From NCBI RefSeq assembly GCF_007994225.1, contig NZ_VLLL01000005.1:1783142-1847141 (forward strand): a stretch of DNA of 64,000 bases. The letters run 5' to 3'. Below the pieces are notes generated by a model. The model saw only the letters and a program-made list of their open reading frames with translations. It had not been told where the DNA came from and did no database searches. The position numbers and the translations under genes are program-made. Below, piece after piece: positions 1-64,000 of this stretch. Positions within the stretch are counted from its first letter, which is position 1. Every line of letters starts with the position of its first letter. This stretch comes from Stackebrandtia albiflava (GTDB lineage Bacteria; Actinomycetota; Actinomycetes; Mycobacteriales; Micromonosporaceae).

Positions 1-1
1 C

Positions 2-3000
2 GCGGCCTCGGCCACGATCCTCACGCGTGACCTGTCGGAGCTGTACCGGGCCGAACTCGCCGGACGGACCCCACGGCTGCCCATGCTGCCCCGACGCCCC
101 GCGACGCCGGTCGCCGAGACCGACGCCGGCCTCGCGTACTGGGTCGAACGGCTCGGCGGTGAACCACCGGTACTGCGCCTGCCCGCCGACCGTCCCCGGC
201 CGGCGGTGCAGACCTTCGCCGGCCGTGCCCGCTTCGACCGGCTCGACGCCGAGGCCACCGCCGCCCTGGTCCGGCTCGGCACCGACAACGGCGCGACACT
301 GTTCATGACACTGCTGACCGGACTGGCCGCGACGATCCACCGGATGTCGGGACAGGACGACATGATCGTCGGCGTTCCGGTCTCACAGCGGTCGCCGGGA
401 CAGCGGGACGTCGTGGACTTCCTGGTGAACACGCTGCCGCTGCGGTTCGACACCTCCGGCGACCCGACGTTCGGTGAGTTGCTCGGGCGGGTGCGATCCG
501 TCACGCTCGACGGTCTCGACCACGCGACCGTACCCTTCGAGACCGTCGTCGCCGCCGTCTCACCGCCGCGCGACACCTCACGGACCCCGGTCTTCCAGAT
601 CATGGCGGAGTTCAAGCCGGGCGAGGCGTTCACCCTGGACCTCCCCGGGGTCGTGGCCACACCGTTGGACGCCGGACGGGACGTGTCGGTCACCGACATG
701 TCGCTGCACCTGCTCCATCGCGACGGCGAGGTGGTCGTCCACCTGGAGTACAACACCGACCTGTTCGACGACGCGACCGCCGCCCGGTTCTCACGGCTGT
801 TCCTCGCCGTCCTGGCCACCGCCGGACGTCGCCCGGCCGCCCGGTTGTCGGAGCTGCCGTACGGCGACGACACCGACCGGGACCTGAACCAACGGTGGGG
901 AACCGGCCCGGCCGCCAACGACACCGGAACGGTCGTGGACGCGATCGAGGCCCACGCCGCCGACGCCCCGTCGGCGGTGGCGATCGTGGACGAGGACGGG
1001 GAACTCGACTACGCCGGGCTGGTCGCGGGCGCCCACCGCATCGCCGCCGCGCTACGGGCGGCGGGAATCGGACGGGACGACGTGGTCGCCACCTGGCTGC
1101 CCCGCGACCGGCGCGCTCCCGTGACCTGGTTGGGCGTCATGCGAAGCGGCGCGGCCTACCTGCCGCTGGACCCCGCACTGGGAACCGCGCGGGTGGCGAC
1201 GGTCCTCGCCGACAGCCGGGCCGCCGCCGTGCTGACCACCCGGGAGCTGTCCGAGTCGCTCCCCTCGGGACACGACGTCCCGGTGCTCGTACTGGACACG
1301 TCGCCCGGCCTCGCGGAGGACACACCATCGCCACCGGTCGAGGACGACGCGGCCTACGTCGTCTACACGTCCGGGTCGTCCGGCCGGCCCAAGGGTGTGG
1401 TCATCGGGCACCACGGCCTGACCGGACTGTGCGGTTGGTTCGGGCGGCGATTCCGGTTCGGGCGTGCGGGCCGTGCCGCCGCGGTGTGCGGTCAGAGCTT
1501 CGACGCGTCGGTCGTGGAGCTGTGGCCCACGCTGTACGGGGGCGGGAGTGTGGCGATCGCCCCCGAGGAGGTCCGCCGGGACCCGGCGGCGCTGGCGGCC
1601 TGGTGTGACAGGACCGGTGTGCGCTTCACGCTGTTGCCGACAGGTCTGGGCGAGGCCGTGCTGGAACTGCCGGCAGACCGCCGGCCGAGTCTGTCGGTGC
1701 TCATGATCGGTGGTGACGTCCTGCGGCGGCGCCCCGCCGCCGACGTCCCGTTCGAGGTCGTCAACGCCTACGGCCCCACGGAGGGCACGGTACTGGTCAC
1801 GACCCACCCCGTCTCGGCGGACGGGCCCGCCCGGATCCCGATCGGATCACCGATCGACGGCGCCGTGTTGAGGGTCTGCGACGCGGAGGGGCGGCCCCGC
1901 CCGGTGGGCGCGGTCGGCGAACTGCGTATCGGAGGCCGGCCACCCGCGAAGGGCTACCTGCACGATCCCGGCCTGACGGCGGAACGCTTCGTCGAGGACG
2001 CGGACGGGAACCGGTGGTACCGCACCGGGGACCTGGTCCGGTGGACGAACGACGGAGTCCTGGAGTTCCACGGCAGGATCGACGACCAGGTCAAGATCAG
2101 GGGTTTCCGGGTCGAGCCCGGTGAGTCGGCGGCCGCGTTGCGCGGTCTCGACGAGGTCGCGGACACGGCGGTCCTGGCCGTCGCCGACGGCACCGGTGAG
2201 CGGCGGCTGGTGGCCTATGTAGCGCCACGGCCGGGTGTCGCCGTGCCGGGTCTCGAGGACCGGCTCGTAGAGCGACTGGCCGGCATCCTCCCGGAGTACC
2301 TGATACCCACCGGCTGGGTCTGCCTGGACCGGTTGCCGTACGACGCGAACGGAAAGGTCGACCGGGCGCGACTCCCGGAGTGGCGCCCGGTCGTGTCCGA
2401 AGTCTCGGCGCCGGACTCGGCCTCGGGGCCGCGGACGGCCTGGGCCGAGGCGCTGGGCATACCGGTCGAGAAGGTGGACGACTCGGTGTCGTTCTTCGAG
2501 TCCGGTGGCCACTCCATCACCGCGATGCGGCTCCTGAACCGGCTCCGCGCCGAGTTCGGCATCGAGACGTCCATGATGGACTTCTATCGGGAACCGACCC
2601 TTCGGGCGGTGACGACCGGCCCCCGCCCCGCGGACCTGACGGAGGGGCCGGCGTCGTACCAACAGGCCGGAATGGTCGGCGGCGGGATCCGCTCGGCCCC
2701 TGAGGACTGGAACATAGTGCTGCACGTGGACATGCGGGGAGACCTCGATCGCGAGGCGCTCGCCGAGGCCGTCACCGCGGTGACCGTCCGGCACGAGTCG
2801 CTGCGCACCGGATTCGTCCACCGGGACGGCGAGTGGATGCAGCAGGTCCTCCCGGCCGCCCCGGCGTCCCTGCCCGAAGTGGATCTGACGGGCCTGCCGG
2901 CCGAGGAGTCCGCGGCCGGGATCGACGCCGAGAGCCGCCGGCTCGCCCAGACCGGCTTCGACGTCGGGGCGGGCCACCTCGTCCGTTTCCGCCTCCTGCG

Positions 3001-3928
3001 CGCGTCCGCGGACAGATGGAGACTGGTGGTCGTCGCCCACCACGCCGTCTGCGACGGGTGGGGGATGTCCGTGCTGCTGGCCGATCTCGCGAGCGCCTAC
3101 CGGCAGGCGGTCACCGGTGGCCCGGTGTCGCTGCCCAGGGCGGCGCAGAGCATCGAATACGCCCGGTGGCAGCGGGAGAACTGGAGCGACCGGATCTTCG
3201 ACCGGCGGATGGAACACTGGCGGGAACGGCTCCGTGGCACCGACCTGACGGCCGGATTCCCGCCCACCGTGGCACGCTCCGAGGACACGCCGGGGGTGTT
3301 TCTCCGGCGTGAGATCCCCACCGAGCTGGTCGCACGGGTCGCGGACTTCACGGCGGCCCGGGGATACACCCCCTTCGCCGCGTGGGCCACCGCACTCGGT
3401 GTCCTGGTGGCCCGCCGGACCGGCGTGACCTCCATGGCCTTCGGAACCCCCTACGCCGCACGCGAGGACGCCCGGCACGACAGCCTCATCACCAGCGTGG
3501 CCATGGTGATGCCACTCGGCGTGCACGTCCCCTCCGGCACCGGTTTCGGTGACGCGTGCGCCCGGACCATGGCCGACCACGCCACCGCCGTCGACCACCT
3601 GATGCCGTTCCGGAAACTGTGCGAGGGGCTGGTCACCGACCGGGCCGGTCTCTCGAAGATGTTCCCGGTCCTGTTGGCGTACCAGAGTTCGGTGCGGTTG
3701 GACCTCGACCTGCCCGGCCTGGAGACCACCGTCGACGAACCGCACAACGGACGCCCCCACCGGCGGACCGCGTTCTTCGTGGAGCCTGGCCGGTCGCGGT
3801 GGCGATTCGGTGTGCTGTGCGACGGCGCCCGATACGACGAGACCACCGCCGGAGAATGGCTCGACGCCTGGATCGAGGCCCTGGCCGAAGGGATAGGCGA
3901 CCCCGACACACCACTGCGGCTCACATAG
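2..3928 (+). CDS. Nonribosomal peptide synthetase, C-terminal part (C-A-PCP-C), 5' end outside window
   Basis: The reading frame is open from the first bases, so the true start lies upstream. Visible order: the back half of a condensation domain (its HHxxxD motif is off-window), a full adenylation domain, a carrier domain and a second condensation domain. Core motifs are clear: A3 YTSGSSGRPKG near nt 1363, NAYGPTEG near 1762, YRTGDL near 2020, the A8 region near 2080, NGKVDR near 2350, carrier GGHSI (phosphopantetheine Ser) near 2505, and HHAVCDGW of the last C domain near 3037. By GrsA alignment I read the substrate-pocket residues as D-A-V-T-M-G-A-V, a code I do not recognise. The protein ends about 20 residues after the last C fold with no thioesterase, reductase or docking domain apparent. 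The assembly line must hand over to another protein, or the terminal C domain must release the product. The product is unknown. Confidence 0.95.
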   Translation, partial: AASATILTRDLSELYRAELAGRTPRLPMLPRRPATPVAETDAGLAYWVERLGGEPPVLRLPADRPRPAVQTFAGRARFDRLDAEATAALVRLGTDNGATLFMTLLTGLAATIHRMSGQDDMIVGVPVSQRSPGQRDVVDFLVNTLPLRFDTSGDPTFGELLGRVRSVTLDGLDHATVPFETVVAAVSPPRDTSRTPVFQIMAEFKPGEAFTLDLPGVVATPLDAGRDVSVTDMSLHLLHRDGEVVVHLEYNTDLFDDATAARFSRLFLAVLATAGRRPAARLSELPYGDDTDRDLNQRWGTGPAANDTGTVVDAIEAHAADAPSAVAIVDEDGELDYAGLVAGAHRIAAALRAAGIGRDDVVATWLPRDRRAPVTWLGVMRSGAAYLPLDPALGTARVATVLADSRAAAVLTTRELSESLPSGHDVPVLVLDTSPGLAEDTPSPPVEDDAAYVVYTSGSSGRPKGVVIGHHGLTGLCGWFGRRFRFGRAGRAAAVCGQSFDASVVELWPTLYGGGSVAIAPEEVRRDPAALAAWCDRTGVRFTLLPTGLGEAVLELPADRRPSLSVLMIGGDVLRRRPAADVPFEVVNAYGPTEGTVLVTTHPVSADGPARIPIGSPIDGAVLRVCDAEGRPRPVGAVGELRIGGRPPAKGYLHDPGLTAERFVEDADGNRWYRTGDLVRWTNDGVLEFHGRIDDQVKIRGFRVEPGESAAALRGLDEVADTAVLAVADGTGERRLVAYVAPRPGVAVPGLEDRLVERLAGILPEYLIPTGWVCLDRLPYDANGKVDRARLPEWRPVVSEVSAPDSASGPRTAWAEALGIPVEKVDDSVSFFESGGHSITAMRLLNRLRAEFGIETSMMDFYREPTLRAVTTGPRPADLTEGPASYQQAGMVGGGIRSAPEDWNIVLHVDMRGDLDREALAEAVTAVTVRHESLRTGFVHRDGEWMQQVLPAAPASLPEVDLTGLPAEESAAGIDAESRRLAQTGFDVGAGHLVRFRLLRASADRWRLVVVAHHAVCDGWGMSVLLADLASAYRQAVTGGPVSLPRAAQSIEYARWQRENWSDRIFDRRMEHWRERLRGTDLTAGFPPTVARSEDTPGVFLRREIPTELVARVADFTAARGYTPFAAWATALGVLVARRTGVTSMAFGTPYAAREDARHDSLITSVAMVMPLGVHVPSGTGFGDACARTMADHATAVDHLMPFRKLCEGLVTDRAGLSKMFPVLLAYQSSVRLDLDLPGLETTVDEPHNGRPHRRTAFFVEPGRSRWRFGVLCDGARYDETTAGEWLDAWIEALAEGIGDPDTPLRLT

Positions 3929-3932
3929 CGCC

Positions 3933-3977
3933 GGGATCGCCGCGCGGGCGGGCGTCTCCCGCCCGCGCGGCGATCCC
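3933..3977 (+). terminator. Perfect 20-bp hairpin after the NRPS gene
   Basis: Positions 3933-3952 are exactly complementary to 3958-3977 around a 5-nt loop. The hairpin begins 4 nt after the NRPS stop codon. No U-tract follows, which is common for actinobacterial terminators. It separates the NRPS transcript from the type VII-like cassette that starts at 4044. Confidence 0.8.
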
Positions 3978-4043
3978 GAACCCCCCACCTAGCTCGGACC
4001 TAGCCGACCCCGAGGATGCTGAAACCGTGGAGCGGAGGCGGAC

Positions 4044-4583
4044 GTGATCACGGTCGAGGAACTCATGCGGGACGTCACCGTGCGGGCGGTCTCGCCCGAC
4101 AGGTCGGTGGGCGCCACGATGACGATGCGGGACGGGATCACCGTCCGGTTCGCACCCGGCTGCCGCGACCGCCACACCCCCGCCGGGCTGGCGGTCCAGG
4201 TCGAGGCCGCCGTCAATCAGGCGCGGGACGGCTACCGTGCGGCCGAACGACAGCGACTCGATCGCGCGCTGGGCGAGGGGGAACGCCGGCGACTGGAGGA
4301 GTCCGAGACCGGTCGGTTCCTGGCTCCGTTGTTCAAGTCCTTCGACACCATCGACGTGACCGCGACGAGCCCGAAGAACGTCGTCAAGATCCGCTGGACC
4401 GGCGACCGGCTGCACGTCGGTTACCGCCTCACCGGCCCGCTGCCGCCCGAGGTCGTGCTGACCGAGGAGACCGACGCGGCACTCGCCGCCGTGGTCGCCG
4501 CCTACGGCAGACGGGCCGTCGCACTGTACGAACGTTTCATGGCGAACGACCCGCTGGAGGACCTACGTGGTCGAACTGAGTAA
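4044..4583 (+). CDS. YbaB/EbfC-like small protein of the WXG cassette (tentative)
   Basis: 179 residues. GTG start with GGAGG about 6 nt upstream. The N-terminal half (about residues 8-70) has the alternating beta pattern and the helix rich in Gln, Ala and Arg that I associate with YbaB/EbfC-type proteins often encoded beside WXG100 genes in actinomycetes. The C-terminal half is another alpha/beta segment without a motif I recognise. No signal peptide or membrane segment. Its end overlaps the start of the next gene by 17 nt, so the two are translationally coupled. The family call is weak; a cytoplasmic helper or chaperone of the exported neighbours is an inference from context only. Confidence 0.6.
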   Translation: MITVEELMRDVTVRAVSPDRSVGATMTMRDGITVRFAPGCRDRHTPAGLAVQVEAAVNQARDGYRAAERQRLDRALGEGERRRLEESETGRFLAPLFKSFDTIDVTATSPKNVVKIRWTGDRLHVGYRLTGPLPPEVVLTEETDAALAAVVAAYGRRAVALYERFMANDPLEDLRGRTE

Positions 4584-4887
4584 ACAGGAGATGGCCGCGA
4601 TGGCCGAGGCGGCCGAGGACATCGAGGAGAAGGCCCGCGACGCCGGACGGGCCGTGACCGGCGCCGCGATACCGCAGCTTCCCGGTTTCGCGCTGCAGGG
4701 CGCCATCACCGACGTCCAACAGGCCTGGCGCGAGCAGGCGCACCTCACGGCCGAGAGCTGGCGGGGGTTCGCCGCCGCGGTCCGACAGACCGCCGCTCAC
4801 ATGGCCGAGACCGACGAACTGGTGGCGTTCGATCTCCACTCCACGGGTCCGACGTCACTCCGCGGCCTGATGGGCCTGGGCGACTGA
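4567..4887 (+). CDS. Small helical WXG100-like protein
   Basis: 106 residues; GTG start inside the end of the preceding gene. The length (about 100 residues), two predicted long amphipathic helices and a central W-R-G (about residue 58-60, in ESWRGF) fit the WXG100/ESAT-6-like fold exported by type VII secretion. There is no signal peptide, as expected for that family. It lies 10 nt upstream of a larger protein with a helical N-terminus, the usual arrangement of a small partner encoded before its larger secreted partner. The C-terminal YxxxD/E export signal is not clear, so secretion is an inference. Confidence 0.65.
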   Translation: MVELSKQEMAAMAEAAEDIEEKARDAGRAVTGAAIPQLPGFALQGAITDVQQAWREQAHLTAESWRGFAAAVRQTAAHMAETDELVAFDLHSTGPTSLRGLMGLGD

Positions 4888-4897
4888 GGGGAAACGC

Positions 4898-5997
4898 GTG
4901 AAGGTCAGCGAACTGCAGAACGCCGACATCGCCGGGATCGAGAAGTCCTACAGCCACTGGGAACGGGCGATCTCGCTGTTGAAGGACGCCGAATCCGGTG
5001 TGGCGGGACCCATCACCGGGAAGATCCGTTCGGGTGCATGGCAGGGACTCAGCGGTGTCACCGCCGCAACCACCGCCGACTCGATGCGGCAGAACCTCGC
5101 GACGGGGGAGACGGAGGCGACCTCGGTGAAGTGGTTGCTGTGGAGGGCCGCCGGGTACTTCCGTCCCGCGAAGGAACGGCTCAACCAACTGGTCGCGGGG
5201 GTACGCGCCAACCCGAAACTGAGGCTCGAAGAGGACGGCCGGGTATGGCCGGCACCGCCCACCGCCGCGGAGACGGTCTCCGGAACCGGCGCCCACCACG
5301 AATACATCCAACTGGTCGATCAGGCCAACCAGTACACCACCGCAATCCGGAAGATCCTGTCCGAGGCCACCGAGGCCGACAAGAAGATCGCCGACGCACT
5401 GCGGAAGGCGGCGGACACCGCGGGTATCGGATCGCCCCGCATGTTCAACACCGACGCGCCGACCGACGGTGCCCTGGACCTGTCGGAGATCCCCGGCCAA
5501 CGGTTGGGCTGGTACTACACCCTGCTCGACCAGATCGGCGCCGGCAACATCGGGGGTGGCACTCCGAAGGAACAGTCGGCGCGCATCGGCGAGATGGCGC
5601 AACGCCACGCAGAACGAGGCGGCGGTCAATGCAGAGTCGTCGAAGGCATGATGACCTGTGTCGGGGTGCCGCCGCACATGTACGCGCGGGGCGGCACCAC
5701 TTACGGGGACACGTTCATCTCGCCGTATGCGTCGTTCGAAGAACTCGAGACCGGGTACTCAACGACTCGAGCTACGAGGATTACGAACCGGGGTTGCTGC
5801 AGCACGAGATCCGTCACCGGGACGGACAGTGGCGGGTCCACGGCACGGACTTCGGTCGCATGTACCTGATGGAGGAACTCAAACCGGGCTCGTTCAACAA
5901 GTACGAGTACGACGCCACCGTCAACGGCGGGGACGGCGGTTACGAATACCCCTCTCCCTCACCGAGTCCAGGCGGGTCCCCCACCCCACGGCCCTGA
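4898..5997 (+). pseudogene. WXG-type protein with putative HExxH zincin C-terminal domain, frameshifted
   Basis: The frame starting at GTG 4898 encodes a helical N-terminus with W-Q-G near residue 49, a linker, then a Cys-pair segment ending in RGGTTYGDTF. After about nt 5757 the meaningful sequence continues in another frame: a QHEIRHRDGQW stretch, MYLMEE, then a Pro/Ser-rich tail ending at 5997. Read without the shift, the protein stops at 5869 with a meaningless tail. The intact paralogue at 46135-47100 has the same order (Cys-pair, RGGTTIGDTF, FEELE, HEKFHRDEQW, MYLAEE), which shows that one base is missing here (or that a -1 shift occurs). HExxH suggests a zinc metalloprotease-like domain exported by a type VII system, possibly a toxin. 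It could be a sequencing error, a decayed gene or programmed frameshifting. Confidence 0.75.
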
Positions 5998-6051
5998 ACC
6001 ACACCCACTCCATCACCGACCGGACCGACACCGCCCCCACCCCGTGGACGT

Positions 6052-6093
6052 GTCGTGCGCCCCCGCCGGACCGTTCCGCCGTGGGCGCACGAC
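6052..6093 (+). terminator. Hairpin after the WXG cassette
   Basis: An 11-bp perfect stem (6052-6062 with 6083-6093) encloses a 20-nt GC-rich loop. It lies 55 nt past the last stop of the cassette and before tyrA, so it most likely ends the cassette transcript. Confidence 0.65.
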
Positions 6094-6184
6094 ATGAAGG
6101 GATACTGGAGGAGCGACGTCGGCGGGGAGGAGGCCAACCGGGGCACCCTCGACCTGTACCGACCGGAGACCCTGGGGGACGGCA

Positions 6185-7198
6185 ATGTGGAATGAGACGG
6201 TCGGGTCACTTCGGTTCGCCGTCATCGGCACCGGACTGATCGGCGGTTCCATCCTGCGAAGACTGTCCGACGCCGGTGCCGACGTCATCGGTTGGGACCC
6301 CGACCCCGAGACGGTCCGATACGGACACGCGCGCACCATCCCGTTCACGGACCGGCTCAGCGACGCGGTCATCGGCCGCGACGTCGTCCTGCTGGCGGCA
6401 CCGCTGTCGGCGATCCCGGCGGCACTGGACTCGGTCGCCCCCCACCTGGGATCCGACTGCCTGGTCACTGACGTCGGATCCGCCAAGGCGGGAGTGGCCG
6501 CCCACGGACGCACCACCGGCGTCGCCGACCGGTTCATACCGGGCCACCCGATGGCCGGCACCGAACGCGCCGGGCTCGCCGCCGCCGACCCCGAGCTGTT
6601 CGACGAGGCGACCTGGGTGCTGTGCCCGGACCCCGCGGTGCCGCTGCGGCTGATCCGGCGGCTCATCCACGTGGTGGTGACGTTGTTCGGGGCGCAGGCG
6701 ACCCTCATGGCCGCCGAGGACCACGACCGCACCGTGGCACTGTCGTCGCACATCCCGCACCTGCTCGCCGCCACGCTCGCCGGCGCCGTCGCCCGCTCGG
6801 ACAGCCCCGACGCGGTGTTGGGCCTGGCGGCGGGCAGCTTCCGCGACGGCACCCGGGTGACCGGGACACCGCCGCGACGCACCGTCGACATGCTCGCCCA
6901 CAACCGCGCCGCCGTGCTGGCGGGCACCCCCGGCGTCGAGGAGTTCCTGGCCGACCTGCTGGCGGCGGTCCGGCAGGACGACGTCAAGGCGCTCACCGAA
7001 CTCGTCGACGAGGCGCACCGGCTGCGCGACCGGCTCACCGGCAGGCCGATGCGGCAGCGCGTGCACCGGTTCGGGGCGGCCGAGTCCGACGAGGAGCGCG
7101 CGTTCCTGATGTCCACCGGCACGACGGGCGGCCAGATCGTCGACGTGGTCTCCGACCCGGAGGGCACCGGCTACACGTTCCGGTCGCCCGCCGGATAG
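6185..7198 (+). CDS. tyrA: Prephenate dehydrogenase
   Basis: 337 residues; ATG start with GGGGGA 6 nt upstream. It oxidatively decarboxylates prephenate (or arogenate) for tyrosine synthesis in the cytoplasm. The N-terminus holds the Rossmann nucleotide-binding motif GTGLIGGS (about residues 16-23), followed by D-x-G-S-x-K and the HPMAGTE substrate-site motif near residue 120. The remainder is the all-helical dimerisation domain, with an R-D-G-T-R motif near residue 220. No ACT regulatory domain or chorismate mutase fusion is visible; length is normal for the single-function actinobacterial enzyme. No other aromatic-pathway gene lies in the window. Confidence 0.9.
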   Translation: MWNETVGSLRFAVIGTGLIGGSILRRLSDAGADVIGWDPDPETVRYGHARTIPFTDRLSDAVIGRDVVLLAAPLSAIPAALDSVAPHLGSDCLVTDVGSAKAGVAAHGRTTGVADRFIPGHPMAGTERAGLAAADPELFDEATWVLCPDPAVPLRLIRRLIHVVVTLFGAQATLMAAEDHDRTVALSSHIPHLLAATLAGAVARSDSPDAVLGLAAGSFRDGTRVTGTPPRRTVDMLAHNRAAVLAGTPGVEEFLADLLAAVRQDDVKALTELVDEAHRLRDRLTGRPMRQRVHRFGAAESDEERAFLMSTGTTGGQIVDVVSDPEGTGYTFRSPAG

Positions 7199-7304
7199 GC
7201 ACCGTGCGAGCGGCCCGGCCGCACGTATCGGCATCCGGGCGAAAACGTCCCACCGTCACGGCAGGATGAGGGCGAGACACATCGACCATCCGAAGGAGTC
7301 AGTC

Positions 7305-8057
7305 ATGCCGCACGTCGTCTCCGCCGACGGCACCCGGATCGGGTACGAGAGGCTGGGCGAGGGGCCGCCCGTCGTCATCGTCTCCGGTGCGATGTCGTTG
7401 GGGGCAGCCGCGATCCCGCTCTCCGAGGAGTTGGCGTCCCGGTTCACCGTCTACCGGTACGACCGGCGGGGCCGTGGCGACAGTGGAGACACCTCGCCGT
7501 ACTCGGTCGAGGCGGAGATCGCCGACCTCGACGCCGTCATCGCCGAGGCCGGTGGCCACGCGTTCGTCCACGGCAACTCATCGGGCGCGATCCTGGCGTT
7601 GCGCGCCGCATGCGCGGGCTCGGCCGTCGACAGGCTGACCCTGTTCGAGCCGCCGTTCGTCGGCGCGGACCCGAATCTGGTCGCCGAACTGTCACGGTAT
7701 CTGGACGCGGGTGACCGCGCCGGAGCCGTCGGCCACTTCATGCGGTCCATCGGTGTCCCCGAGGAGATGGCCGCGGCGGCCCACGAACCGGGACTCACCG
7801 CGATCGCGCACACCCTCATCTACGACCTGACGATCACCGGCGACAACGACGGACTCGTCCCCACCGAACGACTCGCCGGGTTGACCGTCCCGACCATGGT
7901 CCTCGACAGCACCGGCACCGCGCCGACGCTGCGGGAGGCCGCCGAGGCGACCGCCGACGCGATTCCCGGCGGCGTGCACCGCTCACTGGCGGGCGGCTGG
8001 CACGGTGTTCCCGACGCCGATCTGGCCGACGTCCTCGTCCGGTTCTTCGAGGCGTGA
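7305..8057 (+). CDS. Alpha/beta-fold hydrolase
   Basis: 250 residues. I start at ATG 7305 because GAAGGAGT lies about 8 nt upstream and the fold begins right after it. The nucleophile elbow is GNSSG near residue 89, the acid is probably the Asp in MVLDSTG, and the catalytic His is in GGWHG near residue 233. YDRRGRGDS near residue 52 is the typical loop of peroxidase-like and esterase-like members. The C-terminal cap is short. Substrate unknown; annotations of close relatives range from haloperoxidase-like to carboxylesterase. The stop overlaps the start of the next gene (GTGA), so they form a two-gene operon. Confidence 0.85.
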   Translation: MPHVVSADGTRIGYERLGEGPPVVIVSGAMSLGAAAIPLSEELASRFTVYRYDRRGRGDSGDTSPYSVEAEIADLDAVIAEAGGHAFVHGNSSGAILALRAACAGSAVDRLTLFEPPFVGADPNLVAELSRYLDAGDRAGAVGHFMRSIGVPEEMAAAAHEPGLTAIAHTLIYDLTITGDNDGLVPTERLAGLTVPTMVLDSTGTAPTLREAAEATADAIPGGVHRSLAGGWHGVPDADLADVLVRFFEA

Positions 8058-8530
8058 GCGACGGCGGATACCCCGAGGCGGTGCGGGCGATGCTGGCGGC
8101 GGCCGCCTCCCGAGGGGTGGACGTGACGGTGAGGGCGCGGCCGGCGGCGCGGACGCTGGAGGAGGCGGCCACGATCCTGGGGGTGACTCCCGCCGACATC
8201 GCCAAGACCCTCGTGGTGCGACGCGCCGAGGCCGACTACCTGTTCGCCGTGGTACCCGGCGACCGGGCGGTCTCGTGGCCGAGGCTGCGCCGGGCCGTGG
8301 GCGTCAACCGGCTCTCACTGCCCGACGCCGACGAGGCCCGGGAGGCCACCGGCTACGCGCGGGGCACCATCACGCCGATCGGGAGTCACACCGCGTGGCC
8401 CGTCTTCATCGACGACCGGTTGACGGGCCGCACGGTCGCGATGGGTGCGGGCGCCCACGGTTACAGCGCCTTCGTGGCGATCGACGCGCTCGCGGCCGGA
8501 TACGGCGCCACGGTCACCGCGTTGACGTAG
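8054..8530 (+). CDS. YbaK/EbsC-type aminoacyl-tRNA deacylase
   Basis: 158 residues, GTG start sharing four bases with the upstream stop. The fold is that of the YbaK/ProX editing family, which hydrolyses mischarged aminoacyl-tRNAs (for example Cys- or Ala-tRNA-Pro). Diagnostic features are A-K-T-L-V-V near residue 52, the VPGDRAVSW segment with the usual V-P-G-D, the R-A-V-G-V-N-R-L-S-L stretch, and the GTITPIGS motif near residue 106 that forms the active-site loop. Being unfused to a synthetase it should act in trans. Its link with the hydrolase looks positional only. Confidence 0.85.
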   Translation: MSDGGYPEAVRAMLAAAASRGVDVTVRARPAARTLEEAATILGVTPADIAKTLVVRRAEADYLFAVVPGDRAVSWPRLRRAVGVNRLSLPDADEAREATGYARGTITPIGSHTAWPVFIDDRLTGRTVAMGAGAHGYSAFVAIDALAAGYGATVTALT

Positions 8531-8552
8531 GCGCGACGACCGGCGATCCGGC

Positions 8553-9878
8553 TCAACCGGTGGCGGCGGGCGCCGTCTCGGGCGGGAGGCAGTCCATGAA
8601 GGACGACACGGAGAACACCGCGTTGCCCGCGCCGGGCGGGCCGTAGCCGGGCGGGCTGGTGAGCCCGTTGCGTTCCATGGTGGCCTGGTACGCCTCCAGC
8701 AGCCGAATGTGGTACTCCAGCGGCGCACCCTGCGGATTGGTCTTGCCCAGTGGCGTGGTCGGCTCCGGGCACCAGGTGGTGAACCGGGGGGTGATACCGC
8801 GGGACATGAAGTACTCCAGTCCCTCGGTCGTGGACTCGATCGCCTCGTTCACCGTCGTGAAGCCGAACGGTGCGGCCATCTCCACGCCCGCCACGAAGTT
8901 CGGGATGACGTTGCGGGGGCCGAACACCTCGGCGGACTCCAGGATGCGGCGGTGCCACTCCTCCCGGCCGACGTAGCGTTCCTTGCCGGGGCAGTACAGC
9001 TCGAACAGCCGCTTGTCCCAGACCTCGTAGTTGGGGTGGTAGATGCGGATCCCGTAGTCGTGGAAGCGTTGCACGTCCTCGCGGGGCAGCGCCTGTGCCA
9101 CGACCTTGCCGATCCAGCGTCCGGGGAACCGCTCCTCGATCGCCTTGGCGTACCGGCCGTAGAAGTCGGCCTCGCCCAGGCCGTCGACCTTGGAGGTGAC
9201 ACTGCCGCCGGTCAGCGTGTAGGCGCGGGAGGCGCCGAGGGTGTCGTGCCGGTCGATGATCTCCATCGCCTCCAGCACCTCCTCGACCGGCTTGACCCCC
9301 GTGTACGGGCGCCCGGCGGCCTTGTGCTGGCGCCAGTTGTGGTTGATGTCGCAGTACTGGCACTCCTCCTTGGCGCCGAAGTACTGGCAGACCCGGAACA
9401 CCGTCAGGTAGATCAGGTAACCCCACTGGATCGTCGGGGCCACCTCCATCACCGACTTGCCGTTGCCGAGGGTGTGACGGTAGTACTCCGGCATCGGGGG
9501 AAGCCCGACGTCGGCGATCGGCCGGCCGTCGAGGAACAGCCGCAGCGCCCCGTCCGCGTCGGCCTGCACCCGGTACGGCGAGTCCGGGTTGGTGCGCACC
9601 GACACCACGGTGCGGCGCAGGTCGTAGGGGCCGCCGGTGAGGACGACCTCCTCCGGCGGGCGACGCAGTGCGGCCGTCCCAAGTTCGGGAAGGGTGCGGT
9701 GGTCGAACGAGAAGATGAAGTACGACTTGGGTTTGACCTCGCCGTCCTCGTTGTCGGTCAACGCCGAGTCGTCGAAGGCCATGCCGCCTCGCAGCAGGTC
9801 CTCCTTGATGACGGCCTCCTTCGGCACGCCGGGGAACCGGGCCATCAGGTCCTCGATGAGATCCGTGCGGTTCTGCAT
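8553..9878 (-). CDS. Radical SAM protein with CX8CX2C cluster motif
   Basis: 441 residues; the start at ATG 9878 follows GGGAGG, and an upstream extension to 9911 lacks support. The cluster motif is C164-X8-C173-X2-C176, followed by D-I-N-H-N, instead of the canonical CX3CX2C. I recall a similar long spacing in the biotin-synthase-related MSMEG_0568 group, so it may be a distant member. After it come a TLTGGS segment (about residues 220-230, the usual GGE-like SAM site) and a TIM-barrel-like pattern ending with CPEPTTPLGK. The first 160 residues form an unusual extra domain. No C-terminal SPASM cysteine cluster. It converges with the deacylase gene and lies 190 nt beyond the PIG-L gene, separated by a hairpin. 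Substrate unknown. Confidence 0.75.
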   Translation of the reverse strand: MQNRTDLIEDLMARFPGVPKEAVIKEDLLRGGMAFDDSALTDNEDGEVKPKSYFIFSFDHRTLPELGTAALRRPPEEVVLTGGPYDLRRTVVSVRTNPDSPYRVQADADGALRLFLDGRPIADVGLPPMPEYYRHTLGNGKSVMEVAPTIQWGYLIYLTVFRVCQYFGAKEECQYCDINHNWRQHKAAGRPYTGVKPVEEVLEAMEIIDRHDTLGASRAYTLTGGSVTSKVDGLGEADFYGRYAKAIEERFPGRWIGKVVAQALPREDVQRFHDYGIRIYHPNYEVWDKRLFELYCPGKERYVGREEWHRRILESAEVFGPRNVIPNFVAGVEMAAPFGFTTVNEAIESTTEGLEYFMSRGITPRFTTWCPEPTTPLGKTNPQGAPLEYHIRLLEAYQATMERNGLTSPPGYGPPGAGNAVFSVSSFMDCLPPETAPAATG

Positions 9879-9999
9879 TCGTCCTCCCGGGTTCGGCCGA
9901 TTCCCTACCACTCCATCACATCACCCCGCGCGTCACGCCGCTGCCCGGCTGAACCCGTCGTGTCACCGGTCACCGCCGCCGGGCCGGTCGGGTGGGCCG

Positions 10000-10027
10000 G
10001 GGTGGGATCCGTGCCCGGATCCCACCC
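10000..10027 (-). terminator. Hairpin after the ABC/PIG-L operon
   Basis: Perfect 11-bp stem (10000-10010 with 10017-10027) and a 6-nt loop, 42 nt downstream of the PIG-L stop on the minus strand. It probably ends the operon before the radical SAM gene, although read-through is possible. No U-run. Confidence 0.7.
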
Positions 10028-10068
10028 GTTCGTCCGTTTCCGTCACGACCGGAAGCGCCGGGTGGCGC

Positions 10069-10758
10069 TCACAGGGTGTCGGTGACCGACGGGTTCGCCT
10101 TGCTCGCGAAGGCGCAGGCCCGCTGGACACCTGCCAGGCAACCCTTCGCCCGCATCAGCGAGGTGTAGTAGTCGATGTACATGAAACCGTAGGTCTCGCC
10201 CCGCGCGAACGCGTGCACCTGGATCGCGTCGTACCAGGCGTCGAAGGCCTCGTCCGGGATGGAGACGTACCGGTCGGGCCGGAAGTCGTCCTGGTCCTCC
10301 CAGTTCTCCGCGTACACGAAGGTGGAGACGCCGTGCCGGGGAAGCTCGTGGTCCATCGGCAGTCCCGCGTAGAACCTGGCCTGCTCGGCGATGATCGAGG
10401 CGTTGCGGTGATCGGAGTGGATCGACTCGTTCCAGTGCGCGATCACGACGTCCGGCTTGAGGTCGCGGATGATGTCGGCGACCCGCAGGTGCACCTCCAG
10501 CTCCGGCTGCAGGAAACCGTCGGAGTGCTCCAGGACGGTGAACTCCGCGCCGATCTTCTCGGCGAAGGTGCGCCCCTCGGAGATCTTCTGCTCCTTGTAC
10601 TCCTCCGGGGACAGCCGGGGGTGGCCCCGCTCGCCGGGGGTCAGCGCGAGCAGCGCGGTGCGGTGCCCGGCCATCGCGGCGGCGGTCAACACCGGCCCGG
10701 CGGTCAGGTCCATGTCACCGATGTGGGCGCCGATGGCGAGATAGGTCTTCTTGGACAC
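10069..10758 (-). CDS. PIG-L (LmbE) family protein with altered AHxxD motif
   Basis: 229 residues; GTG start with GAGGTAA upstream, 8 nt after the second permease. PIG-L proteins are zinc N-deacetylases acting on GlcNAc-type substrates (MshB, PIG-L). Here the zinc motif reads A-H12-I-G-D15-M-D instead of A-H-P-D-D-E, so the two zinc ligands at the N-terminus remain but the position of the general-base Asp is Gly. The third ligand is probably H117 in HSDHRN. Other members with A-H-x-G-D exist to my memory, often next to sugar ABC importers. It may be a deacetylase with a different base, or a hydrolase for another bond. Context: last gene of the GNAT-ABC operon, so it probably acts on the imported sugar. 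Confidence 0.8.
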   Translation of the reverse strand: MSKKTYLAIGAHIGDMDLTAGPVLTAAAMAGHRTALLALTPGERGHPRLSPEEYKEQKISEGRTFAEKIGAEFTVLEHSDGFLQPELEVHLRVADIIRDLKPDVVIAHWNESIHSDHRNASIIAEQARFYAGLPMDHELPRHGVSTFVYAENWEDQDDFRPDRYVSIPDEAFDAWYDAIQVHAFARGETYGFMYIDYYTSLMRAKGCLAGVQRACAFASKANPSVTDTL

Positions 10759-10766
10759 GGATTACC

Positions 10767-11639
10767 TCATTTCAGTCCGCTGAGCATCATGCCGCGGATG
10801 TAGTACTTCTGAAGCAACAGGAAGACGAGCAGCACCGGCAGGGTGCTGATCACGAGACCGGCCATGACGATCGGCTGGGTCAGGTTGGGATCCAGGTAGC
10901 TCTGCAGCAGTTGGATGCCCACCGGCAGGGTCATCAGGTCGGGGTTGACGGTGGAGACCAGCAGCGTCCAGATGTACTCGTTCCAGACGTTCACGAAGGT
11001 CAACAGCCCCAGGGTGATCAGCGCGGCCTTGGTCTGCGGCACCACGATGCTCCACCAGATCCGCAGCTCGCCCGCGCCGTCGATGCGGGCCGCCTCCAGG
11101 ATCTCGTCGGGGATCGCCACCACGAACTGCCGCATCAGGAACACACCGAATCCCGACACCAGGAACGGCATGAACAGCGCCGCGTACGTGGTGAGAAGGC
11201 CACCGTAACCGCCGGCGCCGAACAGGTCGTTGCCGCCGGCTCCCGGCCAGTTGGCCAGGATCAGGAAGTTCGGGATGAGGAACAGGAACGGCGGGAACAT
11301 CATGGTGGCCAGCACGAACCGGAACAGCACCGCCCGGCCGCGGAACCGCAGTTTGGCGAGGGCGTACCCGGCGAGGCTGGCCGTCAGCAGTGTCGAGAAC
11401 ACCGCGACGCCGGTCATGAGGATGCTGTTGGCGAACAGCCTCGGCATGTCCAGTTGGGAGAACGCCGCGCCGTAGTTGGCGAAGTCGAAATCCTCCGGCA
11501 GGAACCGGTACGGCAGCCGGCCGAACTCGCCCGGCCCCTTGAACGAGGTGAACACCATGTCGAGGAACGGCACCACCATGATGAGGGCACCGACGGCGAC
11601 CAGCAGATAAGAGAACCACGGGAACCTGCGGGGCTTCAC
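10767..11639 (-). CDS. Sugar ABC transporter permease, MalG type
   Basis: 290 residues. I start at GTG 11639 because it overlaps the stop of the first permease (GTGA) and has GGGAGAGGAG upstream. Six membrane helices are evident; the cytoplasmic EAA loop (EAARIDGAG near residue 205) contacts the ATPase. C-terminal sequence is typical of CUT1 inner-membrane permeases. The operon contains no ATPase, so as in many actinomycete CUT1 systems it probably uses a shared MsiK-type ATPase encoded elsewhere. Confidence 0.9.
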   Translation of the reverse strand: MKPRRFPWFSYLLVAVGALIMVVPFLDMVFTSFKGPGEFGRLPYRFLPEDFDFANYGAAFSQLDMPRLFANSILMTGVAVFSTLLTASLAGYALAKLRFRGRAVLFRFVLATMMFPPFLFLIPNFLILANWPGAGGNDLFGAGGYGGLLTTYAALFMPFLVSGFGVFLMRQFVVAIPDEILEAARIDGAGELRIWWSIVVPQTKAALITLGLLTFVNVWNEYIWTLLVSTVNPDLMTLPVGIQLLQSYLDPNLTQPIVMAGLVISTLPVLLVFLLLQKYYIRGMMLSGLK

Positions 11640-12595
11640 GACGTCTCCTCTCCCTTCCGGCGGAAGAACCACAGCTGCAGCAGCGTGATGACGAAGATGA
11701 CGGCGAACAGCACGAGCGCCATCGCGCTCGCCACGCCCCACGAGCCGAACCGGAACGCCTGCTGGTACATCTCGAACCCGGCGACGTTGGTGGCGTTGGC
11801 GGGACCGCCGCTGGTCATGACGATGATCAGCGCGAACGACTGCAACGCGCCGATGAACTGCGTGATCATCACGAACAGCAGGGTGGGCCGCAACAGCGGC
11901 AACGTGATGTGCCAGAACGCCGACCACGCGGTGGTGCCGTCGAGCTCACCGGCCTCGTAGTAGGTGTGCGGGATCGCCTTGAGGCCGGCGGTCAGGATGA
12001 GGATCGCCGAACCGATCGAGGCCCACGCCTGCACGACCACCACCGAGGGCAGCGCCGTGTCGGGGTCCGACAGGAACTGCACCGAGGAGATGCCCACCGC
12101 GTTGAGGAGCCCGTTGATCAGGCCGCCGCCGGGTTCGTACAGGTACTTCCAGATGTTGCCGACCGCCACGACGGTCGTCACGATCGGCAGGAAGTACAGG
12201 GTCCGCCAGAACCCCTCGAACCGCAGCCGGGTGATGGCGTGCGCGATCGCCACCGACGCCACAAGCGCCAGGGCGACCGCACCGAACGCGAACAGCAGCG
12301 TGTTGGTCAGGATCGGGGCGACGAACGACGAGCCCTCGCTCAGGATGGCCCCGAAGTTGTCCAGGCCGGTGAACTCGATGCGGGTCAGGTCGAAGCCGCC
12401 CCACACCGACAGGGACAGGCCGATCGCGAACAGCAGTGGCAGGACCAGGAAGATCCCGAAGAACAGCAGGGTGGGCGACAGGAAGAACCACGCCGCCCAC
12501 GCCTGCCGGCGCCGGGACTTCGCCAGCGAACCGCGCCGGGACCGCTTCGAGGCGGTGGGCGCGGTCGCCGGGGACGACCCGTTGAGCGTCGTCAT
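11636..12595 (-). CDS. Sugar ABC transporter permease, MalF type
   Basis: 319 residues from ATG 12595, 4 nt after the binding-protein stop, with GAGGGA upstream; a GTG at 12610 inside the previous gene is the alternative. A basic N-terminus precedes six membrane helices, and the EAA loop (EAGELDGTTAWSAFWHITLP near residue 215) is conserved. It pairs with the MalG-type permease to form the transmembrane pore of a CUT1 importer in the cytoplasmic membrane. Confidence 0.9.
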   Translation of the reverse strand: MTTLNGSSPATAPTASKRSRRGSLAKSRRRQAWAAWFFLSPTLLFFGIFLVLPLLFAIGLSLSVWGGFDLTRIEFTGLDNFGAILSEGSSFVAPILTNTLLFAFGAVALALVASVAIAHAITRLRFEGFWRTLYFLPIVTTVVAVGNIWKYLYEPGGGLINGLLNAVGISSVQFLSDPDTALPSVVVVQAWASIGSAILILTAGLKAIPHTYYEAGELDGTTAWSAFWHITLPLLRPTLLFVMITQFIGALQSFALIIVMTSGGPANATNVAGFEMYQQAFRFGSWGVASAMALVLFAVIFVITLLQLWFFRRKGEETS

Positions 12596-12599
12596 CGGG

Positions 12600-13889
12600 C
12601 TATCCCTCACTCAACGCCGCATCGGCCGCCGCCGCGGCGGCGGCCAGCGCCTCCTCGACCGTCTGTTGGCCGGTCCACACCGCCTCGATGCTGCCCTGGA
12701 GGGAACTCTTCATCTCCTGTCCGTTGCGGCCGTTGGGTTCGGGGGCCGCGTACTCCAGTGCCGCCACGAAGGGGTCGAAGTTGGGGTCGTCGATGGTGCC
12801 CGCCAGCGCCTCGCTGTCGGCCATCCGGCCGGGGATGGTGCCCAGTGAGAACTGGAAGCTGCCCATCCGGGTCGCGCCGTTGTCGCCCTTCTCACCGTTG
12901 AGCCACTTCAGGAACTCCCAGGCGTCGTCCTGGCGTTCGCTGCGGGAGTTGACGCCCGCGAAGTAGCCGTACGCCATCGAACCGGTGTCGCCCACCTCGG
13001 GGCCGGGGATCTCGGCGACTCCGATGTCCTCGTAGTCGTCGCCCATGGTCGTCTTGAGGCTGCCGATCCACCAGCCCGCGTTGATCGTCATGGCGGTGGT
13101 GCCGCTGGGGAAGGACTTCAGGACGTCGATCGCCGGGTCGGCGACGCCGTCGTCGATCATGCGCTTCTCCAGTTCCAATGCCGCGCGGCCCTCCGGGGAG
13201 TCGAAGGCGGTGGCGGTGCCGTCCTCGTTCATGTACCGGCCGCCCGCCGACTGGAGCAGCGAGACCCACGGGTGGACGACCGCGGAGTCCCAACCGCTGG
13301 TCAGGCCGAAGCCGGCGACCTCGATGTTCCCGGAGTCGTCACGCTTGGTGGTGGCCGCGGCGATCTCCTCCAGTTCCTCCCAGCTGCTGGGCGGGGCGTC
13401 GTATCCGGCTTCGGCGAGCAGGCGCTTGTTGTAGTAGAGGCCGTAGGTCTGCACCTCGGTCGGGTAGCCGACGATCCGGTCGTCGACGGTCACGGATCCG
13501 ACCGCCGCCGGTGAGTAGTTGTCACGCACGTCCTGGGCGACGTCCTCCGGGACCTCCGCGAGTACGTTGGCCTCAGCGAGCTGTCCACCCCACAGGCTGT
13601 AGGCGTGGACGATGTCGGGCGCCTCGCCGCCGGTCTGCCGGACGGTGATCGTCTGGAGCAGTTCGTCGAACGACACTGCCTGGGTCTCGACCTGGAGGTC
13701 GGGATTCGCCGCGTTCCACTCGTCGACCATCTCCTGCAACCCCGACTTCAACGGGTCGTTGGCGTAGTGCGTGAGGATGGTGAGGGTGTCGCGGGCGCCG
13801 CCCTCGTAGTTGCTCGTGGTGCATGCCGAGGCGCCGAGCAGCAGCACTGCCGCCGTCGCCACGACTCGCGCGGTGGCGCGGGTCTTCAT
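12600..13889 (-). CDS. Sugar-binding lipoprotein of ABC importer
   Basis: 429 residues. The signal peptide ends in the lipobox LGASAC (Cys at residue 23), so the protein is anchored outside the membrane. The mature part has the family-1 extracellular solute-binding fold (WNAANPDLQVE near residue 58, YYNKRLLAEAG near 150, WEFLKWLNG near 325). It shares four bases with the GNAT stop upstream and is followed by two permeases. The ligand cannot be read from sequence; the shared operator with the NamZ-RpiR operon suggests a cell-wall amino sugar or muropeptide sugar. Confidence 0.9.
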   Translation of the reverse strand: MKTRATARVVATAAVLLLGASACTTSNYEGGARDTLTILTHYANDPLKSGLQEMVDEWNAANPDLQVETQAVSFDELLQTITVRQTGGEAPDIVHAYSLWGGQLAEANVLAEVPEDVAQDVRDNYSPAAVGSVTVDDRIVGYPTEVQTYGLYYNKRLLAEAGYDAPPSSWEELEEIAAATTKRDDSGNIEVAGFGLTSGWDSAVVHPWVSLLQSAGGRYMNEDGTATAFDSPEGRAALELEKRMIDDGVADPAIDVLKSFPSGTTAMTINAGWWIGSLKTTMGDDYEDIGVAEIPGPEVGDTGSMAYGYFAGVNSRSERQDDAWEFLKWLNGEKGDNGATRMGSFQFSLGTIPGRMADSEALAGTIDDPNFDPFVAALEYAAPEPNGRNGQEMKSSLQGSIEAVWTGQQTVEEALAAAAAAADAALSEG

Positions 13890-14857
13890 GACTGGTCCTT
13901 TCGGGGGTGGAGGGGGGCGCGCATGACGTCGAAGGTGCGGGTGATGGTGAAGCCGGTCTTGAGGTAGAGGTGACCGGCGGGCGACTCCCTACCGGTCCAC
14001 AGGAACCAGGCGTTGTGGGCGCCCAGTGCCCGCATGCGTTCGAGGCAGAGGTGCAGCAGGACCTCGCCCAGTCCGAGGCCCCGGCGGTCGGCGAGCACGC
14101 CGAACGGGCCGAAGCGGTCGATGACGGACTCGTAACCGGCGCACATGCCCCATCCGATGACGCGTCCGCCGGGGGCGCGGGCCACCACGATGCGGTTCAG
14201 CGGGATGCCCGCGACCGCGGCCTCGCGGATGGCGCGCGCCCAGTCCGGGTTGAACTCCTCGTGGGCCAGGCGGATCAGCGGCACCAGTTCGTCGGCGTCG
14301 GGTGTGCCGAAGGTGTAGCCGTCGGCGGTGAGGGCGGCGATCCGGTCGCGCACCTTCTCGGGGATCGTGTGGCCGACCAGGTTCATGTCCATGGCGGAGG
14401 CGCGGTAGAGCGTGCGGAAGCCGCGGCTCTCCAGCAGGCCGGCGGCCTCGGGGTGGCGCTCTCGGTCGATGCCGGGCTGGATGTAGTTGGGCGTGTACGA
14501 GGAGAAGTCGGCCTGTCGGCGGCCGTGGCCGCGCAGCCAGTCGAGGGCCTCGTCGAGGAGGCGTCCGCCGATGCCGCGTCGGCGGTGCGCCGGGGTCGTG
14601 AACAGGAACGGGATCCAACCCTGCTCGGGTTCGAGGTCGTCGGCGGTCATGGCGACGGTGCGTCGTACCGCGTAGACGGCTCCCACGATCTCGTCGCCGT
14701 CGTGTGCGATCCGGAGACCCTCGGGGTCGAAGTTGGGGTCCAGGAGGACGAGCCTGCGGAACCGTTCCTCGGTGATGGGATCGCCTGGAACGCTCTCGTT
14801 CCACGCGGTGACCAGTCGATGACCCATGCCGACGTCGAAGCCGGTCGTGACAACCAT
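13886..14857 (-). CDS. Tandem-GNAT N-acetyltransferase
   Basis: 323 residues from ATG 14857, with AGGAG 10 nt upstream. Two GNAT folds are arranged in tandem: the first has the acetyl-CoA loop RRRGIGGRLLDEAL near residue 90, the second R-R-G-L-G-L-G-E-V-L-L near residue 265, so both could bind acyl-CoA. It transfers an acyl group to an amine; the substrate is unknown. It is the first gene of the operon that encodes a sugar importer and a PIG-L protein, so N-acetylation of an imported amino sugar, opposed or preceded by a deacetylation step, is plausible. Tandem GNAT plus PIG-L recalls mycothiol enzymes MshD/MshB, but the context is transport. Confidence 0.8.
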   Translation of the reverse strand: MVVTTGFDVGMGHRLVTAWNESVPGDPITEERFRRLVLLDPNFDPEGLRIAHDGDEIVGAVYAVRRTVAMTADDLEPEQGWIPFLFTTPAHRRRGIGGRLLDEALDWLRGHGRRQADFSSYTPNYIQPGIDRERHPEAAGLLESRGFRTLYRASAMDMNLVGHTIPEKVRDRIAALTADGYTFGTPDADELVPLIRLAHEEFNPDWARAIREAAVAGIPLNRIVVARAPGGRVIGWGMCAGYESVIDRFGPFGVLADRRGLGLGEVLLHLCLERMRALGAHNAWFLWTGRESPAGHLYLKTGFTITRTFDVMRAPLHPRKDQS

Positions 14858-14888
14858 GGCGGAAAACTCCTGAAGGTGCCGATATTGA

Positions 14889-14923
14889 GTTGGAAAACTA
14901 CCAACCTGACGCGGAAACGTCAA
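14889..14923 (-). promoter_or_regulatory. Promoter with 17-bp dyad before the GNAT-ABC operon
   Basis: On the minus strand, TTGACG (14923-14918), a 17-bp spacer and TAGTTT (14900-14895) form a good vegetative promoter. The dyad GTTGGAAAACTACCAAC (14889-14905) covers the -10 element. It matches the dyad before namZ at 12 of 17 positions with the same promoter layout, so it is the likely operator of the RpiR regulator encoded next door. Confidence 0.7.
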
Positions 14924-15082
14924 TGATTGTCTTAACAAGTGGATCTCCCGATGACGGGACCCCTCCGAGGCTCCACTTCGCGCAGGCACGGATACCCGAC
15001 CACACTGGATATGCAGCTCTTTCCGGCGGCACGCGGTGGCCGTCGGGCGCGAAGGACGGGACTCTCGGCCACGCGGCAGCGC

Positions 15083-15112
15083 GCCGTGCCCGTGACGACT
15101 CACGGGCACGGC
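15083..15112 (-). terminator. Hairpin after the RpiR gene
   Basis: Perfect 13-bp stem (15083-15095 with 15100-15112), 4-nt loop, 49 nt past the RpiR stop. It separates the namZ-RpiR transcript from the GNAT operon, which therefore depends on its own promoter. Confidence 0.7.
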
Positions 15113-15160
15113 ATCACCCTCGGTGGTAATTCACCAACGCGACGGCGGAGGAACCCGGGG

Positions 15161-16066
15161 TCACTGCCGCCGGGTGGAGTCCTCCGGGTGCACGACCTGG
15201 TGGGTACGGGTCAGCGCCTGCAACGTGGCGTCGTAGGACCGTTGCGCCATACCGAGGAAGACACAGTCCACGACGGCCAGTTGCGCGAGGCGGCTCGCCA
15301 TCGCGCCCGAGCGGAACCGGGTCTCGCGCACCTGCGTGGTGATCACCAGGTCCGCGTGACGGGTCAGCGGCGAGCGCGGATAGTTCACTATGGCCACCGT
15401 CGTGGCCCCGTGGTCGCGCGCGACCCGCAGGTACGCGACCACTTCGGAGGTCTCACCGGTGTGCGACAGTCCCACCGCCACGTCCTCGGCCGACAGCAAC
15501 GCCGCGGTACCGAGCGCCAGGTGTGAGTCGGCGATCGCCAGCGCGATCCGGTCGACCCGCAGCAGCTTGTGTTGTAGGTCCTGAGCCGCGAAGGCACTGG
15601 CGCCCATACCGAACAGGCTTATCCGCCGCGCCGCCGACAGGGCCGTGATCACCCGGTCGAGCTGCCCGATGTCCAGGTGTTCCATCGTCTCCTGGATCGC
15701 CCGCACGTCGGCGAACGCGACCTTCCGCACCAGCTCCTGCAGGGTGTCGTCCCGGTCGATGTCGGTCCCGGGCGTCAGGCCGCCGTCCGCGCGGGCCTGG
15801 TCGGCACCGAGCTCGGTGGCCACCGCGAGCCGTAGTTCGGCGTAGCCCCGGAATCCGGCGCGACGGCAGAACCTCACGACGGTGGTCTCCGACGTGCTGC
15901 ACCGTTGGGCGAGTTCGGTGATGGTCGTGGACACCACCAGACGGGGCTCGGCGGTGATCGCGTCCGCGACGCGACGCTCGGCCGGCGCCAACGTCGGTGC
16001 GAGGCCGCGAATGTGCTGGACGACCGACGACCGCTGTCGCGCCGGATTGCCGAAGTCGCCGGTCAT
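15161..16066 (-). CDS. RpiR/MurR-type transcriptional regulator (HTH + SIS)
   Basis: 301 residues from ATG 16066; GTG 16090, which overlaps the NamZ stop as GTGA, is an equally possible start. The N-terminal HTH_6 domain (about residues 15-90) has the typical recognition helix region STSETTVVRFCRRAGFRGYAELR. The C-terminal SIS phosphosugar-binding domain (about residues 125-270) has GMGASAFAAQDLQ and GLSHTGETSEVV. Members such as MurR sense MurNAc-6-phosphate. Being co-transcribed with namZ, and with matching dyads before both operons, it is the likely local regulator, responding to a phosphorylated amino sugar. Confidence 0.9.
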   Translation of the reverse strand: MTGDFGNPARQRSSVVQHIRGLAPTLAPAERRVADAITAEPRLVVSTTITELAQRCSTSETTVVRFCRRAGFRGYAELRLAVATELGADQARADGGLTPGTDIDRDDTLQELVRKVAFADVRAIQETMEHLDIGQLDRVITALSAARRISLFGMGASAFAAQDLQHKLLRVDRIALAIADSHLALGTAALLSAEDVAVGLSHTGETSEVVAYLRVARDHGATTVAIVNYPRSPLTRHADLVITTQVRETRFRSGAMASRLAQLAVVDCVFLGMAQRSYDATLQALTRTHQVVHPEDSTRRQ

Positions 16067-16086
16067 GTCAACCGCGTTCACGAGTG

Positions 16087-17286
16087 TCACTCGTACATGA
16101 GAACATCCGCGCCCGCCCAGTCGCGCGGGTGCCCGATGTCCACCGAATCCAGCAGGGCCACCGGATCCCCGCCGGAGTCCAATGTCGCCCGCAGATTCTC
16201 GGATCCCCACAGCAGGTCGACGGCGGGTCGCCCGCTGGAGTGTTCCTCACCGCTGTGCTTCGGCCGCCAGCCGAAGCCGTCGGGGTACAGGTCGCGAAGT
16301 TCCCGCAGCATAGTCAAGGCGGTGCGGACCGGCTGGAAGACAGCCCGGTCGGTCAGGTGCAGTTGCACCCCCCGAACCGCGGTGCCGGCGTGCTTGTGGA
16401 ACGTGGGCGCGAACGAGACGTCACGGAACCGCACGCCCGGAAGGCCCAGCGAGTTCAGCCGTACCGCCCAGCGGCCGTCGACGTAGGGCGCGCCGATCAG
16501 TTCGAACGGCCGGGTGGTGCCCCGGCCCTCCGACAGGTTCGTCCCCTCGAACAGACCGGTCCCCGGATACACGACCGCACTGTCCAGTGTGGGCATGTTG
16601 ACGGAGGGCATCACCCAGGGCTGGCCGGTCAGGTCGGCCATGTCGCCGCGCCGCCAGCCCGTCGCGGCCACGACCGACAGGTCCGCGGAACGCCCGGCCA
16701 CCGCCGGGATCTCGGTGTCGTTGAGGTGTCGGGCCAGTTCCCCCACCGTGAGTCCGTGCCGGATCGGAATCGCGGTGCGCCCGACGAAGCTCGACACGGC
16801 CGGGTCCAGCAGCGGTCCCTCCGCCACCGTGCCGCCGATCGGATTGGGCCGGTCGAGGACGACGAACCGGGTACCGGTGCGCGCGGCGCTCGCCAGCAGG
16901 TCGAACATCGTCCAGATGTAGGTGTAGAACCGGGTGCCGATGTCCTGCAGGTCGTACAACAGCACCTCGACGTCGGCGGAGCGCACCAGGTCGTCGAGCC
17001 GGTCGCCCTCGTGCCGGTAGGTGTCGTAGAGCGGCAGGCCCGTGTCGGGGTCGGCGGTGTCGGGCTCGCTCTCACCGGCCTGCGTGGTGCCGCGCAGCCC
17101 GTGTTCGGGCCCGAAGAGCGCCACCAGCGGCACCCCCGCCTCCCGTAGCGCGGTGACCGAGGTGCGCAGGTCCCTCACCACGCCGGTGTAGTTGGTGATC
17201 ATCCCGATCCGGTCTCCGGCGACCAGGCCGGGATCGGCGCACAACCGCTCGACTCCGGTGGAAACGACTTGTCGCGGCTGGCTCAC
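16087..17286 (-). CDS. namZ: NamZ-type exo-beta-N-acetylmuramidase (DUF1343)
   Basis: 399 residues from GTG 17286, with AAGGAG five nt upstream. Family hallmarks: FGPEHGLRG near residue 77, YDLQDIGTRFYTYIWTM near 120, RPNPIGG near 158, and NMPTLDSAVVYPGTGLFEGTNLSEGRGT near 240-267 (quoted in parts: NMPTLDS, YPGTGLFEG, NLSEGRGTTRPFE). NamZ proteins release terminal N-acetylmuramic acid from peptidoglycan fragments. No signal peptide is visible, so it may act inside the cell on imported fragments, unlike exported homologues. It shares its transcript with an RpiR/MurR-like regulator. No MurNAc kinase or MurQ etherase lies nearby. Confidence 0.88.
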   Translation of the reverse strand: MSQPRQVVSTGVERLCADPGLVAGDRIGMITNYTGVVRDLRTSVTALREAGVPLVALFGPEHGLRGTTQAGESEPDTADPDTGLPLYDTYRHEGDRLDDLVRSADVEVLLYDLQDIGTRFYTYIWTMFDLLASAARTGTRFVVLDRPNPIGGTVAEGPLLDPAVSSFVGRTAIPIRHGLTVGELARHLNDTEIPAVAGRSADLSVVAATGWRRGDMADLTGQPWVMPSVNMPTLDSAVVYPGTGLFEGTNLSEGRGTTRPFELIGAPYVDGRWAVRLNSLGLPGVRFRDVSFAPTFHKHAGTAVRGVQLHLTDRAVFQPVRTALTMLRELRDLYPDGFGWRPKHSGEEHSSGRPAVDLLWGSENLRATLDSGGDPVALLDSVDIGHPRDWAGADVLMYE

Positions 17287-17315
17287 GGAATCTCCTTCGT
17301 AGGACACGACAGATG

Positions 17316-17351
17316 GTAGATAAATTACCTACGTCAAGCCGCATTCGTCAA
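17316..17351 (-). promoter_or_regulatory. Promoter with 17-bp dyad before namZ
   Basis: Minus-strand TTGACG (17351-17346), 18-bp spacer and TAATTT (17327-17322). The dyad GTAGATAAATTACCTAC (17316-17332; 7 of 8 arm positions pair) covers the -10 element, exactly as in the GNAT promoter. Probable RpiR operator. A second TTGACG lies inside the spacer. Confidence 0.7.
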
Positions 17352-17468
17352 TAAGCGACCATCCAGTGGAACCGGCACCCCGATCCACCCCGAGAACGGT
17401 TGCCACGGCGGGCATGCCGCCACGCGCATGTCGATAGCCGAGCGTGGATCCTTGATGACGTAGGGTGA

Positions 17469-19754
<2,286 letters not shown>

Positions 19755-19755
19755 A

Positions 19756-19829
19756 CTCCGTGGGGCGCACGGGTCTCCGTGGGGCGCACGGGTCTCCGTG
19801 GGGCGCACGGGTCTCCGTGCGCCCCACGG
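19756..19829. repeat. Three 19-bp tandem repeats forming a terminator with one inverted arm
   Basis: The unit CTCCGTGGGGCGCACGGGT is repeated exactly three times (19756-19774, 19775-19793, 19794-19812). It is followed by CGTGCGCCCCACGG (19816-19829), the exact complement of 14 bases of each unit. The third unit pairs with it through a 6-nt loop. The element lies between the convergent geoA and DUF1206 genes and probably terminates both. Confidence 0.85.
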
Positions 19830-19856
19830 CACCGGTCGCCGTGGGCCTTTTGCGGG

Positions 19857-20651
19857 TCACGTCCGGTGCCAACGGGACTCGGCGAAGCAGTACACCGCGA
19901 ACAGGACGAGGCCGACGGCCACGACCACCAGCGACACCGGTCCGGCCGGTGTGTCGGCCAACGCCTTGAGCGCACCGTCGATTCCGACGGCCTCCTCTGG
20001 ATCGTAGGTGACGGCGGCCCTGCCGATCAGGATGCCGGCCGCCACCGCGACCACACCGCGCGCCACGTGTCCGGCCACGCCCAACCGGGTGATGGTCTTG
20101 CGGGCTTCGGGAGTGGTGACCCGCATGTCCTTCATGAACTCACGGGTCCAGCCCTGATACATCCAGTAGCAGCCCAGGGCGATCACGCCCAGCGCGACGA
20201 CACCGACCAGGAACGGACCACCGGGAAGTTCGAACAACGCCCGAGTGGCGTCCCGCGACTGCGAGTCCGTGGAGGCGGCTTTCTTACCGCCGATCAGCAG
20301 GCCGAGGATCGAGAACACCAGCAGCAGATACACCACGAACCGCCCGCCGGACTCGACGCGGTCGCGCGCCCGGCCGCCACCGAAGACCGCCTCACCGAAC
20401 TGCCAGACGGCGAGGCCCGCCAGGCCCACCGCCATGACCCACAGCAGTACCTCACCCAGCGGCTGGGCGGCGACCAGGTGGATCGCGCCGCTCTTGTCGG
20501 CCTCCTTCCCGCCACCACCGAAGGCGACCTGAATCGCCAGGATCCCCAACAGCGCGTAAAGGACGCCTCTGGCGGCGAATCCCACCTTCGCCAGCAGGGA
20601 CAACGCCGGGTGGTCGGCGGCTCGTCGGGCGGTTCCAGACAGACGGGACAT
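19857..20651 (-). CDS. DUF1206 integral membrane protein
   Basis: 264 residues from ATG 20651, with GAGGAGG upstream. The sequence shows three repeated units, each with two membrane helices, beginning with similar G-x-x-A-R-G-x-(L/V) turns (VGFAARGVLYALLG near residue 24, GVAGHVARGVVAVAAG near 190), which is the DUF1206 pattern of six helices. The family is widespread in actinomycetes and cyanobacteria; its function is unknown. Convergent with geoA; its promoter lies in the 75-nt gap before the NACHT gene stop. Confidence 0.85.
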   Translation of the reverse strand: MSRLSGTARRAADHPALSLLAKVGFAARGVLYALLGILAIQVAFGGGGKEADKSGAIHLVAAQPLGEVLLWVMAVGLAGLAVWQFGEAVFGGGRARDRVESGGRFVVYLLLVFSILGLLIGGKKAASTDSQSRDATRALFELPGGPFLVGVVALGVIALGCYWMYQGWTREFMKDMRVTTPEARKTITRLGVAGHVARGVVAVAAGILIGRAAVTYDPEEAVGIDGALKALADTPAGPVSLVVVAVGLVLFAVYCFAESRWHRT

Positions 20652-20726
20652 CACGGATGCCTCCTCGGGGGTGATGGGGCCACCGACTGTCCATACCCGC
20701 GCCGACGGCACGGCAACCGGTACCGT

Positions 20727-23700
20727 TCAGGAGCGGGCCAGCACCACGACGTCGGCCGGCGTCCACTCCCCCGCCACCCGGCATCGCAACACCAGCAGTG
20801 CCCGAGCGGCACCGCGCAGCGACGAGGCGGCCTCGGCGAGCCGTGCGGCCGACTCCGCCGGAACCGTCCCGGTGAGTCGGTCCATCGCCGCGGCGGCCGC
20901 GTACATCCCGAGCCCGGCGCACCGTGCCGCGGTCTCGTCGTATCCGGCCCTGCGGCGCAGGAAGGGGTCCGTCAACACGGCTGCCTCCTGGATGACCCGC
21001 ACCGCCATGGGCGACATGGTGTCGGTGGGATCGGCGCGTGCCACGGCGGTGGCGATGCGTTCCGCGCGGCGGAGGGCCGCCGGGACACCGTCGGGATGCA
21101 GGTGGTCGGCTTCGGCGGTCGTTGTCGAGGCGAGGAAGTCGTCGAACCCGTCACTCGCCTCGGCGGCCCCCGCCACGTCCGGCTGTTCCAACCACCGTGC
21201 CGTCAGCAGCAGCCACGCCCGGATCGCCAGCAGTTCGGCCCGCCCCAGACGTTCGGGGACGGCGCCGATCCGGGTGAGCAGTCGCACGAGTGACGTCTCG
21301 GAGACTCTGCCCACGTCGGAGTCGGCGGCGCGGCGCCACAGGTCGGTGGACGTCGGCCGCAGAAACCTGTGCCGGGCCAGGACGTAGCTCAACGCCGCCG
21401 CCACGTGCGGTTCGGTGTCGTCGGATTCGTCGTACGCCTGCGCGAAGCCGTAGGCGTGGGTGAAGTTGACCGTGTGGTCGAAGCGGTCGGTGAACTCCCC
21501 GTCGGAGGCGACGCCGCGGTGATACGCCAGCGCGATCATGAGGAACACGCCGAGTTCCCTGCGGTCCGCCAGCACCCCGTCACGCCACCTGTCGGCGCCG
21601 ATCCGGAACGGGTCCGCCGCGCCGGGTGCGAGGAACAGGTCCACGCCGCGCGGCCCGGTCCCCCACACCGGCCGGGTCGCGGCGTCGAGCACCAGCCGCA
21701 CCGCCGGATCGGCGAGTTCGGCCCAGGTGGGGAGCCGGTAGGCGGTCCCGTCGTCGAAGAAGGAGTTGACCCACGCGACGAACCTGCGGACGTCGCCGGC
21801 CCAGGCGCCGTGGACCGGGGCGAGCGGGTCGGCGGCCGGACGCGCGTCGGCGGCGGGCCGGCGTCCGTCCCGGCTCATGTCCGCCTGGAACAGCCGCCAC
21901 AGACCGTCGTCGACCGGCCGACCGCACAGTTCCACGTCCCCGGACAACCGCACGGTCTCGTGCAGGTCGTGGGAGATGCGCACCGCCGCCACCAGCGCCC
22001 GTCCGTCGTCGTCGGTGGGCGGAGTCCCGTTCAACAGGTCGTCGAGCTGGGCACGCAGCCGCGGGTCGAGTTCCCTGGGCCGCTTCGCGCACTCGAAGGC
22101 CAACGCGAGCGCGTGCACCGATCCCGACCGCAGGCACGTCTCGACGACGGTCGAGGCGTCGGACGCCTCGGTCCACAACAGGATGGTCTCCCGCCACCAC
22201 GGGTCGTCGATGCGCGCGGACAGCGCGTCGTCGGCGGGGCCGTCGGCCAGCTCGGTGGACGCCAGGTACTCCTGGAACGTCAGGTGCGGGAACGCCACGA
22301 GGTCGTCCCGCCGCACGATCAGCGTGCCGCCCTCGACCAGGTCGGCCAGGCACTCCTCGGCGGTCGCCTCGACCGGGATGCGTTGCAGCGTCTCCGACAG
22401 CACCCGGAGCGCGAGCGGCGTCGCCAGCGACTTCACCCGCGACTCCATCATCATGATCGCCAGCCTTCGCGCCAGCAGGCCCTTCTGCCCGATGGTCAGG
22501 GTGGAGTCCCCGACGCCCTTCTCGTCCCGGCGGCGGGAGAGCAGCATCTCGCACATCTCGCGGTACAGCTCGGCGCGGCTCCCCGGGAGCGCGCCCCGGT
22601 ACCGGTGGACGTTGGCGATCATCGTCAACAGCAAGGGGTTGGACGCCAGGTCGTACAGCGCGGGCCGACGGCGCATCCGCTCCATCAGGGCCTCGGCCTC
22701 CCGGTGCGCCCGCGCCCGGACCTGTTGACCGGTCTCGCCGGTGCTGCGGCTCTCCGACACGTGGTACCACCGGTGCAGGAACGCCGCGATCTGGTCCGAG
22801 GTGAAACCGCGGATGTGCAGCCGCGTCGTGTTGCGCAACGCGTTGTCGTCGTATCCGTGGGGACGGGACGTCACGACGTACACGTTGTCCTCGTACCGTG
22901 CGATCTGATCGGTCAACCAGTCGGCCACCTTGCGTCGCGCCTCGGCGTCGCCGGTCTCGTCGAGCCCGTCGCACAGGACGAGGCAGTTGCCGCGCTCCAG
23001 GCGACGTCGTAGCCAGGCGGCCGGAACCCTGCCCGCCAACCAGGCGGTTCCGGCGACCAGGTCCGCGACGTCGGGCGGCTCCTCGGCGTCCACGACGGCC
23101 TCCGCGTGGTCCCGCAGGGTCAGCAGCACCGGCAACCTTCCGCGCCGCAGGACACCGCGACGCGCCCCGGTGGCCGCGGCGTGGCGCAGCAGTGAGGTCT
23201 TGCCGGCTCCCGGGTATCCCGCGACGGTGAAGACCCTCGCGTCGGTGCCCTCGATGAAGTGCGCCAGCGGTCGGCGCTCCCCCGGTTCCCAGCGGGTGTG
23301 CAGGCCCTCGGCCACCACGGAGGTGGCGCGCGGATCGAGGCTGACGTCGACATAGACCTCCGGGAGCCACAGCGCGAACGGCCCCTGTGTGGTGAGACCG
23401 TGCAGTTCGAGTTCGCGGGCGTGCCGCCGGATTCGTTTCACGAAGGTGCGGCGGTGCCCGAGCAGCGCGGCGCTCAACACCGAGTCCGCAGAGTCGGCGA
23501 TGCGCTGCACCCAGCGGTCGGCGACGTCGCCACCGACTCGGCCGACGAACCGCAGCACCGCCAGGGCGGCCCAGTAGGCCGCCAACGCCAGGACGCTCTC
23601 CAGCGGGTTGGCGGCGATGGCGTCCCAGAACTGGGTCGCGATGATCCCCGGAGGCGCTAAAGCCAACAGCGCCAGCAGGGAGGTCGCGATCACCTCGCTG

Positions 23701-23741
23701 GGTGAGGCCGGGTTGGGAGGGGGAACGGGCAAATTCGACAT
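20727..23741 (-). CDS. NACHT-domain NTPase with N-terminal membrane helices
   Basis: 1004 residues from ATG 23741, after GAGGTGA. Two hydrophobic segments (about residues 18-36 and 48-66) come first, then a helical region, then the NACHT core: Walker A GYPGAGKT (175-182), Walker B with LVLCDGLDETGD (about 250-262), a SRP sensor segment and LTFQEYLAS near 470. The C-terminal 500 residues are helical without recognisable repeats. STAND NTPases of this kind act as signalling switches, and some bacterial NACHT proteins defend against phages. No recognised effector domain is seen, and no typical defence neighbours. Could equally be a developmental or membrane-stress regulator. Confidence 0.85.
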   Translation of the reverse strand: MSNLPVPPPNPASPSEVIATSLLALLALAPPGIIATQFWDAIAANPLESVLALAAYWAALAVLRFVGRVGGDVADRWVQRIADSADSVLSAALLGHRRTFVKRIRRHARELELHGLTTQGPFALWLPEVYVDVSLDPRATSVVAEGLHTRWEPGERRPLAHFIEGTDARVFTVAGYPGAGKTSLLRHAAATGARRGVLRRGRLPVLLTLRDHAEAVVDAEEPPDVADLVAGTAWLAGRVPAAWLRRRLERGNCLVLCDGLDETGDAEARRKVADWLTDQIARYEDNVYVVTSRPHGYDDNALRNTTRLHIRGFTSDQIAAFLHRWYHVSESRSTGETGQQVRARAHREAEALMERMRRRPALYDLASNPLLLTMIANVHRYRGALPGSRAELYREMCEMLLSRRRDEKGVGDSTLTIGQKGLLARRLAIMMMESRVKSLATPLALRVLSETLQRIPVEATAEECLADLVEGGTLIVRRDDLVAFPHLTFQEYLASTELADGPADDALSARIDDPWWRETILLWTEASDASTVVETCLRSGSVHALALAFECAKRPRELDPRLRAQLDDLLNGTPPTDDDGRALVAAVRISHDLHETVRLSGDVELCGRPVDDGLWRLFQADMSRDGRRPAADARPAADPLAPVHGAWAGDVRRFVAWVNSFFDDGTAYRLPTWAELADPAVRLVLDAATRPVWGTGPRGVDLFLAPGAADPFRIGADRWRDGVLADRRELGVFLMIALAYHRGVASDGEFTDRFDHTVNFTHAYGFAQAYDESDDTEPHVAAALSYVLARHRFLRPTSTDLWRRAADSDVGRVSETSLVRLLTRIGAVPERLGRAELLAIRAWLLLTARWLEQPDVAGAAEASDGFDDFLASTTTAEADHLHPDGVPAALRRAERIATAVARADPTDTMSPMAVRVIQEAAVLTDPFLRRRAGYDETAARCAGLGMYAAAAAMDRLTGTVPAESAARLAEAASSLRGAARALLVLRCRVAGEWTPADVVVLARS

Positions 23742-23927
23742 GATCACCTCATCCGGGTCGAATCAGGTCCTTTCAGATGCTAACCGGTGCTGTCACGCCT
23801 CGTCGGCGCCTCGATACGCCGCGCGGTGGTGGCCGGTGTGGCCGCCGGGGCCGGAGTGGGGCGTCGTGCCTGGTGAGGTCCACATTTCAGCTCCGCGCGG
23901 TCCGATCCGGACTCTAGGCTCTCGGGC

Positions 23928-25253
23928 ATGAGGAGCCGACGAAGCCGTCTGTGGACCAGTCTCGTTGCCGTGGCACTGATCGCCGGCGTCGTCTCCGGAT
24001 GCTCCGGCGGGGAGGACGGCACCATCGTGCCGCCGGCGGAGTCGGTGGCACGGCTGACGTTGACGCCCGAGGCGGGCGAGACGGGGATGCCGGTCAGCAC
24101 CGAACTGGGTGTCACCGTCACCGACGGCGGCGTCGAAGAGGTCACCCTGCGCGACGAGGACGGTGACGCCGTGTCGGGTGCGATGCGGGCCGACGGCTCG
24201 GCGTGGGTGCCGGACTCGCCACTGGAGTACCGCACCCGGTACACCGCCACCGCGTCGGCCGTCGACGCGGAACACCGCGTCGTCACCGCCGAGACCTCGT
24301 TCACGACGATGGCCGAGCCCCGTGACCGCGTCGAGGCGAGTCTGTGGAACACCGCCGACTACGAGTACGGGCACGCGATGCCCGTGATGATCGACTTCCC
24401 GCCCGACTTCGAGGTGCCGGAGAAACACCGTGCCCAGGTGGAGCGGCGGCTGTTCGTCACCAGCGACCCGCCCCAACCGGGTGTGTGGCACTGGTTCACC
24501 GGAGGCCACCTGGAGTACCGGCCGGAGTCGTTCTGGAAGCCGGGCAGCGTCGTCACCGTCCGGGCCGCGTTGGAGGGCGTGCCGCTGGGCGGTGACCGCT
24601 ACGGCGCAGGAGACGTCACCAGGAAGATCCACTTCGACGACACGGCGAGGGTCATCGAGGTGTCGAACGAGGACAAGGTGATGGTGGCCAAGGAGAACGG
24701 CGAAGCGGTCAAGTCGATGGACATCAGCCTCGGCAAGGCGAGCACCCCCTCCTACTCCGGGACGATGACCGTGATGGAGAAGCTGGAGCACACCGTGTTC
24801 GACACGACCGCGCAGTGCGGTGGCCGGGTCTCCGGTGACGACTGCTACCGCACACCGGTCGACTGGGCACAGCGGCTCACCTGGAGCGGACAGTTCATCC
24901 ACTCGGCTCCGTGGTCGGTGGCCGACCAGGGCGTCCGCAACGTCTCGCACGGCTGTGTCAACGTCTCGGCGGGGAACGCCGAGTGGATCTTCGACTTCGC
25001 CCGGGTCGGGGACCCGGTGATCATCACCGGCACGGAGGCCGAGCTGCCCTACGGTGACGGCTTCACCGCCTTCGACCTGAGCTGGGAGGAGTTCCGGGAG
25101 GGGAGCTACCTGGCAGGACCGGGGGCCGACGCCGACGCCGACGCGGGTACCGGGTCACCCGACACCGACTTACCCGACGTCCGACACGTCCGTGGCGCGG
25201 CGCACCCGCACCCGGCACGGCGTCGCGGCGGCGGGCGGGTGCGACGATACTGA
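23928..25253 (+). CDS. Lipoprotein L,D-transpeptidase (YkuD domain)
   Basis: 441 residues. Basic N-terminus, hydrophobic segment and lipobox VVSGCSG (Cys about residue 25) mark an exported lipoprotein. Two immunoglobulin-like domains (about residues 40-235) precede the YkuD catalytic domain, whose active-site motif SHGCVNVS (near residue 343) holds the nucleophilic Cys, with the upstream His in FIHSAPWS. This is the LdtMt2-like architecture that makes 3-3 peptidoglycan crosslinks. The tail is low-complexity (Asp/Ala then Arg-rich). Divergent from the NACHT gene. No clear ribosome site; possibly leaderless. Confidence 0.93.
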   Translation: MRSRRSRLWTSLVAVALIAGVVSGCSGGEDGTIVPPAESVARLTLTPEAGETGMPVSTELGVTVTDGGVEEVTLRDEDGDAVSGAMRADGSAWVPDSPLEYRTRYTATASAVDAEHRVVTAETSFTTMAEPRDRVEASLWNTADYEYGHAMPVMIDFPPDFEVPEKHRAQVERRLFVTSDPPQPGVWHWFTGGHLEYRPESFWKPGSVVTVRAALEGVPLGGDRYGAGDVTRKIHFDDTARVIEVSNEDKVMVAKENGEAVKSMDISLGKASTPSYSGTMTVMEKLEHTVFDTTAQCGGRVSGDDCYRTPVDWAQRLTWSGQFIHSAPWSVADQGVRNVSHGCVNVSAGNAEWIFDFARVGDPVIITGTEAELPYGDGFTAFDLSWEEFREGSYLAGPGADADADAGTGSPDTDLPDVRHVRGAAHPHPARRRGGGRVRRY

Positions 25254-25257
25254 CACG

Positions 25258-25470
25258 GTGAAGCTCTCCAAACCCGCCGCGCTCTTCCTCGCCGGCCTGG
25301 CCGTCTTCATGGTGTTCGAGTGGACGATGCTGGCCTTCAACCTCGCCGAGGGCCATCCGACCGCGTTCTACGTGGTCCACGGCGTACTCATCGGGGGCAA
25401 CATCGTGCTGGCGGTCGTCGTGGCGGCGATCGTGTGGCGTGCCTGGGCTGCGGAACGGCGCCGACGCTGA
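25258..25470 (+). CDS. Small two-helix membrane protein (SCO4848-like)
   Basis: 70 residues from GTG 25258, four bases after the transpeptidase stop. Two membrane helices (about residues 6-24 and 38-60) flank a short loop with H-P-T-A-F-Y-V-V-H. Start motif V-K-L-S and the T-A-F-(Y)-x-V-H segment recall the SCO4848 family, which in streptomycetes lies near a D-Ala-D-Ala carboxypeptidase; here it follows an L,D-transpeptidase. Function unknown; a link to cell-wall assembly is inferred from context. Confidence 0.7.
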   Translation: MKLSKPAALFLAGLAVFMVFEWTMLAFNLAEGHPTAFYVVHGVLIGGNIVLAVVVAAIVWRAWAAERRRR

Positions 25471-25489
25471 CCGGGCGTTCCCGCCGGGC

Positions 25490-26524
25490 TCACTCGGCGG
25501 CCGGGACGTCCAGCAGGCCGCTGTGCGTCACCCAGATCGACGCCGGGTCCACATAGGGTCGCAGCAGGGAGATGAGCTCGCCGTCGGCGTTGCCGCGCAG
25601 CTCCTCGGAGGCGATCTTGCGCGCCACGCCCGCGAGGATGTCGGCGAGCTGGATCCGGGGATCGACGAACGACTCCACCAGGCGCACCGCCCGTGGCCCT
25701 CCGGCCGTGGTCAGGGCGCGGATGCGTTCCGGCGACAACGCGTTCTGCCTGTCGTGGAACAGCTCCACGGGACTGCCGCCGGCACCCCAGTACATCGCCC
25801 CCTGCACGATGGCGGGAAGCAGCGGGTCCAGTGGCGGCCAGGCCGGTGACTCGGCACGCAGCCGTTCCCGGAAGGTCTCCGCCCGCGCGGCGGTCATGCG
25901 CACCGCCGTCAGCGCGTCGGCGAGTTCGCCGTCCGCCGCGCGGTGCGCCAGCAACCCGGTCATGTGGCCGTACACGTCACCCGGTGTCGTACCGTCGGGT
26001 CGCTCCTTGCTGCGCATCACGTCGTTGGCCGCCAGCAGGAACGCCTCCCACCAGTCGGGGGGTAGTTCCGTGCGACCGTGGCGGTACAACCGGAGCGCGA
26101 TCCGGTCGGTGGCCGGGTTCCGGTACAGGCCCGGCGACGTGGCGTGGAAGTCGTCGGCGACGACGGCCTCGGTGAGTTTGCCGAGCAGGTGGAACTCCTT
26201 GTCGATGAGGCACACGTGCGAGTGGCCCAGCAACGGCCCCGTCGGTCCGAGCAACCACAGCAGCACCGAGCGGTGCTTCTCGCGTTGCAGGTGGTTGGCC
26301 TTGTACTCGGTGGCGGGTGACCGGATCCGGTCACGCAGTTCCGCCATGACGACGGCGGCGGCCGCCGGAGCCAGCGAGACCGTGCCGTGGGCGAAGACGT
26401 CGGTGGTCCCGCCGACCAGCTTCTCCCCCTCGTAACCGGATTCGTCGCCGGCGACCACGACCGGTCGGCCGTCGGGCTCTCGCGACGGGCCGAGCGGTCC
26501 GTCGGTCCCGGCGGCGTGAATCAC
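25490..26524 (-). CDS. DUF3800-like protein
   Basis: 344 residues from GTG 26524; GTG 26560 would add 12 residues and neither has a good ribosome site. The N-terminal VVVAGDESGYEG (about residues 22-33) and the late DPRIQLADILAGVARK resemble the acidic D-E-S-G and Q-x-A-D motifs of DUF3800 proteins, which adopt an RNase H-like fold and sometimes travel with mobile or defence elements. No membrane segment. Neighbours give no clue: it lies between a small membrane protein (convergent) and an HTH regulator gene on the same strand. Confidence 0.65.
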   Translation of the reverse strand: MIHAAGTDGPLGPSREPDGRPVVVAGDESGYEGEKLVGGTTDVFAHGTVSLAPAAAAVVMAELRDRIRSPATEYKANHLQREKHRSVLLWLLGPTGPLLGHSHVCLIDKEFHLLGKLTEAVVADDFHATSPGLYRNPATDRIALRLYRHGRTELPPDWWEAFLLAANDVMRSKERPDGTTPGDVYGHMTGLLAHRAADGELADALTAVRMTAARAETFRERLRAESPAWPPLDPLLPAIVQGAMYWGAGGSPVELFHDRQNALSPERIRALTTAGGPRAVRLVESFVDPRIQLADILAGVARKIASEELRGNADGELISLLRPYVDPASIWVTHSGLLDVPAAE

Positions 26525-26591
26525 CTCGCCATGGTAGGCGCGGACCGCGCCGCGCCTCACGTGAATATCCGCGACGGCGATCGCCGGAGGG

Positions 26592-27284
26592 TCATCCGGC
26601 GGGTTCGGCGCGTTCCAGGCGTACGCAACAACGGTCGGGGCCGGGTGCGAGTGCGGCGCCGACTCCCGAGACGGCGAGTCCGTCGAGCATGCCCTCGACC
26701 AGGCGGAGGTTCATGCCGCACACCAGCGCCGGGTGCCGCCGCGCCATGTCGTGGAACGGGCAGTTGCCCAGGACGATGGAGTCGCCGGCGACGCGGGGTT
26801 CGAAACCGTTGTCCTCCAGCGCGGCCACGACGGGGTCGTCGCCGGAGCCGGCCGGTCTCGCCCGGCGGGCCTCGTGTCCGAGCCGGTTGCCGAGTTCTTC
26901 GGCGCGCCGGTCCAGTACGGCCCGGGCGGATTCACCGGTCCGCTCCGCCTCCTCGACGGCGGCGGCGAGCAGTTCACCGATCAGCGCGTATCTCCGTTCG
27001 GGAAGGGTCACCGTGATCTGCTGCGAGGAGCGCCGGTACAGCTTCGCGGGCCGGCCCGCCCCGGGTCCGCTGCGGCCGGTGCGGCGTTCGTGGTCGACGG
27101 TGAGCAGCCCCTCGTCGGCGAGCCGGTCGAGATGGAAGGCGGCGGTGTTGCGTGGCACGCCCACCGCGGCGGCCGCCTCGTCCCGGCTCACCGGCGAGGT
27201 CTGGCGCGCCACGAAATCGTAGAGCGCGCGTCTGGTCGGTTCCGCGAGGACGGCGACCGCGGAAACGAGGGCTTCATCCGCCAT
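26592..27284 (-). CDS. ArsR/SufR-like HTH regulator with C-terminal cysteines
   Basis: 230 residues from ATG 27284 (a TTG at 27299 is possible). The N-terminal winged helix (about residues 10-80, with EPTRRALYDFV and the recognition helix VPRNTAAFHLDRL) is ArsR/DeoR-like. The C-terminal part has N-C-P-F-H, then C after 13 residues, then CC after 29 more (CX13CX29CC). This resembles the cluster- or metal-binding C-terminus of SufR-type repressors, though spacing differs. It is divergent from folE and a flavoprotein reductase and may control them. Which metal or cluster, if any, is unknown. Confidence 0.8.
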   Translation of the reverse strand: MADEALVSAVAVLAEPTRRALYDFVARQTSPVSRDEAAAAVGVPRNTAAFHLDRLADEGLLTVDHERRTGRSGPGAGRPAKLYRRSSQQITVTLPERRYALIGELLAAAVEEAERTGESARAVLDRRAEELGNRLGHEARRARPAGSGDDPVVAALEDNGFEPRVAGDSIVLGNCPFHDMARRHPALVCGMNLRLVEGMLDGLAVSGVGAALAPGPDRCCVRLERAEPAG

Positions 27285-27305
27285 GAATTCTAAAACCAAC
27301 TTCTA

Positions 27306-27335
27306 TTGACTCAATGCGGTCGGTCGTTCTAACAT
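27306..27335 (+). promoter_or_regulatory. Predicted promoter of the folE operon
   Basis: TTGACT (27306-27311), 18-bp spacer, TAACAT (27330-27335), 120 nt before folE. The region is AT-richer than its surroundings. Short 7-bp inverted arms (27300-27306 and 27351-27357) flank it, but they are far apart and could be chance. Confidence 0.5.
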
Positions 27336-27455
27336 TAACATCTCTTGTTCATAGAAGAGGTCGCGCGACCACGACGGAGACCGTCGGCACGCGCCCCTCC
27401 CGGCGACGGGTCGACCGAGCCGACCGCCGCCCACATCCGACCATGGAGTGTCGCC

Positions 27456-28094
27456 ATGAACGTCACCACGGCAACCACCCCCACCACGGCCCCACCGGAG
27501 GCCACCGCCACCCACCGGCGACTGATCCACGAAGGACCCGAGATCGACCTGCGCGGCGCCGAGAAGGCGATCGCCGACCTACTGGCCGCCTTGGGCCGCG
27601 ACCCGGCCTCACCGCACCTGGCCGACACCCCGCGCCGGGTCGCCCAGGCATACGCCGAACTGCTCACCCCGCGGGAGTTCGACCTCACCACCTTCCCGAA
27701 CGAGGAGGGTTACGACGAACTGGTCATCGCCAGGGACATCCCCGTGCACTCACTGTGCGAACACCACCTCCTGCCGTTCCACGGCGTGGCACACGTCGGC
27801 TACCTGCCCGGCGAACGCATCCTCGGCCTGTCGAAACTGGCCAGGGTCGTGGAGTGGTTCGCCCGTGACCTCCAGGTCCAGGAACGACTGACGAAGCAGG
27901 TGACCGACTGGCTGCAACGGCACCTCGCGCCCAAGGGCGTCGGCGTCGTCATCGAGGCCGAACACATGTGCATGGCGCTGCGCGGCGTCAGAGCGGCGGG
28001 ATCACGGACCGCCACGTCCGCGCTGGAGGGGACACTCCGCGACGACCCGCGGTCGCGACAGGAGTTCTTCACACTCGCCGGCATTCGCCACTGA
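27456..28094 (+). CDS. folE: GTP cyclohydrolase I
   Basis: 212 residues from ATG 27456 (GGAG 8 nt upstream). It converts GTP to 7,8-dihydroneopterin triphosphate, the first step to folate and pterins. Zinc ligands are in S-L-C-E-H-H (near residue 100) and M-C-M-A near 170; the GERILGLSKLARVV segment and the RTATSALEG region complete the active site. The N-terminal 20 residues are a Thr/Pro/Ala-rich tail. It is not beside ftsH-folP-folB as in the usual folate cluster but is paired with a flavoprotein reductase under a divergent Cys-containing regulator, which suggests a second, conditionally expressed copy; that is inference. Confidence 0.92.
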   Translation: MNVTTATTPTTAPPEATATHRRLIHEGPEIDLRGAEKAIADLLAALGRDPASPHLADTPRRVAQAYAELLTPREFDLTTFPNEEGYDELVIARDIPVHSLCEHHLLPFHGVAHVGYLPGERILGLSKLARVVEWFARDLQVQERLTKQVTDWLQRHLAPKGVGVVIEAEHMCMALRGVRAAGSRTATSALEGTLRDDPRSRQEFFTLAGIRH

Positions 28095-28113
28095 GAGGGT
28101 AGGAGGAGGAATC

Positions 28114-29358
28114 ATGGACATCGACCGACCGATCGTGATCGTGGGTGCCGGGCTCGCCGGCGCCAAGGCCGCCGAAACCCTGCGCGAACAGGGTTTCACC
28201 GGCCGAGTGGTCCTGATCGGCGCCGAGGCCGAACGGCCGTACGAGCGGCCGGGGTTGTCGAAGGGATACCTGCTCGGCGACGACGACCGCGCCGCCCTGT
28301 TCGTCCACGACGAGAACTGGTACACCCGGTTCTCGGTGGAGCTACGACTGGGGCGGCGGGCGACGCGGCTGGACCGCGACGCACACACCGTGCGCCTCGA
28401 CGACGGCGAGGACGTCGAGTACGGCAGGCTGCTGCTGACCACCGGCGCGTCACCACGTGCGCTGCCGGTACCGGGGGCCGAACTGGACGGGGTGTTCCGG
28501 CTACGACGCCTCACCGACTCCGACCGGCTGCGGGCCGCACTGCGGGCCGGCGGCCGGGTGGTCGTCGTCGGCGCGGGCTGGATCGGCCTGGAGACCGCCG
28601 CCGCCGCACGCACGCTCGGCTGCGAGGTCACGGTGCTGGAACCCGCGTCCACCGTGCTCGGTGCGGCGCTCGGCGCCGAGATGGGTGACCACTTCGCGGA
28701 CCTGCACCGCCGACACGGCGTGGACCTGCGACTGGGCCACGGCGCGGAACGCATCCTGGGAGACGGTGGCCGGGTCCGCGCGGTAGTGGCCGACGACGGC
28801 GCCGAGATCGCCGCGGACACGGTGATAGTGGGAATCGGCGCACGGCCCGACACGGACCTGGCCGAACAGGCGGGGTTGGCCGTGGACGACGGCGTCCTCG
28901 TCGACGCCTCACTGCGCACCGGCGATCCGGACGTGTTCGCCGCCGGCGACGTGGCCAATCCGCACCACCCGCACTACGGTCGGCGGATCCGGGTGGAACA
29001 CTGGGACAACGCGCTGCACGCCGGAACGATCGCGGCGAGGGCGATGCTCGGCGAGCCGGTGGTCTTCGATCGCATCCCCTTCTTCTTCACCGACCAGTAC
29101 GACGTCGGGATGGAGTACGCCGGGTGGTTCCCGCGCGGCGGATACGACCGGGTGGTGACCCGCGGCGACGTACCGGGCCAGTCGTTCCAGGCGTTCTGGC
29201 TCTCCGGTGACAGGGTGGTCGCCGGTATGCACGTCAACCGCTGGGACGAGGGAATCGACCCGATCCGGGCGTTGGTGCGCGGCGGCGGCCCCGTCACCGC
29301 CGCGCGGCTGGCCGATCCCACGGTGCCGCTCGCGGAACTGGCCGCACCGGCACGGTGA
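28114..29358 (+). CDS. FAD-dependent pyridine nucleotide-disulfide oxidoreductase (ferredoxin-reductase type)
   Basis: 414 residues; GGAGGAGGAATC precedes the ATG. FAD-binding GAGLAG near residue 11, YERPGLSKGYL near 46, NAD-binding GAGWIGLE near 154, and the late TGDPDVFAAGDVAN FAD motif near 270 are all present. The C-terminal reductase domain is of the rhodocoxin/putidaredoxin reductase kind (VEHWDNALHAG near 296, then the FFFTDQYD segment). Such enzymes pass electrons from NAD(P)H to a [2Fe-2S] ferredoxin feeding a P450 or dioxygenase; none of these partners lies nearby. It sits 19 nt after folE in the same operon. Confidence 0.9.
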   Translation: MDIDRPIVIVGAGLAGAKAAETLREQGFTGRVVLIGAEAERPYERPGLSKGYLLGDDDRAALFVHDENWYTRFSVELRLGRRATRLDRDAHTVRLDDGEDVEYGRLLLTTGASPRALPVPGAELDGVFRLRRLTDSDRLRAALRAGGRVVVVGAGWIGLETAAAARTLGCEVTVLEPASTVLGAALGAEMGDHFADLHRRHGVDLRLGHGAERILGDGGRVRAVVADDGAEIAADTVIVGIGARPDTDLAEQAGLAVDDGVLVDASLRTGDPDVFAAGDVANPHHPHYGRRIRVEHWDNALHAGTIAARAMLGEPVVFDRIPFFFTDQYDVGMEYAGWFPRGGYDRVVTRGDVPGQSFQAFWLSGDRVVAGMHVNRWDEGIDPIRALVRGGGPVTAARLADPTVPLAELAAPAR

Positions 29359-29574
29359 CGACCGGACGGGGGCTGGACGGGGACCGTCCACGCCCTCCAC
29401 CGAAGCGCGGATCGTGCTGGCGCCGACGGCCGGTAAAGCGGTTGCCCGACCGGCGCGTTCCGGCGAACCTGTTGCCATGCACCCACCCGAACCCGTTACG
29501 GCGTCACCGACACGCCGAGGCGTCCGCACCACCTTCGCGGCCCCCGTCACCACCTCGATGGCACGGAGGTCCCG

Positions 29575-30501
29575 TTGAGCGACACACCCGATCTCGGCCC
29601 CGTCCCCGAGCGGATCACCGTCGAGGCCGCGCAGGTGCGCCGCCTCATCGCCGACCAGTTCCCACAGTGGACCGATCTCCCCGTCACACCGGTCGCCGCC
29701 GGAGGCTGGGACAACCGGACCTTCCACCTCGGCACCGACATGACGGTCCGGCTTCCCAGCGCGGCCGAGTACGCCCGGGCCGTCGAGAAGGAGCACCGGT
29801 GGCTGCCCGTCCTCGCCGCCCGGCTCCCCCTGCCGATTCCCACCCCGCTGGCGAAGGGCCTGCCCGGCGAGGACTACCCGTACCCCTGGTCGGTCTACCG
29901 GTGGCTCGACGGCGAGACCGCCACGCGGGAGCGGATCACCGACCCGGTCGGGTTCGCCGCCGACCTCGCCGACTTCCTGGTCGCGCTGTGGGCCGTCTCG
30001 CCCGAGGACGGTCCGGCTCCGGGAGTCCACAACTGGTTCCGGGGCGGGACACTGCGCACCTTCGACGGGTTGACCCGGCGTGCGCTCACCGAACTGGACG
30101 GCCACGTCGACGTCGACCGGCTTCGCGACGTCTGGCGGGACGCACTCGACACGCCCTGGGACGGGATCGACCGCTGGTTCCACGGCGACGTCGCCAAGGG
30201 GAACCTGCTGCTGAACGACGGTCGGTTGGCGGCCGTCATCGACTTCGGCACCTGCGGTGTGGGAGACCCCTCCTGCGACCTGGCGATCGCCTGGACCCTG
30301 CTGACCGCCGAGGGCCGACGGGTGTTCCGGGAACGGCTGTCGGTGGACGACGACACCTGGGCGCGGGGAAGGGGCTGGGCACTGTGGAAGGCCCTGACCA
30401 CCTGCGCGAACACCTACGCGGACCCCGAGGACGCGGCGGAGTTCACCGAGGCGGGCCACACCCTGGACGCGATCCTCTCCGATATCCCGAGTGGACGGTG
30501 A
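29575..30501 (+). CDS. Aminoglycoside phosphotransferase-fold kinase
   Basis: 308 residues. TTG start chosen because GGAGG lies five nt upstream. The protein-kinase-like APH fold shows the catalytic loop HGDVAKGNLL near residue 202 (Asp base and Asn) and the metal-binding VIDFGTCGVGDPSCDLA near 222. VRLPSAAEYARAVEKE in the N-lobe carries the usual lysine/glutamate region. Many such proteins in soil actinomycetes are metabolic kinases, so antibiotic resistance should not be assumed. Stands alone after a 216-nt gap with no visible gene. Confidence 0.85.
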   Translation: MSDTPDLGPVPERITVEAAQVRRLIADQFPQWTDLPVTPVAAGGWDNRTFHLGTDMTVRLPSAAEYARAVEKEHRWLPVLAARLPLPIPTPLAKGLPGEDYPYPWSVYRWLDGETATRERITDPVGFAADLADFLVALWAVSPEDGPAPGVHNWFRGGTLRTFDGLTRRALTELDGHVDVDRLRDVWRDALDTPWDGIDRWFHGDVAKGNLLLNDGRLAAVIDFGTCGVGDPSCDLAIAWTLLTAEGRRVFRERLSVDDDTWARGRGWALWKALTTCANTYADPEDAAEFTEAGHTLDAILSDIPSGR

Positions 30502-30540
30502 GACGTGGGCGGTGACCGACTCAGACCCGCGACCCGCACG

Positions 30541-30572
30541 TTTGCGCTGGAGTGCGCTCCAGCGGCTAGGTT
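30541..30572 (+). promoter_or_regulatory. MerR-type promoter of the aldo/keto reductase
   Basis: TTTGCG (30541-30546) and TAGGTT (30567-30572) are 20 bp apart, too long for a normal promoter. The spacer holds an exact 8-bp dyad, CGCTGGAGTGCGCTCCAGCG (30545-30564). This long-spacer plus centred dyad layout is typical of promoters activated by MerR-family regulators. No MerR gene lies in the window. Confidence 0.7.
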
Positions 30573-30608
30573 CACCCACGTCGTAACCGACCGGATCAGG
30601 AGTTCACC

Positions 30609-31619
30609 ATGGAATACCGCAGGATCGGCCGCACAGGGCTGAGGGTCAGCGAACTGTGCCTCGGCGCGATGTACTTCGGCGGCGACACCGACGAGAAGAC
30701 GGCGTTCGAGATCCTCGACCGGTTCGTCGAGGCGGGGGGCAACTTCATCGACACCGCCAACCGGTACAACGACGGCGAGTCCGAGTCGCTGCTGGGCCGA
30801 TGGCTGAAGAACCGCGACCGCGACCGCATGGTCGTCGCGACCAAGGTCTTCGGCCGGATGCACGACCACCCCAACGGCCTCGGCCTGTCCCGTAAGCACA
30901 TCGTGTCCGCGGTGGAGGACAGTCTCCGCCGCCTCGACACCGACTACATCGATCTCTACTACACGCACGTGTTCAGCCGGGACACCCCGCTGGAGGAGAC
31001 GCTATCCACTCTCGACACCCTGGTGACGGCGGGGAAGGTCCGCTATCTGGGTGCCAGCAACCTGGCCGGCTGGCAACTGCAGAAGGCCGTGGACCTGTCC
31101 ACGCACCACGGCTGGAACCGTTATGTCGCACTCCAACCGCTGTACAACCTGCTGGACCGTGACATCGAGTGGGACTCGGTGGAGGTGTGCCTGGCCGAGG
31201 GCCTGGGGGTCATGCCGTGGAGCCCGCTACGGGCCGGCTGGTTGTCGGGCAGGTTCACCCGGGGAATGCAGGCGCCACCGGAGTCGGCACGGGTGCGGCA
31301 GAGCTCGGACGTCCCCTTCGACATGTCTTGGGAGCAGTACAACACCGCACACACCTGGCAGGTCCTCGACGCCCTGGAGGCGGTCGCGGCCGAGACCGGG
31401 CGGTCGGTACCGCAGGTGGCCACCCGCTGGCTGATCCAGAAGCCCGGCGTCACCGCGCCGATCATCGGCCCTCGCACGCTCGCGCACGCCGAGAGCAGTC
31501 TCGGCGCGGCGGGATGGACCCTGTCGGCGGAGCAGATGTCGACACTCGACGCCGCCAGCGCCAAGCCGAAACCGTACCCGTTCAACCTGCTGGAGTTCTA
31601 CGCCGCCAACCCCGGCTGA
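30609..31619 (+). CDS. Aldo/keto reductase
   Basis: 336 residues; AGGAG precedes the ATG. TIM-barrel NADPH-dependent oxidoreductase. Catalytic tetrad residues are visible: Asp in FIDTANRY (with Tyr), Lys in VVATKVFG near residue 79 and His in YYTHVF near 120. The late segment with I-I-G-P-R-T-x-x-H-A-E binds the cofactor. Physiological substrate unknown; close families include YajO/Tas-like reductases acting on aldehydes. Regulated, by the look of its promoter, by a MerR-type activator. Confidence 0.92.
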   Translation: MEYRRIGRTGLRVSELCLGAMYFGGDTDEKTAFEILDRFVEAGGNFIDTANRYNDGESESLLGRWLKNRDRDRMVVATKVFGRMHDHPNGLGLSRKHIVSAVEDSLRRLDTDYIDLYYTHVFSRDTPLEETLSTLDTLVTAGKVRYLGASNLAGWQLQKAVDLSTHHGWNRYVALQPLYNLLDRDIEWDSVEVCLAEGLGVMPWSPLRAGWLSGRFTRGMQAPPESARVRQSSDVPFDMSWEQYNTAHTWQVLDALEAVAAETGRSVPQVATRWLIQKPGVTAPIIGPRTLAHAESSLGAAGWTLSAEQMSTLDAASAKPKPYPFNLLEFYAANPG

Positions 31620-31643
31620 GCCGCGACTCCGGCGGACACCGAC

Positions 31644-31667
31644 GCCCCGGCCCTCGCGGGCCGGGGC
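31644..31667. terminator. Bidirectional hairpin between the reductase and yebC
   Basis: 10-bp GC stem (31644-31653 with 31658-31667), 4-nt loop, midway between two converging stop codons. Confidence 0.7.
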
Positions 31668-31677
31668 CGCACGCCGG

Positions 31678-32433
31678 TCAGCCCTCGATCTTGGCCATGA
31701 CCTCGTCAGGCACATCGAAGTTCGCCCATACGTTCTGGACGTCGTCGGAGTCCTCCAGGGCGTCGATCAGGCGCAGGACCTTGCGTGCGCCGTCCTCGTC
31801 CAAGGGCACCTCGACACTCGGCACGAAACTGGCCTCGGCCGACTCGTAGTCGTTGCCGGCCTCCTGGAGGGCGGTACGGACGGCGACCAGGTCGGTGGCC
31901 TCGCTGAGCACCTCGAAGGAGTCACCGATGTCGTTGACCTCCTCGGCGCCCGCGTCCAGCACCGCCATGAGGACGTCGTCCTCGGTCACCCCGTCGTTCT
32001 TGGGGACGATCACGACACCCTTGCGGCTGAACATGTACGACACGCTGCCCGGGTCGGCCAACTGTCCGCCGTTGCGGGTCAGCGCGGTGCGGACCTCCGC
32101 GGCGGCGCGGTTGCGGTTGTCGGTGAGGCATTCGATGAGTACCGCCACTCCGCCGGGCGCGTAACCCTCGTACATGATGGTCTGGTAGTCGGCGCCACCG
32201 GCCTCCGCACCGGATCCCCGCTTCACCGCCCGATCGATGTTGTCGTTCGGCACCGAACTCTTCTTCGCCTTCTGGATGGCGTCGTAGAGCGTGGGGTTGC
32301 CCTCCGGGTCTCCACCGCCCGTCCGGGCGGCCACCTCGACGTTCTTGATGAGCTTGGCGAACAGCTTGCCGCGTTTGGCGTCGATGACGGCCTTCTTGTG
32401 CTTGGTCGTCGCCCATTTGGAGTGGCCGCTCAT
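31678..32433 (-). CDS. yebC: YebC/PmpR (TACO1) family protein
   Basis: 251 residues, the family length. Starts [14 protein letters not shown], and the [13 protein letters not shown] motif near residue 70 and YMFSRKGVV near 130 are diagnostic. Family members bind DNA or assist ribosomes on polyproline stretches; here the role is likely one of these in the cytoplasm. It follows pdxT by 30 nt on the same strand, as in most actinobacteria (pdxS-pdxT-yebC-ruvC). The ruv genes are absent downstream, where an aldo/keto reductase converges. Confidence 0.95.
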
Positions 32434-32463
32434 CGGACCTCTTTCTTGTCGTGACCTGGTGGA

Positions 32464-33060
32464 CTACGCGTGACGCACCAGTTCGACGAAGGCCCGGTGA
32501 ATCCGAAGGTCTCCCGTAACCTCCGGATGAAACGCGGTCGCCATGACGCATCCGGCGCGCACCGCGACGATCTTACCGTTCGCCGCTCCCCCGCTGATTC
32601 GGCCGACCACCTCGACGCCGGGCCCGACGCGCTCCGCCCAGGGGGCACGGATGAAGACGGTGCGGAAGGGGCCGCCGGGAATACCGTCGAGTACGACGTC
32701 CGTCTCGAAGGAGTCGACCTGCCGCCCGAACGCGTTGCGGCGCACGGTCATGTCGACGGCCGAGAGCACCCGCTGGTCGGGGCGGCCGTCCAGCACCTCG
32801 CTGGCGAGCATGATCATCCCGGCGCACGAACCGTAGGCCGGCATGCCGGCGGCGATGCGTTCCCGAAGAGGTGTGAACAGTTCGAACGCGTCCAGCAGCT
32901 TGCCGATCGTGGTGGACTCCCCGCCGGGGATGACGATGCCGTCCACCTTCTCGAGCTCGGTCGGGCGCCGCACCGGCACGGCGGTGACCGACAGGTCGGC
33001 GAGCGCCCGCAGGTGCTCGGCGGTGTCACCCTGAAGCGCCAGCACTCCGATGGTCGGCAT
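32464..33060 (-). CDS. pdxT: Pyridoxal 5'-phosphate synthase glutaminase subunit
   Basis: 198 residues; GAGGAGG before the ATG. Class I glutamine amidotransferase that supplies ammonia to PdxS. The nucleophile Cys is in YGSCAGMIM near residue 80 and the His/Glu pair in [10 protein letters not shown] near 173; GVLALQGD at the start and [12 protein letters not shown] near 46 are PdxT hallmarks. Its partner PdxS is 17 kb away on the same strand rather than adjacent. Confidence 0.96.
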
Positions 33061-33135
33061 GGCGTCCTCCTCTGATCGAGCCTATGCCGCCGGAATTTCC
33101 GGCGCCGTCATCGGGTGAAATTACGCCCTCCAGTG

Positions 33136-33166
33136 CTTACTGACTCGTCAGTAAGTGTGTTAACGT
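33136..33166 (+). promoter_or_regulatory. Glucan-regulon operator and promoter before the GH64 gene
   Basis: The perfect dyad CTTACTGACTCGTCAGTAAG (33136-33155) overlaps a promoter of form TTACTG (33137-33142), 18 bp, TAACGT (33161-33166). The same 20-bp dyad and spacing recur before the GH3 gene, and a near match lies before the TetR gene at 43152, the probable repressor. Confidence 0.8.
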
Positions 33167-33227
33167 GACCTGGACCTCAGTCGGAGGCGATCTTCGCCAT
33201 TAGATATCGAAATATTTGGAGGTCTAG

Positions 33228-34430
33228 ATGCTCTCTCGACGCTCACTCCTCCGCGCCGCGACGGCCGGCGCGCTCACCGCACCGGGGTGGCTGCCCGGCA
33301 CCGCCACCACCTCACCGCATCCGTCCGCCCCCGCGACCTGCGAACTCGCACTGGAGAACCGGAGCGGCGGCACGCTCCGCGCCTACGTCACCGGTCGCGA
33401 GTTCGGCACCGGCCGCTGGGTACTGCTGCGCGCCGACAGCTCCGTCTACCATCTCACCGAACCACCGGCACCGCTCACACCGTTGCCGGTCGACTGCGCC
33501 ATCCCGGTCGGCTCCTCGACCGTCCTGACGCTGCCGAGGATGTTCGGCGCGCGGATCTACTTCGTCCGCGACGACACCCTCCAGTTCTACGTCAACCCCG
33601 GTCCCGCCCTGGTCGAACCCGCCTTCGCCACCCCCGCGGACCCCAACTTCTCCAAGACCTGGTCCTTCTGCGAGTTCACGTTCAACGACGTGCAGCTCTT
33701 CGCGAACATCAGCTACGTCGATCTGGTGACGGCACTTCCGATCGGGCTCACCCTGGTCGGCGACGGCACGCACACCGTCGCGGCCCTGCCCGACGGCGCG
33801 GTCGGGCGCATCGCCGACGAGCTGGCGGCCCAGGCCGGTCGCGACGGGCAACCGTGGGACGACCTGATCATCCGCGACGGCGGGCAGGTACTGCGGATCA
33901 TCTCGCCGCAGAACCTCATGGCGCCGCACTTCGACCAGCCGAACATGCCGTTCCGGGGTTACTGGGAGGGCTACGTCGACCAGGTCTGGAACCACTATCG
34001 CGGCAATGATCTGCGGGTGGACGTCCAGGGAGGCGGCGGTGTCTACACCGGTCGCGTCGTGGGTGACGTCCTGGAGTTCAACGGCGGTCACCGGTTCGGC
34101 AGGCCCTCCTCCAAGGACGTCTTCACCTGTAACCACGGGCCGTTCACCAACAACCCGTCCGACCCCGATCCCAAGAAGGGGATCCTCGCGAGGCTGGCGG
34201 CGGCGTTCAACCGCTCCACGATCCACTCCGTCCCCGACCAACCGAACGGCGCCACCGCCGCCGACTACTACGGGCACCAGGTGACCAACCACTGGGCGCG
34301 GGCGGTCCACGCCCACGCACCGATCGGCTACGCCTTCCCCTACGACGACGTCCGCCCCGACGGGCAGCCGGACCAGTCCGGTGCCGCCCACGACGGGAAT
34401 CCGCGACGCTTCACGGTGCACGCCGGCTGA
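33228..34430 (+). CDS. Secreted beta-1,3-glucanase, GH64 type
   Basis: 400 residues; GGAGG six nt before the ATG. The N-terminus has a twin-arginine-like signal (SRRSLLRAATAGAL), so it is exported. The mature protein carries GH64 features: a beta-barrel segment with CELALENRSGG, FTFNDVQLFANISYVDLV near residue 145, FRGYWEGYVDQVWNHY near 245, and YDDVRPDGQPDQSG near the end. GH64 enzymes cleave beta-1,3-glucan (laminarin, curdlan, fungal wall) to laminaripentaose. No carbohydrate-binding module follows. It has its own operator and terminator, next to a GH3 and an importer under the same dyad. Confidence 0.88.
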   Translation: MLSRRSLLRAATAGALTAPGWLPGTATTSPHPSAPATCELALENRSGGTLRAYVTGREFGTGRWVLLRADSSVYHLTEPPAPLTPLPVDCAIPVGSSTVLTLPRMFGARIYFVRDDTLQFYVNPGPALVEPAFATPADPNFSKTWSFCEFTFNDVQLFANISYVDLVTALPIGLTLVGDGTHTVAALPDGAVGRIADELAAQAGRDGQPWDDLIIRDGGQVLRIISPQNLMAPHFDQPNMPFRGYWEGYVDQVWNHYRGNDLRVDVQGGGGVYTGRVVGDVLEFNGGHRFGRPSSKDVFTCNHGPFTNNPSDPDPKKGILARLAAAFNRSTIHSVPDQPNGATAADYYGHQVTNHWARAVHAHAPIGYAFPYDDVRPDGQPDQSGAAHDGNPRRFTVHAG

Positions 34431-34434
34431 ACCG

Positions 34435-34468
34435 GTCCGCGCGGCGGAGTCCGCTTCGCCGCGCGGAC
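34435..34468 (+). terminator. Hairpin after the GH64 gene
   Basis: 12-bp perfect stem (34435-34446 with 34457-34468), 10-nt loop, starting 4 nt after the stop. Confidence 0.7.
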
Positions 34469-34593
34469 CCACCCGATTCCCGTGACGCCCTTGACACGGC
34501 CGTCCCGGCGATCCACGGTGTACATATCGGCGTCATTGGGCGTTTCTCCCGATTTCCGCGCGGCGTTTCGCAACCCAATCGAAACATTCGAGA

Positions 34594-34624
34594 CTTACTG
34601 ACTTGTCAGTAAGCTTGCTACGAT
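34594..34624 (+). promoter_or_regulatory. Glucan-regulon operator and promoter before the GH3-ABC operon
   Basis: Perfect dyad CTTACTGACTTGTCAGTAAG (34594-34613). TTACTG (34595-34600), 18-bp spacer, TACGAT (34619-34624). It differs from the GH64 operator only in the two central bases, and the promoter geometry is identical. Confidence 0.8.
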
Positions 34625-34672
34625 CGGCCTCACATGTGACCCGTGTTACTCCCGTCCTCCAGGAGGGCCGCC

Positions 34673-37141
34673 GTGACCCCCGATGTGAACCCCCCACACA
34701 CACCCGACGAGGCCGACGTCGAGAGGCGGCTCGCCGCCCTCTCCCTGGAGGAGAAGATCGGACTGCTGACCGGCCGGGGCCCGTGGCGGCTGCACCCGGC
34801 GGAGGGTGTCGGCCTGCGCTCCCTGGCACTGGGCGACGGCCCCGCCGGTATCCGCGGCGTCACCGACGACCCCGCCGAGACCGGCGCCTCCTTCCCCTCG
34901 CCGTCCGCGCTGTCGGCCACCTGGGACGTGCGGCTCGCCGACGAGTTGGGCGACCTGTTCGCCGCCGAGGCGGTGCGGCACGGTGTCGACGTGGTGCTGG
35001 CGCCGGTCGTCAACCTCCAACGCACCCCGGTCGGGGGCCGCCACTTCGAGTGCTTCTCGGAGGATCCGCTGCTCACGGCCGACATCGCCCACGCCCTGGT
35101 GGCCGCGATCCAGCGAAACGGCGTCGCCGCCTGCGCCAAGCACTTCGTCGCCAACGACTCCGAGACCGCCCGCACCGAGTACACCGCGCGGATCGACGAA
35201 CGCGCCCTGCGCGAGGTCTACCTCGCACCCTTCGAGAAGCTGGTCCGCGATACCGGCGTATGGACGGTCATGGCCGCCTACAACGGACTGGAGACCGACG
35301 CCGAGACCGCCAGCGCGACCCAGAACCACTGGCTGCTCACCGAACTGCTCAAGACCGAATGGGGCTTCGACGGCGTCGTGGTCAGCGACTGGACCGCCGC
35401 CCACTCCACGGCCGAATCCGCGAACGCCGGTCTCGACCTGGTGATGCCCGGCCCCGGCGGGCCGTGGGAGGCCGCGCTACTCAAGGCCGTCAACCGGGGC
35501 GAGGTCGCCGAGAAGGTGATCGACGCCAAGGTCCGCCGGCTGCTCCGGTTGGCGCACCGCGTCGGCGGTTTCGGTCCGGTGCGTGACGGCGGACCCGCCG
35601 CGCACACCGAGGACCTGCTGCGCAGGATCGGCGCCCGGTCCACCGTCGTGCTGAAGGACGCCGCGCGGCGGCTGCCCTGTGCCCCGGCGTCGCTGTCGAG
35701 GGTCGCGCTCATCGGTCCCAACGCGGTGGACACCTTCTTCCAAGGCGGCGGAAGCGCACACGTCAACCCCGACCACGTCGTCACCCCCGAGGCCGGGCTA
35801 CGGGCCGCGCTCCCCCACGCCGAGATCTCGGTGCACCGCGGCGGCTACGCCCGCCCGCACGAACCCGACCTGGCGGTGGAACGTGTCGTCGGGGAGGTCT
35901 CGATCGATCTGCTCGACGGTCACGGCGGCGTGATCGACACCGTCCCGATGCCGGCCGGCGGCTGGCTCCGCGATCTCGGTCCGGCGCCGGTCGCCGCGCG
36001 ACTGCGCGCGGTGGTCCGGCTCCCCGAGACCGGCGTCCACCGACTCGGCATCGGCACCGTCGGCACCTTCCGGTTGCGGTTCGACGGCAGAGAGGTCGCC
36101 TCGGGTGATCACCTCGCCGGACACGACGTGGTCCTGGACTCCAGTGTCAACGCCCCGCCGTCCCACGGCGCCGACGTGCACGTCACCGAACCCCGCGAGC
36201 TGACGGTGGAGGCCGACCTCCAGATCATCGAGGCATGGGGATACGGCCGGTTCGTGCGGGCCGTCCTGCGCCACCGGCTCCCGGGCCCCGGTGTGGACGA
36301 CGAGATAGCCGAGGCCGTCGCCGCCGCGGCGCGGGCCGATCTGGCGATCGTCGTCGTCGGCACCAACAGCGAGGTCGAATCGGAGGGATTCGACCGTACC
36401 GACCTCGCGCTGCCCGGCAGGCAGGACGAGCTGGTCCGGCAGGTCTGCCGCGCCAATCCGGCGACCGTGGTCGTCGTCAACGCCGGCTCTCCCGTCCTGT
36501 TGCCCTGGCTGGATGAGGCCGCGACGGTGCTGTGGACCTGGTTCCCCGGACAGGAGTGCGGCCACTCGCTCGCCGACGTCCTGTTCGGACGGACCGAGCC
36601 CTCGGGCCGGCTGCCGTGGACGCTCCCCGCCACCGCCGAACAGGTTCCGGTCCCGCACGCCGTCCCGGTGGACGGCGTCGTCGAATACCACGAGGGAATC
36701 CACATCGGATACCGCGGGTACCTGCGGGCGGGACTGCGGCCCGCGGTGCCGTTCGGGCACGGCCTCGGCTGGACCGACTGGAGCTACGACGAGGCCGAGG
36801 TCGCCGACGGGGACGAGGTGACGGTCACCGTGTCCGTCACCAACAGCGGGAGACGGCCCGGCCACGAGACCGTACAGGTCTACCTGGAACACCACGGCGA
36901 CGGCCCCGAGCGGCCGGTGCGATGGCTCGCCGGGTTCGCCGTCGTCGACGCCGCCCCGGGCGAGTCCGCGCGGGCGGTCGTGACCGTGCCGCGGCGGGCG
37001 TTCCAGGTGTGGGATCCGCCGTCCCGGGACTGGCGCACGCCGCCGGGCGAATACACGCTACACGTCGGACGGTCTATTGAAGACATCCGTTGGGCCGGCC
37101 GCATCACGCGAGAAGACGTCTCCTCGCCGGCCGGCGGCTGA
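34673..37141 (+). CDS. Beta-glucosidase, glycoside hydrolase family 3
   Basis: 822 residues from GTG 34673, with AGGAGGG upstream. N-terminal barrel with CAKHFVANDSE near residue 160 and the nucleophile Asp239 in GVVVSDWTA; second alpha/beta sandwich domain with VVGTNSEVESEGFDR, an inserted beta domain (about residues 400-520, PA14-like position) and a C-terminal Fn3-like domain. No signal peptide, so it acts inside the cell on imported oligosaccharides. First gene of the operon with an Opp-type importer; the neighbouring GH64 enzyme suggests laminari-oligosaccharides as substrate. Confidence 0.93.
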   Translation: MTPDVNPPHTPDEADVERRLAALSLEEKIGLLTGRGPWRLHPAEGVGLRSLALGDGPAGIRGVTDDPAETGASFPSPSALSATWDVRLADELGDLFAAEAVRHGVDVVLAPVVNLQRTPVGGRHFECFSEDPLLTADIAHALVAAIQRNGVAACAKHFVANDSETARTEYTARIDERALREVYLAPFEKLVRDTGVWTVMAAYNGLETDAETASATQNHWLLTELLKTEWGFDGVVVSDWTAAHSTAESANAGLDLVMPGPGGPWEAALLKAVNRGEVAEKVIDAKVRRLLRLAHRVGGFGPVRDGGPAAHTEDLLRRIGARSTVVLKDAARRLPCAPASLSRVALIGPNAVDTFFQGGGSAHVNPDHVVTPEAGLRAALPHAEISVHRGGYARPHEPDLAVERVVGEVSIDLLDGHGGVIDTVPMPAGGWLRDLGPAPVAARLRAVVRLPETGVHRLGIGTVGTFRLRFDGREVASGDHLAGHDVVLDSSVNAPPSHGADVHVTEPRELTVEADLQIIEAWGYGRFVRAVLRHRLPGPGVDDEIAEAVAAAARADLAIVVVGTNSEVESEGFDRTDLALPGRQDELVRQVCRANPATVVVVNAGSPVLLPWLDEAATVLWTWFPGQECGHSLADVLFGRTEPSGRLPWTLPATAEQVPVPHAVPVDGVVEYHEGIHIGYRGYLRAGLRPAVPFGHGLGWTDWSYDEAEVADGDEVTVTVSVTNSGRRPGHETVQVYLEHHGDGPERPVRWLAGFAVVDAAPGESARAVVTVPRRAFQVWDPPSRDWRTPPGEYTLHVGRSIEDIRWAGRITREDVSSPAGG

Positions 37142-37199
37142 ACCGCCAGCCACACCCTCCTACCGCCCCCACCCCTTTGCTCTGCAAGGAGACCCCCTC

Positions 37200-38846
37200 A
37201 TGAAACGACGCACCCTCTTCACGGCGATCGGCGGTGTCGGCGCCGCCGGTGTGCTGGCCGCCTGCGGCGGCGACGGCGGAAGCGGTTCGGCACGCGTGCT
37301 GACCGTGGGAATGCCCAACGGCGCACTGACCGAGAACCACAACCCGTTCATGCCGGACTCGGCGGGCAACAAACTGGGATACCGCTGGCTCATCTACGAA
37401 CCGCTCGCGCAGGTCAACCTGATCGCCCCCGACTCCGACCCGACCCCGTGGTTGTCGACGGAGTGGGCCTGGAACGAGGACTACACCGCCGTCGACCTGA
37501 CGATCCGGACCGGTGTCAAGTGGTCCGACGACGAGGACCTGACCGCCGACGACGTCGCCTTCACCTTCAACCTGATGAAGGACAACCCCGCACTCAACGG
37601 CGAGGCGCTCCCGTTCGAGTCGGTGACGGCGGCCGGTGACGTGGTCACGGTGACGTTCTCGGAGTCCCAGTTCATCAACCAGGGCAAGGTCCTGGGCACC
37701 ATGGTGCTGCCGCAGCACGTGTGGAGCGCCATGGACGACCCCGCCACCGACATCAACCTCAACCCGATCGGTTCCGGTCCGTACACGCTCAAGAGCTGGA
37801 CCACGCAGGTCGTGACCGTGGTGCCCAACGACAAGTACTGGGGCGGTGAGCCGCCGGTACCGGAGATCCGGTACACGTCCTACAACGACAACAACGCGCA
37901 GACCACCGCACTGGCCAACGGCGACTGCCAGTGGTCCTACGTGTTCATCCCCGACTTCCAGAAGATCTTCATCGACAAGGACCCCGAACACTTCCACCTG
38001 TGGTTCCCGTCGGGTCTGGGCATCCACGCCCTGTGGCTCAACCACACCCGCAAGCCGTTCGACAACGTGGCGCTGCGCCGGGCGGTGAACCTCGCCATCG
38101 ACCGCGTCATGGTCCACGAGATCGGTGAGTCGGGACTCTACCCGCTGGTCGACAACCTGACCGGCATCCCGCGGCCCGCCGGTGACGCGTTCATCGCGCC
38201 CGAGTTCCAGGACGCGACCCACCAGGTCGATCTGGACGAGGCGAAACGCATCCTGGAGGAGGCCGACTACACCTGGGACGCCGACGGCGCGCTCCTCGAC
38301 CCCGACGGTGAGCCCGTCACCTTCGTGATGCAGGACCCGACCGGCTGGTCGGACTACCTGGCGTCGCTGGCGATCATCGCCGACAACCTGTCGGCGCTGG
38401 GCATCGAGGCCACCGTGGAGGCTCCGGAGTTCGACGTGTGGAACGACGCCAAGGCGACCGGCGACTTCGACGCCATGCTGCACTGGACCGCCACGGGCGT
38501 CACGCCCTACGAGATCTTCGCCAACTGCATGGACATGGCGTACTACAAGGAGCTCGGCGAGATCGCCAACTGGAACTTCGGCCGGTTCGAGAGCGAGGAG
38601 GCGACGCAGGCGTTGCGGGACTACGCCTCCGCCACCGACGACGAGACGCGCGCCGAGTGCATGGCGACGCTGCAACGGATCATGATCGAGGAGGTGCCGG
38701 TGATCCCCCTGGTCGCGGGACCGATCGGCGCCGAGTACTCGACGCGGCACTGGACCGGCTGGCCCAGTGAGGAGGACCCGTACGCGATGCCGCAACCGAC
38801 CCAGCCGAGCGCCTCGCAGATCGTCATGAACCTCAAACCCGCCTGA
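37200..38846 (+). CDS. Family 5 solute-binding lipoprotein (Opp/Dpp type)
   Basis: 548 residues from ATG 37200 with AAGGAG. Lipobox LAACG (Cys about residue 22) in a signal that also has R-R near the start. The fold is the peptide/nickel/oligosaccharide binding family (LIYEPLAQ, DDVAFTFNLMKDNP, GSGPYTLKSW, FDNVALRRAVNLAIDR). Family 5 proteins bind peptides but some bind beta-glucan or cello-oligosaccharides; the GH3 upstream argues for oligosaccharide here. A repeat-rich gap follows before the transporter genes. Confidence 0.9.
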   Translation: MKRRTLFTAIGGVGAAGVLAACGGDGGSGSARVLTVGMPNGALTENHNPFMPDSAGNKLGYRWLIYEPLAQVNLIAPDSDPTPWLSTEWAWNEDYTAVDLTIRTGVKWSDDEDLTADDVAFTFNLMKDNPALNGEALPFESVTAAGDVVTVTFSESQFINQGKVLGTMVLPQHVWSAMDDPATDINLNPIGSGPYTLKSWTTQVVTVVPNDKYWGGEPPVPEIRYTSYNDNNAQTTALANGDCQWSYVFIPDFQKIFIDKDPEHFHLWFPSGLGIHALWLNHTRKPFDNVALRRAVNLAIDRVMVHEIGESGLYPLVDNLTGIPRPAGDAFIAPEFQDATHQVDLDEAKRILEEADYTWDADGALLDPDGEPVTFVMQDPTGWSDYLASLAIIADNLSALGIEATVEAPEFDVWNDAKATGDFDAMLHWTATGVTPYEIFANCMDMAYYKELGEIANWNFGRFESEEATQALRDYASATDDETRAECMATLQRIMIEEVPVIPLVAGPIGAEYSTRHWTGWPSEEDPYAMPQPTQPSASQIVMNLKPA

Positions 38847-38863
38847 CCCGCCCTCCCCCGCGC

Positions 38864-38965
38864 GCTTGGTTGGTCATACGCCCGGCTTGGTTGGTCATAC
38901 GACGCCGAAAAATCGGACATCGGGGCCTATTCGAGGCATGTCGATGGTCGTACGGCCAACCAAGC
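38864..38965 (+). repeat. 17-bp direct repeat with inverted copy between binding protein and ATPase
   Basis: GCTTGGTTGGTCATACG occurs at 38864-38880 and 38885-38901. CGTACGGCCAACCAAGC at 38949-38965 is its complement with two mismatches. Either direct copy can pair with the inverted one across a 47-nt or longer loop. It may act as an attenuator or mRNA stabiliser that raises the binding protein over the permeases. Confidence 0.6.
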
Positions 38966-39026
38966 CGCGTAGCGGCGGCCCACCGGCGCTCCCCCCATCG
39001 TTCCCACCGCATCTGGCAGGTACCAC

Positions 39027-40049
39027 ATGGCGACCACCGAACTCGCATCCTCCGATCAGTCCGACGTGGTGCTGGCCGCCCACGCGCTGTCGAAACACTT
39101 CCGTCTCCACCGGGGACGCCGCCGCCTCCACGCCGTGGACGGGGTCGACCTCGCACTGCGCCGCGGCCGGGTCGTGGCCCTGGTCGGCGAGTCCGGTTCG
39201 GGCAAGTCGACCGTCGCGCGACTCCTGGCGCAACTCCATCCGGCGACGTCCGGTGAGGTACGACTGCACGGCCGGCCGGTGAAGGTACGGGCAGGCAGGC
39301 GTTTCCGCGCCTACGCCCGCCGGGTACAGCTCATCCTGCAGGACCCGTTCGCCTCGCTCAACCCGATCCACACCGTGCGATACGTGTTGACCCGGTCGCT
39401 GAAGATCCACCACCCCGGCATCAAGGGCGAGGCACTGGAACAGGGGCTCACCGACCTGCTGACCAAGGTCCACCTGCAACCCGACCGGTTCCTCGACAAG
39501 TTCCCCCACGAGTTGTCGGGCGGCCAACGCCAGCGGGTGTCGATCGCACGCGCCCTGGGCGCCACCCCGGAGGTGCTGCTGGCCGACGAACCGGTGTCCA
39601 TGTTGGACGTCTCGATCCGCCTCGGAGTCCTCAACCTCCTGTCGGAACTGAAGAACGACATGAACCTGGCGATCCTGTACATCACGCACGACATCGCCTC
39701 GGCACGCTACTTCTCCGACGAGACGATCGTGATGTACGCCGGCCAGGTCGTGGAACGGGGCGACTCGGAGACCGTCACGCAACGACCCGCGCACCCCTAC
39801 ACGAGGCTGCTCATCGCCTCGGCGCCCGACCCCGACAACCTCGCCGCCGCGCCGGAGACCAACGGCGCCAAGGGGGAGCCGCCGAGCCTGATCGATCCCC
39901 CTCCGGGCTGTCGCTTCCAGCCCCGCTGTCCCAGGGCGACCGCCCGCTGCGCGACCGAGTCACCGCCGTCGTTCCCGGTGTCGGGGACGCAGGAGGCCGC
40001 CTGCTGGCTGTTCGCACCGGCCGGCGGGAACGAGGAGGTCCCACGGTGA
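39027..40049 (+). CDS. Oligosaccharide/peptide ABC transporter ATPase, OppF type
   Basis: 340 residues. Walker A GESGSGKS near residue 55, Q-loop [11 protein letters not shown], signature ELSGGQRQR near 160, Walker [13 protein letters not shown] and the H-loop ITHDIA are intact. The C-terminal oligopeptide-transporter extension has [14 protein letters not shown], a Cys4 motif that in some relatives binds an Fe-S cluster. Supplies ATP to the permeases that follow; GTGA overlap with the next start. Confidence 0.93.
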
Positions 40050-41026
40050 GATACCTGCTTCGCCGCGCGGCGTTCTACCTGCTCACCGCGTGGGCGGCCA
40101 TCACGTTGAACTTCCTCATACCCCGGATGCTCCCGGGCGACCCGGTGCGTTCGCTCATCGCCCGTTTCCAGGGCCGGATCAGCGTCGAGGCCACCGAGTC
40201 CCTGTACATCCTGTTCGGGCTCGACGAGCAGAAGAGCCTCTGGCAGCAGTACCTCGACTACTGGGGCAACCTGTTGTCGGGCAACCTGGGACTGTCGTTC
40301 GCGTACTTCCCGACCCCGGTGGTCGACATCATCGAGCAGAGTCTCCCCTGGACGCTGGCGCTCGTCGGACTGTCGACGATCCTGAGCTTCGTACTCGGCA
40401 CCATGCTGGGCGTGTGGGTGGGTTGGCGGCGCGGAACCTGGGCCGACGGACTGCTCCCGGTGACGAACTTCCTGTCGGCCATCCCGTACTTCTGGATCGG
40501 ATTGATCGCCATCGCGGTGTTCGCGGTGGCGTGGCCGATCTTCCCCGCCTCGGGCGGCTTCGACCCCGGCCTGATCCCCTCGGCCACACCGGAGTTCATC
40601 GGGTCGGCGATCTACCACGGCCTGCTGCCCGCGTTCACGATCGTCATCAGTTCGGTGGCCGGGTGGATCCTGGGGATGCGGAACATGATGGTGACGGTGT
40701 CCTCGGAGGACTACGTGACGGTGGCGCACGCGAAGGGCCTGCCGGAACGGCGGGTGATGATCGGATACGCGGCCCGCAACGCCGTCCTGCCGAACGTCTC
40801 CGGTTTCGCCCTGTCACTGGGTTTCATCGTCGGCGGCACCCTGGTGACCGAGATGGTGTTCACCTATCCCGGAATCGGATACATGCTGTTCCAGGCCGTG
40901 GGCGCCAAGGACTACCCGCTCATGCAGGGGTTCTTCCTCATCATCACGCTGTCGGTGTTGGTCGCCAACATGCTGGCCGACATCGCCTACGCCGTACTCG
41001 ACCCGCGCACCCGGCAGGAGGGCTGA
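40046..41026 (+). CDS. ABC transporter permease, OppB/DppB type
   Basis: 326 residues. N-terminal [23 protein letters not shown] helix is typical (quoted: [11 protein letters not shown]), then a periplasmic segment and five more helices. The permease loop with [23 protein letters not shown] contacts the ATPases. Encoded in strict overlap with its ATPase and one gene before OppC. Confidence 0.92.
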
Positions 41027-41029
41027 CCC

Positions 41030-42028
41030 GTGGTGACACCCGCCCAAGCTCCCGCAGTCGTGACCGAACCCACCGCGGGCTCGACCCGCCGGCGACGCGG
41101 CCTGACCGGGAACCTGTTGTTCTTCCGCAACCGCAAGACCGTCATCGGACTGGTCATCCTGGGTTTCTTCACCGTGCTCGCCCTGATCGGCGACCTGATC
41201 GCACCGTACGATCCGTCGCTGCCCTCCGAGGTGGGACTCCAACCGCCGTCGGCCGACCACTGGCTGGGAACGACCCTGTTGGGCCAGGACATCCTCTCCC
41301 AGATCCTGGTGGGGACCCGCGGCGTGCTGTTCGTGGGCCTGCTGGCGGGCCTGCTCGCCGCCGTGCTGTCGGTACTGGTCGGCGTCACCGCCGGCTTCCT
41401 CGGCGGCATCGGGGACGAGGGGTTGTCGTTGTTGTCGAACATCTTCCTCGTCATCCCGGCGCTTCCACTGATCATCATCGTGGCGGGCCTGCTGCCCGAC
41501 GCCGGTGGGCTGACCGTGGCCCTCATCATCGCGCTGACCGGCTGGGCGTGGGGCGCCAGGGTGTTGCGCGCCCAGACCCTGTCCCTGCGGCGACGCGACT
41601 TCATCGAGGCGGCCCGCGCCAACGGCGAGTCGACGTGGCGCATCATCGTCTTCGAGATCCTGCCGAACCTGACGGCCGTGATCGCCTCCGGTTTCATCGG
41701 GACGGTCATCTTCGCCATCCTCTCCGAGATCACCCTCGCGTTCATGGGCGTCACCAACATCAGCGAGTGGAACTGGGGGACCATCCTGTTCTGGGCGCAG
41801 AGCAACCAGGCGCTCGCCCTGGGCGCCTGGTGGTGGTTCGTACCCGCCGGACTGTGCATCGCGGCGGTGGGCACCGCGTTGACCCTCATCAACTTCGGCA
41901 TCGACGAGTTCGTCAACCCCCGCCTGCGGACGACCGGGAAGAACGCCAAGATCCTGCGTGCCCGGCGGATCCGGGCCAGGGTCGGTTTCACCCCGGTCTA
42001 CCGCGGCACCGGAAAGGAGCAGTCATGA
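41030..42028 (+). CDS. ABC transporter permease, OppC/DppC type
   Basis: 332 residues, GTG start 4 nt after OppB. Pro/Thr-rich N-terminus, six helices, HWLGTTLLGQDILSQILVG near residue 78 and EAARANGESTWRIIVFEILPN near 200 are typical of OppC. The stop overlaps the start of the second ATPase (ATGA). Confidence 0.92.
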   Translation: MVTPAQAPAVVTEPTAGSTRRRRGLTGNLLFFRNRKTVIGLVILGFFTVLALIGDLIAPYDPSLPSEVGLQPPSADHWLGTTLLGQDILSQILVGTRGVLFVGLLAGLLAAVLSVLVGVTAGFLGGIGDEGLSLLSNIFLVIPALPLIIIVAGLLPDAGGLTVALIIALTGWAWGARVLRAQTLSLRRRDFIEAARANGESTWRIIVFEILPNLTAVIASGFIGTVIFAILSEITLAFMGVTNISEWNWGTILFWAQSNQALALGAWWWFVPAGLCIAAVGTALTLINFGIDEFVNPRLRTTGKNAKILRARRIRARVGFTPVYRGTGKEQS

Positions 42029-43062
42029 CCGGCGAACCGGTTCTGGAGATCCGCAACCTGAGCGTCGAGTACGGGTACGACGCCGACGCCGTCCGGGTGC
42101 TCCGCGACGTGAACCTCACGTTGCACGCCGGTGAGGTGTTGGGGCTGGCCGGCGAGAGCGGCTGCGGCAAGTCGACGTTGGCGTACGCGGCCACCCGCCT
42201 GCTGCCGCCACCGGGGATCATCACCGGCGGAGAGGTGGTGTTCACCAGCACCCGGGACGATCGGCGCTACGACCTGTTGACCGCCACCGACGACGAGTTG
42301 CGTGCCACCCGGTGGGAGGACACCGCGATCGTGTTCCAGGGCGCCATGAACTCGCTCAACCCGGTGTACCGGATCGGTCGTCAGCTCACCGACGCCATCT
42401 CCGCGCACCGGCCGGAGCAGTCGGCGCGGCAGCGCCGCGACCGTGCCGCCGAGTTGCTGGACATGGTCGGGATCCCGGCGGACCGCCTTCGCAGTTACCC
42501 GCACCAGTTGTCGGGCGGGATGCGGCAGCGGGTGATGATCGCGATGGCGCTCGCCCTGGAGCCACAACTGGTCATAATGGACGAACCGACGACGGCGCTC
42601 GACGTGGTGATGCAGCGTCAGATCCTCCAGCAGCTCGCGGACCTGCGGACCCGGCTGGGCTTCTCGGTCGTGTTCATCACCCACGACGTGTCGCTGCTGA
42701 TCGAGCTGGCCGACCGGATCGCGGTCATGTACGCCGGTGAGATCGTCGAGGACGCCACCGCCTCCCAGATGTACCGGACGCCGCGGCATCCCTACACCGA
42801 CGGGCTGTTGCACTCGTTCCCGCCGCTGCACGGGCCGCGGCAGGAGCTGGGCGGCATCCCGGGCGCCCCACCGGACCTGATGTCGCTCCCGCGCGGTTGC
42901 ACGTTCGCACCCCGTTGCCGGGTGGCGCTGGACCGGTGCCGCGACGAACGGCCGGCCCTGACCGCCACGGCGTTCGCGGACCGGGAGCCGCACCGGCGGG
43001 TGGCGTGTTTCCAACACGAGCGGGAGGCGGCGGCCATCCCACCCTCGCTCACGGTGATGTGA
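42025..43062 (+). CDS. Oligosaccharide/peptide ABC transporter ATPase, OppD type
   Basis: 345 residues from ATG 42025 (AAGGAG upstream). Walker A GESGCGKS near residue 45, Q-loop [11 protein letters not shown], signature QLSGGMRQR near 160, Walker [14 protein letters not shown]-loop ITHDVS. The C-terminal extension carries [14 protein letters not shown]. Last gene of the GH3-importer operon, which thus has a complete set: lipoprotein, two permeases, two ATPases. Confidence 0.93.
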
Positions 43063-43103
43063 GCACCGTCCGGGAGTATGGACGTACCCCGGTTCACATC
43101 CGA

Positions 43104-43123
43104 CTTACTTACCGATCAGTAAG
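43104..43123 (+). promoter_or_regulatory. Operator-like dyad before the TetR gene
   Basis: CTTACTTACCGATCAGTAAG matches the two glucan-locus operators at all but two outer-arm bases (centre ignored). It lies 29 nt before the TetR start, so the regulator probably represses itself. Confidence 0.75.
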
Positions 43124-43151
43124 TGAGCATATCCAAAGTAGGCTTTATCCC

Positions 43152-43817
43152 ATGACTGACGCCGACGGCACTCCGGCGAACCGCGCCTCCGGCAAGGCCA
43201 AGGGCCCCCGACAACTGCGCTCGGAACAACGCCGCCTGGAGATACTGCGCGCCGCCACCGCCACCTTCGGCGCTCGCGGCTACCGCAACGGATCACTCGG
43301 CGAGATCGCCGACCAGGTCGGCATCACCCACGCCGGCATCCTCCACCACTTCGGTTCGAAGAACCAACTCCTGTTGGAGGTACTGGACTACCGCGACCAG
43401 GTCGACGTCGAACAGTTGGAGGGCAAGCACCCACCCGAGGGCCTTCCACTGTTCCGGCACCTGGTGGACACCGCCCGCAACAACACCACCCGTCCCGGCA
43501 TCGTGCAGACCTACGCGGTGCTGTCGGCCGACTCGGTCACCGACGACCACCCGGCACAGGAGTACTTCCGCAACCGGTTCAGCGGGCTGCGCGAGATGAT
43601 CTCCCGCTCGCTCGCGCAGATCTGCGACCCCGACGCGATGCCCTCCGACACCGACATCGACACCGCTGCCTCGGCGATCATCGGCGTCATGGACGGCCTC
43701 CAGGTGCAGTGGCTGCTCGACGACGGGGCGGTGGACCTGCCCTACGCGACGGCATTCGCCATCGACGCGATCCTGACCGCCCTGGTGGCCGGTCGCACCG
43801 GTGACCGGCTGCGATGA
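43152..43817 (+). CDS. TetR-family regulator of the glucan locus
   Basis: 221 residues. The N-terminal HTH (about residues 25-75) has FGARGYRNGSLGEIADQVGITHAGILHHF (read as GARGYRNGSL and ITHAGILHHFGSK). The C-terminal ligand domain is typical of the TetR_C6-like group. It follows the ABC operon and has its own operator copy. The three dyads before GH64, GH3 and this gene indicate that it represses all of them; the inducer is probably a beta-glucan fragment. Confidence 0.88.
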   Translation: MTDADGTPANRASGKAKGPRQLRSEQRRLEILRAATATFGARGYRNGSLGEIADQVGITHAGILHHFGSKNQLLLEVLDYRDQVDVEQLEGKHPPEGLPLFRHLVDTARNNTTRPGIVQTYAVLSADSVTDDHPAQEYFRNRFSGLREMISRSLAQICDPDAMPSDTDIDTAASAIIGVMDGLQVQWLLDDGAVDLPYATAFAIDAILTALVAGRTGDRLR

Positions 43818-43915
43818 GCGCCCGACGGGCCTTCAGCCGGGCGGGTCGCATACCCACGGCATATCGACACCGGTTAACCTGCTCCAGCAGGAAACCACCA
43901 TCCCTAGGAGTAGCC

Positions 43916-44317
43916 ATGCCCAAGCAACTCAACCCGATGCCGCCGTCGGCCAAGACGGCCCGCCGCGCGATATGGGTTCAGGTGCTGTTGGCTCTGGCGC
44001 TGGGCGGCGCGATCTGGTTCGGGCACGAGAACCGCCACGAGTGGATTCCCGACGTGGTCGCCGACGACATCTACCGCACCGCCGCCGGGCTCGCCGCCGG
44101 GGCGGTGTTCCTCCTCCTGATGTCCTGGCTCATGCGCTACCAGTGGCGGTGGGTCTGGGTCCTCGTACTGCTCGTCGAGATCGGTTGCGTCGCCGCCCTG
44201 GTGTGGACCGGCATCGAGGGGGTCAACTGGTGGATCGTCGCGGCGCTGTGCCTGGTCCCGGTCACCGTGTTCTTCTCGCTGATCGGACGCGTGTCGCGCC
44301 GCTGGTTCCACCACTAG
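43916..44317 (+). CDS. Small 4-TM membrane protein, tandem family member 1
   Basis: 133 residues from ATG 43916 with AGGAG. Four membrane helices. First helix carries I-W-V-Q, third helix the L-L-V-E pair, and it ends in a basic tail (RRWFHH). The next three genes encode proteins of the same length and pattern with the same Q and E positions, so they are probably paralogues despite low identity. Function unknown. Confidence 0.7.
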   Translation: MPKQLNPMPPSAKTARRAIWVQVLLALALGGAIWFGHENRHEWIPDVVADDIYRTAAGLAAGAVFLLLMSWLMRYQWRWVWVLVLLVEIGCVAALVWTGIEGVNWWIVAALCLVPVTVFFSLIGRVSRRWFHH

Positions 44318-44457
44318 GCCACGTGTGGCGCACCCACCCGCCGACCCGGCCACCGTCGTTCCGGCCTCCGGCGGGGTGGAGAATGCGGGACGTCACGGGC
44401 CGATCGTCGGTCCAGCCGCCGGGCGGGGACACCCCCGCCCCGACCACGGGGAGCAGC

Positions 44458-44934
44458 ATGAGTTTTCTGTCGGCCGCACGTTTCGGCAGGCCGGACCCTG
44501 ACGGCCCACCGAACCCGGTCCGGATCCCCCGCATCCTCATGTGGGTGCAACTGGCTCTCGTGCTGCTCATGGTGGCCGCGAGCGTGCAGAACCTACTCAC
44601 GCTGCGCGCGATGACCGACGCCGAGCTGGCCGAGAGCACCGACGGCGACATCACCTCCCAGGCCGACATCCAGTACACGCCCGCCTGGGCCATCACCATC
44701 GTGCTGATCGCCCTGGGACTGGCCCTGGGCTGGTGCGCCTGGCGGCTGCCGACACGCGCCCGCGCGGTGCGGACCGCCACCATCACCACCGAGGTGCTGC
44801 TCATCGTGGTCATCATGCTGGCCGCGCCCTCACTGTGCAACCTGGGCCTGTTCGTGCTTCCCGCCGGGGCCGTCATCATCACGCTGACGCGGTCTCCCGC
44901 CAGGGAGTGGTTCACCGGGAAGCCACAGGACTGA
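44458..44934 (+). CDS. Small 4-TM membrane protein, tandem family member 2
   Basis: 158 residues from ATG 44458 (GGGGAG upstream); an upstream ATG at 44383 is less likely. Cytoplasmic Pro-rich start, then helix 1 with L-M-W-V-Q, an extracytoplasmic loop with acidic residues, helix 3 with T-T-E-V-L-L, and a C-terminal R-E-W-F. Same topology as its neighbours. Function unknown. Confidence 0.7.
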   Translation: MSFLSAARFGRPDPDGPPNPVRIPRILMWVQLALVLLMVAASVQNLLTLRAMTDAELAESTDGDITSQADIQYTPAWAITIVLIALGLALGWCAWRLPTRARAVRTATITTEVLLIVVIMLAAPSLCNLGLFVLPAGAVIITLTRSPAREWFTGKPQD

Positions 44935-45022
44935 CCCACACCGCCGTATCGGACCGATCGGCCGTGTCCGAAGGCGCGTACAGTGTGGGCGTTCCGTTCG
45001 CCACCGTCCGGCAGGAGCCCAG

Positions 45023-45475
45023 ATGAGTTCGGACCGAAAGCCGTCCGCAGTACCGGACGCGATCCTGCTACTGCGACTCGTACTCGTCGTGCAGTGTGCG
45101 GTGGCGTTGCTCGGCGGACTGTTGTTGTCCGCCCTGGCCGATCCCGCGATCGGCCTGTCGGGTCGTGCGGAACCGTTGCGGCACACGCAGACCGGCGTCA
45201 CGATCGCGTTCTCGCTCGCGACCGCGGCGATGCTCGCCGGTTGCGCGGTGTCGCTGTCACGCCCGTCGGTCCGGCTGTTCCGCGTCATCCTGCTCATGGA
45301 GGCCGTACTCCTCGCCGGCTGGGCGAACACGCTGCTGAACAACGGTCTCGGACCGTTGCCGATGCTGGGCATCCTGCTCGTCGCCGTCGCCCTGGTCTCA
45401 CTGTTCCGCCAGGAGGGCAAGAGGTTCCTGTGTGACGGTGGTCGTCGGCCGCCGGCGGCCTCCACACCGGGATGA
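45023..45475 (+). CDS. Small 4-TM membrane protein, tandem family member 3
   Basis: 150 residues; GGAG a few nt before ATG. Helix 1 contains L-V-V-Q-C, helix 3 L-L-M-E-A, and helix 4 is followed by R-Q-E-G-K-R-F-L, similar to the ends of members 1, 2 and 4. Short extracytoplasmic loop between helices 1 and 2. Function unknown. Confidence 0.7.
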   Translation: MSSDRKPSAVPDAILLLRLVLVVQCAVALLGGLLLSALADPAIGLSGRAEPLRHTQTGVTIAFSLATAAMLAGCAVSLSRPSVRLFRVILLMEAVLLAGWANTLLNNGLGPLPMLGILLVAVALVSLFRQEGKRFLCDGGRRPPAASTPG

Positions 45476-45589
45476 TCCGCGCGACGACGATCTCGGCCGC
45501 TTTATCGGGTGACACACGGGGAACGTGACGGTACAGTGTGGGCGGATAATGCCGCCCCACATCCCCGTGCCCACAAGGAGTCCCCTCCG

Positions 45590-45991
45590 ATGCCCATGCC
45601 CGACCACTACTACATGCCCTCGCCGGTGAGGCGACTGCGCGTCATCCTCTGGACGCAGTGCGGCTTCACGCTGCTGGGCGCCGCGCTGATCCTCTTCGCA
45701 CTGTCCCAGATCGACGACGCCACCGCCCAGGCGGTCATCGCCGTGACCCTGGGCATCTCGTTCATCTCGGCGGCCGCACTGGGAGTGTGCGCCGCCTTGA
45801 CACACAAGCGGTATAGCTGGGTGTTCTACCTGGTCATCGTCGTGGAAGGCCTGGTTATCCTCGACCGCCTCGTCACCCTCCTGAGCGGTCAGTTCAACAT
45901 CTTCCTGCTGCTCGGGATGCTGATCGCCGTCCTGGCACTGGTCAACGTGCTCAACGAGGAGAGTCGCGACTACCTGCTCCGTCGCGGCTGA
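45590..45991 (+). CDS. Small 4-TM membrane protein, tandem family member 4
   Basis: 133 residues from ATG 45590 (AAGGAG; ATG 45596 also possible). Helix 1 with I-L-W-T-Q-C, helix 3 with V-V-E-G-L, and an end N-E-E-S-R-D-Y-L-L-R-R. It completes the four-gene array and is followed by the zincin-like WXG gene. Separate gaps of about 90-140 nt suggest separate promoters. Confidence 0.7.
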   Translation: MPMPDHYYMPSPVRRLRVILWTQCGFTLLGAALILFALSQIDDATAQAVIAVTLGISFISAAALGVCAALTHKRYSWVFYLVIVVEGLVILDRLVTLLSGQFNIFLLLGMLIAVLALVNVLNEESRDYLLRRG

Positions 45992-46134
45992 TCGGCACCC
46001 CGGCGGCCCCCACGGGCCGCCGGGCTCGACGTCGCCGACCGAAGCACGGCCGGTCTCGACACGAGGAGGTAGCCTCGTTGTCACCCACCGCAGTCGGTCT
46101 CTGCGTGTTCCCCCATATCGAAGGAGCGACGTCG

Positions 46135-47100
46135 ATGGTCTCCTACGCCGAACTGGCCAATATGGACATGACGAGGCTCGCGGGTGCGGCCGAGGTGTCC
46201 GGTGTCCTGGCCGGTCGACTGGCCACACATACCACCGACCTGCGGACGGTCGCCGACATCCCGCCGGACGTGTGGAGCGGCCCCGACGAGGCCGCCGCCT
46301 CCGACAGCCTCGTGACGAGATCCGAGTCGCTCTACGCGGTCTCCGACGTGTTCGCACGCTGCCGGACGATCCTGGAGGAGCTCGTCACGGCCCTCGGCAC
46401 CGCCAGGGAGCGATTGGGCGACGCCCACGAACGGATCGCGGGCACCGGCATCACCATCGGTCCCGACGGCACCGTCACTACACCGGTGGTCCAGGACGCC
46501 GACGTCGCCACCTTCAACGAGGAACTGGCTCAGCAGGCACGTGCCGTCATCGACGAGGCGCTCCGGTGGGCCCGAGAGGCCGACGACCGGGCCGCGAACG
46601 CCCTCGCCCTGTTCGGATTCGGGTTCGGGTTCGGTGACGAGTCCTCGCTGTTCGGCGACGACGGCAAGCCACCACTCTGGCTGGAGATCCTGACCGAACG
46701 ACTCAGCCCCGGCTTCTTCGACCTGCTGCCACCCGAGATGCAGTCGAAGATCATAGGCACCCTCACGAAGGAGACGGCCGAGGCCCAAGGCGCGGACTGC
46801 CGGGAGATCGACGGCCTGATGGTCTGCGTCAACGCGCCGAGCTGGATGTACGAACGGGGTGGAACCACCATCGGCGACACCTTCGTCAGTGCCGCCGACA
46901 GTTTCGAGGAGCTCGAAGCGCGGCCGGCCCCGTTCACGCTGTCGGAACTGATCAACCACGAGAAGTTCCACCGCGACGAACAGTGGCGACGCTACGGGAT
47001 CGGATTCATCCCCATGTACCTCGCCGAGGAGGCGGTGGCGCCGGGCGGGGAGAACAGGTACGAGCGCGCCGCCGAGGCGGCGGGAAGGACCGGCTACTGA
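46135..47100 (+). CDS. WXG-type protein with putative HExxH zincin C-terminal domain (intact)
   Basis: 321 residues from ATG 46135 (AAGGAG eight nt upstream). N-terminal helical region (about residues 1-180) with V-W-S-G near residue 48, the WXG-like turn. A Gly/Phe-rich linker (FGFGFGFG) leads to the C-terminal domain: two Cys in a short segment, RGGTTIGDTF near 242, FEELE, then HEKFH (about residue 280) followed by RDEQW and MYLAEE. HExxH with a downstream Glu is a zinc-peptidase signature. No signal peptide, so export would need a type VII system. It is the intact paralogue of the frameshifted gene at 4898-5997. A secreted toxin or wall-active peptidase is possible; neither is proven. Confidence 0.75.
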   Translation: MVSYAELANMDMTRLAGAAEVSGVLAGRLATHTTDLRTVADIPPDVWSGPDEAAASDSLVTRSESLYAVSDVFARCRTILEELVTALGTARERLGDAHERIAGTGITIGPDGTVTTPVVQDADVATFNEELAQQARAVIDEALRWAREADDRAANALALFGFGFGFGDESSLFGDDGKPPLWLEILTERLSPGFFDLLPPEMQSKIIGTLTKETAEAQGADCREIDGLMVCVNAPSWMYERGGTTIGDTFVSAADSFEELEARPAPFTLSELINHEKFHRDEQWRRYGIGFIPMYLAEEAVAPGGENRYERAAEAAGRTGY

Positions 47101-47276
47101 CCATCGCGTGCCGATACCGGCGATACACGTGGGACCGTCTCCTCACCGCTCGTTCGGCGTGTGCCGTGTCGTTCCGGGTGGCGGGCGCACCACGCGCACC
47201 GAGGTGGCCGAAGTCGGGGGGACAGCGACCTTGAAAACCACGGAGTAACGTCGATGTGCCCCGGCTTCGTGGCCGT

Positions 47277-48530
47277 TCAGGGCTCGATCGCCGACTCGCG
47301 CCGACTGAACAGCGTCAGGCACAACACGGCGATGGCGGTGAGGCCCGCCAATCCGAGCAACAGGGCCGGGAAGGCGAGGTCCAGGCCGGCGGTGAGCGGT
47401 CCGAGGCTCGCCCCGATGAACAGCACGAACCCGTTCAGCGCCATCCCGCCGGCCCGCTGGGGAACGGCGGCTTCCCCGAACAGGGTGATCATCGCCGGCA
47501 CCGCCAGCGCCACACCGACGACGTAGACCAGGCTCGTCACGGCGATGCCCACCGGCGAGTCGGCGAGCAGGGCTTCGGTGACGAGCCCGAGGGCTGCCAC
47601 GGCGAAGCCGAGACGGGCGACGCCCGACGTACCGAACCGGCGGGCGAGAGGTCCGACCGCCAGGGATGCGAACATGCCGGGTAGGCCGGCCAGCCGCAGC
47701 CAGATCGTATGCGACGCGTCCAGTCCGAGCGTGCCAAGCTGCGGTCCGAGGCCGGTGTACATCGCGACGAACCCGAGCAGCAGTGTGAGGTGTGCGGCGG
47801 CCAGTAGTAGCACCCGCGGCATCACCGCGACCCGCCCGAGCGCGACGAAGCGCTTCCCCAGGCCGCCGGGAACGGCGGGGCGTGGCGGCTCGACGACCAG
47901 GACGGCGACACCGGCGAGGCAGCCGCACAGCACCACACCGGACAACACGAACATCCACGACCAACCGAGACTCAGGGCGATCGCGGAGGCGAGCGCCTGC
48001 CCGGTGATGCCCGCCACGAGGAACGCGGTCGACATCGCGCCGATGGAGGCGGCACGACGGGACGGCGGGGTGGCCTCGGCCAGGTAGGCGAGTGCGACGG
48101 GGGCGAAACTCGCCGCCGCGAGGCCCTGCAACCCGCGCAGTGTCCCCAGTGCCGGAACGGACGATGCCCCGGCCGCACCCAACGTCGCGAGCGTCAGGGC
48201 GGCGAGTCCGATCACGAGTACCCTCCTGCGCCCGTATTGGTCCGCCAGCGGCCCCCAGACGAGGAACCCGACCGCGTAACAGACGCTGAACGCGGTCGAC
48301 AGCGCGAACGACACGTCCCCGCCCAGGTCTTCACCGACCGGTCCGACCAACGGGATCGCCGCGTACAGCTGGGTGAGTACGAACAACGCCGTGACAACGA
48401 GCACGACGACCGCCCCGGCAGACGCCGGGAACTCCGGTGGCCGAGCGCTCCTGCGGTGGGAGGTCTGCGCGGTGAGCGTGGATGGTGACACGACTCCTCC
48501 ATTTCCAACGTCAACGTTGGAAGTAACCAT
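47277..48530 (-). CDS. MFS transporter
   Basis: 417 residues from ATG 48530; a GTG at 48491 would shorten it by 13 residues and leave the operator at 48503 outside the gene, so the start is uncertain. Twelve membrane helices, with the loop-2 signature G-P-L-A-D-Q-Y-G-R-R-R near residue 90. Resembles sugar-efflux/YnfM-like drug exporters. Divergent from a TetR gene with shared dyads, the usual layout of a substrate-inducible efflux pump. Confidence 0.88.
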   Translation of the reverse strand: MVTSNVDVGNGGVVSPSTLTAQTSHRRSARPPEFPASAGAVVVLVVTALFVLTQLYAAIPLVGPVGEDLGGDVSFALSTAFSVCYAVGFLVWGPLADQYGRRRVLVIGLAALTLATLGAAGASSVPALGTLRGLQGLAAASFAPVALAYLAEATPPSRRAASIGAMSTAFLVAGITGQALASAIALSLGWSWMFVLSGVVLCGCLAGVAVLVVEPPRPAVPGGLGKRFVALGRVAVMPRVLLLAAAHLTLLLGFVAMYTGLGPQLGTLGLDASHTIWLRLAGLPGMFASLAVGPLARRFGTSGVARLGFAVAALGLVTEALLADSPVGIAVTSLVYVVGVALAVPAMITLFGEAAVPQRAGGMALNGFVLFIGASLGPLTAGLDLAFPALLLGLAGLTAIAVLCLTLFSRRESAIEP

Positions 48531-48568
48531 AGTACGCTCGCGACACATCTCCAACTCATTCGTTGGAG
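48503..48568. promoter_or_regulatory. Two dyads between MFS and TetR genes
   Basis: TTCCAACGTCAACGTTGGAA (48503-48522, 9-bp arms) and CTCCAACTCATTCGTTGGAG (48549-48568, 7-bp arms) share TCCAAC-N6/8-GTTGGA half-sites. They are centred 46 bp apart in the divergent region, likely operators for the TetR encoded at 48603. The first lies just inside the annotated MFS start. Confidence 0.75.
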
Positions 48569-48602
48569 TTCGCGGTCGGCAATGATCGGAGTAGGGTGTG
48601 TG

Positions 48603-49190
48603 ATGGCGTGGGACACTGAGGGAACTAAGCGGAGCATCCTTGACGCCGCCGTGGACGAGTTCGCGGCGCACGGCCCGGACGGCACGACCATCGAGCGGAT
48701 CGCGCGCAAGGCGGGGGTCAACAAGGAACGGGTTTACAACTACTTCGGCGGCAAACGGGAACTGTTCGCCCGCGTGCTGCGCGACGAACTGGCCAAGGTC
48801 GCCCGGGATGTGCCGGTGGAGTCCTTCGCCACCGAGGACATCGGCGAGTACGCCGGTCGGGTCTACGACTACCACCGTCTCCACCCCGAACTCGGACGAC
48901 TGCTGCGCTGGGAGGGGCTCGCCTTCGATGCCGCGGTGCCCGACGAGGAACAACGGCGGGAGCACTACAGCTACAAGACCGCCGCCGTCGCCGACGGACA
49001 GGAGCACGGGGCACTCACCCGGGAGCTCGACGCGGACCACCTGATCTTTCTCGTGCTGTCGCTGGCCGGCTGGTGGTCCGCCGTGCCGCAGGTCGCGCGG
49101 ATGATCACCGGCGACGAGACCGAGGCCGAACACCAACGCCGCCGCGCCTCCGTCGTCGCGGCCACGCGCAGACTCGCCGCGCCCGGGTGA
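48603..49190 (+). CDS. TetR-family regulator of the MFS exporter
   Basis: 195 residues from ATG 48603 (GGAGTAGGG upstream). HTH (about residues 10-55) with IERIARKAGVNKERVYNYFGGK (in parts: IERIARKAGVN, RVYNYFGGK). C-terminal domain of the TetR_C class with EWLR-like ligand pocket not identifiable. Divergent gene arrangement and two dyads point to repression of the exporter and itself. Confidence 0.88.
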   Translation: MAWDTEGTKRSILDAAVDEFAAHGPDGTTIERIARKAGVNKERVYNYFGGKRELFARVLRDELAKVARDVPVESFATEDIGEYAGRVYDYHRLHPELGRLLRWEGLAFDAAVPDEEQRREHYSYKTAAVADGQEHGALTRELDADHLIFLVLSLAGWWSAVPQVARMITGDETEAEHQRRRASVVAATRRLAAPG

Positions 49191-49252
49191 CGAAGGGGCC
49201 GGACCCGGCTTCCGGAAACGAAGCCGGAACGTCGCCCACCCGGCCGTGTTCG

Positions 49253-49681
49253 TCATCCCGGCAGGACACCTTCGAGTGGTCGGCTCGTAGCCCGCCGAGA
49301 AAGGTGAACAGCCCGGTGCGAGCCGGGAACGTGCTCACGGGTGCCGCCCGTCACGTTCCGGTTGTAGTCCATCGCGATCCCGATCCAGCACGACAAGTGC
49401 TCGTCGACGCTGATCGCGTCGGCAGCGACTTCGATCCAACAGGGGCCCATGTCGCGGCCAGGGCCCATCTCCGCCTGCGCGGCCCCGGGCCTACCGAGGA
49501 GTTCGTCGTGCCGGCCGGTGTCGACCCGTACGAGGAGGTCACCGTCTCTCAGAGCGCTGACGATGATCTTCTCATTCACCATCACGGATATACCGCCGAA
49601 CATCGAGACCTCACGTACCACCGGTTCACCGGCGATCAAGCCACGGATCCGTCCGAGGAGGACGGTCTGCGCGGGAGTCAT
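49253..49681 (-). CDS. TfoX N-terminal domain protein
   Basis: 142 residues from ATG 49681 with GGGAGTGG upstream. The TfoX/Sxy N-terminal fold is shown by REVSMFGGISVMVN near residue 25, D-G-D-L-L-V-R-V and PGAAQAEMGPGRDMG. Only this domain is present. Despite the name, single-domain versions in actinobacteria are not known competence regulators; function unknown. The C-terminal 20 residues are extra. Downstream of a broken SnoaL-like gene. Confidence 0.78.
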   Translation of the reverse strand: MTPAQTVLLGRIRGLIAGEPVVREVSMFGGISVMVNEKIIVSALRDGDLLVRVDTGRHDELLGRPGAAQAEMGPGRDMGPCWIEVAADAISVDEHLSCWIGIAMDYNRNVTGGTREHVPGSHRAVHLSRRATSRPLEGVLPG

Positions 49682-49694
49682 GACCCACTCCCGC

Positions 49695-50048
49695 TCAAGC
49701 CTGCTGAGGCGGCACGTAGGAGAGCCGGTCGAAGACGAGCACACTCTCGGTGATCCTGCCGCCCTCGACGGTGAAGAACTCGGCAGCCGGTGTGGTGGAG
49801 GTCGTCGCGGTCCGGGGGTGGTAGAAGAGTGCGACACGATCGCCGTCGACGAACTCGGCGATGCCGGTGAGCATCGGGGCGAAGTCGCCGATGCCCCCCG
49901 TAGGAGTCCTTGCCGTTCAGGTCGACGCCCGGAGCGCGACACGCGATGTCGTCCGCGACGTGGCTCATCGCCGTGTCGATGTCACCGCTGGTCCATGCGC
50001 GGTTACTCCTGCACGGTGTCCCTCAACGCCGGCTGGATCGAGGCGACC
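49695..50048 (-). pseudogene. SnoaL-like (NTF2-fold) protein, broken by two frameshifts
   Basis: Three short frames join to one sensible protein: ...LRDTVQE, then RAWTSGDIDTAMSHVADDIACRAPG, then IGDFAPMLTGIAEFVDGDR to RLSYVPPQQA. (The middle and last parts are longer than quoted.) One extra base lies near 50006 (GAGTAACC for GAGTACC) and one in a G6 run near 49895. The N-terminus seems to be lost near the pdxS terminator. SnoaL-like proteins are polyketide cyclases or isomerase-like enzymes. Two insertions in 350 bp favour decay over sequencing error, although the homopolymer one could be technical. Confidence 0.7.
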
Positions 50049-50059
50049 GGGTCACCGAC

Positions 50060-50086
50060 GGGACGGGCCGTTGAACGGCCCGTCCC
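50060..50086 (-). terminator. Hairpin after pdxS
   Basis: 11-bp perfect stem (50060-50070 with 50076-50086), TTGAA loop, 97 nt beyond the pdxS stop on the minus strand. Confidence 0.7.
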
Positions 50087-50182
50087 GGGAACGACGTCAG
50101 GGTCGTCCGTGGGAAACCGTGGCGCTCGGCGTCTCCGCTCGACGGTGGGTGCGAGCGTTCGACCGAGGCCCCGACGTCCGTA

Positions 50183-51091
50183 CTACCAGCCGCGCTTGGC
50201 GAACTGCTGGGTCTCGGGGAGGGTCTGCACGTTCAGGCCGACCATGGCCTCGCCCAGGCCCCGGGAGACCTTCGCGACGACGTCGGCGTCGTCGTGGAAC
50301 GCGGTCGCCTTGACGATGGCGGCGGCACGCTTGGCGGGATCACCGGACTTGAAGATGCCCGAGCCGACGAACACGCCCTCGGCGCCGAGCTGCATCATCA
50401 TGGCCGCGTCGGCGGGGGTGGCGATACCGCCGGCGGTGAACAGGACGACCGGGAGGCGGCCGGCCTTCGCGACCTCCTGCACCAGGTCGAACGGCGCGCG
50501 CAGCTCCTTGGCGGCGGCGTACAGTTCGGCCTCGTCCAGCACGGTGAGCCGCTTCACGTCGGCGCGGATCTGACGCATGTGCCGGGTCGCCTCGACGACG
50601 TTGCCGGTACCGGCCTCGCCCTTGGAGCGGATCATCGCCGCACCCTCGGAGATGCGCCGCAGCGCCTCACCCAGGTTGGTGGCACCGCAGACGAACGGAA
50701 CGGTGAACGGCCACTTGTCGATGTGGTTGGCCTCGTCGGCGGGCGTAAGCACCTCCGACTCGTCGATGTAGTCGACGCCGAGGGACTGCAGCACCTGGGC
50801 CTCGACGAAGTGACCGATCCGCGCCTTCGCCATCACGGGGATCGACACGGCCTCGATGATGCCGTCGATCATGTCGGGGTCGCTCATCCGCGACACACCG
50901 CCCTCGGCGCGGATGTCGGCGGGCACCCGCTCCAGGGCCATCACCGCGACCGCCCCGGCGTCCTCGGCGATCTTGGCCTGCTCGGGCGTGACCACGTCCA
51001 TGATGACGCCGCCCTTGAGCATGTCGGCCATGCCGCGCTTCACCCGGGCGGTACCGGTCGTGTTCAATGCAGTCGCCTGGTCGTTCGTCAC
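50183..51091 (-). CDS. pdxS: Pyridoxal 5'-phosphate synthase lyase subunit
   Basis: 302 residues; GTG start. (Beta/alpha)8 enzyme that joins ribose 5-phosphate, glyceraldehyde 3-phosphate and ammonia to make [19 protein letters not shown] at the start, [14 protein letters not shown] near residue 90 with the catalytic Lys, and DEAEVLTPAD-type region near 112 (here [11 protein letters not shown]) are diagnostic. Its partner pdxT is 17 kb downstream instead of adjacent. Confidence 0.97.
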
Positions 51092-51385
51092 GCTGGGCCC
51101 GCTCCTTCGCGTACGTGAGGGATGTTCAACCCCTCAATCCTACGCAGGAGACGACCGCCACCGACACGGCGGCGACGGTCCCATCCCTGGTCACCGCCGG
51201 TGAGATTCACCACTGGACGGAACGCGTGCCCCCGACGGCCGCCGGTGTCCCCGGACCGCGACCGAACCCGCCACGCCCGCCGCGCGTCCGTGGGGCGGGC
51301 TCTAGGCTGAAACCCCGACACACCACCGGGACCGGCGTCGCCCGGTCGGTGGTCTCGCCGACTCGTCCGCGCGGAAGGGCCAACC

Positions 51386-53314
51386 GTGAAGATCAGTTTC
51401 CTGATGCACTCGCTGTACAACGTGGGCGGGACCATCCGGACCACGTTGAGCACCGCGACCGCCCTGGCGGACCTGGGCCACGAGATCGCACTCGTCACCG
51501 TGTTCCGCAGGCGCACCGAACCGATCTTCCGGATAGACCCGCGCTTCACCGTGACGTCCCTCGTCGACGTGCGCAAGGACGCGCCACCGCCGGCTCCCGG
51601 CGACGCGAAGCTGGCGGCCCGGCCGGCCCGGTTGTTCCCCAAGACGGAGGGACGGTACCGGCAGTACAGCCGCCTCACCGACCGGCGGATCGTCGAGTGG
51701 CTGCGGGGCTGCGACGCCGACGTCATCGTCGGCACCCGTCCCGGTCTCAACGTGATGCTCGCCCGCTACGGGCCGCGTGACGCCGTCAAGGTCGCGCAGG
51801 AACACCTGTTCCTCTCCAAGCACGGCGGACGGCTGACCCGGCGCCTGTACCGGGCGTACCGCAGGGTCGACGCGGTCACGACGGTCTCGGCAACCGACGC
51901 CGACGACTACCGGCGGCGGATGCCGCGGATAGCCGACCGGATCGACCACATACCCAACTCCGTCCCGGCCAGTCCGCTGCCGCCCGCGACCGGGGACAGC
52001 AGGCTCGTCGTCGCGGCCGGGAGGCTGGAGACGGTGAAACGGTACGACGTGCTGTTGCGCGCGTTCGCGCTGCTGCTCCCCCGCTTCCCGGAATGGCGGC
52101 TGCGGATCTACGGCCACGGCCGTGACACCGGGCGGCTCCGGTCGCTCGTCGACGCGCTCGGGCTGAACGACTCAGTCATGTTGATGGGAAGCCGGCACCC
52201 CATCGACGCCGAATGGGTGAAGGGCTCCATCGCGGCGGTCACCTCCGACATGGAGTCGTTCGGCCTGACGATCGTGGAGGCCATGGACTGTGGCCTGGCC
52301 GTGGTGTCCACCGCCTGCCCGTACGGTCCCCCGGAACTGATCGACCACGGTGTGGACGGCCTGCTCACTCCGATCGGGGACCCGGCGGCGTTCGCCGACG
52401 CGCTCGCCCGCGTGATGGCCGACGAGTCGTTGCGCCGGTCGATCGCCGAGGCCGGTCGCGCCAAGGCCGCCGGATTCACCCCGGAGGCCGTCGGCGCCAG
52501 GTACGAGGAACTCTTCACCCGGCTGCTGGCCGCCCGTGGCCGCGCCGTCCGCCCCGCCACACCGACCGCGGCGCCTCCGCCGCCGGCCGAGACAGACTGC
52601 CGTTCCGTGTCGTTCTCGGCGCTCGAGTTGACCGGTCCACCGGCAGGTGAACTGTTCTGGGACGACGGGACGCGCCGGGTCCCGGTGAAGACCGGCCGGG
52701 TCCTGACCGACTGGACGGACCTCACCGACGGCGTGTGGCGGCTGAGCGTCGACTCCGGTCCGGTACCGGCGGGCAGGATCGACACTCGGGCTCTGACGAC
52801 GCCGCCCGAGGTCGCGCCCCCGGTCGTGGTGGTCCCGTTCGCCGACGAGGGCGGTCTCGCCGTCCGGGTCTGGCGACGCGAGGGGTTCGCCGAGCCGGAG
52901 ACCGTCGCCGTGACCTCGGAGACGTTGACGGTGACCGGCCGCCTACTGGGAACGCCGCTCGACGGCCTCACCGGTTGGACGCTGGCCAACCGCCGCCGCG
53001 AGGATGTCGCCCTGTCGGGCCGGGCCGACGCGACCGCGGACCGGTTCGAGGTCGGCGTCCCCGTCGTTGACCTGCTCGCCGAATCGGTGCCCGGTGACCT
53101 GTGGGACCTGTGGTTGACCGGCCCGGATCCGTCGCGGCGGGTCCGGGTTAGCCGGATCCTCGACGACGTCGCGCGACGCAAGGGCGTGGACCGGCCACGG
53201 CACCTCACGATCGGGGATCGCCGGATCGAGCCGTACTTCACGGTCGACAACGACCTGGCGGTGCGGATCCGCGAGACGACGCCGGATCAGTCCGGGTTGT
53301 CCATGTTGAAGTAG
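51386..53314 (+). CDS. Group 4 glycosyltransferase with C-terminal beta-rich extension
   Basis: 642 residues from GTG 51386 (GGAAGGG upstream). The first about 385 residues are a GT-B glycosyltransferase: FLMHSLYNVGGTIRT at the start, VVAAGRLETVKRYDVLLRAF near 210 and DMESFGLTIVEAMDCGLAVV near 286 with the E-x7-E motif. A Pro/Ala linker (about 390-405) then leads to about 240 residues of beta-rich sequence with no motif I know. Similar extended enzymes make teichoic-acid or surface polysaccharides in actinomycetes. Its 3' end overlaps the convergent gene by 28 nt. Confidence 0.88.
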   Translation: MKISFLMHSLYNVGGTIRTTLSTATALADLGHEIALVTVFRRRTEPIFRIDPRFTVTSLVDVRKDAPPPAPGDAKLAARPARLFPKTEGRYRQYSRLTDRRIVEWLRGCDADVIVGTRPGLNVMLARYGPRDAVKVAQEHLFLSKHGGRLTRRLYRAYRRVDAVTTVSATDADDYRRRMPRIADRIDHIPNSVPASPLPPATGDSRLVVAAGRLETVKRYDVLLRAFALLLPRFPEWRLRIYGHGRDTGRLRSLVDALGLNDSVMLMGSRHPIDAEWVKGSIAAVTSDMESFGLTIVEAMDCGLAVVSTACPYGPPELIDHGVDGLLTPIGDPAAFADALARVMADESLRRSIAEAGRAKAAGFTPEAVGARYEELFTRLLAARGRAVRPATPTAAPPPPAETDCRSVSFSALELTGPPAGELFWDDGTRRVPVKTGRVLTDWTDLTDGVWRLSVDSGPVPAGRIDTRALTTPPEVAPPVVVVPFADEGGLAVRVWRREGFAEPETVAVTSETLTVTGRLLGTPLDGLTGWTLANRRREDVALSGRADATADRFEVGVPVVDLLAESVPGDLWDLWLTGPDPSRRVRVSRILDDVARRKGVDRPRHLTIGDRRIEPYFTVDNDLAVRIRETTPDQSGLSMLK

Positions 53315-53769
53315 CGTGGCCGGGGCAGTCGCCTGGTCAGACCGAACAGCCTCACCACCCACCGGTGCCGGGTGGCGACCGCGTCCCGTACGACGTCGGT
53401 GTGGACCTGCCTGGCGATGGCGACCCGCCGGTTGACGCGCCGCACCTCCTCCAGCGCGGGATCGTCGGGCGGCAGCGGGAGCTCTCGCAACACGCGGGTG
53501 AGGTCGTTCTCCGCCGTCTCGCGTTCCTCGGGAAGTGAGTCGAGGCTGGCGTGACCGGCTGCCCGCAACGCCTCGGCGTGCCGTCCCAGGCGCGGGGCCT
53601 CGGTGTCGGCCAGTGCCAGCGCGGTCTTGGCCCGGATGTCGAGCTTGCCGGAGAGCGCGGCGTCGGCGTCGACGGCCCGTGCGTGCAGCCGTTCGACGCG
53701 GGTGGCGGTCCAGGTGAGGTAGGTGCCGAGCACCGCCACCACGACGACCACGACCACCAACCACCACAT
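53287..53769 (-). CDS. Small membrane-anchored LemA-like protein
   Basis: 160 residues. One N-terminal membrane helix (about residues 2-20), then a helical coil with TRVERLHARAVDADAALSGKL and an Arg-rich tail. The membrane helix followed by R-x-x-x-L-x-x-x-V-D-A-x-L matches LemA or related proteins. Conserved between the pdx and pim genes in several actinomycetes to my recollection. Function unknown. Confidence 0.65.
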   Translation of the reverse strand: MWWLVVVVVVVAVLGTYLTWTATRVERLHARAVDADAALSGKLDIRAKTALALADTEAPRLGRHAEALRAAGHASLDSLPEERETAENDLTRVLRELPLPPDDPALEEVRRVNRRVAIARQVHTDVVRDAVATRHRWVVRLFGLTRRLPRPRYFNMDNPD

Positions 53770-53875
53770 AGACGCCGATCTTATCGGTAGCTCCCGTACC
53801 GTCCCGGTGGTCTCAGCGTGCTCTCAGCCACCACGGGACGACCGCTATCCTGCACGGAACGGCGGGAGGTAAGGC

Positions 53876-54601
53876 GTGGAACTCACGGGACTGCGTGTGG
53901 TGGTGACCTCGGCGGGCCGGGACTTCGGACGGTCGTTGGCGATCGACCTGGCCGACGCCGGGGCGGCGGTGCACCTGTCGGCCCGCGACCCGGCCGCCGC
54001 CGACGAGACGGCCGCGCTCATCCGGCGGCGGGGCGGTCAGGCGTGGCCGTACCGTTGCGACCTCGCCGACCCCGACTCGATCCGGGAGTTCACCGCCCAG
54101 GTCGCGGCACGCACCCCGTACGTCGACGTGCTGGTCAACAACGGTGCTCGGTACCTCGCCGGGGCGGATCCGGTCTCCGGGACCGACCGGGACGTCATCG
54201 ACACGATCGCCGCCACGGCGACCGGAACGATCCTGGTCACCCGGGGCCTGCTGCCGTCGCTGGAACGGTCCGAACGGCCCGACATCGTCACGATGGTGTC
54301 GGCGGTCGCCGACCCGGGGCATCGCCGGTCGGAGGCGCATCCGGCGTACTACGCGGCGAAACACGCCCAGGCCGGGTTCCTGGAGATCCTGTCGCACCGG
54401 CTCCGGCCGAAGGGCATCCGGGTGATGTCGCTGTATCCGCCCGACTTCGACAACCCGGACCGGCTCGGCCCGGACTGGGACGCTCCGACGTCGGCGACGG
54501 ACCCGTTGCGGGCGCCGTCGTTGACCGCGTGCGTGAAGTTCGCGATCGGGCAGCCGAGGGACTGCTTCCTCACGTCCCTGCGGTTCGAACAGGCGGTGTG
54601 A
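53876..54601 (+). CDS. Short-chain dehydrogenase/reductase
   Basis: 241 residues from GTG 53876 (GGGAGG). Classical SDR fold: nucleotide loop TSAGRDFGRSLA (variant of TGxxxGIG), D-L-A-D adenine site, NNGARYL near residue 89, S near 142 and the active YYAAK near 161. NAD(P)H-dependent; substrate unknown. Convergent with pimA (16-nt gap). Confidence 0.88.
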   Translation: MELTGLRVVVTSAGRDFGRSLAIDLADAGAAVHLSARDPAAADETAALIRRRGGQAWPYRCDLADPDSIREFTAQVAARTPYVDVLVNNGARYLAGADPVSGTDRDVIDTIAATATGTILVTRGLLPSLERSERPDIVTMVSAVADPGHRRSEAHPAYYAAKHAQAGFLEILSHRLRPKGIRVMSLYPPDFDNPDRLGPDWDAPTSATDPLRAPSLTACVKFAIGQPRDCFLTSLRFEQAV

Positions 54602-54617
54602 CGCCGAAGCCTCGGCG

Positions 54618-55775
54618 TCAGCCGCGCAGTTCCTCCGGCAGTTCGGCCTCGTCCTCGGTGACGGTGCCGCCGCTGGCCTCGATGGCGGCGGTGTACACCT
54701 CGAGCACCCGTCGCGCCACGACCGGCCAGTCGTAGTCGGCGACCACCTCGGTGGCCCGGCGGGCCAGGTCGGCGCGCAGCCGGGCGTCGTCCAGCAGTTC
54801 GGCGGCCGAGGCGCACAGCGCCGCCGCGTCGCCCACCGGGAACAACCGTCCGGCGGTGCCGTTGTCGAGGACGCGGCGGAACGCGTCCAGGTCACTGGCC
54901 AGTACCGGCGTACCGGCGGCCATCGCCTCGGTGAGGATCATCCCGAACGACTCCCCGCCGGTGTTGGGCGCGACGTAGACGTCCACGCTGCGCAACATGC
55001 GCGCCTTCACCTCGTCGCTCGCCATCCCCAGGAACTCGATCCGGTCGGCGACGTCGGCGGGGACCGACTCCAGCACCTCGGCCGGCTCGCCCGGGCCGAG
55101 CACGAGCAACCGCACGCCGGGGTGCCTGCCCGCGAGTTCCACGAAGGCGTCCTTGAGGATGCCGAAACCCTTCCTGGGTTCGGTGAACCTGCCCACGAAC
55201 CCCAGGGCACCGCCCTCACCGGGCCAGCCGGGCAAGGGTTCCGCGTCGACGAAGAAGGACGCCATGACGCCGTTGGGTATCTCGACCGCACCGCCGCCGA
55301 GGTGTTCGACCTGCACCCGCCTGGCGAGCGCACTGACCGCGATGCGCGCGGTGATCTTCTCCAACACGAGCTGCGCCACCCCCTTGCCGGCGGCGAGGGT
55401 GCGGGAACGGGTCATCGCGGTGTGGAAGGTCGCCACGACGGGGCCGCGCGCCGACAGACAGGCCAGCAGGGACAGACTGGGCGACAACGGCTCGTGAACG
55501 TGCAGCACGTCGAAATCGCCCGCGCGCAACCACTTCCGCACCCGGGTCGCCGCGATCGGCCCGAACGCCAGACGCGCCACCGAACCGTTGTAGGGCACCG
55601 GTATCGCCCGGCCGGCGGGCACCACGTAGTCCGGGACGGGGTCGTCGCGTTCGGCGGGGGCGAGCACGCTCACACCGTGGCCGAGCGCCGTCAGGGTCTC
55701 CGCGAGGTCACGGATGTGCCCCTGCACCCCACCGGGCACCGCGAACGAGTACGGGCTGACGATTCCGATCTTCAC
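54618..55775 (-). CDS. pimA: Phosphatidyl-myo-inositol mannosyltransferase
   Basis: 385 residues. First mannosyl transfer from GDP-mannose to phosphatidylinositol on the inner face of the membrane. N-terminal IGIVSPYSFAVPGGVQGH with the conserved PGGVQ loop, GFVGRFTEPRKGF near residue 195 and NTGGESFGMILTEAM near 270 (E-x7-E) are typical. Gene order pgsA, acyltransferase, pimA agrees. Starts 15 nt after the acyltransferase stop. Confidence 0.95.
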   Translation of the reverse strand: MKIGIVSPYSFAVPGGVQGHIRDLAETLTALGHGVSVLAPAERDDPVPDYVVPAGRAIPVPYNGSVARLAFGPIAATRVRKWLRAGDFDVLHVHEPLSPSLSLLACLSARGPVVATFHTAMTRSRTLAAGKGVAQLVLEKITARIAVSALARRVQVEHLGGGAVEIPNGVMASFFVDAEPLPGWPGEGGALGFVGRFTEPRKGFGILKDAFVELAGRHPGVRLLVLGPGEPAEVLESVPADVADRIEFLGMASDEVKARMLRSVDVYVAPNTGGESFGMILTEAMAAGTPVLASDLDAFRRVLDNGTAGRLFPVGDAAALCASAAELLDDARLRADLARRATEVVADYDWPVVARRVLEVYTAAIEASGGTVTEDEAELPEELRG

Positions 55776-55790
55776 TGGGTCACGTCTCCG

Positions 55791-56690
55791 TCAGTCGCGG
55801 CGGGAGGGGAGGTCGGCCAGCCACAGCCGTTGCAGCATGTGCCAGTCCTGGGGGTTGCGGGCGATGCCTTCGGCGAACCGGTCGGCGATCCGCTGCATCG
55901 TGCCGGTGATCCGCTCCGCCAGCGAACCGTCCGCGGGTACCTCCACCGGCCCGAGGAGTTCGCCGCGGCCGGTGCGGTCGGAGTCGTTGTAGAGCACGAC
56001 GGTGTATATCGGCGCGCCCGTGCGGATGGCGAGCAGTGCGGGGCCGGCGGGCATCCTGGTCGGTTCCCCGAAGAAGTCCACCTCCACGCCGCGGCTCGAC
56101 AGGTCGCGGTCGGCGACCAGCGGTACGACGTGCCCCTTGCCGAGTGCCTCCGCGAGCACGGTCTGCACAGGGCGTTCCCCGCCGACGTGCGGCTCGATGT
56201 GCATTCCGAGCCTGCGCCGGAAGTCCAGGAACCGGTCGAACACGGCCTCCGGTTTGAGGCGCTCGGCCACCGTGGTGACCTGCCATCCCTTCGCGGTCAC
56301 CCACGCCCCCGCCCAGTCCCAGTTGCCGGAGTGGGGAATCGCGACGATGACGCCCCGGCCGGTGTCGCGGGCCTCGTCGAACGCCTCGGTGCCGTCGAGG
56401 TGGAACCGGTTCAGCAGTTCCTCGCGGGAGTACGAGGGCAGCCGGAACGCCTCCAGCCAGTAGCGGCAGTAGGAACGCATCCCCGCTCGGGTGAGGGCGT
56501 CCAGCTCGGCGGGGCCGGCGTCCGGGACGACCCTGGCGAGGTTGGCGCGCAGTTGGCGGACGCCCTTGCCGCCCTTGGCGTGGACCCGGTCGGCCGCCAT
56601 CCGGAACAGGCGTGCCGCGACCGGCTCCGGCAGCATCCGGACCGCCCGCCAGGCGGCACCGTAACCCCACTCCACGAGTCGATCGTTCAT
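55791..56690 (-). CDS. Phosphatidylinositol mannoside acyltransferase (LpxL/HtrB family)
   Basis: 299 residues from ATG 56690, which overlaps the pgsA stop (ATGA). Transfers an acyl chain to the mannose of PIM. The H-x4-D catalytic motif is in IPHSGNWDWAG near residue 118, and PVLL-region residues follow (PAGPALLAIRTGAPIY near 220). The same role as mycobacterial PatA, judged by family and position; a membrane-associated cytoplasmic enzyme. Confidence 0.92.
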   Translation of the reverse strand: MNDRLVEWGYGAAWRAVRMLPEPVAARLFRMAADRVHAKGGKGVRQLRANLARVVPDAGPAELDALTRAGMRSYCRYWLEAFRLPSYSREELLNRFHLDGTEAFDEARDTGRGVIVAIPHSGNWDWAGAWVTAKGWQVTTVAERLKPEAVFDRFLDFRRRLGMHIEPHVGGERPVQTVLAEALGKGHVVPLVADRDLSSRGVEVDFFGEPTRMPAGPALLAIRTGAPIYTVVLYNDSDRTGRGELLGPVEVPADGSLAERITGTMQRIADRFAEGIARNPQDWHMLQRLWLADLPSRRD

Positions 56691-57313
56691 GTCGCCGTCC
56701 TGCTCAGTTCGCGTTTGACGTACCAGAGTCGCTGCCCGACGGTGAACACCGACAGCGCCGCGAGCAGCCACAGGGTCACCGGCATGCCGTACGGGACACC
56801 GAACAGGTACAGCAGCGCCGCCACGCCGACCAGCACCAGGCGTTCGGCGCGTTCGACGACGCCGACGTCGCAGCGGACACCCAGTCCCTCCGCCCGTGCC
56901 TTGGCGTAGGAGGTCACCTCCGCGGCCACCAGGCAGACGAGGGCGGCCGCCATCGTGGCGAACCGGTCGGTCGTGGCCAGCCAGAACGCGAGGCCGCCGA
57001 AGACCGCGCCGTCGGCGATGCGGTCCATGGTCGAGTCGAGCATGGCGCCGAAACGCCCACCGCCGCCCTTGATGCGGGCCATGGCGCCGTCGAGCAGATC
57101 GGTGCAGACCGACAGCGTGATCCCTATCAGTGCCCACAGCAATTCACCGCGCGCCAGCAGCAGCACCGACGACGCGATGACACCCAGGGTGCCCAGCACC
57201 GTCACCGCGTTCGGCGACAGGCCCCACCGGACCAGTCCGGCCGCCACCGGGTCCAGGAACTTCGCGACCGTCGCCCGGCCGGAGACGCTGAGAAACTTCG
57301 CCATTTCACCCAT
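56687..57313 (-). CDS. pgsA: Phosphatidylinositol phosphate synthase (CDP-alcohol phosphatidyltransferase)
   Basis: 208 residues; ATG 57313 (an ATG at 57304 is possible). Six membrane helices. The CDP-alcohol motif D-x2-D-G-x2-A-R-x8-G-x3-D-x3-D is complete in DLLDGAMARIKGGGGRFGAM then LDSTMDR near residues 70-96. Joins CDP-diacylglycerol with inositol phosphate as the start of PIM synthesis. First gene of the pgsA-acyltransferase-pimA operon. Confidence 0.94.
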   Translation of the reverse strand: MGEMAKFLSVSGRATVAKFLDPVAAGLVRWGLSPNAVTVLGTLGVIASSVLLLARGELLWALIGITLSVCTDLLDGAMARIKGGGGRFGAMLDSTMDRIADGAVFGGLAFWLATTDRFATMAAALVCLVAAEVTSYAKARAEGLGVRCDVGVVERAERLVLVGVAALLYLFGVPYGMPVTLWLLAALSVFTVGQRLWYVKRELSRTAT

Positions 57314-57739
57314 CGTCCGGACGAGTTCGACAATGGATGCCTACCGCGGGCCCCGCCCGGCATCAGCCCGCCTGAGGTTCCTAACGATATCGGTAGCCCC
57401 GCGGCGGCGACGTGCACCACCGCGCCCGGCACGGTGACACTGGTCAGCCCGGCGGTGGGTCCGGCCGGTGCCGGCGGTCGATCGCGTCCTACCGAAAAAA
57501 CCCGTACCGCATACTTGTGATCTACCCCGCGGTGGGTGTGTGATCTAGGGGGTAAAGGCATCCGAACGCGTGCCAGTCGCCTGGCCCGGCCCTACGGCGG
57601 GGAACGACCGGCGGTGTGAGCGGCGTGCCGGACACGTCCGGCGCGACGTCCCATCCCGGGTGTGACGCCCCGCCATCGGCGGTCATCGCGAGGTGACCGG
57701 TCCGCCGCAGGACCGAACGACTCGCGTGAAAGGCCGACC
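57314..57739. other. 425-nt divergent intergenic region between pgsA and EF-G2
   Basis: No convincing gene. It holds a direct repeat TGTGATCTA at 57516-57524 and 57539-57547, spaced 23 bp, in a locally AT-richer stretch with an A6 run at 57494. This suggests a binding site on one face of the helix for the EF-G2 promoter, but no clear -35/-10 pair was found. Confidence 0.4.
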
Positions 57740-59887
57740 ATGTCCCACAAGCACCGCGAAAAGGCGGAGGCCGACGCCCCTTCGCAGGTCACCGACCCGG
57801 CGAACATCCGCAACGTGGCGCTGGTGGGCCACGCCGGGGTGGGCAAGACCACCCTCGCCGAAGCCCTGCTGGCCGTCACCGGCACCATCGACCGTGCCGG
57901 GAACGTCGATGACGGCACCACCGTCTGCGACCACGATCCGGCGGCCGTCGCCCAGCGGCGTTCCGTGGGTGTGGCGTGCGCGCCCCTGCGGTTCGGCGAC
58001 CTCAAGATCAACCTGTTGGACACCCCCGGCTACGGCGACTTCGTCGGTGAACTGCGCGCCGGGCTGCGCGCGGCCGACGCCGCGTTGTTCGTCGTGTCGG
58101 CCGTCAACGGGCTCGACATGGCGACCCGGGCCCTGTGGGAGGAGTGCGCGGCGGCGGGAACACCCCGGGCGGTGGCCGTCACCCGCCTCGACCACCCGCA
58201 GGCCGACTTCGACGAGACGGTGGCGTTGTGCCAACGGATGTTCGGCGACGGCGTGCTTCCGGTGTACCTGCCGCTGCTGGGAGACGACGGCGAGTCCACG
58301 GCCGGACTGATCGGCCTGATATCCCGGCAGATATTCGATCACGGTGCGGGGAATCCACCGACGGTGTCCTCACCGGAGGAGGTCCATCTGGAGGCGATCG
58401 CCGAGGCCCGTGACGCGCTCATCGAGGGGGTCATCGCCGAGAGCGAGGACGAGACGCTGATGGACCGGTACCTGGCCGGGGAGGAGATCGACGCCAAGAC
58501 CCTGGTGAGTGACCTGGAGACGGCGGTGGCCAGAGGCGCGTTCCACCCCGTGGTGCCGGTGAACGCGACGACCGGCGTGGGACTCGAAGCGGTGCTGGAG
58601 CTGATCGCGGGAGGGTTCCCGTCCCCGTTGGAACGCCCGGTGCCGACCGTGACCGGTGTCGACGGTTCGCCCGTGCCACCGCTAACCCCGGACCCGGCCG
58701 GTCCGCTCGCCGCCGAGGTCGTCAAGACCACCGTCGACCCGTACGTGGGGCGGGTGTCATTGGTGCGGGTGTTCTCGGGGACGCTTCGCACCGACACGGC
58801 GGTACACGTCAGCGGCCACGGCCTGTCCGAACGCGGCCGCCCCGACCACGACTCGGACGAACGGGTCGCGCACGTCTACTCCCCGCTGGGGGCGGCGTTG
58901 CGGGAGGTCCCCGAGTGCGTCGCGGGTGACGTCTGCGCCATCACGAAGTCCGGGACCGCCGAGACCGGGGACACGATATCGGCCAGGGACACCCCGTTGC
59001 TCATGGCGCCGTGGCCGATGCCCGAACCGTTGCTGCCGATCGCGGTCACCGCCGCCACCCGCGCGGACGAGGACGCGATGGCGAAGAACCTGGCGCGCCT
59101 GGTCGCGGCCGATCCGACACTGCGGTTGGAACGCAACGCCGAGACCCACCAGGTCGTGCTGTGGTGCATGGGCGAGTCCCACGCGGAGGTCGTGCTCGAC
59201 CGGCTCCGCGCCGGTGGCACGCACGTGGACACCGAACCGGTGCGGGTGGCGCTCCGGGAGACCTTCACGGCCGTGGCGACCGGCACCGGCCGCCACGTCA
59301 AACAGTCGGGGGGACACGGCCAGTACGGCGTCTGCCACATCCAGGTCGAACCGTTGCCGCAGGGTGGCGGGTTCGAGTTCGTCAACCGCGTCGTCGGCGG
59401 CGCGATCCCGACACAGTTCATCGCCAGCGTCGAGAAGGGCGTCGTCGCCCAGATGGAACGTGGCCTGGTGACCGGGCACCCCGTCATCGACATCAGGGTC
59501 ACCCTGCACGACGGCAAGGCGCACTCGGTGGACTCCTCCGACGCGGCGTTCCAGGCGGCGGGTGCGGCGGCGTTGCGCGACGCCGCCGAGTCCGGGAGGG
59601 TGTCGTTGCTGGAACCGGTCGACCGCGTCGCGGTGACGGTCGCCGACGGGTACGTCGGCACGGTGATGAGCGACCTGGCGTCACGACGCGGCCGGGTGCT
59701 CGGCACCGAGACCGACGAGCACGATCGCGCCGTCGTCAACGCCGAGGTGCCCGCGGTCGAGTTGCTGCGTTACGCGATCGAGTTGCGCGCGATGACCGCC
59801 GGCTCCGGCTGGTTCCGCCGCCGGTTCAGCCGGTACGAGCCGATGCCGCCGCAGTCGGCGGAACAGCACGTGAGGAGCACCCGCTGA
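57740..59887 (+). CDS. Elongation factor G-like protein EF-G2
   Basis: 715 residues from ATG 57740. GTPase domain with GHAGVGKTT near residue 32 and DTPGYGD near 94; the G4 motif is T-R-L-D in place of N-K-x-D, as I recall for the actinobacterial EF-G2 group. Domains II to V follow (VRVFSGTLR, HGQYGVCHIQVEPL near 525, YVGTVMSDLASRRGRVLG near 635). EF-G2 paralogues are non-essential and bind ribosomes, with weak or no GTPase activity; role unsettled. Alone, with a long leader region. Confidence 0.92.
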   Translation: MSHKHREKAEADAPSQVTDPANIRNVALVGHAGVGKTTLAEALLAVTGTIDRAGNVDDGTTVCDHDPAAVAQRRSVGVACAPLRFGDLKINLLDTPGYGDFVGELRAGLRAADAALFVVSAVNGLDMATRALWEECAAAGTPRAVAVTRLDHPQADFDETVALCQRMFGDGVLPVYLPLLGDDGESTAGLIGLISRQIFDHGAGNPPTVSSPEEVHLEAIAEARDALIEGVIAESEDETLMDRYLAGEEIDAKTLVSDLETAVARGAFHPVVPVNATTGVGLEAVLELIAGGFPSPLERPVPTVTGVDGSPVPPLTPDPAGPLAAEVVKTTVDPYVGRVSLVRVFSGTLRTDTAVHVSGHGLSERGRPDHDSDERVAHVYSPLGAALREVPECVAGDVCAITKSGTAETGDTISARDTPLLMAPWPMPEPLLPIAVTAATRADEDAMAKNLARLVAADPTLRLERNAETHQVVLWCMGESHAEVVLDRLRAGGTHVDTEPVRVALRETFTAVATGTGRHVKQSGGHGQYGVCHIQVEPLPQGGGFEFVNRVVGGAIPTQFIASVEKGVVAQMERGLVTGHPVIDIRVTLHDGKAHSVDSSDAAFQAAGAAALRDAAESGRVSLLEPVDRVAVTVADGYVGTVMSDLASRRGRVLGTETDEHDRAVVNAEVPAVELLRYAIELRAMTAGSGWFRRRFSRYEPMPPQSAEQHVRSTR

Positions 59888-59915
59888 CCGGGCCGCGCGG
59901 AACCGGCCGGGCCGG

Positions 59916-60155
59916 TCATTCGGGGTCGGGCAGATCGGTCAGGTGCACGTCGGCGGTGCCGTCGCCGCTGGTGTCGATGCGCACCTCGTCGATCACACCG
60001 TCACCGTCGTGGTCGACGGCGTGGATGTCGGTCCTGCCGTCACCGGTGGTGTCCACCAGATAGGTGGCGCTGCCGTCGTCGCCCTTGATCACCTGCACGG
60101 TGTCGGGTGTGCCGTCGCCGTTGACGTCCATTTCGAAGCTGTGTTTCTCGGCCAT
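59916..60155 (-). CDS. Tiny D-x-x-G-D-G repeat protein (putative Ca2+-binding)
   Basis: 79 residues from ATG 60155. Four acidic repeats of form D-x-(N/T/D/S)-G-D-G-x-x-D occur at about residues 11, 34, 46 and 58 (DVNGDGTPD, DTTGDGRTD, DHDGDGVID, DTSGDGTAD), like the calcium loops of dockerin/EF-hand or thrombospondin type-3 repeats. There is no signal peptide, so a cytosolic calcium buffer or sensor is possible. Convergent with EF-G2. Confidence 0.75.
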   Translation of the reverse strand: MAEKHSFEMDVNGDGTPDTVQVIKGDDGSATYLVDTTGDGRTDIHAVDHDGDGVIDEVRIDTSGDGTADVHLTDLPDPE

Positions 60156-60283
60156 CACTTCCGCCTTTCGAGTGTGGGGCGCGGGGTGTTCGCGTCGAAC
60201 CATATGGGACCGCCGCATCCGGTCCGCCGTGACGGTGGGATCCGGCCCGTGCCCGGGGCTACTTGCCCGGGCCGGGCGGCGGG

Positions 60284-61027
60284 CTAACCCTCCGGCGCGG
60301 CACGGCGCCGGTCACGGTGGGCCCGCTGCCGGCAGGTGGCGCCGCAGTAACGGGCGGGCCGCCCGGTACCGCGCCGCCTCAGGGGGTTCCCACAGACCTC
60401 GCAACGGGTTTCGTGACGCCACTCGTGACCGGGCGGTGTCTCGTGGCCCGGTTCCGCGTCGGCGGGTGGTTTCGTGACCGGTCCGGGTGGCCGCAACGAG
60501 TCCAGGACCACGCCGGTCGCCCTGGCCACCTCGGGGTGGGCGTGGCGGGCCGCCACCGCGGCGGTGAGGACCGCGCGCACCTCCGGCATACCAACGTCGG
60601 ACCGCACCCGGCCCTGTGCCTGGGCGGTGCGAAGCCGCGCCGTCAAGACGTCGTCCAGCCGACGGCCCGCCGCGTCGAGGACCTTCCGTGGCCAGCCCTC
60701 GCCGTTCACCAGTCGTCGGCACAACGCCTGCCGGACCGGCGCGGACTCCACGATCGACGTCAGCAGCGAGAAGAACGGGTCGGTACCGGGTTCACGCAAC
60801 GCCTGCGACGTCACTCCCTCGATGTACTGGGACAGCACGGCCTCACGCAGGGCGTCCCCGGTGGGGAAGTGACGCTGCACCGTGGCGGGGCCGACTCCGG
60901 CGGCGTAGGCGATCCGCGCCAACGGGACCCCCGGGCCGTGGGCCTCGTAGGCACGACGGGCCGCCGACAGCACCCGCGCCCGACAGTCCCCCATCCCGGC
61001 ATGCCGCGCCCCGTCATGAGTCGCCAT
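60284..61027 (-). CDS. TetR-family regulator with C-terminal Cys4 zinc-knuckle
   Basis: 247 residues (ATG 61027). TetR HTH at the N-terminus (ARIAYAAGVGPATVQRHFPTG, in parts: ARIAYAAGV, TVQRHFPTG) and a ligand domain to about residue 190. A linker leads to a C-terminal CX2C-X15-CX3C element (CEVCGN then YCGATCRQRAHRDRRR), a small zinc-binding module with basic tail, as if a second nucleic-acid contact was added. Divergent from the NmrA-type gene and probably its regulator. Confidence 0.85.
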   Translation of the reverse strand: MATHDGARHAGMGDCRARVLSAARRAYEAHGPGVPLARIAYAAGVGPATVQRHFPTGDALREAVLSQYIEGVTSQALREPGTDPFFSLLTSIVESAPVRQALCRRLVNGEGWPRKVLDAAGRRLDDVLTARLRTAQAQGRVRSDVGMPEVRAVLTAAVAARHAHPEVARATGVVLDSLRPPGPVTKPPADAEPGHETPPGHEWRHETRCEVCGNPLRRRGTGRPARYCGATCRQRAHRDRRRAAPEG

Positions 61028-61123
61028 GTCACGAAACCACCGTCTCCACGCTCGTCGATCGGCTCACCGCGCGGATACCTTGCCGGGCGGAACGGCCCGA
61101 TTGTATCGATGTGGAGGAATCCC

Positions 61124-62035
61124 GTGAACCACCGAAACCGCACCGTCCTCGTCACCGGCGCCACCGGCAGACAGGGTGGGGTCACCGCTCACCGGTTGCT
61201 CGCCGACGGCTGGCACGTCAAGGCCCTGGTCCGCGACCCGGACGCGGCCGGTGCCGCCGCGTTGCGGCGGGCCGGAGCCGAGCCGGTCACCGGGGACTTC
61301 GACGACCGCGCGGGACTGGCCGAGGCGATGACCGGGGTCCACGGCGTGTTCGCCGTCCCGGGCGTGTCCTACCAGGAGGGCGGCTGGCCGTTCGCGCGCG
61401 AACTGCGACACATGCGGAACGTCGTGGACGCCGCCGCCGGCGCGGGGGTGTCACACCTGGTGTTCACCGGCATCGGCACCGTCGGGACGCCCGGCGGCGC
61501 CGGCTTCAACGCCAAGGAGGCCGTCGAGCGGCACATCCGCGACTCCGGGGTGCCGTTCACGCTGCTGCGGCCGGTGCGCTTCATGGAGAACCACCTGCTC
61601 ACCGGTTTGCCGGTCAACGGGATCAGTGGCGGCGTACACCGGCATCTGTTCCTTCCGCACGTCCCCGCCCAGATGATCGCGTTGGAGGACATCGGGGTGT
61701 TCGCGGCCCTCGCCTTCGGCGATCCCGACCGCTACGCCGGTGAGGCGCTGGAACTGGCGGGGGACGCGGTCTCCCCGGTCACGGCCGCGGAGATGGTGAC
61801 GGCGGCGACCGGCCGTGCCGTCTCGTACCGCCGGATCGACGTCGAGGAGGCCGCCGCCATGGGGGACGACGTGCGGCACATGTGGACGCTCGCCTCGGAG
61901 GGGCACGGGTGGGTCGCCGACATCCCCGCGCTGCGGAGGTCGCATCCCGGGCTGCAGGGCTTCGCCGACTGGCTGCACCGGGGTGGGGCGGCGCGGCTGC
62001 GACACATGATGGACGCCGAGACCGCCACCGGTTGA
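61124..62035 (+). CDS. NmrA-like NAD(P)-binding protein
   Basis: 303 residues from GTG 61124 (GGAGGA five nt upstream); ATG 61109 is the alternative. Atypical SDR: VTGATGRQGG near residue 10, VKALVRDP near 35, VFTGIGTVG near 112; the classical YxxxK is missing, as in NmrA-like sensors and quinone reductases. Substrate unknown. Divergent from the TetR gene with 96 nt between them. Confidence 0.85.
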   Translation: MNHRNRTVLVTGATGRQGGVTAHRLLADGWHVKALVRDPDAAGAAALRRAGAEPVTGDFDDRAGLAEAMTGVHGVFAVPGVSYQEGGWPFARELRHMRNVVDAAAGAGVSHLVFTGIGTVGTPGGAGFNAKEAVERHIRDSGVPFTLLRPVRFMENHLLTGLPVNGISGGVHRHLFLPHVPAQMIALEDIGVFAALAFGDPDRYAGEALELAGDAVSPVTAAEMVTAATGRAVSYRRIDVEEAAAMGDDVRHMWTLASEGHGWVADIPALRRSHPGLQGFADWLHRGGAARLRHMMDAETATG

Positions 62036-62147
62036 TCGTCCCCACGGCCACGCCATTCGGTCATGGCGCACCATACTTCGCAAAGGGGGAGGGCGTGGCC
62101 GTGGAAAACCGTCGTTTCCCTCACTTCCCGTGACCGCTCGGTGCACG

Positions 62148-63113
62148 ATGGCGGACATGGGGCACTCGATCGAAGGGGACCGTCCGGAACCCGGCACACC
62201 GTCACGAATCGAACCGTCACCGTTCGACTTCTCCGACGACGACGACCTGGTCGCCTTGCAGGCGGCGCTGGAGTCACCCGCGCGCGACGAGGCGGACCGT
62301 GCGACGGTGAGCCCGGCCGGACGCGAATCGGACGGCTCGTTCAGCACCTTCCGGCCGCCGACGGTCACGTGGCCGTCGATGCCTCGCGGCTCCTGGGAGA
62401 CCACACCCGAGACCGGCGACATCTCACCGCCGGAACCGGTGCCGCCACCCGAACCGGTCCCCCATCCGCAACCCGAACCACCGGGGCCGCCGAGCCCGCA
62501 ACCACCACCGAGGCCCCCGGTTCCCGAACCACCCGCACCGGTCCCGCCGGAGGAGGAGGCCGCCACGTCCCGGCCCCCCGACGCGGTGCCCGAGGCCGCA
62601 CCGTCCTCGGCGCCCGGTGGGGGCGCACCGCCTCCACCGCCACCGGCACCTCCCGCCGCCTCCTCCCCGCGGCTGGAGCCGTCCGCCGTGGCGGGGCTGG
62701 TGTTCTGCGGTGTCATGTCGGCGATCCTGCTGGCGGTGGGGGTCGTCACGATCGCACAGTCGGACCATCAGCCGGTGATCGGCGCGGCACGACAGCAACC
62801 GGGGCTGCCGGTGCCCGTGCCGCAGCCCGGCGTGCCGTCGCAGGCCACCGACCCCGACACGACCGTCAGGACCGAGACCCGCGGCAACGGCACGTTCCTC
62901 ATCGGGAACGACATCGAGCCCGGCGACTACCAGGCGACCGTCCCCGCCGACTCGCCGTTGTGCTACTGGGAACGGCTGTCCGCCATCAGCGGCGAGGTCG
63001 GCGACATCATCGCCAACGGCGTCGCCGAACCGGGCGACCACCTGACCGTGACACTCCTCGACTCCGACAAGGCGTTCTCAAGTTCAGGCTGCGGTCCGTG
63101 GCGGAAGGTCTGA
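62148..63113 (+). CDS. Proline-rich single-pass membrane protein
   Basis: 321 residues; ATG 62148 or 62157, no clear ribosome site. Acidic start, then a long Pro/Glu-rich stretch (about residues 100-175), one membrane helix (about 185-205), and an outer domain with NGTFLIGNDIEPGDYQA, C-Y-W-E-R-L-S and a closing Cys (probable disulfide). This small beta domain recurs in actinobacterial surface proteins. Function unknown. Convergent with the HIT gene. Confidence 0.75.
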   Translation: MADMGHSIEGDRPEPGTPSRIEPSPFDFSDDDDLVALQAALESPARDEADRATVSPAGRESDGSFSTFRPPTVTWPSMPRGSWETTPETGDISPPEPVPPPEPVPHPQPEPPGPPSPQPPPRPPVPEPPAPVPPEEEAATSRPPDAVPEAAPSSAPGGGAPPPPPPAPPAASSPRLEPSAVAGLVFCGVMSAILLAVGVVTIAQSDHQPVIGAARQQPGLPVPVPQPGVPSQATDPDTTVRTETRGNGTFLIGNDIEPGDYQATVPADSPLCYWERLSAISGEVGDIIANGVAEPGDHLTVTLLDSDKAFSSSGCGPWRKV

Positions 63114-63131
63114 CGGCCGCCGGTCACGGGG

Positions 63132-63680
63132 TCACGCGGTGTCCCACGCCTCGGCGAACAGCCGGCGGGTGTCGGACAACAGTTCCGGCAACACCCGGGT
63201 ACGGCCGATGATCGGCATGAAGTTCCCGTCCCCGCCCCAACGCGGCACGAGGTGCTGGTGCAGATGTCCCGCGATGCCCGCCCCGGCGACCTTGCCCTGG
63301 TTCATCCCGATGTTGAAGCCGTGCGCGCCGGAGATCCGCCGGACCACCCGCATGGCACGCTGGGTGAACGCCCCCAGTTCGGCCACCTCCGGCTCGTCGA
63401 GGTCGGTGTAGTCGGGAACGTGCCGGTACGGGCACACCATGAGGTGCCCGGCGTTGTACGGGTACAGGTTCAGCACGCAGTACACCAGGACGCCCCGGGC
63501 GACGATCAGACCCTCGTCGTCGGACAGCTTCGGCATCTCACAGAACGGGCAACCGACCGGGTCGTAGTCGGGCCCGGTCGGTTTGTTCTCACCCTGGATG
63601 TATGCCATCCGGTGTGGTGTCCACAATCGTTCGAGGCCGTCGGGGACCCCGGCACCACGCTGCGTCTGACTGTCATTCAC
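63132..63680 (-). CDS. HIT-family nucleotide hydrolase/phosphorylase
   Basis: 182 residues. Histidine triad H-L-H-Q-H-L-V-P-R-W near residue 138, with the second Cys-x2-Cys-like CPFCEMP near 44 (Zn-like) and NLYPYNAGHLMVCPYRHV near 70. Ap4A phosphorylase-like HIT proteins are the neighbours of pgsA in mycobacteria and streptomycetes; here 5.8 kb of other genes has come between. Probably degrades dinucleoside polyphosphates. Confidence 0.92.
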   Translation of the reverse strand: MNDSQTQRGAGVPDGLERLWTPHRMAYIQGENKPTGPDYDPVGCPFCEMPKLSDDEGLIVARGVLVYCVLNLYPYNAGHLMVCPYRHVPDYTDLDEPEVAELGAFTQRAMRVVRRISGAHGFNIGMNQGKVAGAGIAGHLHQHLVPRWGGDGNFMPIIGRTRVLPELLSDTRRLFAEAWDTA

Positions 63681-63827
63681 GCGGTGATCCTATGCCGCGT
63701 GCTCGGGGATCGGCCACACGCGAGCCGTCGCGTGGCGCATCCGGCCGGTACACGGTCCGGTTGCCTGTTCGACATCCACACGAATCGCCGCTCTGACACG
63801 ATGTCGTGCATGGGAGAGGGGTGACGG

Positions 63828-64000
63828 ATGAGCCTGACACAGCTGTTCCTGGTGCTGCTCGCCGCTTCCCTCACCCTGCTGGCCAGCATCGCGGCGGTCC
63901 GCTTCGCCGACCGCATCGGGCTTCCCGCCCTGTTGGGGTTCCTCGCGCTGGGACTGCTACTGGGTGAGGACGCGCTCGGCATCAACTTCGACGACGCACA
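63828..64000 (+). CDS. Cation/proton antiporter, N-terminus (truncated by window end)
   Basis: About 57 residues visible from ATG 63828 (GAGGGGTGA upstream). Two hydrophobic segments and the motif RIGLPALLGFLALGLLLGEDALG (seen as GLPALLGF and LGLLLGED) match the start of CPA1/NhaP2-like Na+ or K+/H+ antiporters. The rest lies outside. Confidence 0.7.
   Translation, partial: MSLTQLFLVLLAASLTLLASIAAVRFADRIGLPALLGFLALGLLLGEDALGINFDDA

What the first reader, a model, noticed from the sequence alone, without database searches (positions are those of the whole stretch)
10069..17351. Probable amino-sugar salvage regulon: NamZ, RpiR/SIS regulator, tandem GNAT, CUT1 importer and PIG-L protein under one operator
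Two adjacent minus-strand operons each have a promoter TTGACG-N17/18-TARTTT with a 17-bp dyad covering the -10 box (14889-14905 and 17316-17332; 12 of 17 bases identical). A MurR-like RpiR regulator is encoded in the same block with a NamZ exo-muramidase. The second operon imports a sugar and adds an acetyltransferase and a PIG-L homologue. Known murein recycling sets (MurQ, AmgK, NagZ) are absent, so this looks like a different route, perhaps import followed by deacetylation or reacetylation.
Basis: partly seen in the sequence, partly recalled or inferred. Interest (0 to 1): 0.78.

Follow-up and report, generated by a model that had tools for sequence, protein, structure and literature searches.

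The report
Import-first cell-wall sugar salvage regulon
This stretch of a soil actinobacterium's genome holds a switch-controlled gene set, shared with distant spore-forming bacteria, that probably imports bits of bacterial cell wall and takes them apart inside the cell, using an unusual pair of enzymes whose exact reaction is still unknown.

Summary
NamZ, an RpiR/SIS regulator, a tandem GNAT, a CUT1 importer and a PIG-L protein lie in two minus-strand operons. The two promoter dyads are where stated; a third, weaker one follows rpiR.

The set recurs. In 80 PIG-L loci from Actinomycetota and Bacillota, GNAT is nearby in 74, NamZ in 48 and MurQ in 36. In a sample of 246 genomes, PIG-L and GNAT occur in the same 10. 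The operator recurs beside cassette genes in five further genera and tracks similarity of the regulator.

Two corrections. MurQ, NagA, BadF-family proteins and an exported NagZ-like GH3 are elsewhere in this genome, so "recycling genes absent, hence a different route" fails. And cassette NamZs (with most linked GH3 and AmiE-like proteins) lack export signals, whereas most sampled ordinary NamZs show them: saccharides are probably imported first and cleaved in the cytoplasm.

By profile the GNAT is closest to amino-sugar N-acetyltransferases. The PIG-L lacks the catalytic-base Asp of known family deacetylases. Best model: import, cytoplasmic cleavage, C2-N-acyl editing by PIG-L plus GNAT, then kinase, MurQ and NagA. 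The PIG-L reaction is inferred. A new variant of MurNAc salvage.

The parts
17322..17351 (-). Promoter 1: TTGACG (17351-17346), 18-bp spacer, TAATTT (17327-17322)
   Evidence: read; same layout upstream of namZ in G004/L034; not found by the sigma-70 scan
17316..17332 (-). Operator 1, dyad GTAGGTAATTTATCTAC over the -10 of the namZ-rpiR operon
   Evidence: relatives, matrix test
16087..17286 (-). namZ, exo-beta-N-acetylmuramidase family, without export signal (likely start GTG 17286 with AAGGAG; first possible start 17307)
   Evidence: PF07075 230.7 bits, PF20732 158.8 bits; no signal peptide; tree
15161..16090 (-). RpiR/SIS regulator (MurR-like)
   Evidence: PF01418, PF01380; below the curated cut-off of the MurR equivalog model
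15122..15138 (.). Third, weaker operator-like dyad GGTGGTAATTCACCAAC just after rpiR
   Evidence: 2 mismatches; 0.27 such matches expected in the window
15083..15112 (.). Perfect 13-bp hairpin with 4-nt loop between the two operons, no T run
   Evidence: not called a terminator
14895..14923 (-). Promoter 2: TTGACG (14923-14918), 17-bp spacer, TAGTTT (14900-14895)
   Evidence: read; conserved in G004 and G015; not found by the sigma-70 scan
14889..14905 (-). Operator 2, dyad GTTGGTAGTTTTCCAAC over the -10 of the GNAT operon
   Evidence: identical 17 bases in G004
13886..14857 (-). Tandem GNAT, GlmA/RmNag-like amino-sugar N-acetyltransferase (by profile)
12600..13889 (-). CUT1 solute-binding lipoprotein (lipobox GASAC seen by eye)
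   Evidence: PF01547 135.4 bits
11636..12595 (-). CUT1 permease 1
   Evidence: PF00528
10767..11639 (-). CUT1 permease 2
   Evidence: PF00528
10069..10758 (-). Atypical PIG-L/LmbE protein, motif AHIGDMD (Gly where family deacetylases have the general-base Asp)
   Evidence: PF02585 75.1 bits

Best explanation
An import-first MurNAc salvage regulon. The RpiR/SIS protein (inferred repressor, released by a MurNAc- or GlcNAc-6-phosphate) binds 17-bp dyads over the -10 boxes of two operons. The CUT1 importer (an Opp-type peptide importer in some relatives) brings in unphosphorylated peptidoglycan saccharides. A cytoplasmic NamZ, helped in relatives by NagZ-type GH3 and AmiE-like proteins, releases the sugars. 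The GlmA-like GNAT acetylates sugars that arrive with a free C2 amine, and the atypical PIG-L removes a non-acetyl C2 amide so that the GNAT can put acetyl there. The resulting MurNAc goes to a BadF-type kinase, MurQ and NagA encoded elsewhere. Shown by computation: gene set, conservation, operators, lack of export signals, presence of MurQ, NagA and BadF-family genes. Inferred: ligand, imported substrate, kinase specificity, and the reactions of GNAT and PIG-L.
For: Of 80 PIG-L loci, counting hits over 60 bits within 10 kb: GNAT in 74, NamZ 48, CUT1 SBP 48, RpiR 39, MurQ 36, AmiE-like 19, OppA 12, GH3 11, AnmK 8 (MurQ hits 47-55% identical). PIG-L and GNAT occur in the same 10 of 246 genomes, and all 10 have a MurQ match (9 over the curated cut-off, G240 at 295.9 against 302) against 79 of the other 236 (Fisher 5e-18 and 3e-5, not corrected for kinship: 8 of the 10 are one family). 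MurQ is divergent from the cassette in G015 with an operator between them, and in both Microlunatus loci a weaker site lies between divergent murQ and namZ. Operator matrix: 19 near hits against 0.075; score tracks RpiR similarity (rho 0.45 in 43 loci outside training). None of 58 cassette NamZ frames shows an export signal by a simple hydropathy test, while 21 of 24 ordinary ones do (20 by hydropathy, L013 by eye); one 100/99 branch separates the two sets. The GNAT profile's best structures are 5kga/5kf1 and 4zm6; 29 of 30 carry a PxYxxPGxD loop like the insert of RmNag.
Against: No ligand, binding or expression data. Six of 80 loci lack GNAT within 10 kb, and one of the 74 (L145) has only a 26% identical one, so PIG-L need not always work with a linked GNAT. 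Of the 9 other class genomes with the pair, only 5 show NamZ in the fetched locus. In Kribbella the operator is present but no RpiR lies within the locus. The PIG-L lacks the general base that deacylation normally uses. A single-sequence search with the GNAT gave only antibiotic and uncharacterised acetyltransferases. In this genome GH3, BadF-family genes and MurQ are unlinked, and no exact operator match lies near MurQ. The SBP resembles many sugar binders, with no specific match.
Confidence: 0.6

Rival explanations
1. The PIG-L is a lyase or hydratase rather than a deacylase, for instance a MurQ-independent lactyl etherase acting on unphosphorylated MurNAc.
For: General-base Asp replaced by Gly in 79 and Ala in 1 of 80. 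By single-sequence search its best solved relative is 5cgz, named 4-oxalmesaconate hydratase, which also lacks that Asp (read from the alignment); by profile 5cgz is second to 6p2t, a GlcNAc-malate deacetylase. [quoted passage not shown]
Against: All 14 genomes with the pair that I checked have a MurQ match, and MurQ is often in the same cluster, so a replacement is not needed. It does not explain the tight tie to the GNAT.
Confidence: 0.12
2. The PIG-L/GNAT pair makes or remodels a GlcN-containing metabolite (mycothiol-like), and NamZ linkage is incidental.
For: MshB/BshB are PIG-L proteins and MshD is a tandem GNAT (recalled); the MshD and BshB1 models hit weakly, far under their cut-offs.
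Against: Linkage with NamZ, GH3, AmiE-like, MurQ or AnmK in 69 of 80 loci and 22 of 25 genus labels; among the 40 most widespread neighbour families printed I recognised no ligase or glycosyltransferase by eye (they were not annotated); MshD is not among the 16 structures matched by the GNAT profile.
Confidence: 0.08
3. A generic sugar importer operon placed next to NamZ by chance.
For: SBP and permeases score far below every specific NCBIfam cut-off; the SBP is found in only 3 of 81 relatives at E 1e-60.
Against: The same importer with GNAT and PIG-L recurs beside NamZ in Kribbella, Leifsonia, Microbacterium, Cohnella and Paenibacillus, and the operator recurs.
Confidence: 0.06
4. The cassette handles free external MurNAc after cleavage outside the cell, as in the Bacillus subtilis paradigm (recalled), and the cassette NamZ is exported by a non-classical route.
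For: The genome also has an ordinary NamZ with an export signal next to a GH3 with one.
Against: None of 58 cassette NamZ frames in two phyla shows a signal; 9 of 10 linked GH3 frames and 12 of 19 AmiE-like frames have no room for one (by eye).
Confidence: 0.14

Closest known systems
Bacillus subtilis NagZ-AmiE-NamZ / MurR-MurQ-MurP recycling cluster (recalled)
   Same: NamZ, NagZ-type GH3, AmiE-like beta-lactamase-fold protein, RpiR/MurR-type regulator, MurQ
   Different: There the three hydrolases are exported and MurNAc enters by the MurP phosphotransferase (recalled); here cassette NamZ lacks an export signal, an ABC importer stands where MurP would, and a GNAT/PIG-L pair is added
Clostridium acetobutylicum GlmA (recalled) and Rhizomucor miehei RmNag (4zm6, PMC4680927 passages read)
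   Same: Tandem GNAT with a PG-containing insert loop; RmNag is fused to a GH3 N-acetylglucosaminidase
   Different: Profile similarity is moderate (E 5e-15 and 6e-13); substrate here untested; whether a PIG-L partner exists there was not checked
LmbE/PIG-L deacetylases (MshB, BshB, Dac)
   Same: Fold family, His/Asp/His metal ligands conserved
   Different: General-base Asp is Gly in 79 and Ala in 1 of 80
GalB, 4-oxalmesaconate hydratase (5cgz)
   Same: PIG-L family, metal ligands, GERG stretch, non-acidic residue at the base position
   Different: Acts on an aromatic-degradation acid (recalled), not on an amino sugar
Mycobacterial non-E. coli, non-Pseudomonas MurNAc recycling (PMC13041923, abstract and passages read)
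   Same: An unknown MurNAc importer and exchange of the C2 acyl group are postulated there
   Different: The pair is not detected in the 18 genomes of family f8 (which I guess to be Mycobacteriaceae) listed, nor in their 216 unlisted rows

Membership tests
NamZ exo-N-acetylmuramidase | NamZ_N and NamZ_C domains | tested here: met
   230.7 and 158.8 bits against cut-offs 26.9 and 25
NamZ exo-N-acetylmuramidase | Exported enzyme, as in the described recycling system (recalled) | tested here: not met
   No export signal in cassette copies; most ordinary copies sampled have one
NamZ exo-N-acetylmuramidase | Releases MurNAc from the non-reducing end | not testable with these tools
   needs enzyme assay
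MurR/RpiR regulator | RpiR HTH plus SIS domain | tested here: met
MurR/RpiR regulator | Curated MurR equivalog score | tested here: not met
   137.1 bits against 408; MurR proper is not claimed
MurR/RpiR regulator | Binds operator near own operon | tested here: inconclusive
   operator conserved and tracks RpiR similarity; no binding data
GlmA/RmNag glucosamine N-acetyltransferase | Two GNAT domains in one chain | tested here: met
GlmA/RmNag glucosamine N-acetyltransferase | Insert loop with PG in the first domain | tested here: met
   PxYxxPGxD in 29 of 30; aligned with YHFFPGIP of 5kga; loop described in PMC4680927
GlmA/RmNag glucosamine N-acetyltransferase | Acetylates GlcN or glucosaminides | not testable with these tools
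   needs assay
LmbE/PIG-L deacetylase | Metal ligands of the HXD1D2+H motif | tested here: met
   H12, D15, H117 invariant in 37
LmbE/PIG-L deacetylase | D1 general base | tested here: not met
   Gly in 79, Ala in 1 of 80; motif from PMC4101496 passages
MurQ-dependent MurNAc catabolism | MurQ encoded in the genome | tested here: met
   G000:C3:235827-236696, 350.2 bits against 302
MurQ-dependent MurNAc catabolism | MurNAc kinase | tested here: inconclusive
   two BadF-family genes in G000, one 45% identical to the cassette-adjacent copy of G004; specificity unknown

The most novel reading that the evidence does not exclude
The base-less PIG-L is a new enzyme of peptidoglycan salvage that opens an unusual C2 amide of muramic acid (N-glycolyl, or the muramic delta-lactam of spore cortex), leaving a free amine that its partner GNAT re-acetylates: a two-enzyme 'acyl normaliser' that lets soil bacteria feed on foreign cell walls. 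The substrates are my proposal; nothing here tests them.
Probability: 0.25. Interest if true: 0.75.

Novelty: new variant of a known kind. Interest (0 to 1): 0.6.

Why it matters
It would show a MurNAc salvage layout, in two phyla, in which wall saccharides are imported first and cleaved inside. It gives concrete candidates for steps that a 2026 preprint on mycobacteria leaves open (a MurNAc importer, exchange of the C2 acyl group), though in other bacteria. It also flags a PIG-L subgroup, likely to be annotated as a deacetylase, that lacks the catalytic base, with a partner gene that makes its function testable.

Tried and rejected
Rejected: PIG-L as a replacement of MurQ or NagA (a MurQ match in all 14 genomes with the pair that were checked; NagA in 5 of 5). 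N-glycolyl muramate as the sole substrate, because the cassette is also in Paenibacillus and Kribbella, whose wall is N-acetyl to my recollection; NamH was not searched. Chance neighbourhood, because the set recurs and neither flanking-gene query (radical SAM, terpene synthase) appears in the table.

Led nowhere: fold comparison was switched off, so the two confident models (pLDDT 92.5 and 92.3) were not compared with solved folds. The binding protein gives no ligand hint. No listing shown by my ten paper searches describes this cassette; one search showed 12 of 162, searches found none, and the one hit was not read. The library holds only open-licence papers, so this is weak evidence of novelty. 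Passages of PMC8035080 and PMC12680351 were read and not used in the argument.

Limits of counts: the 80 loci are the best 80 of 109 confirmed, found through two peptide patterns, one of which contains HIGDMD, and 16 of them are Kribbella. Several loci end at contig ends, so counts of neighbours are lower bounds. SBP and permease counts use 60 bits and include some generic importers. Genome searches scored only about 9-11 candidates per genome. The Fisher tests ignore kinship. Ordinary NamZs come only from the window's own order (24 of the loci; the broken copies of G079 left out), not from Bacillota; the tree took at most four cassette rows per genus label. Signal peptides were judged by hydropathy and by eye; of 19 AmiE-like frames 4 have an unclear start and 3 are cut; of 10 linked GH3 frames one (L137) is unreadable; of 6 AmiE-like frames outside the cassette two (L165, L166) show no clear signal. 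Motif comparisons with GalB and GlmA were read by eye from printed alignments.
Full report
What is there. None reaches a curated NCBIfam cut-off; the RpiR protein scores 137.1 bits on the MurR equivalog model against 408. The likely NamZ start is GTG 17286, which has AAGGAG before it; the first possible start is 17307.

Operators. The two dyads stand at the stated places and share 12 of 17 bases. In G004, a genome of the same genus, the same two sites recur in front of namZ (GTAGGTAATTTATCAAC) and GNAT (identical 17 bases), with TTGACG 17-18 bp before a TAnnTT box (spacing counted by eye). In G015 there are three, before GH3, rpiR and GNAT; the first lies between GH3 and the divergent murQ. 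Exact matches to GTNGGYARYTTNNCNAC are only the two known sites in G000, two cassette sites plus two others in G004, and three plus one other in G015; with one mismatch the pattern is not enriched over its reversed control in G000 (11 against 34). A third, weaker dyad lies at 15122-15138 in the window. A matrix built from the window, G004 and G015 sites was run over 79 of the 80 later loci (L067, close to a training locus, left out): 19 hits of 16 bits or more lie beside cassette gene starts, 13 in Kribbella and 6 in Streptomyces, Actinopolymorpha, Microbacterium and Phytoactinopolyspora, and 8 elsewhere, all in one tandem repeat of L124; 40 symmetric column permutations averaged 0.075 near and 1.2 elsewhere. 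Across 46 loci with an RpiR the site score rises with RpiR similarity to the window's (rho 0.55; 0.45, p 0.003 in 43 after dropping three training-near loci). All six loci with RpiR at 55% identity or more score at least 17.4, but three of the six are training or near-training loci and two others are the same genome. Kribbella loci keep the site without a linked RpiR. This supports, but does not prove, that this regulator binds the dyads.

Recurrence. G004 has the same gene order; G024 has RpiR-NamZ-GNAT-SBP-permeases-PIG-L; G015 has GH3-NamZ-RpiR-GNAT-PIG-L with MurQ divergent; G052 has GH3-NamZ-PIG-L-GNAT followed by an Opp-type importer. The SBP itself is found in only 3 of 81 relatives at E 1e-60, and NamZ in 27 of 81 at E 1e-20. 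Among 246 genomes of the class, the PIG-L is found in 10 (E 1e-25) and the GNAT in the same 10 (E 1e-40), from three families, eight of them one family; MurQ is matched in 89, all 10 included, of which G240 is under the curated cut-off. In the 9 other genomes GNAT is beside PIG-L in 9 of 9 and NamZ is in the fetched locus in 5. A scan of 84,980 species' genomes kept 80 of 109 confirmed loci, in 25 genus labels of Actinomycetota and Bacillota. Within 10 kb of the PIG-L at over 60 bits: GNAT 74, NamZ 48, CUT1 SBP 48, RpiR 39, MurQ 36 in 13 genus labels, AmiE-like 19, OppA 12, GH3 11, AnmK 8, BadF-type 8; 69 have at least one of NamZ, GH3, AmiE-like, MurQ or AnmK. The six without GNAT are three Kribbella and three Paenibacillus loci; one counted GNAT (L145) is only 26% identical.

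Not a MurQ-free route. The genome encodes one MurQ (C3:235827, 350.2 bits), NagA (238 bits against 225.65) and two BadF-family proteins, one 45% identical to the copy beside the G004 cassette. It also has a second NamZ next to a GH3, both with export signals. In both Microlunatus loci an operator-like site (15.1-15.2 bits, under the threshold) lies between divergent murQ and namZ, 9 and 28 bp from the murQ frame; it could serve either gene.

Import first. Of 58 cassette NamZ frames (48 of the 80 loci plus 10 window and whole-genome loci, at least four genomes counted twice) none shows a signal peptide: four Kribbella frames pass 1.5 on the hydropathy scale but offer at most 11 residues before the domain. 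Of 24 ordinary NamZs from the window's order, 20 reach 1.4 and a further one (L013) shows a twin-arginine-like start by eye; L027, L028 and L030 do not. In a tree of 41 cassette and 22 ordinary rows, one branch with support 100/99 separates the two sets; ordinary rows from Bacillota are missing. Nine of 10 linked GH3 frames and 12 of 19 AmiE-like frames have no room for a signal, with 4 AmiE-like frames unclear and 3 cut; the five GH3s examined outside the cassette have N-terminal extensions that look like signals (by eye). I conclude that the saccharide is probably imported whole and cleaved in the cytoplasm. In the described Bacillus system (recalled) this happens outside.

The GNAT. A single-sequence search gave three weak hits, the best nourseothricin acetyltransferase. 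A profile of 30 sequences best matches 5kga/5kf1, named only 'predicted acetyltransferase' (from memory, the C. acetobutylicum GlmA), and 4zm6, the RmNag GH3 fused to a tandem GNAT. Passages of PMC4680927 say that RmNag acetylates GlcN, that its first GNAT domain has an insert loop PRFFPGVPDDDAQ missing in other GNATs, and that acetylation is needed for cleavage of (GlcN)2. The cassette GNATs have PxYxxPGxD there in 29 of 30, aligned with YHFFPGIP of 5kga. The model is a confident two-domain GNAT.

The PIG-L. Metal ligands H12, D15, H117 are invariant in 37 sequences, but the residue that a review of the superfamily (PMC4101496, passages read) gives as the general base (an acid in BshB) is Gly in 79 and Ala in 1 of 80. 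The best solved relatives are 5cgz, a hydratase (E 6e-10 by single sequence), and by profile 6p2t, a GlcNAc-malate deacetylase (E 7e-21), with 5cgz second. So it should not be filed as a deacetylase on sequence alone.

Mechanism. The co-occurrence of the pair, its tie to NamZ and MurQ, and a GNAT that would need a free C2 amine suggest that PIG-L makes that amine from a non-acetyl amide and GNAT restores acetyl before kinase and MurQ. Sugars from de-N-acetylated walls would enter at the GNAT. The substrate of the PIG-L is the weakest step. A 2026 preprint on mycobacteria (PMC13041923, abstract and passages read) posits an unknown MurNAc transporter and possible replacement of N-glycolyl by N-acetyl; this cassette is a candidate parts list from relatives, but it was not detected in the 18 listed genomes of family f8, which I guess to be Mycobacteriaceae.

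Verdict. A real, conserved and coherent regulon; a new variant of MurNAc salvage with one enzyme of uncertain reaction. Interest 0.6.

Noticed in passing
15122-15138: Third operator-like dyad GGTGGTAATTCACCAAC between rpiR and the hairpin, 265 bp before the GNAT start; could be an auxiliary operator. By eye no such site stands at the same place in G004.
   Followed up: partly
17499-19754: Double terpene cyclase with 1172.9 bits on the family 2 encapsulin cargo model (cut-off 1200), divergent from namZ. Whether an encapsulin lies nearby was not checked.
   Followed up: no
8553-9878: Radical SAM protein over the cut-off of the variant_rSAM domain model, downstream of the PIG-L gene; not part of the recurring set.
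   Followed up: no
20727-23747: 1006-residue ORF with a GYPGAGKT P-loop and NACHT-like look by eye; no family search made.
   Followed up: no
L144 (Paenibacillus hemerocallicola): Two GNAT/PIG-L copies in one locus, one with CUT1 genes between them and one adjacent pair beside NamZ.
   Followed up: no
L124:30-403 (Cohnella): Tandem repeat with a 51-bp step at the locus end carrying GTAGTTAAACTACCTAC-like dyads in eight units, not beside cassette genes.
   Followed up: no
L170:9206-12384: BadF-family gene divergent from a second RpiR and a further gene in the window's genome; a related BadF and RpiR pair, with a further gene, sits beside the cassette in G004, so it may be a moved module of the same pathway.
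   Followed up: partly
L088, L094, L100 (Kribbella): PIG-L genes without GNAT or NamZ in the locus, two of them (L088, L100) with weak operator-like sites 23 and 43 bp upstream.
   Followed up: no
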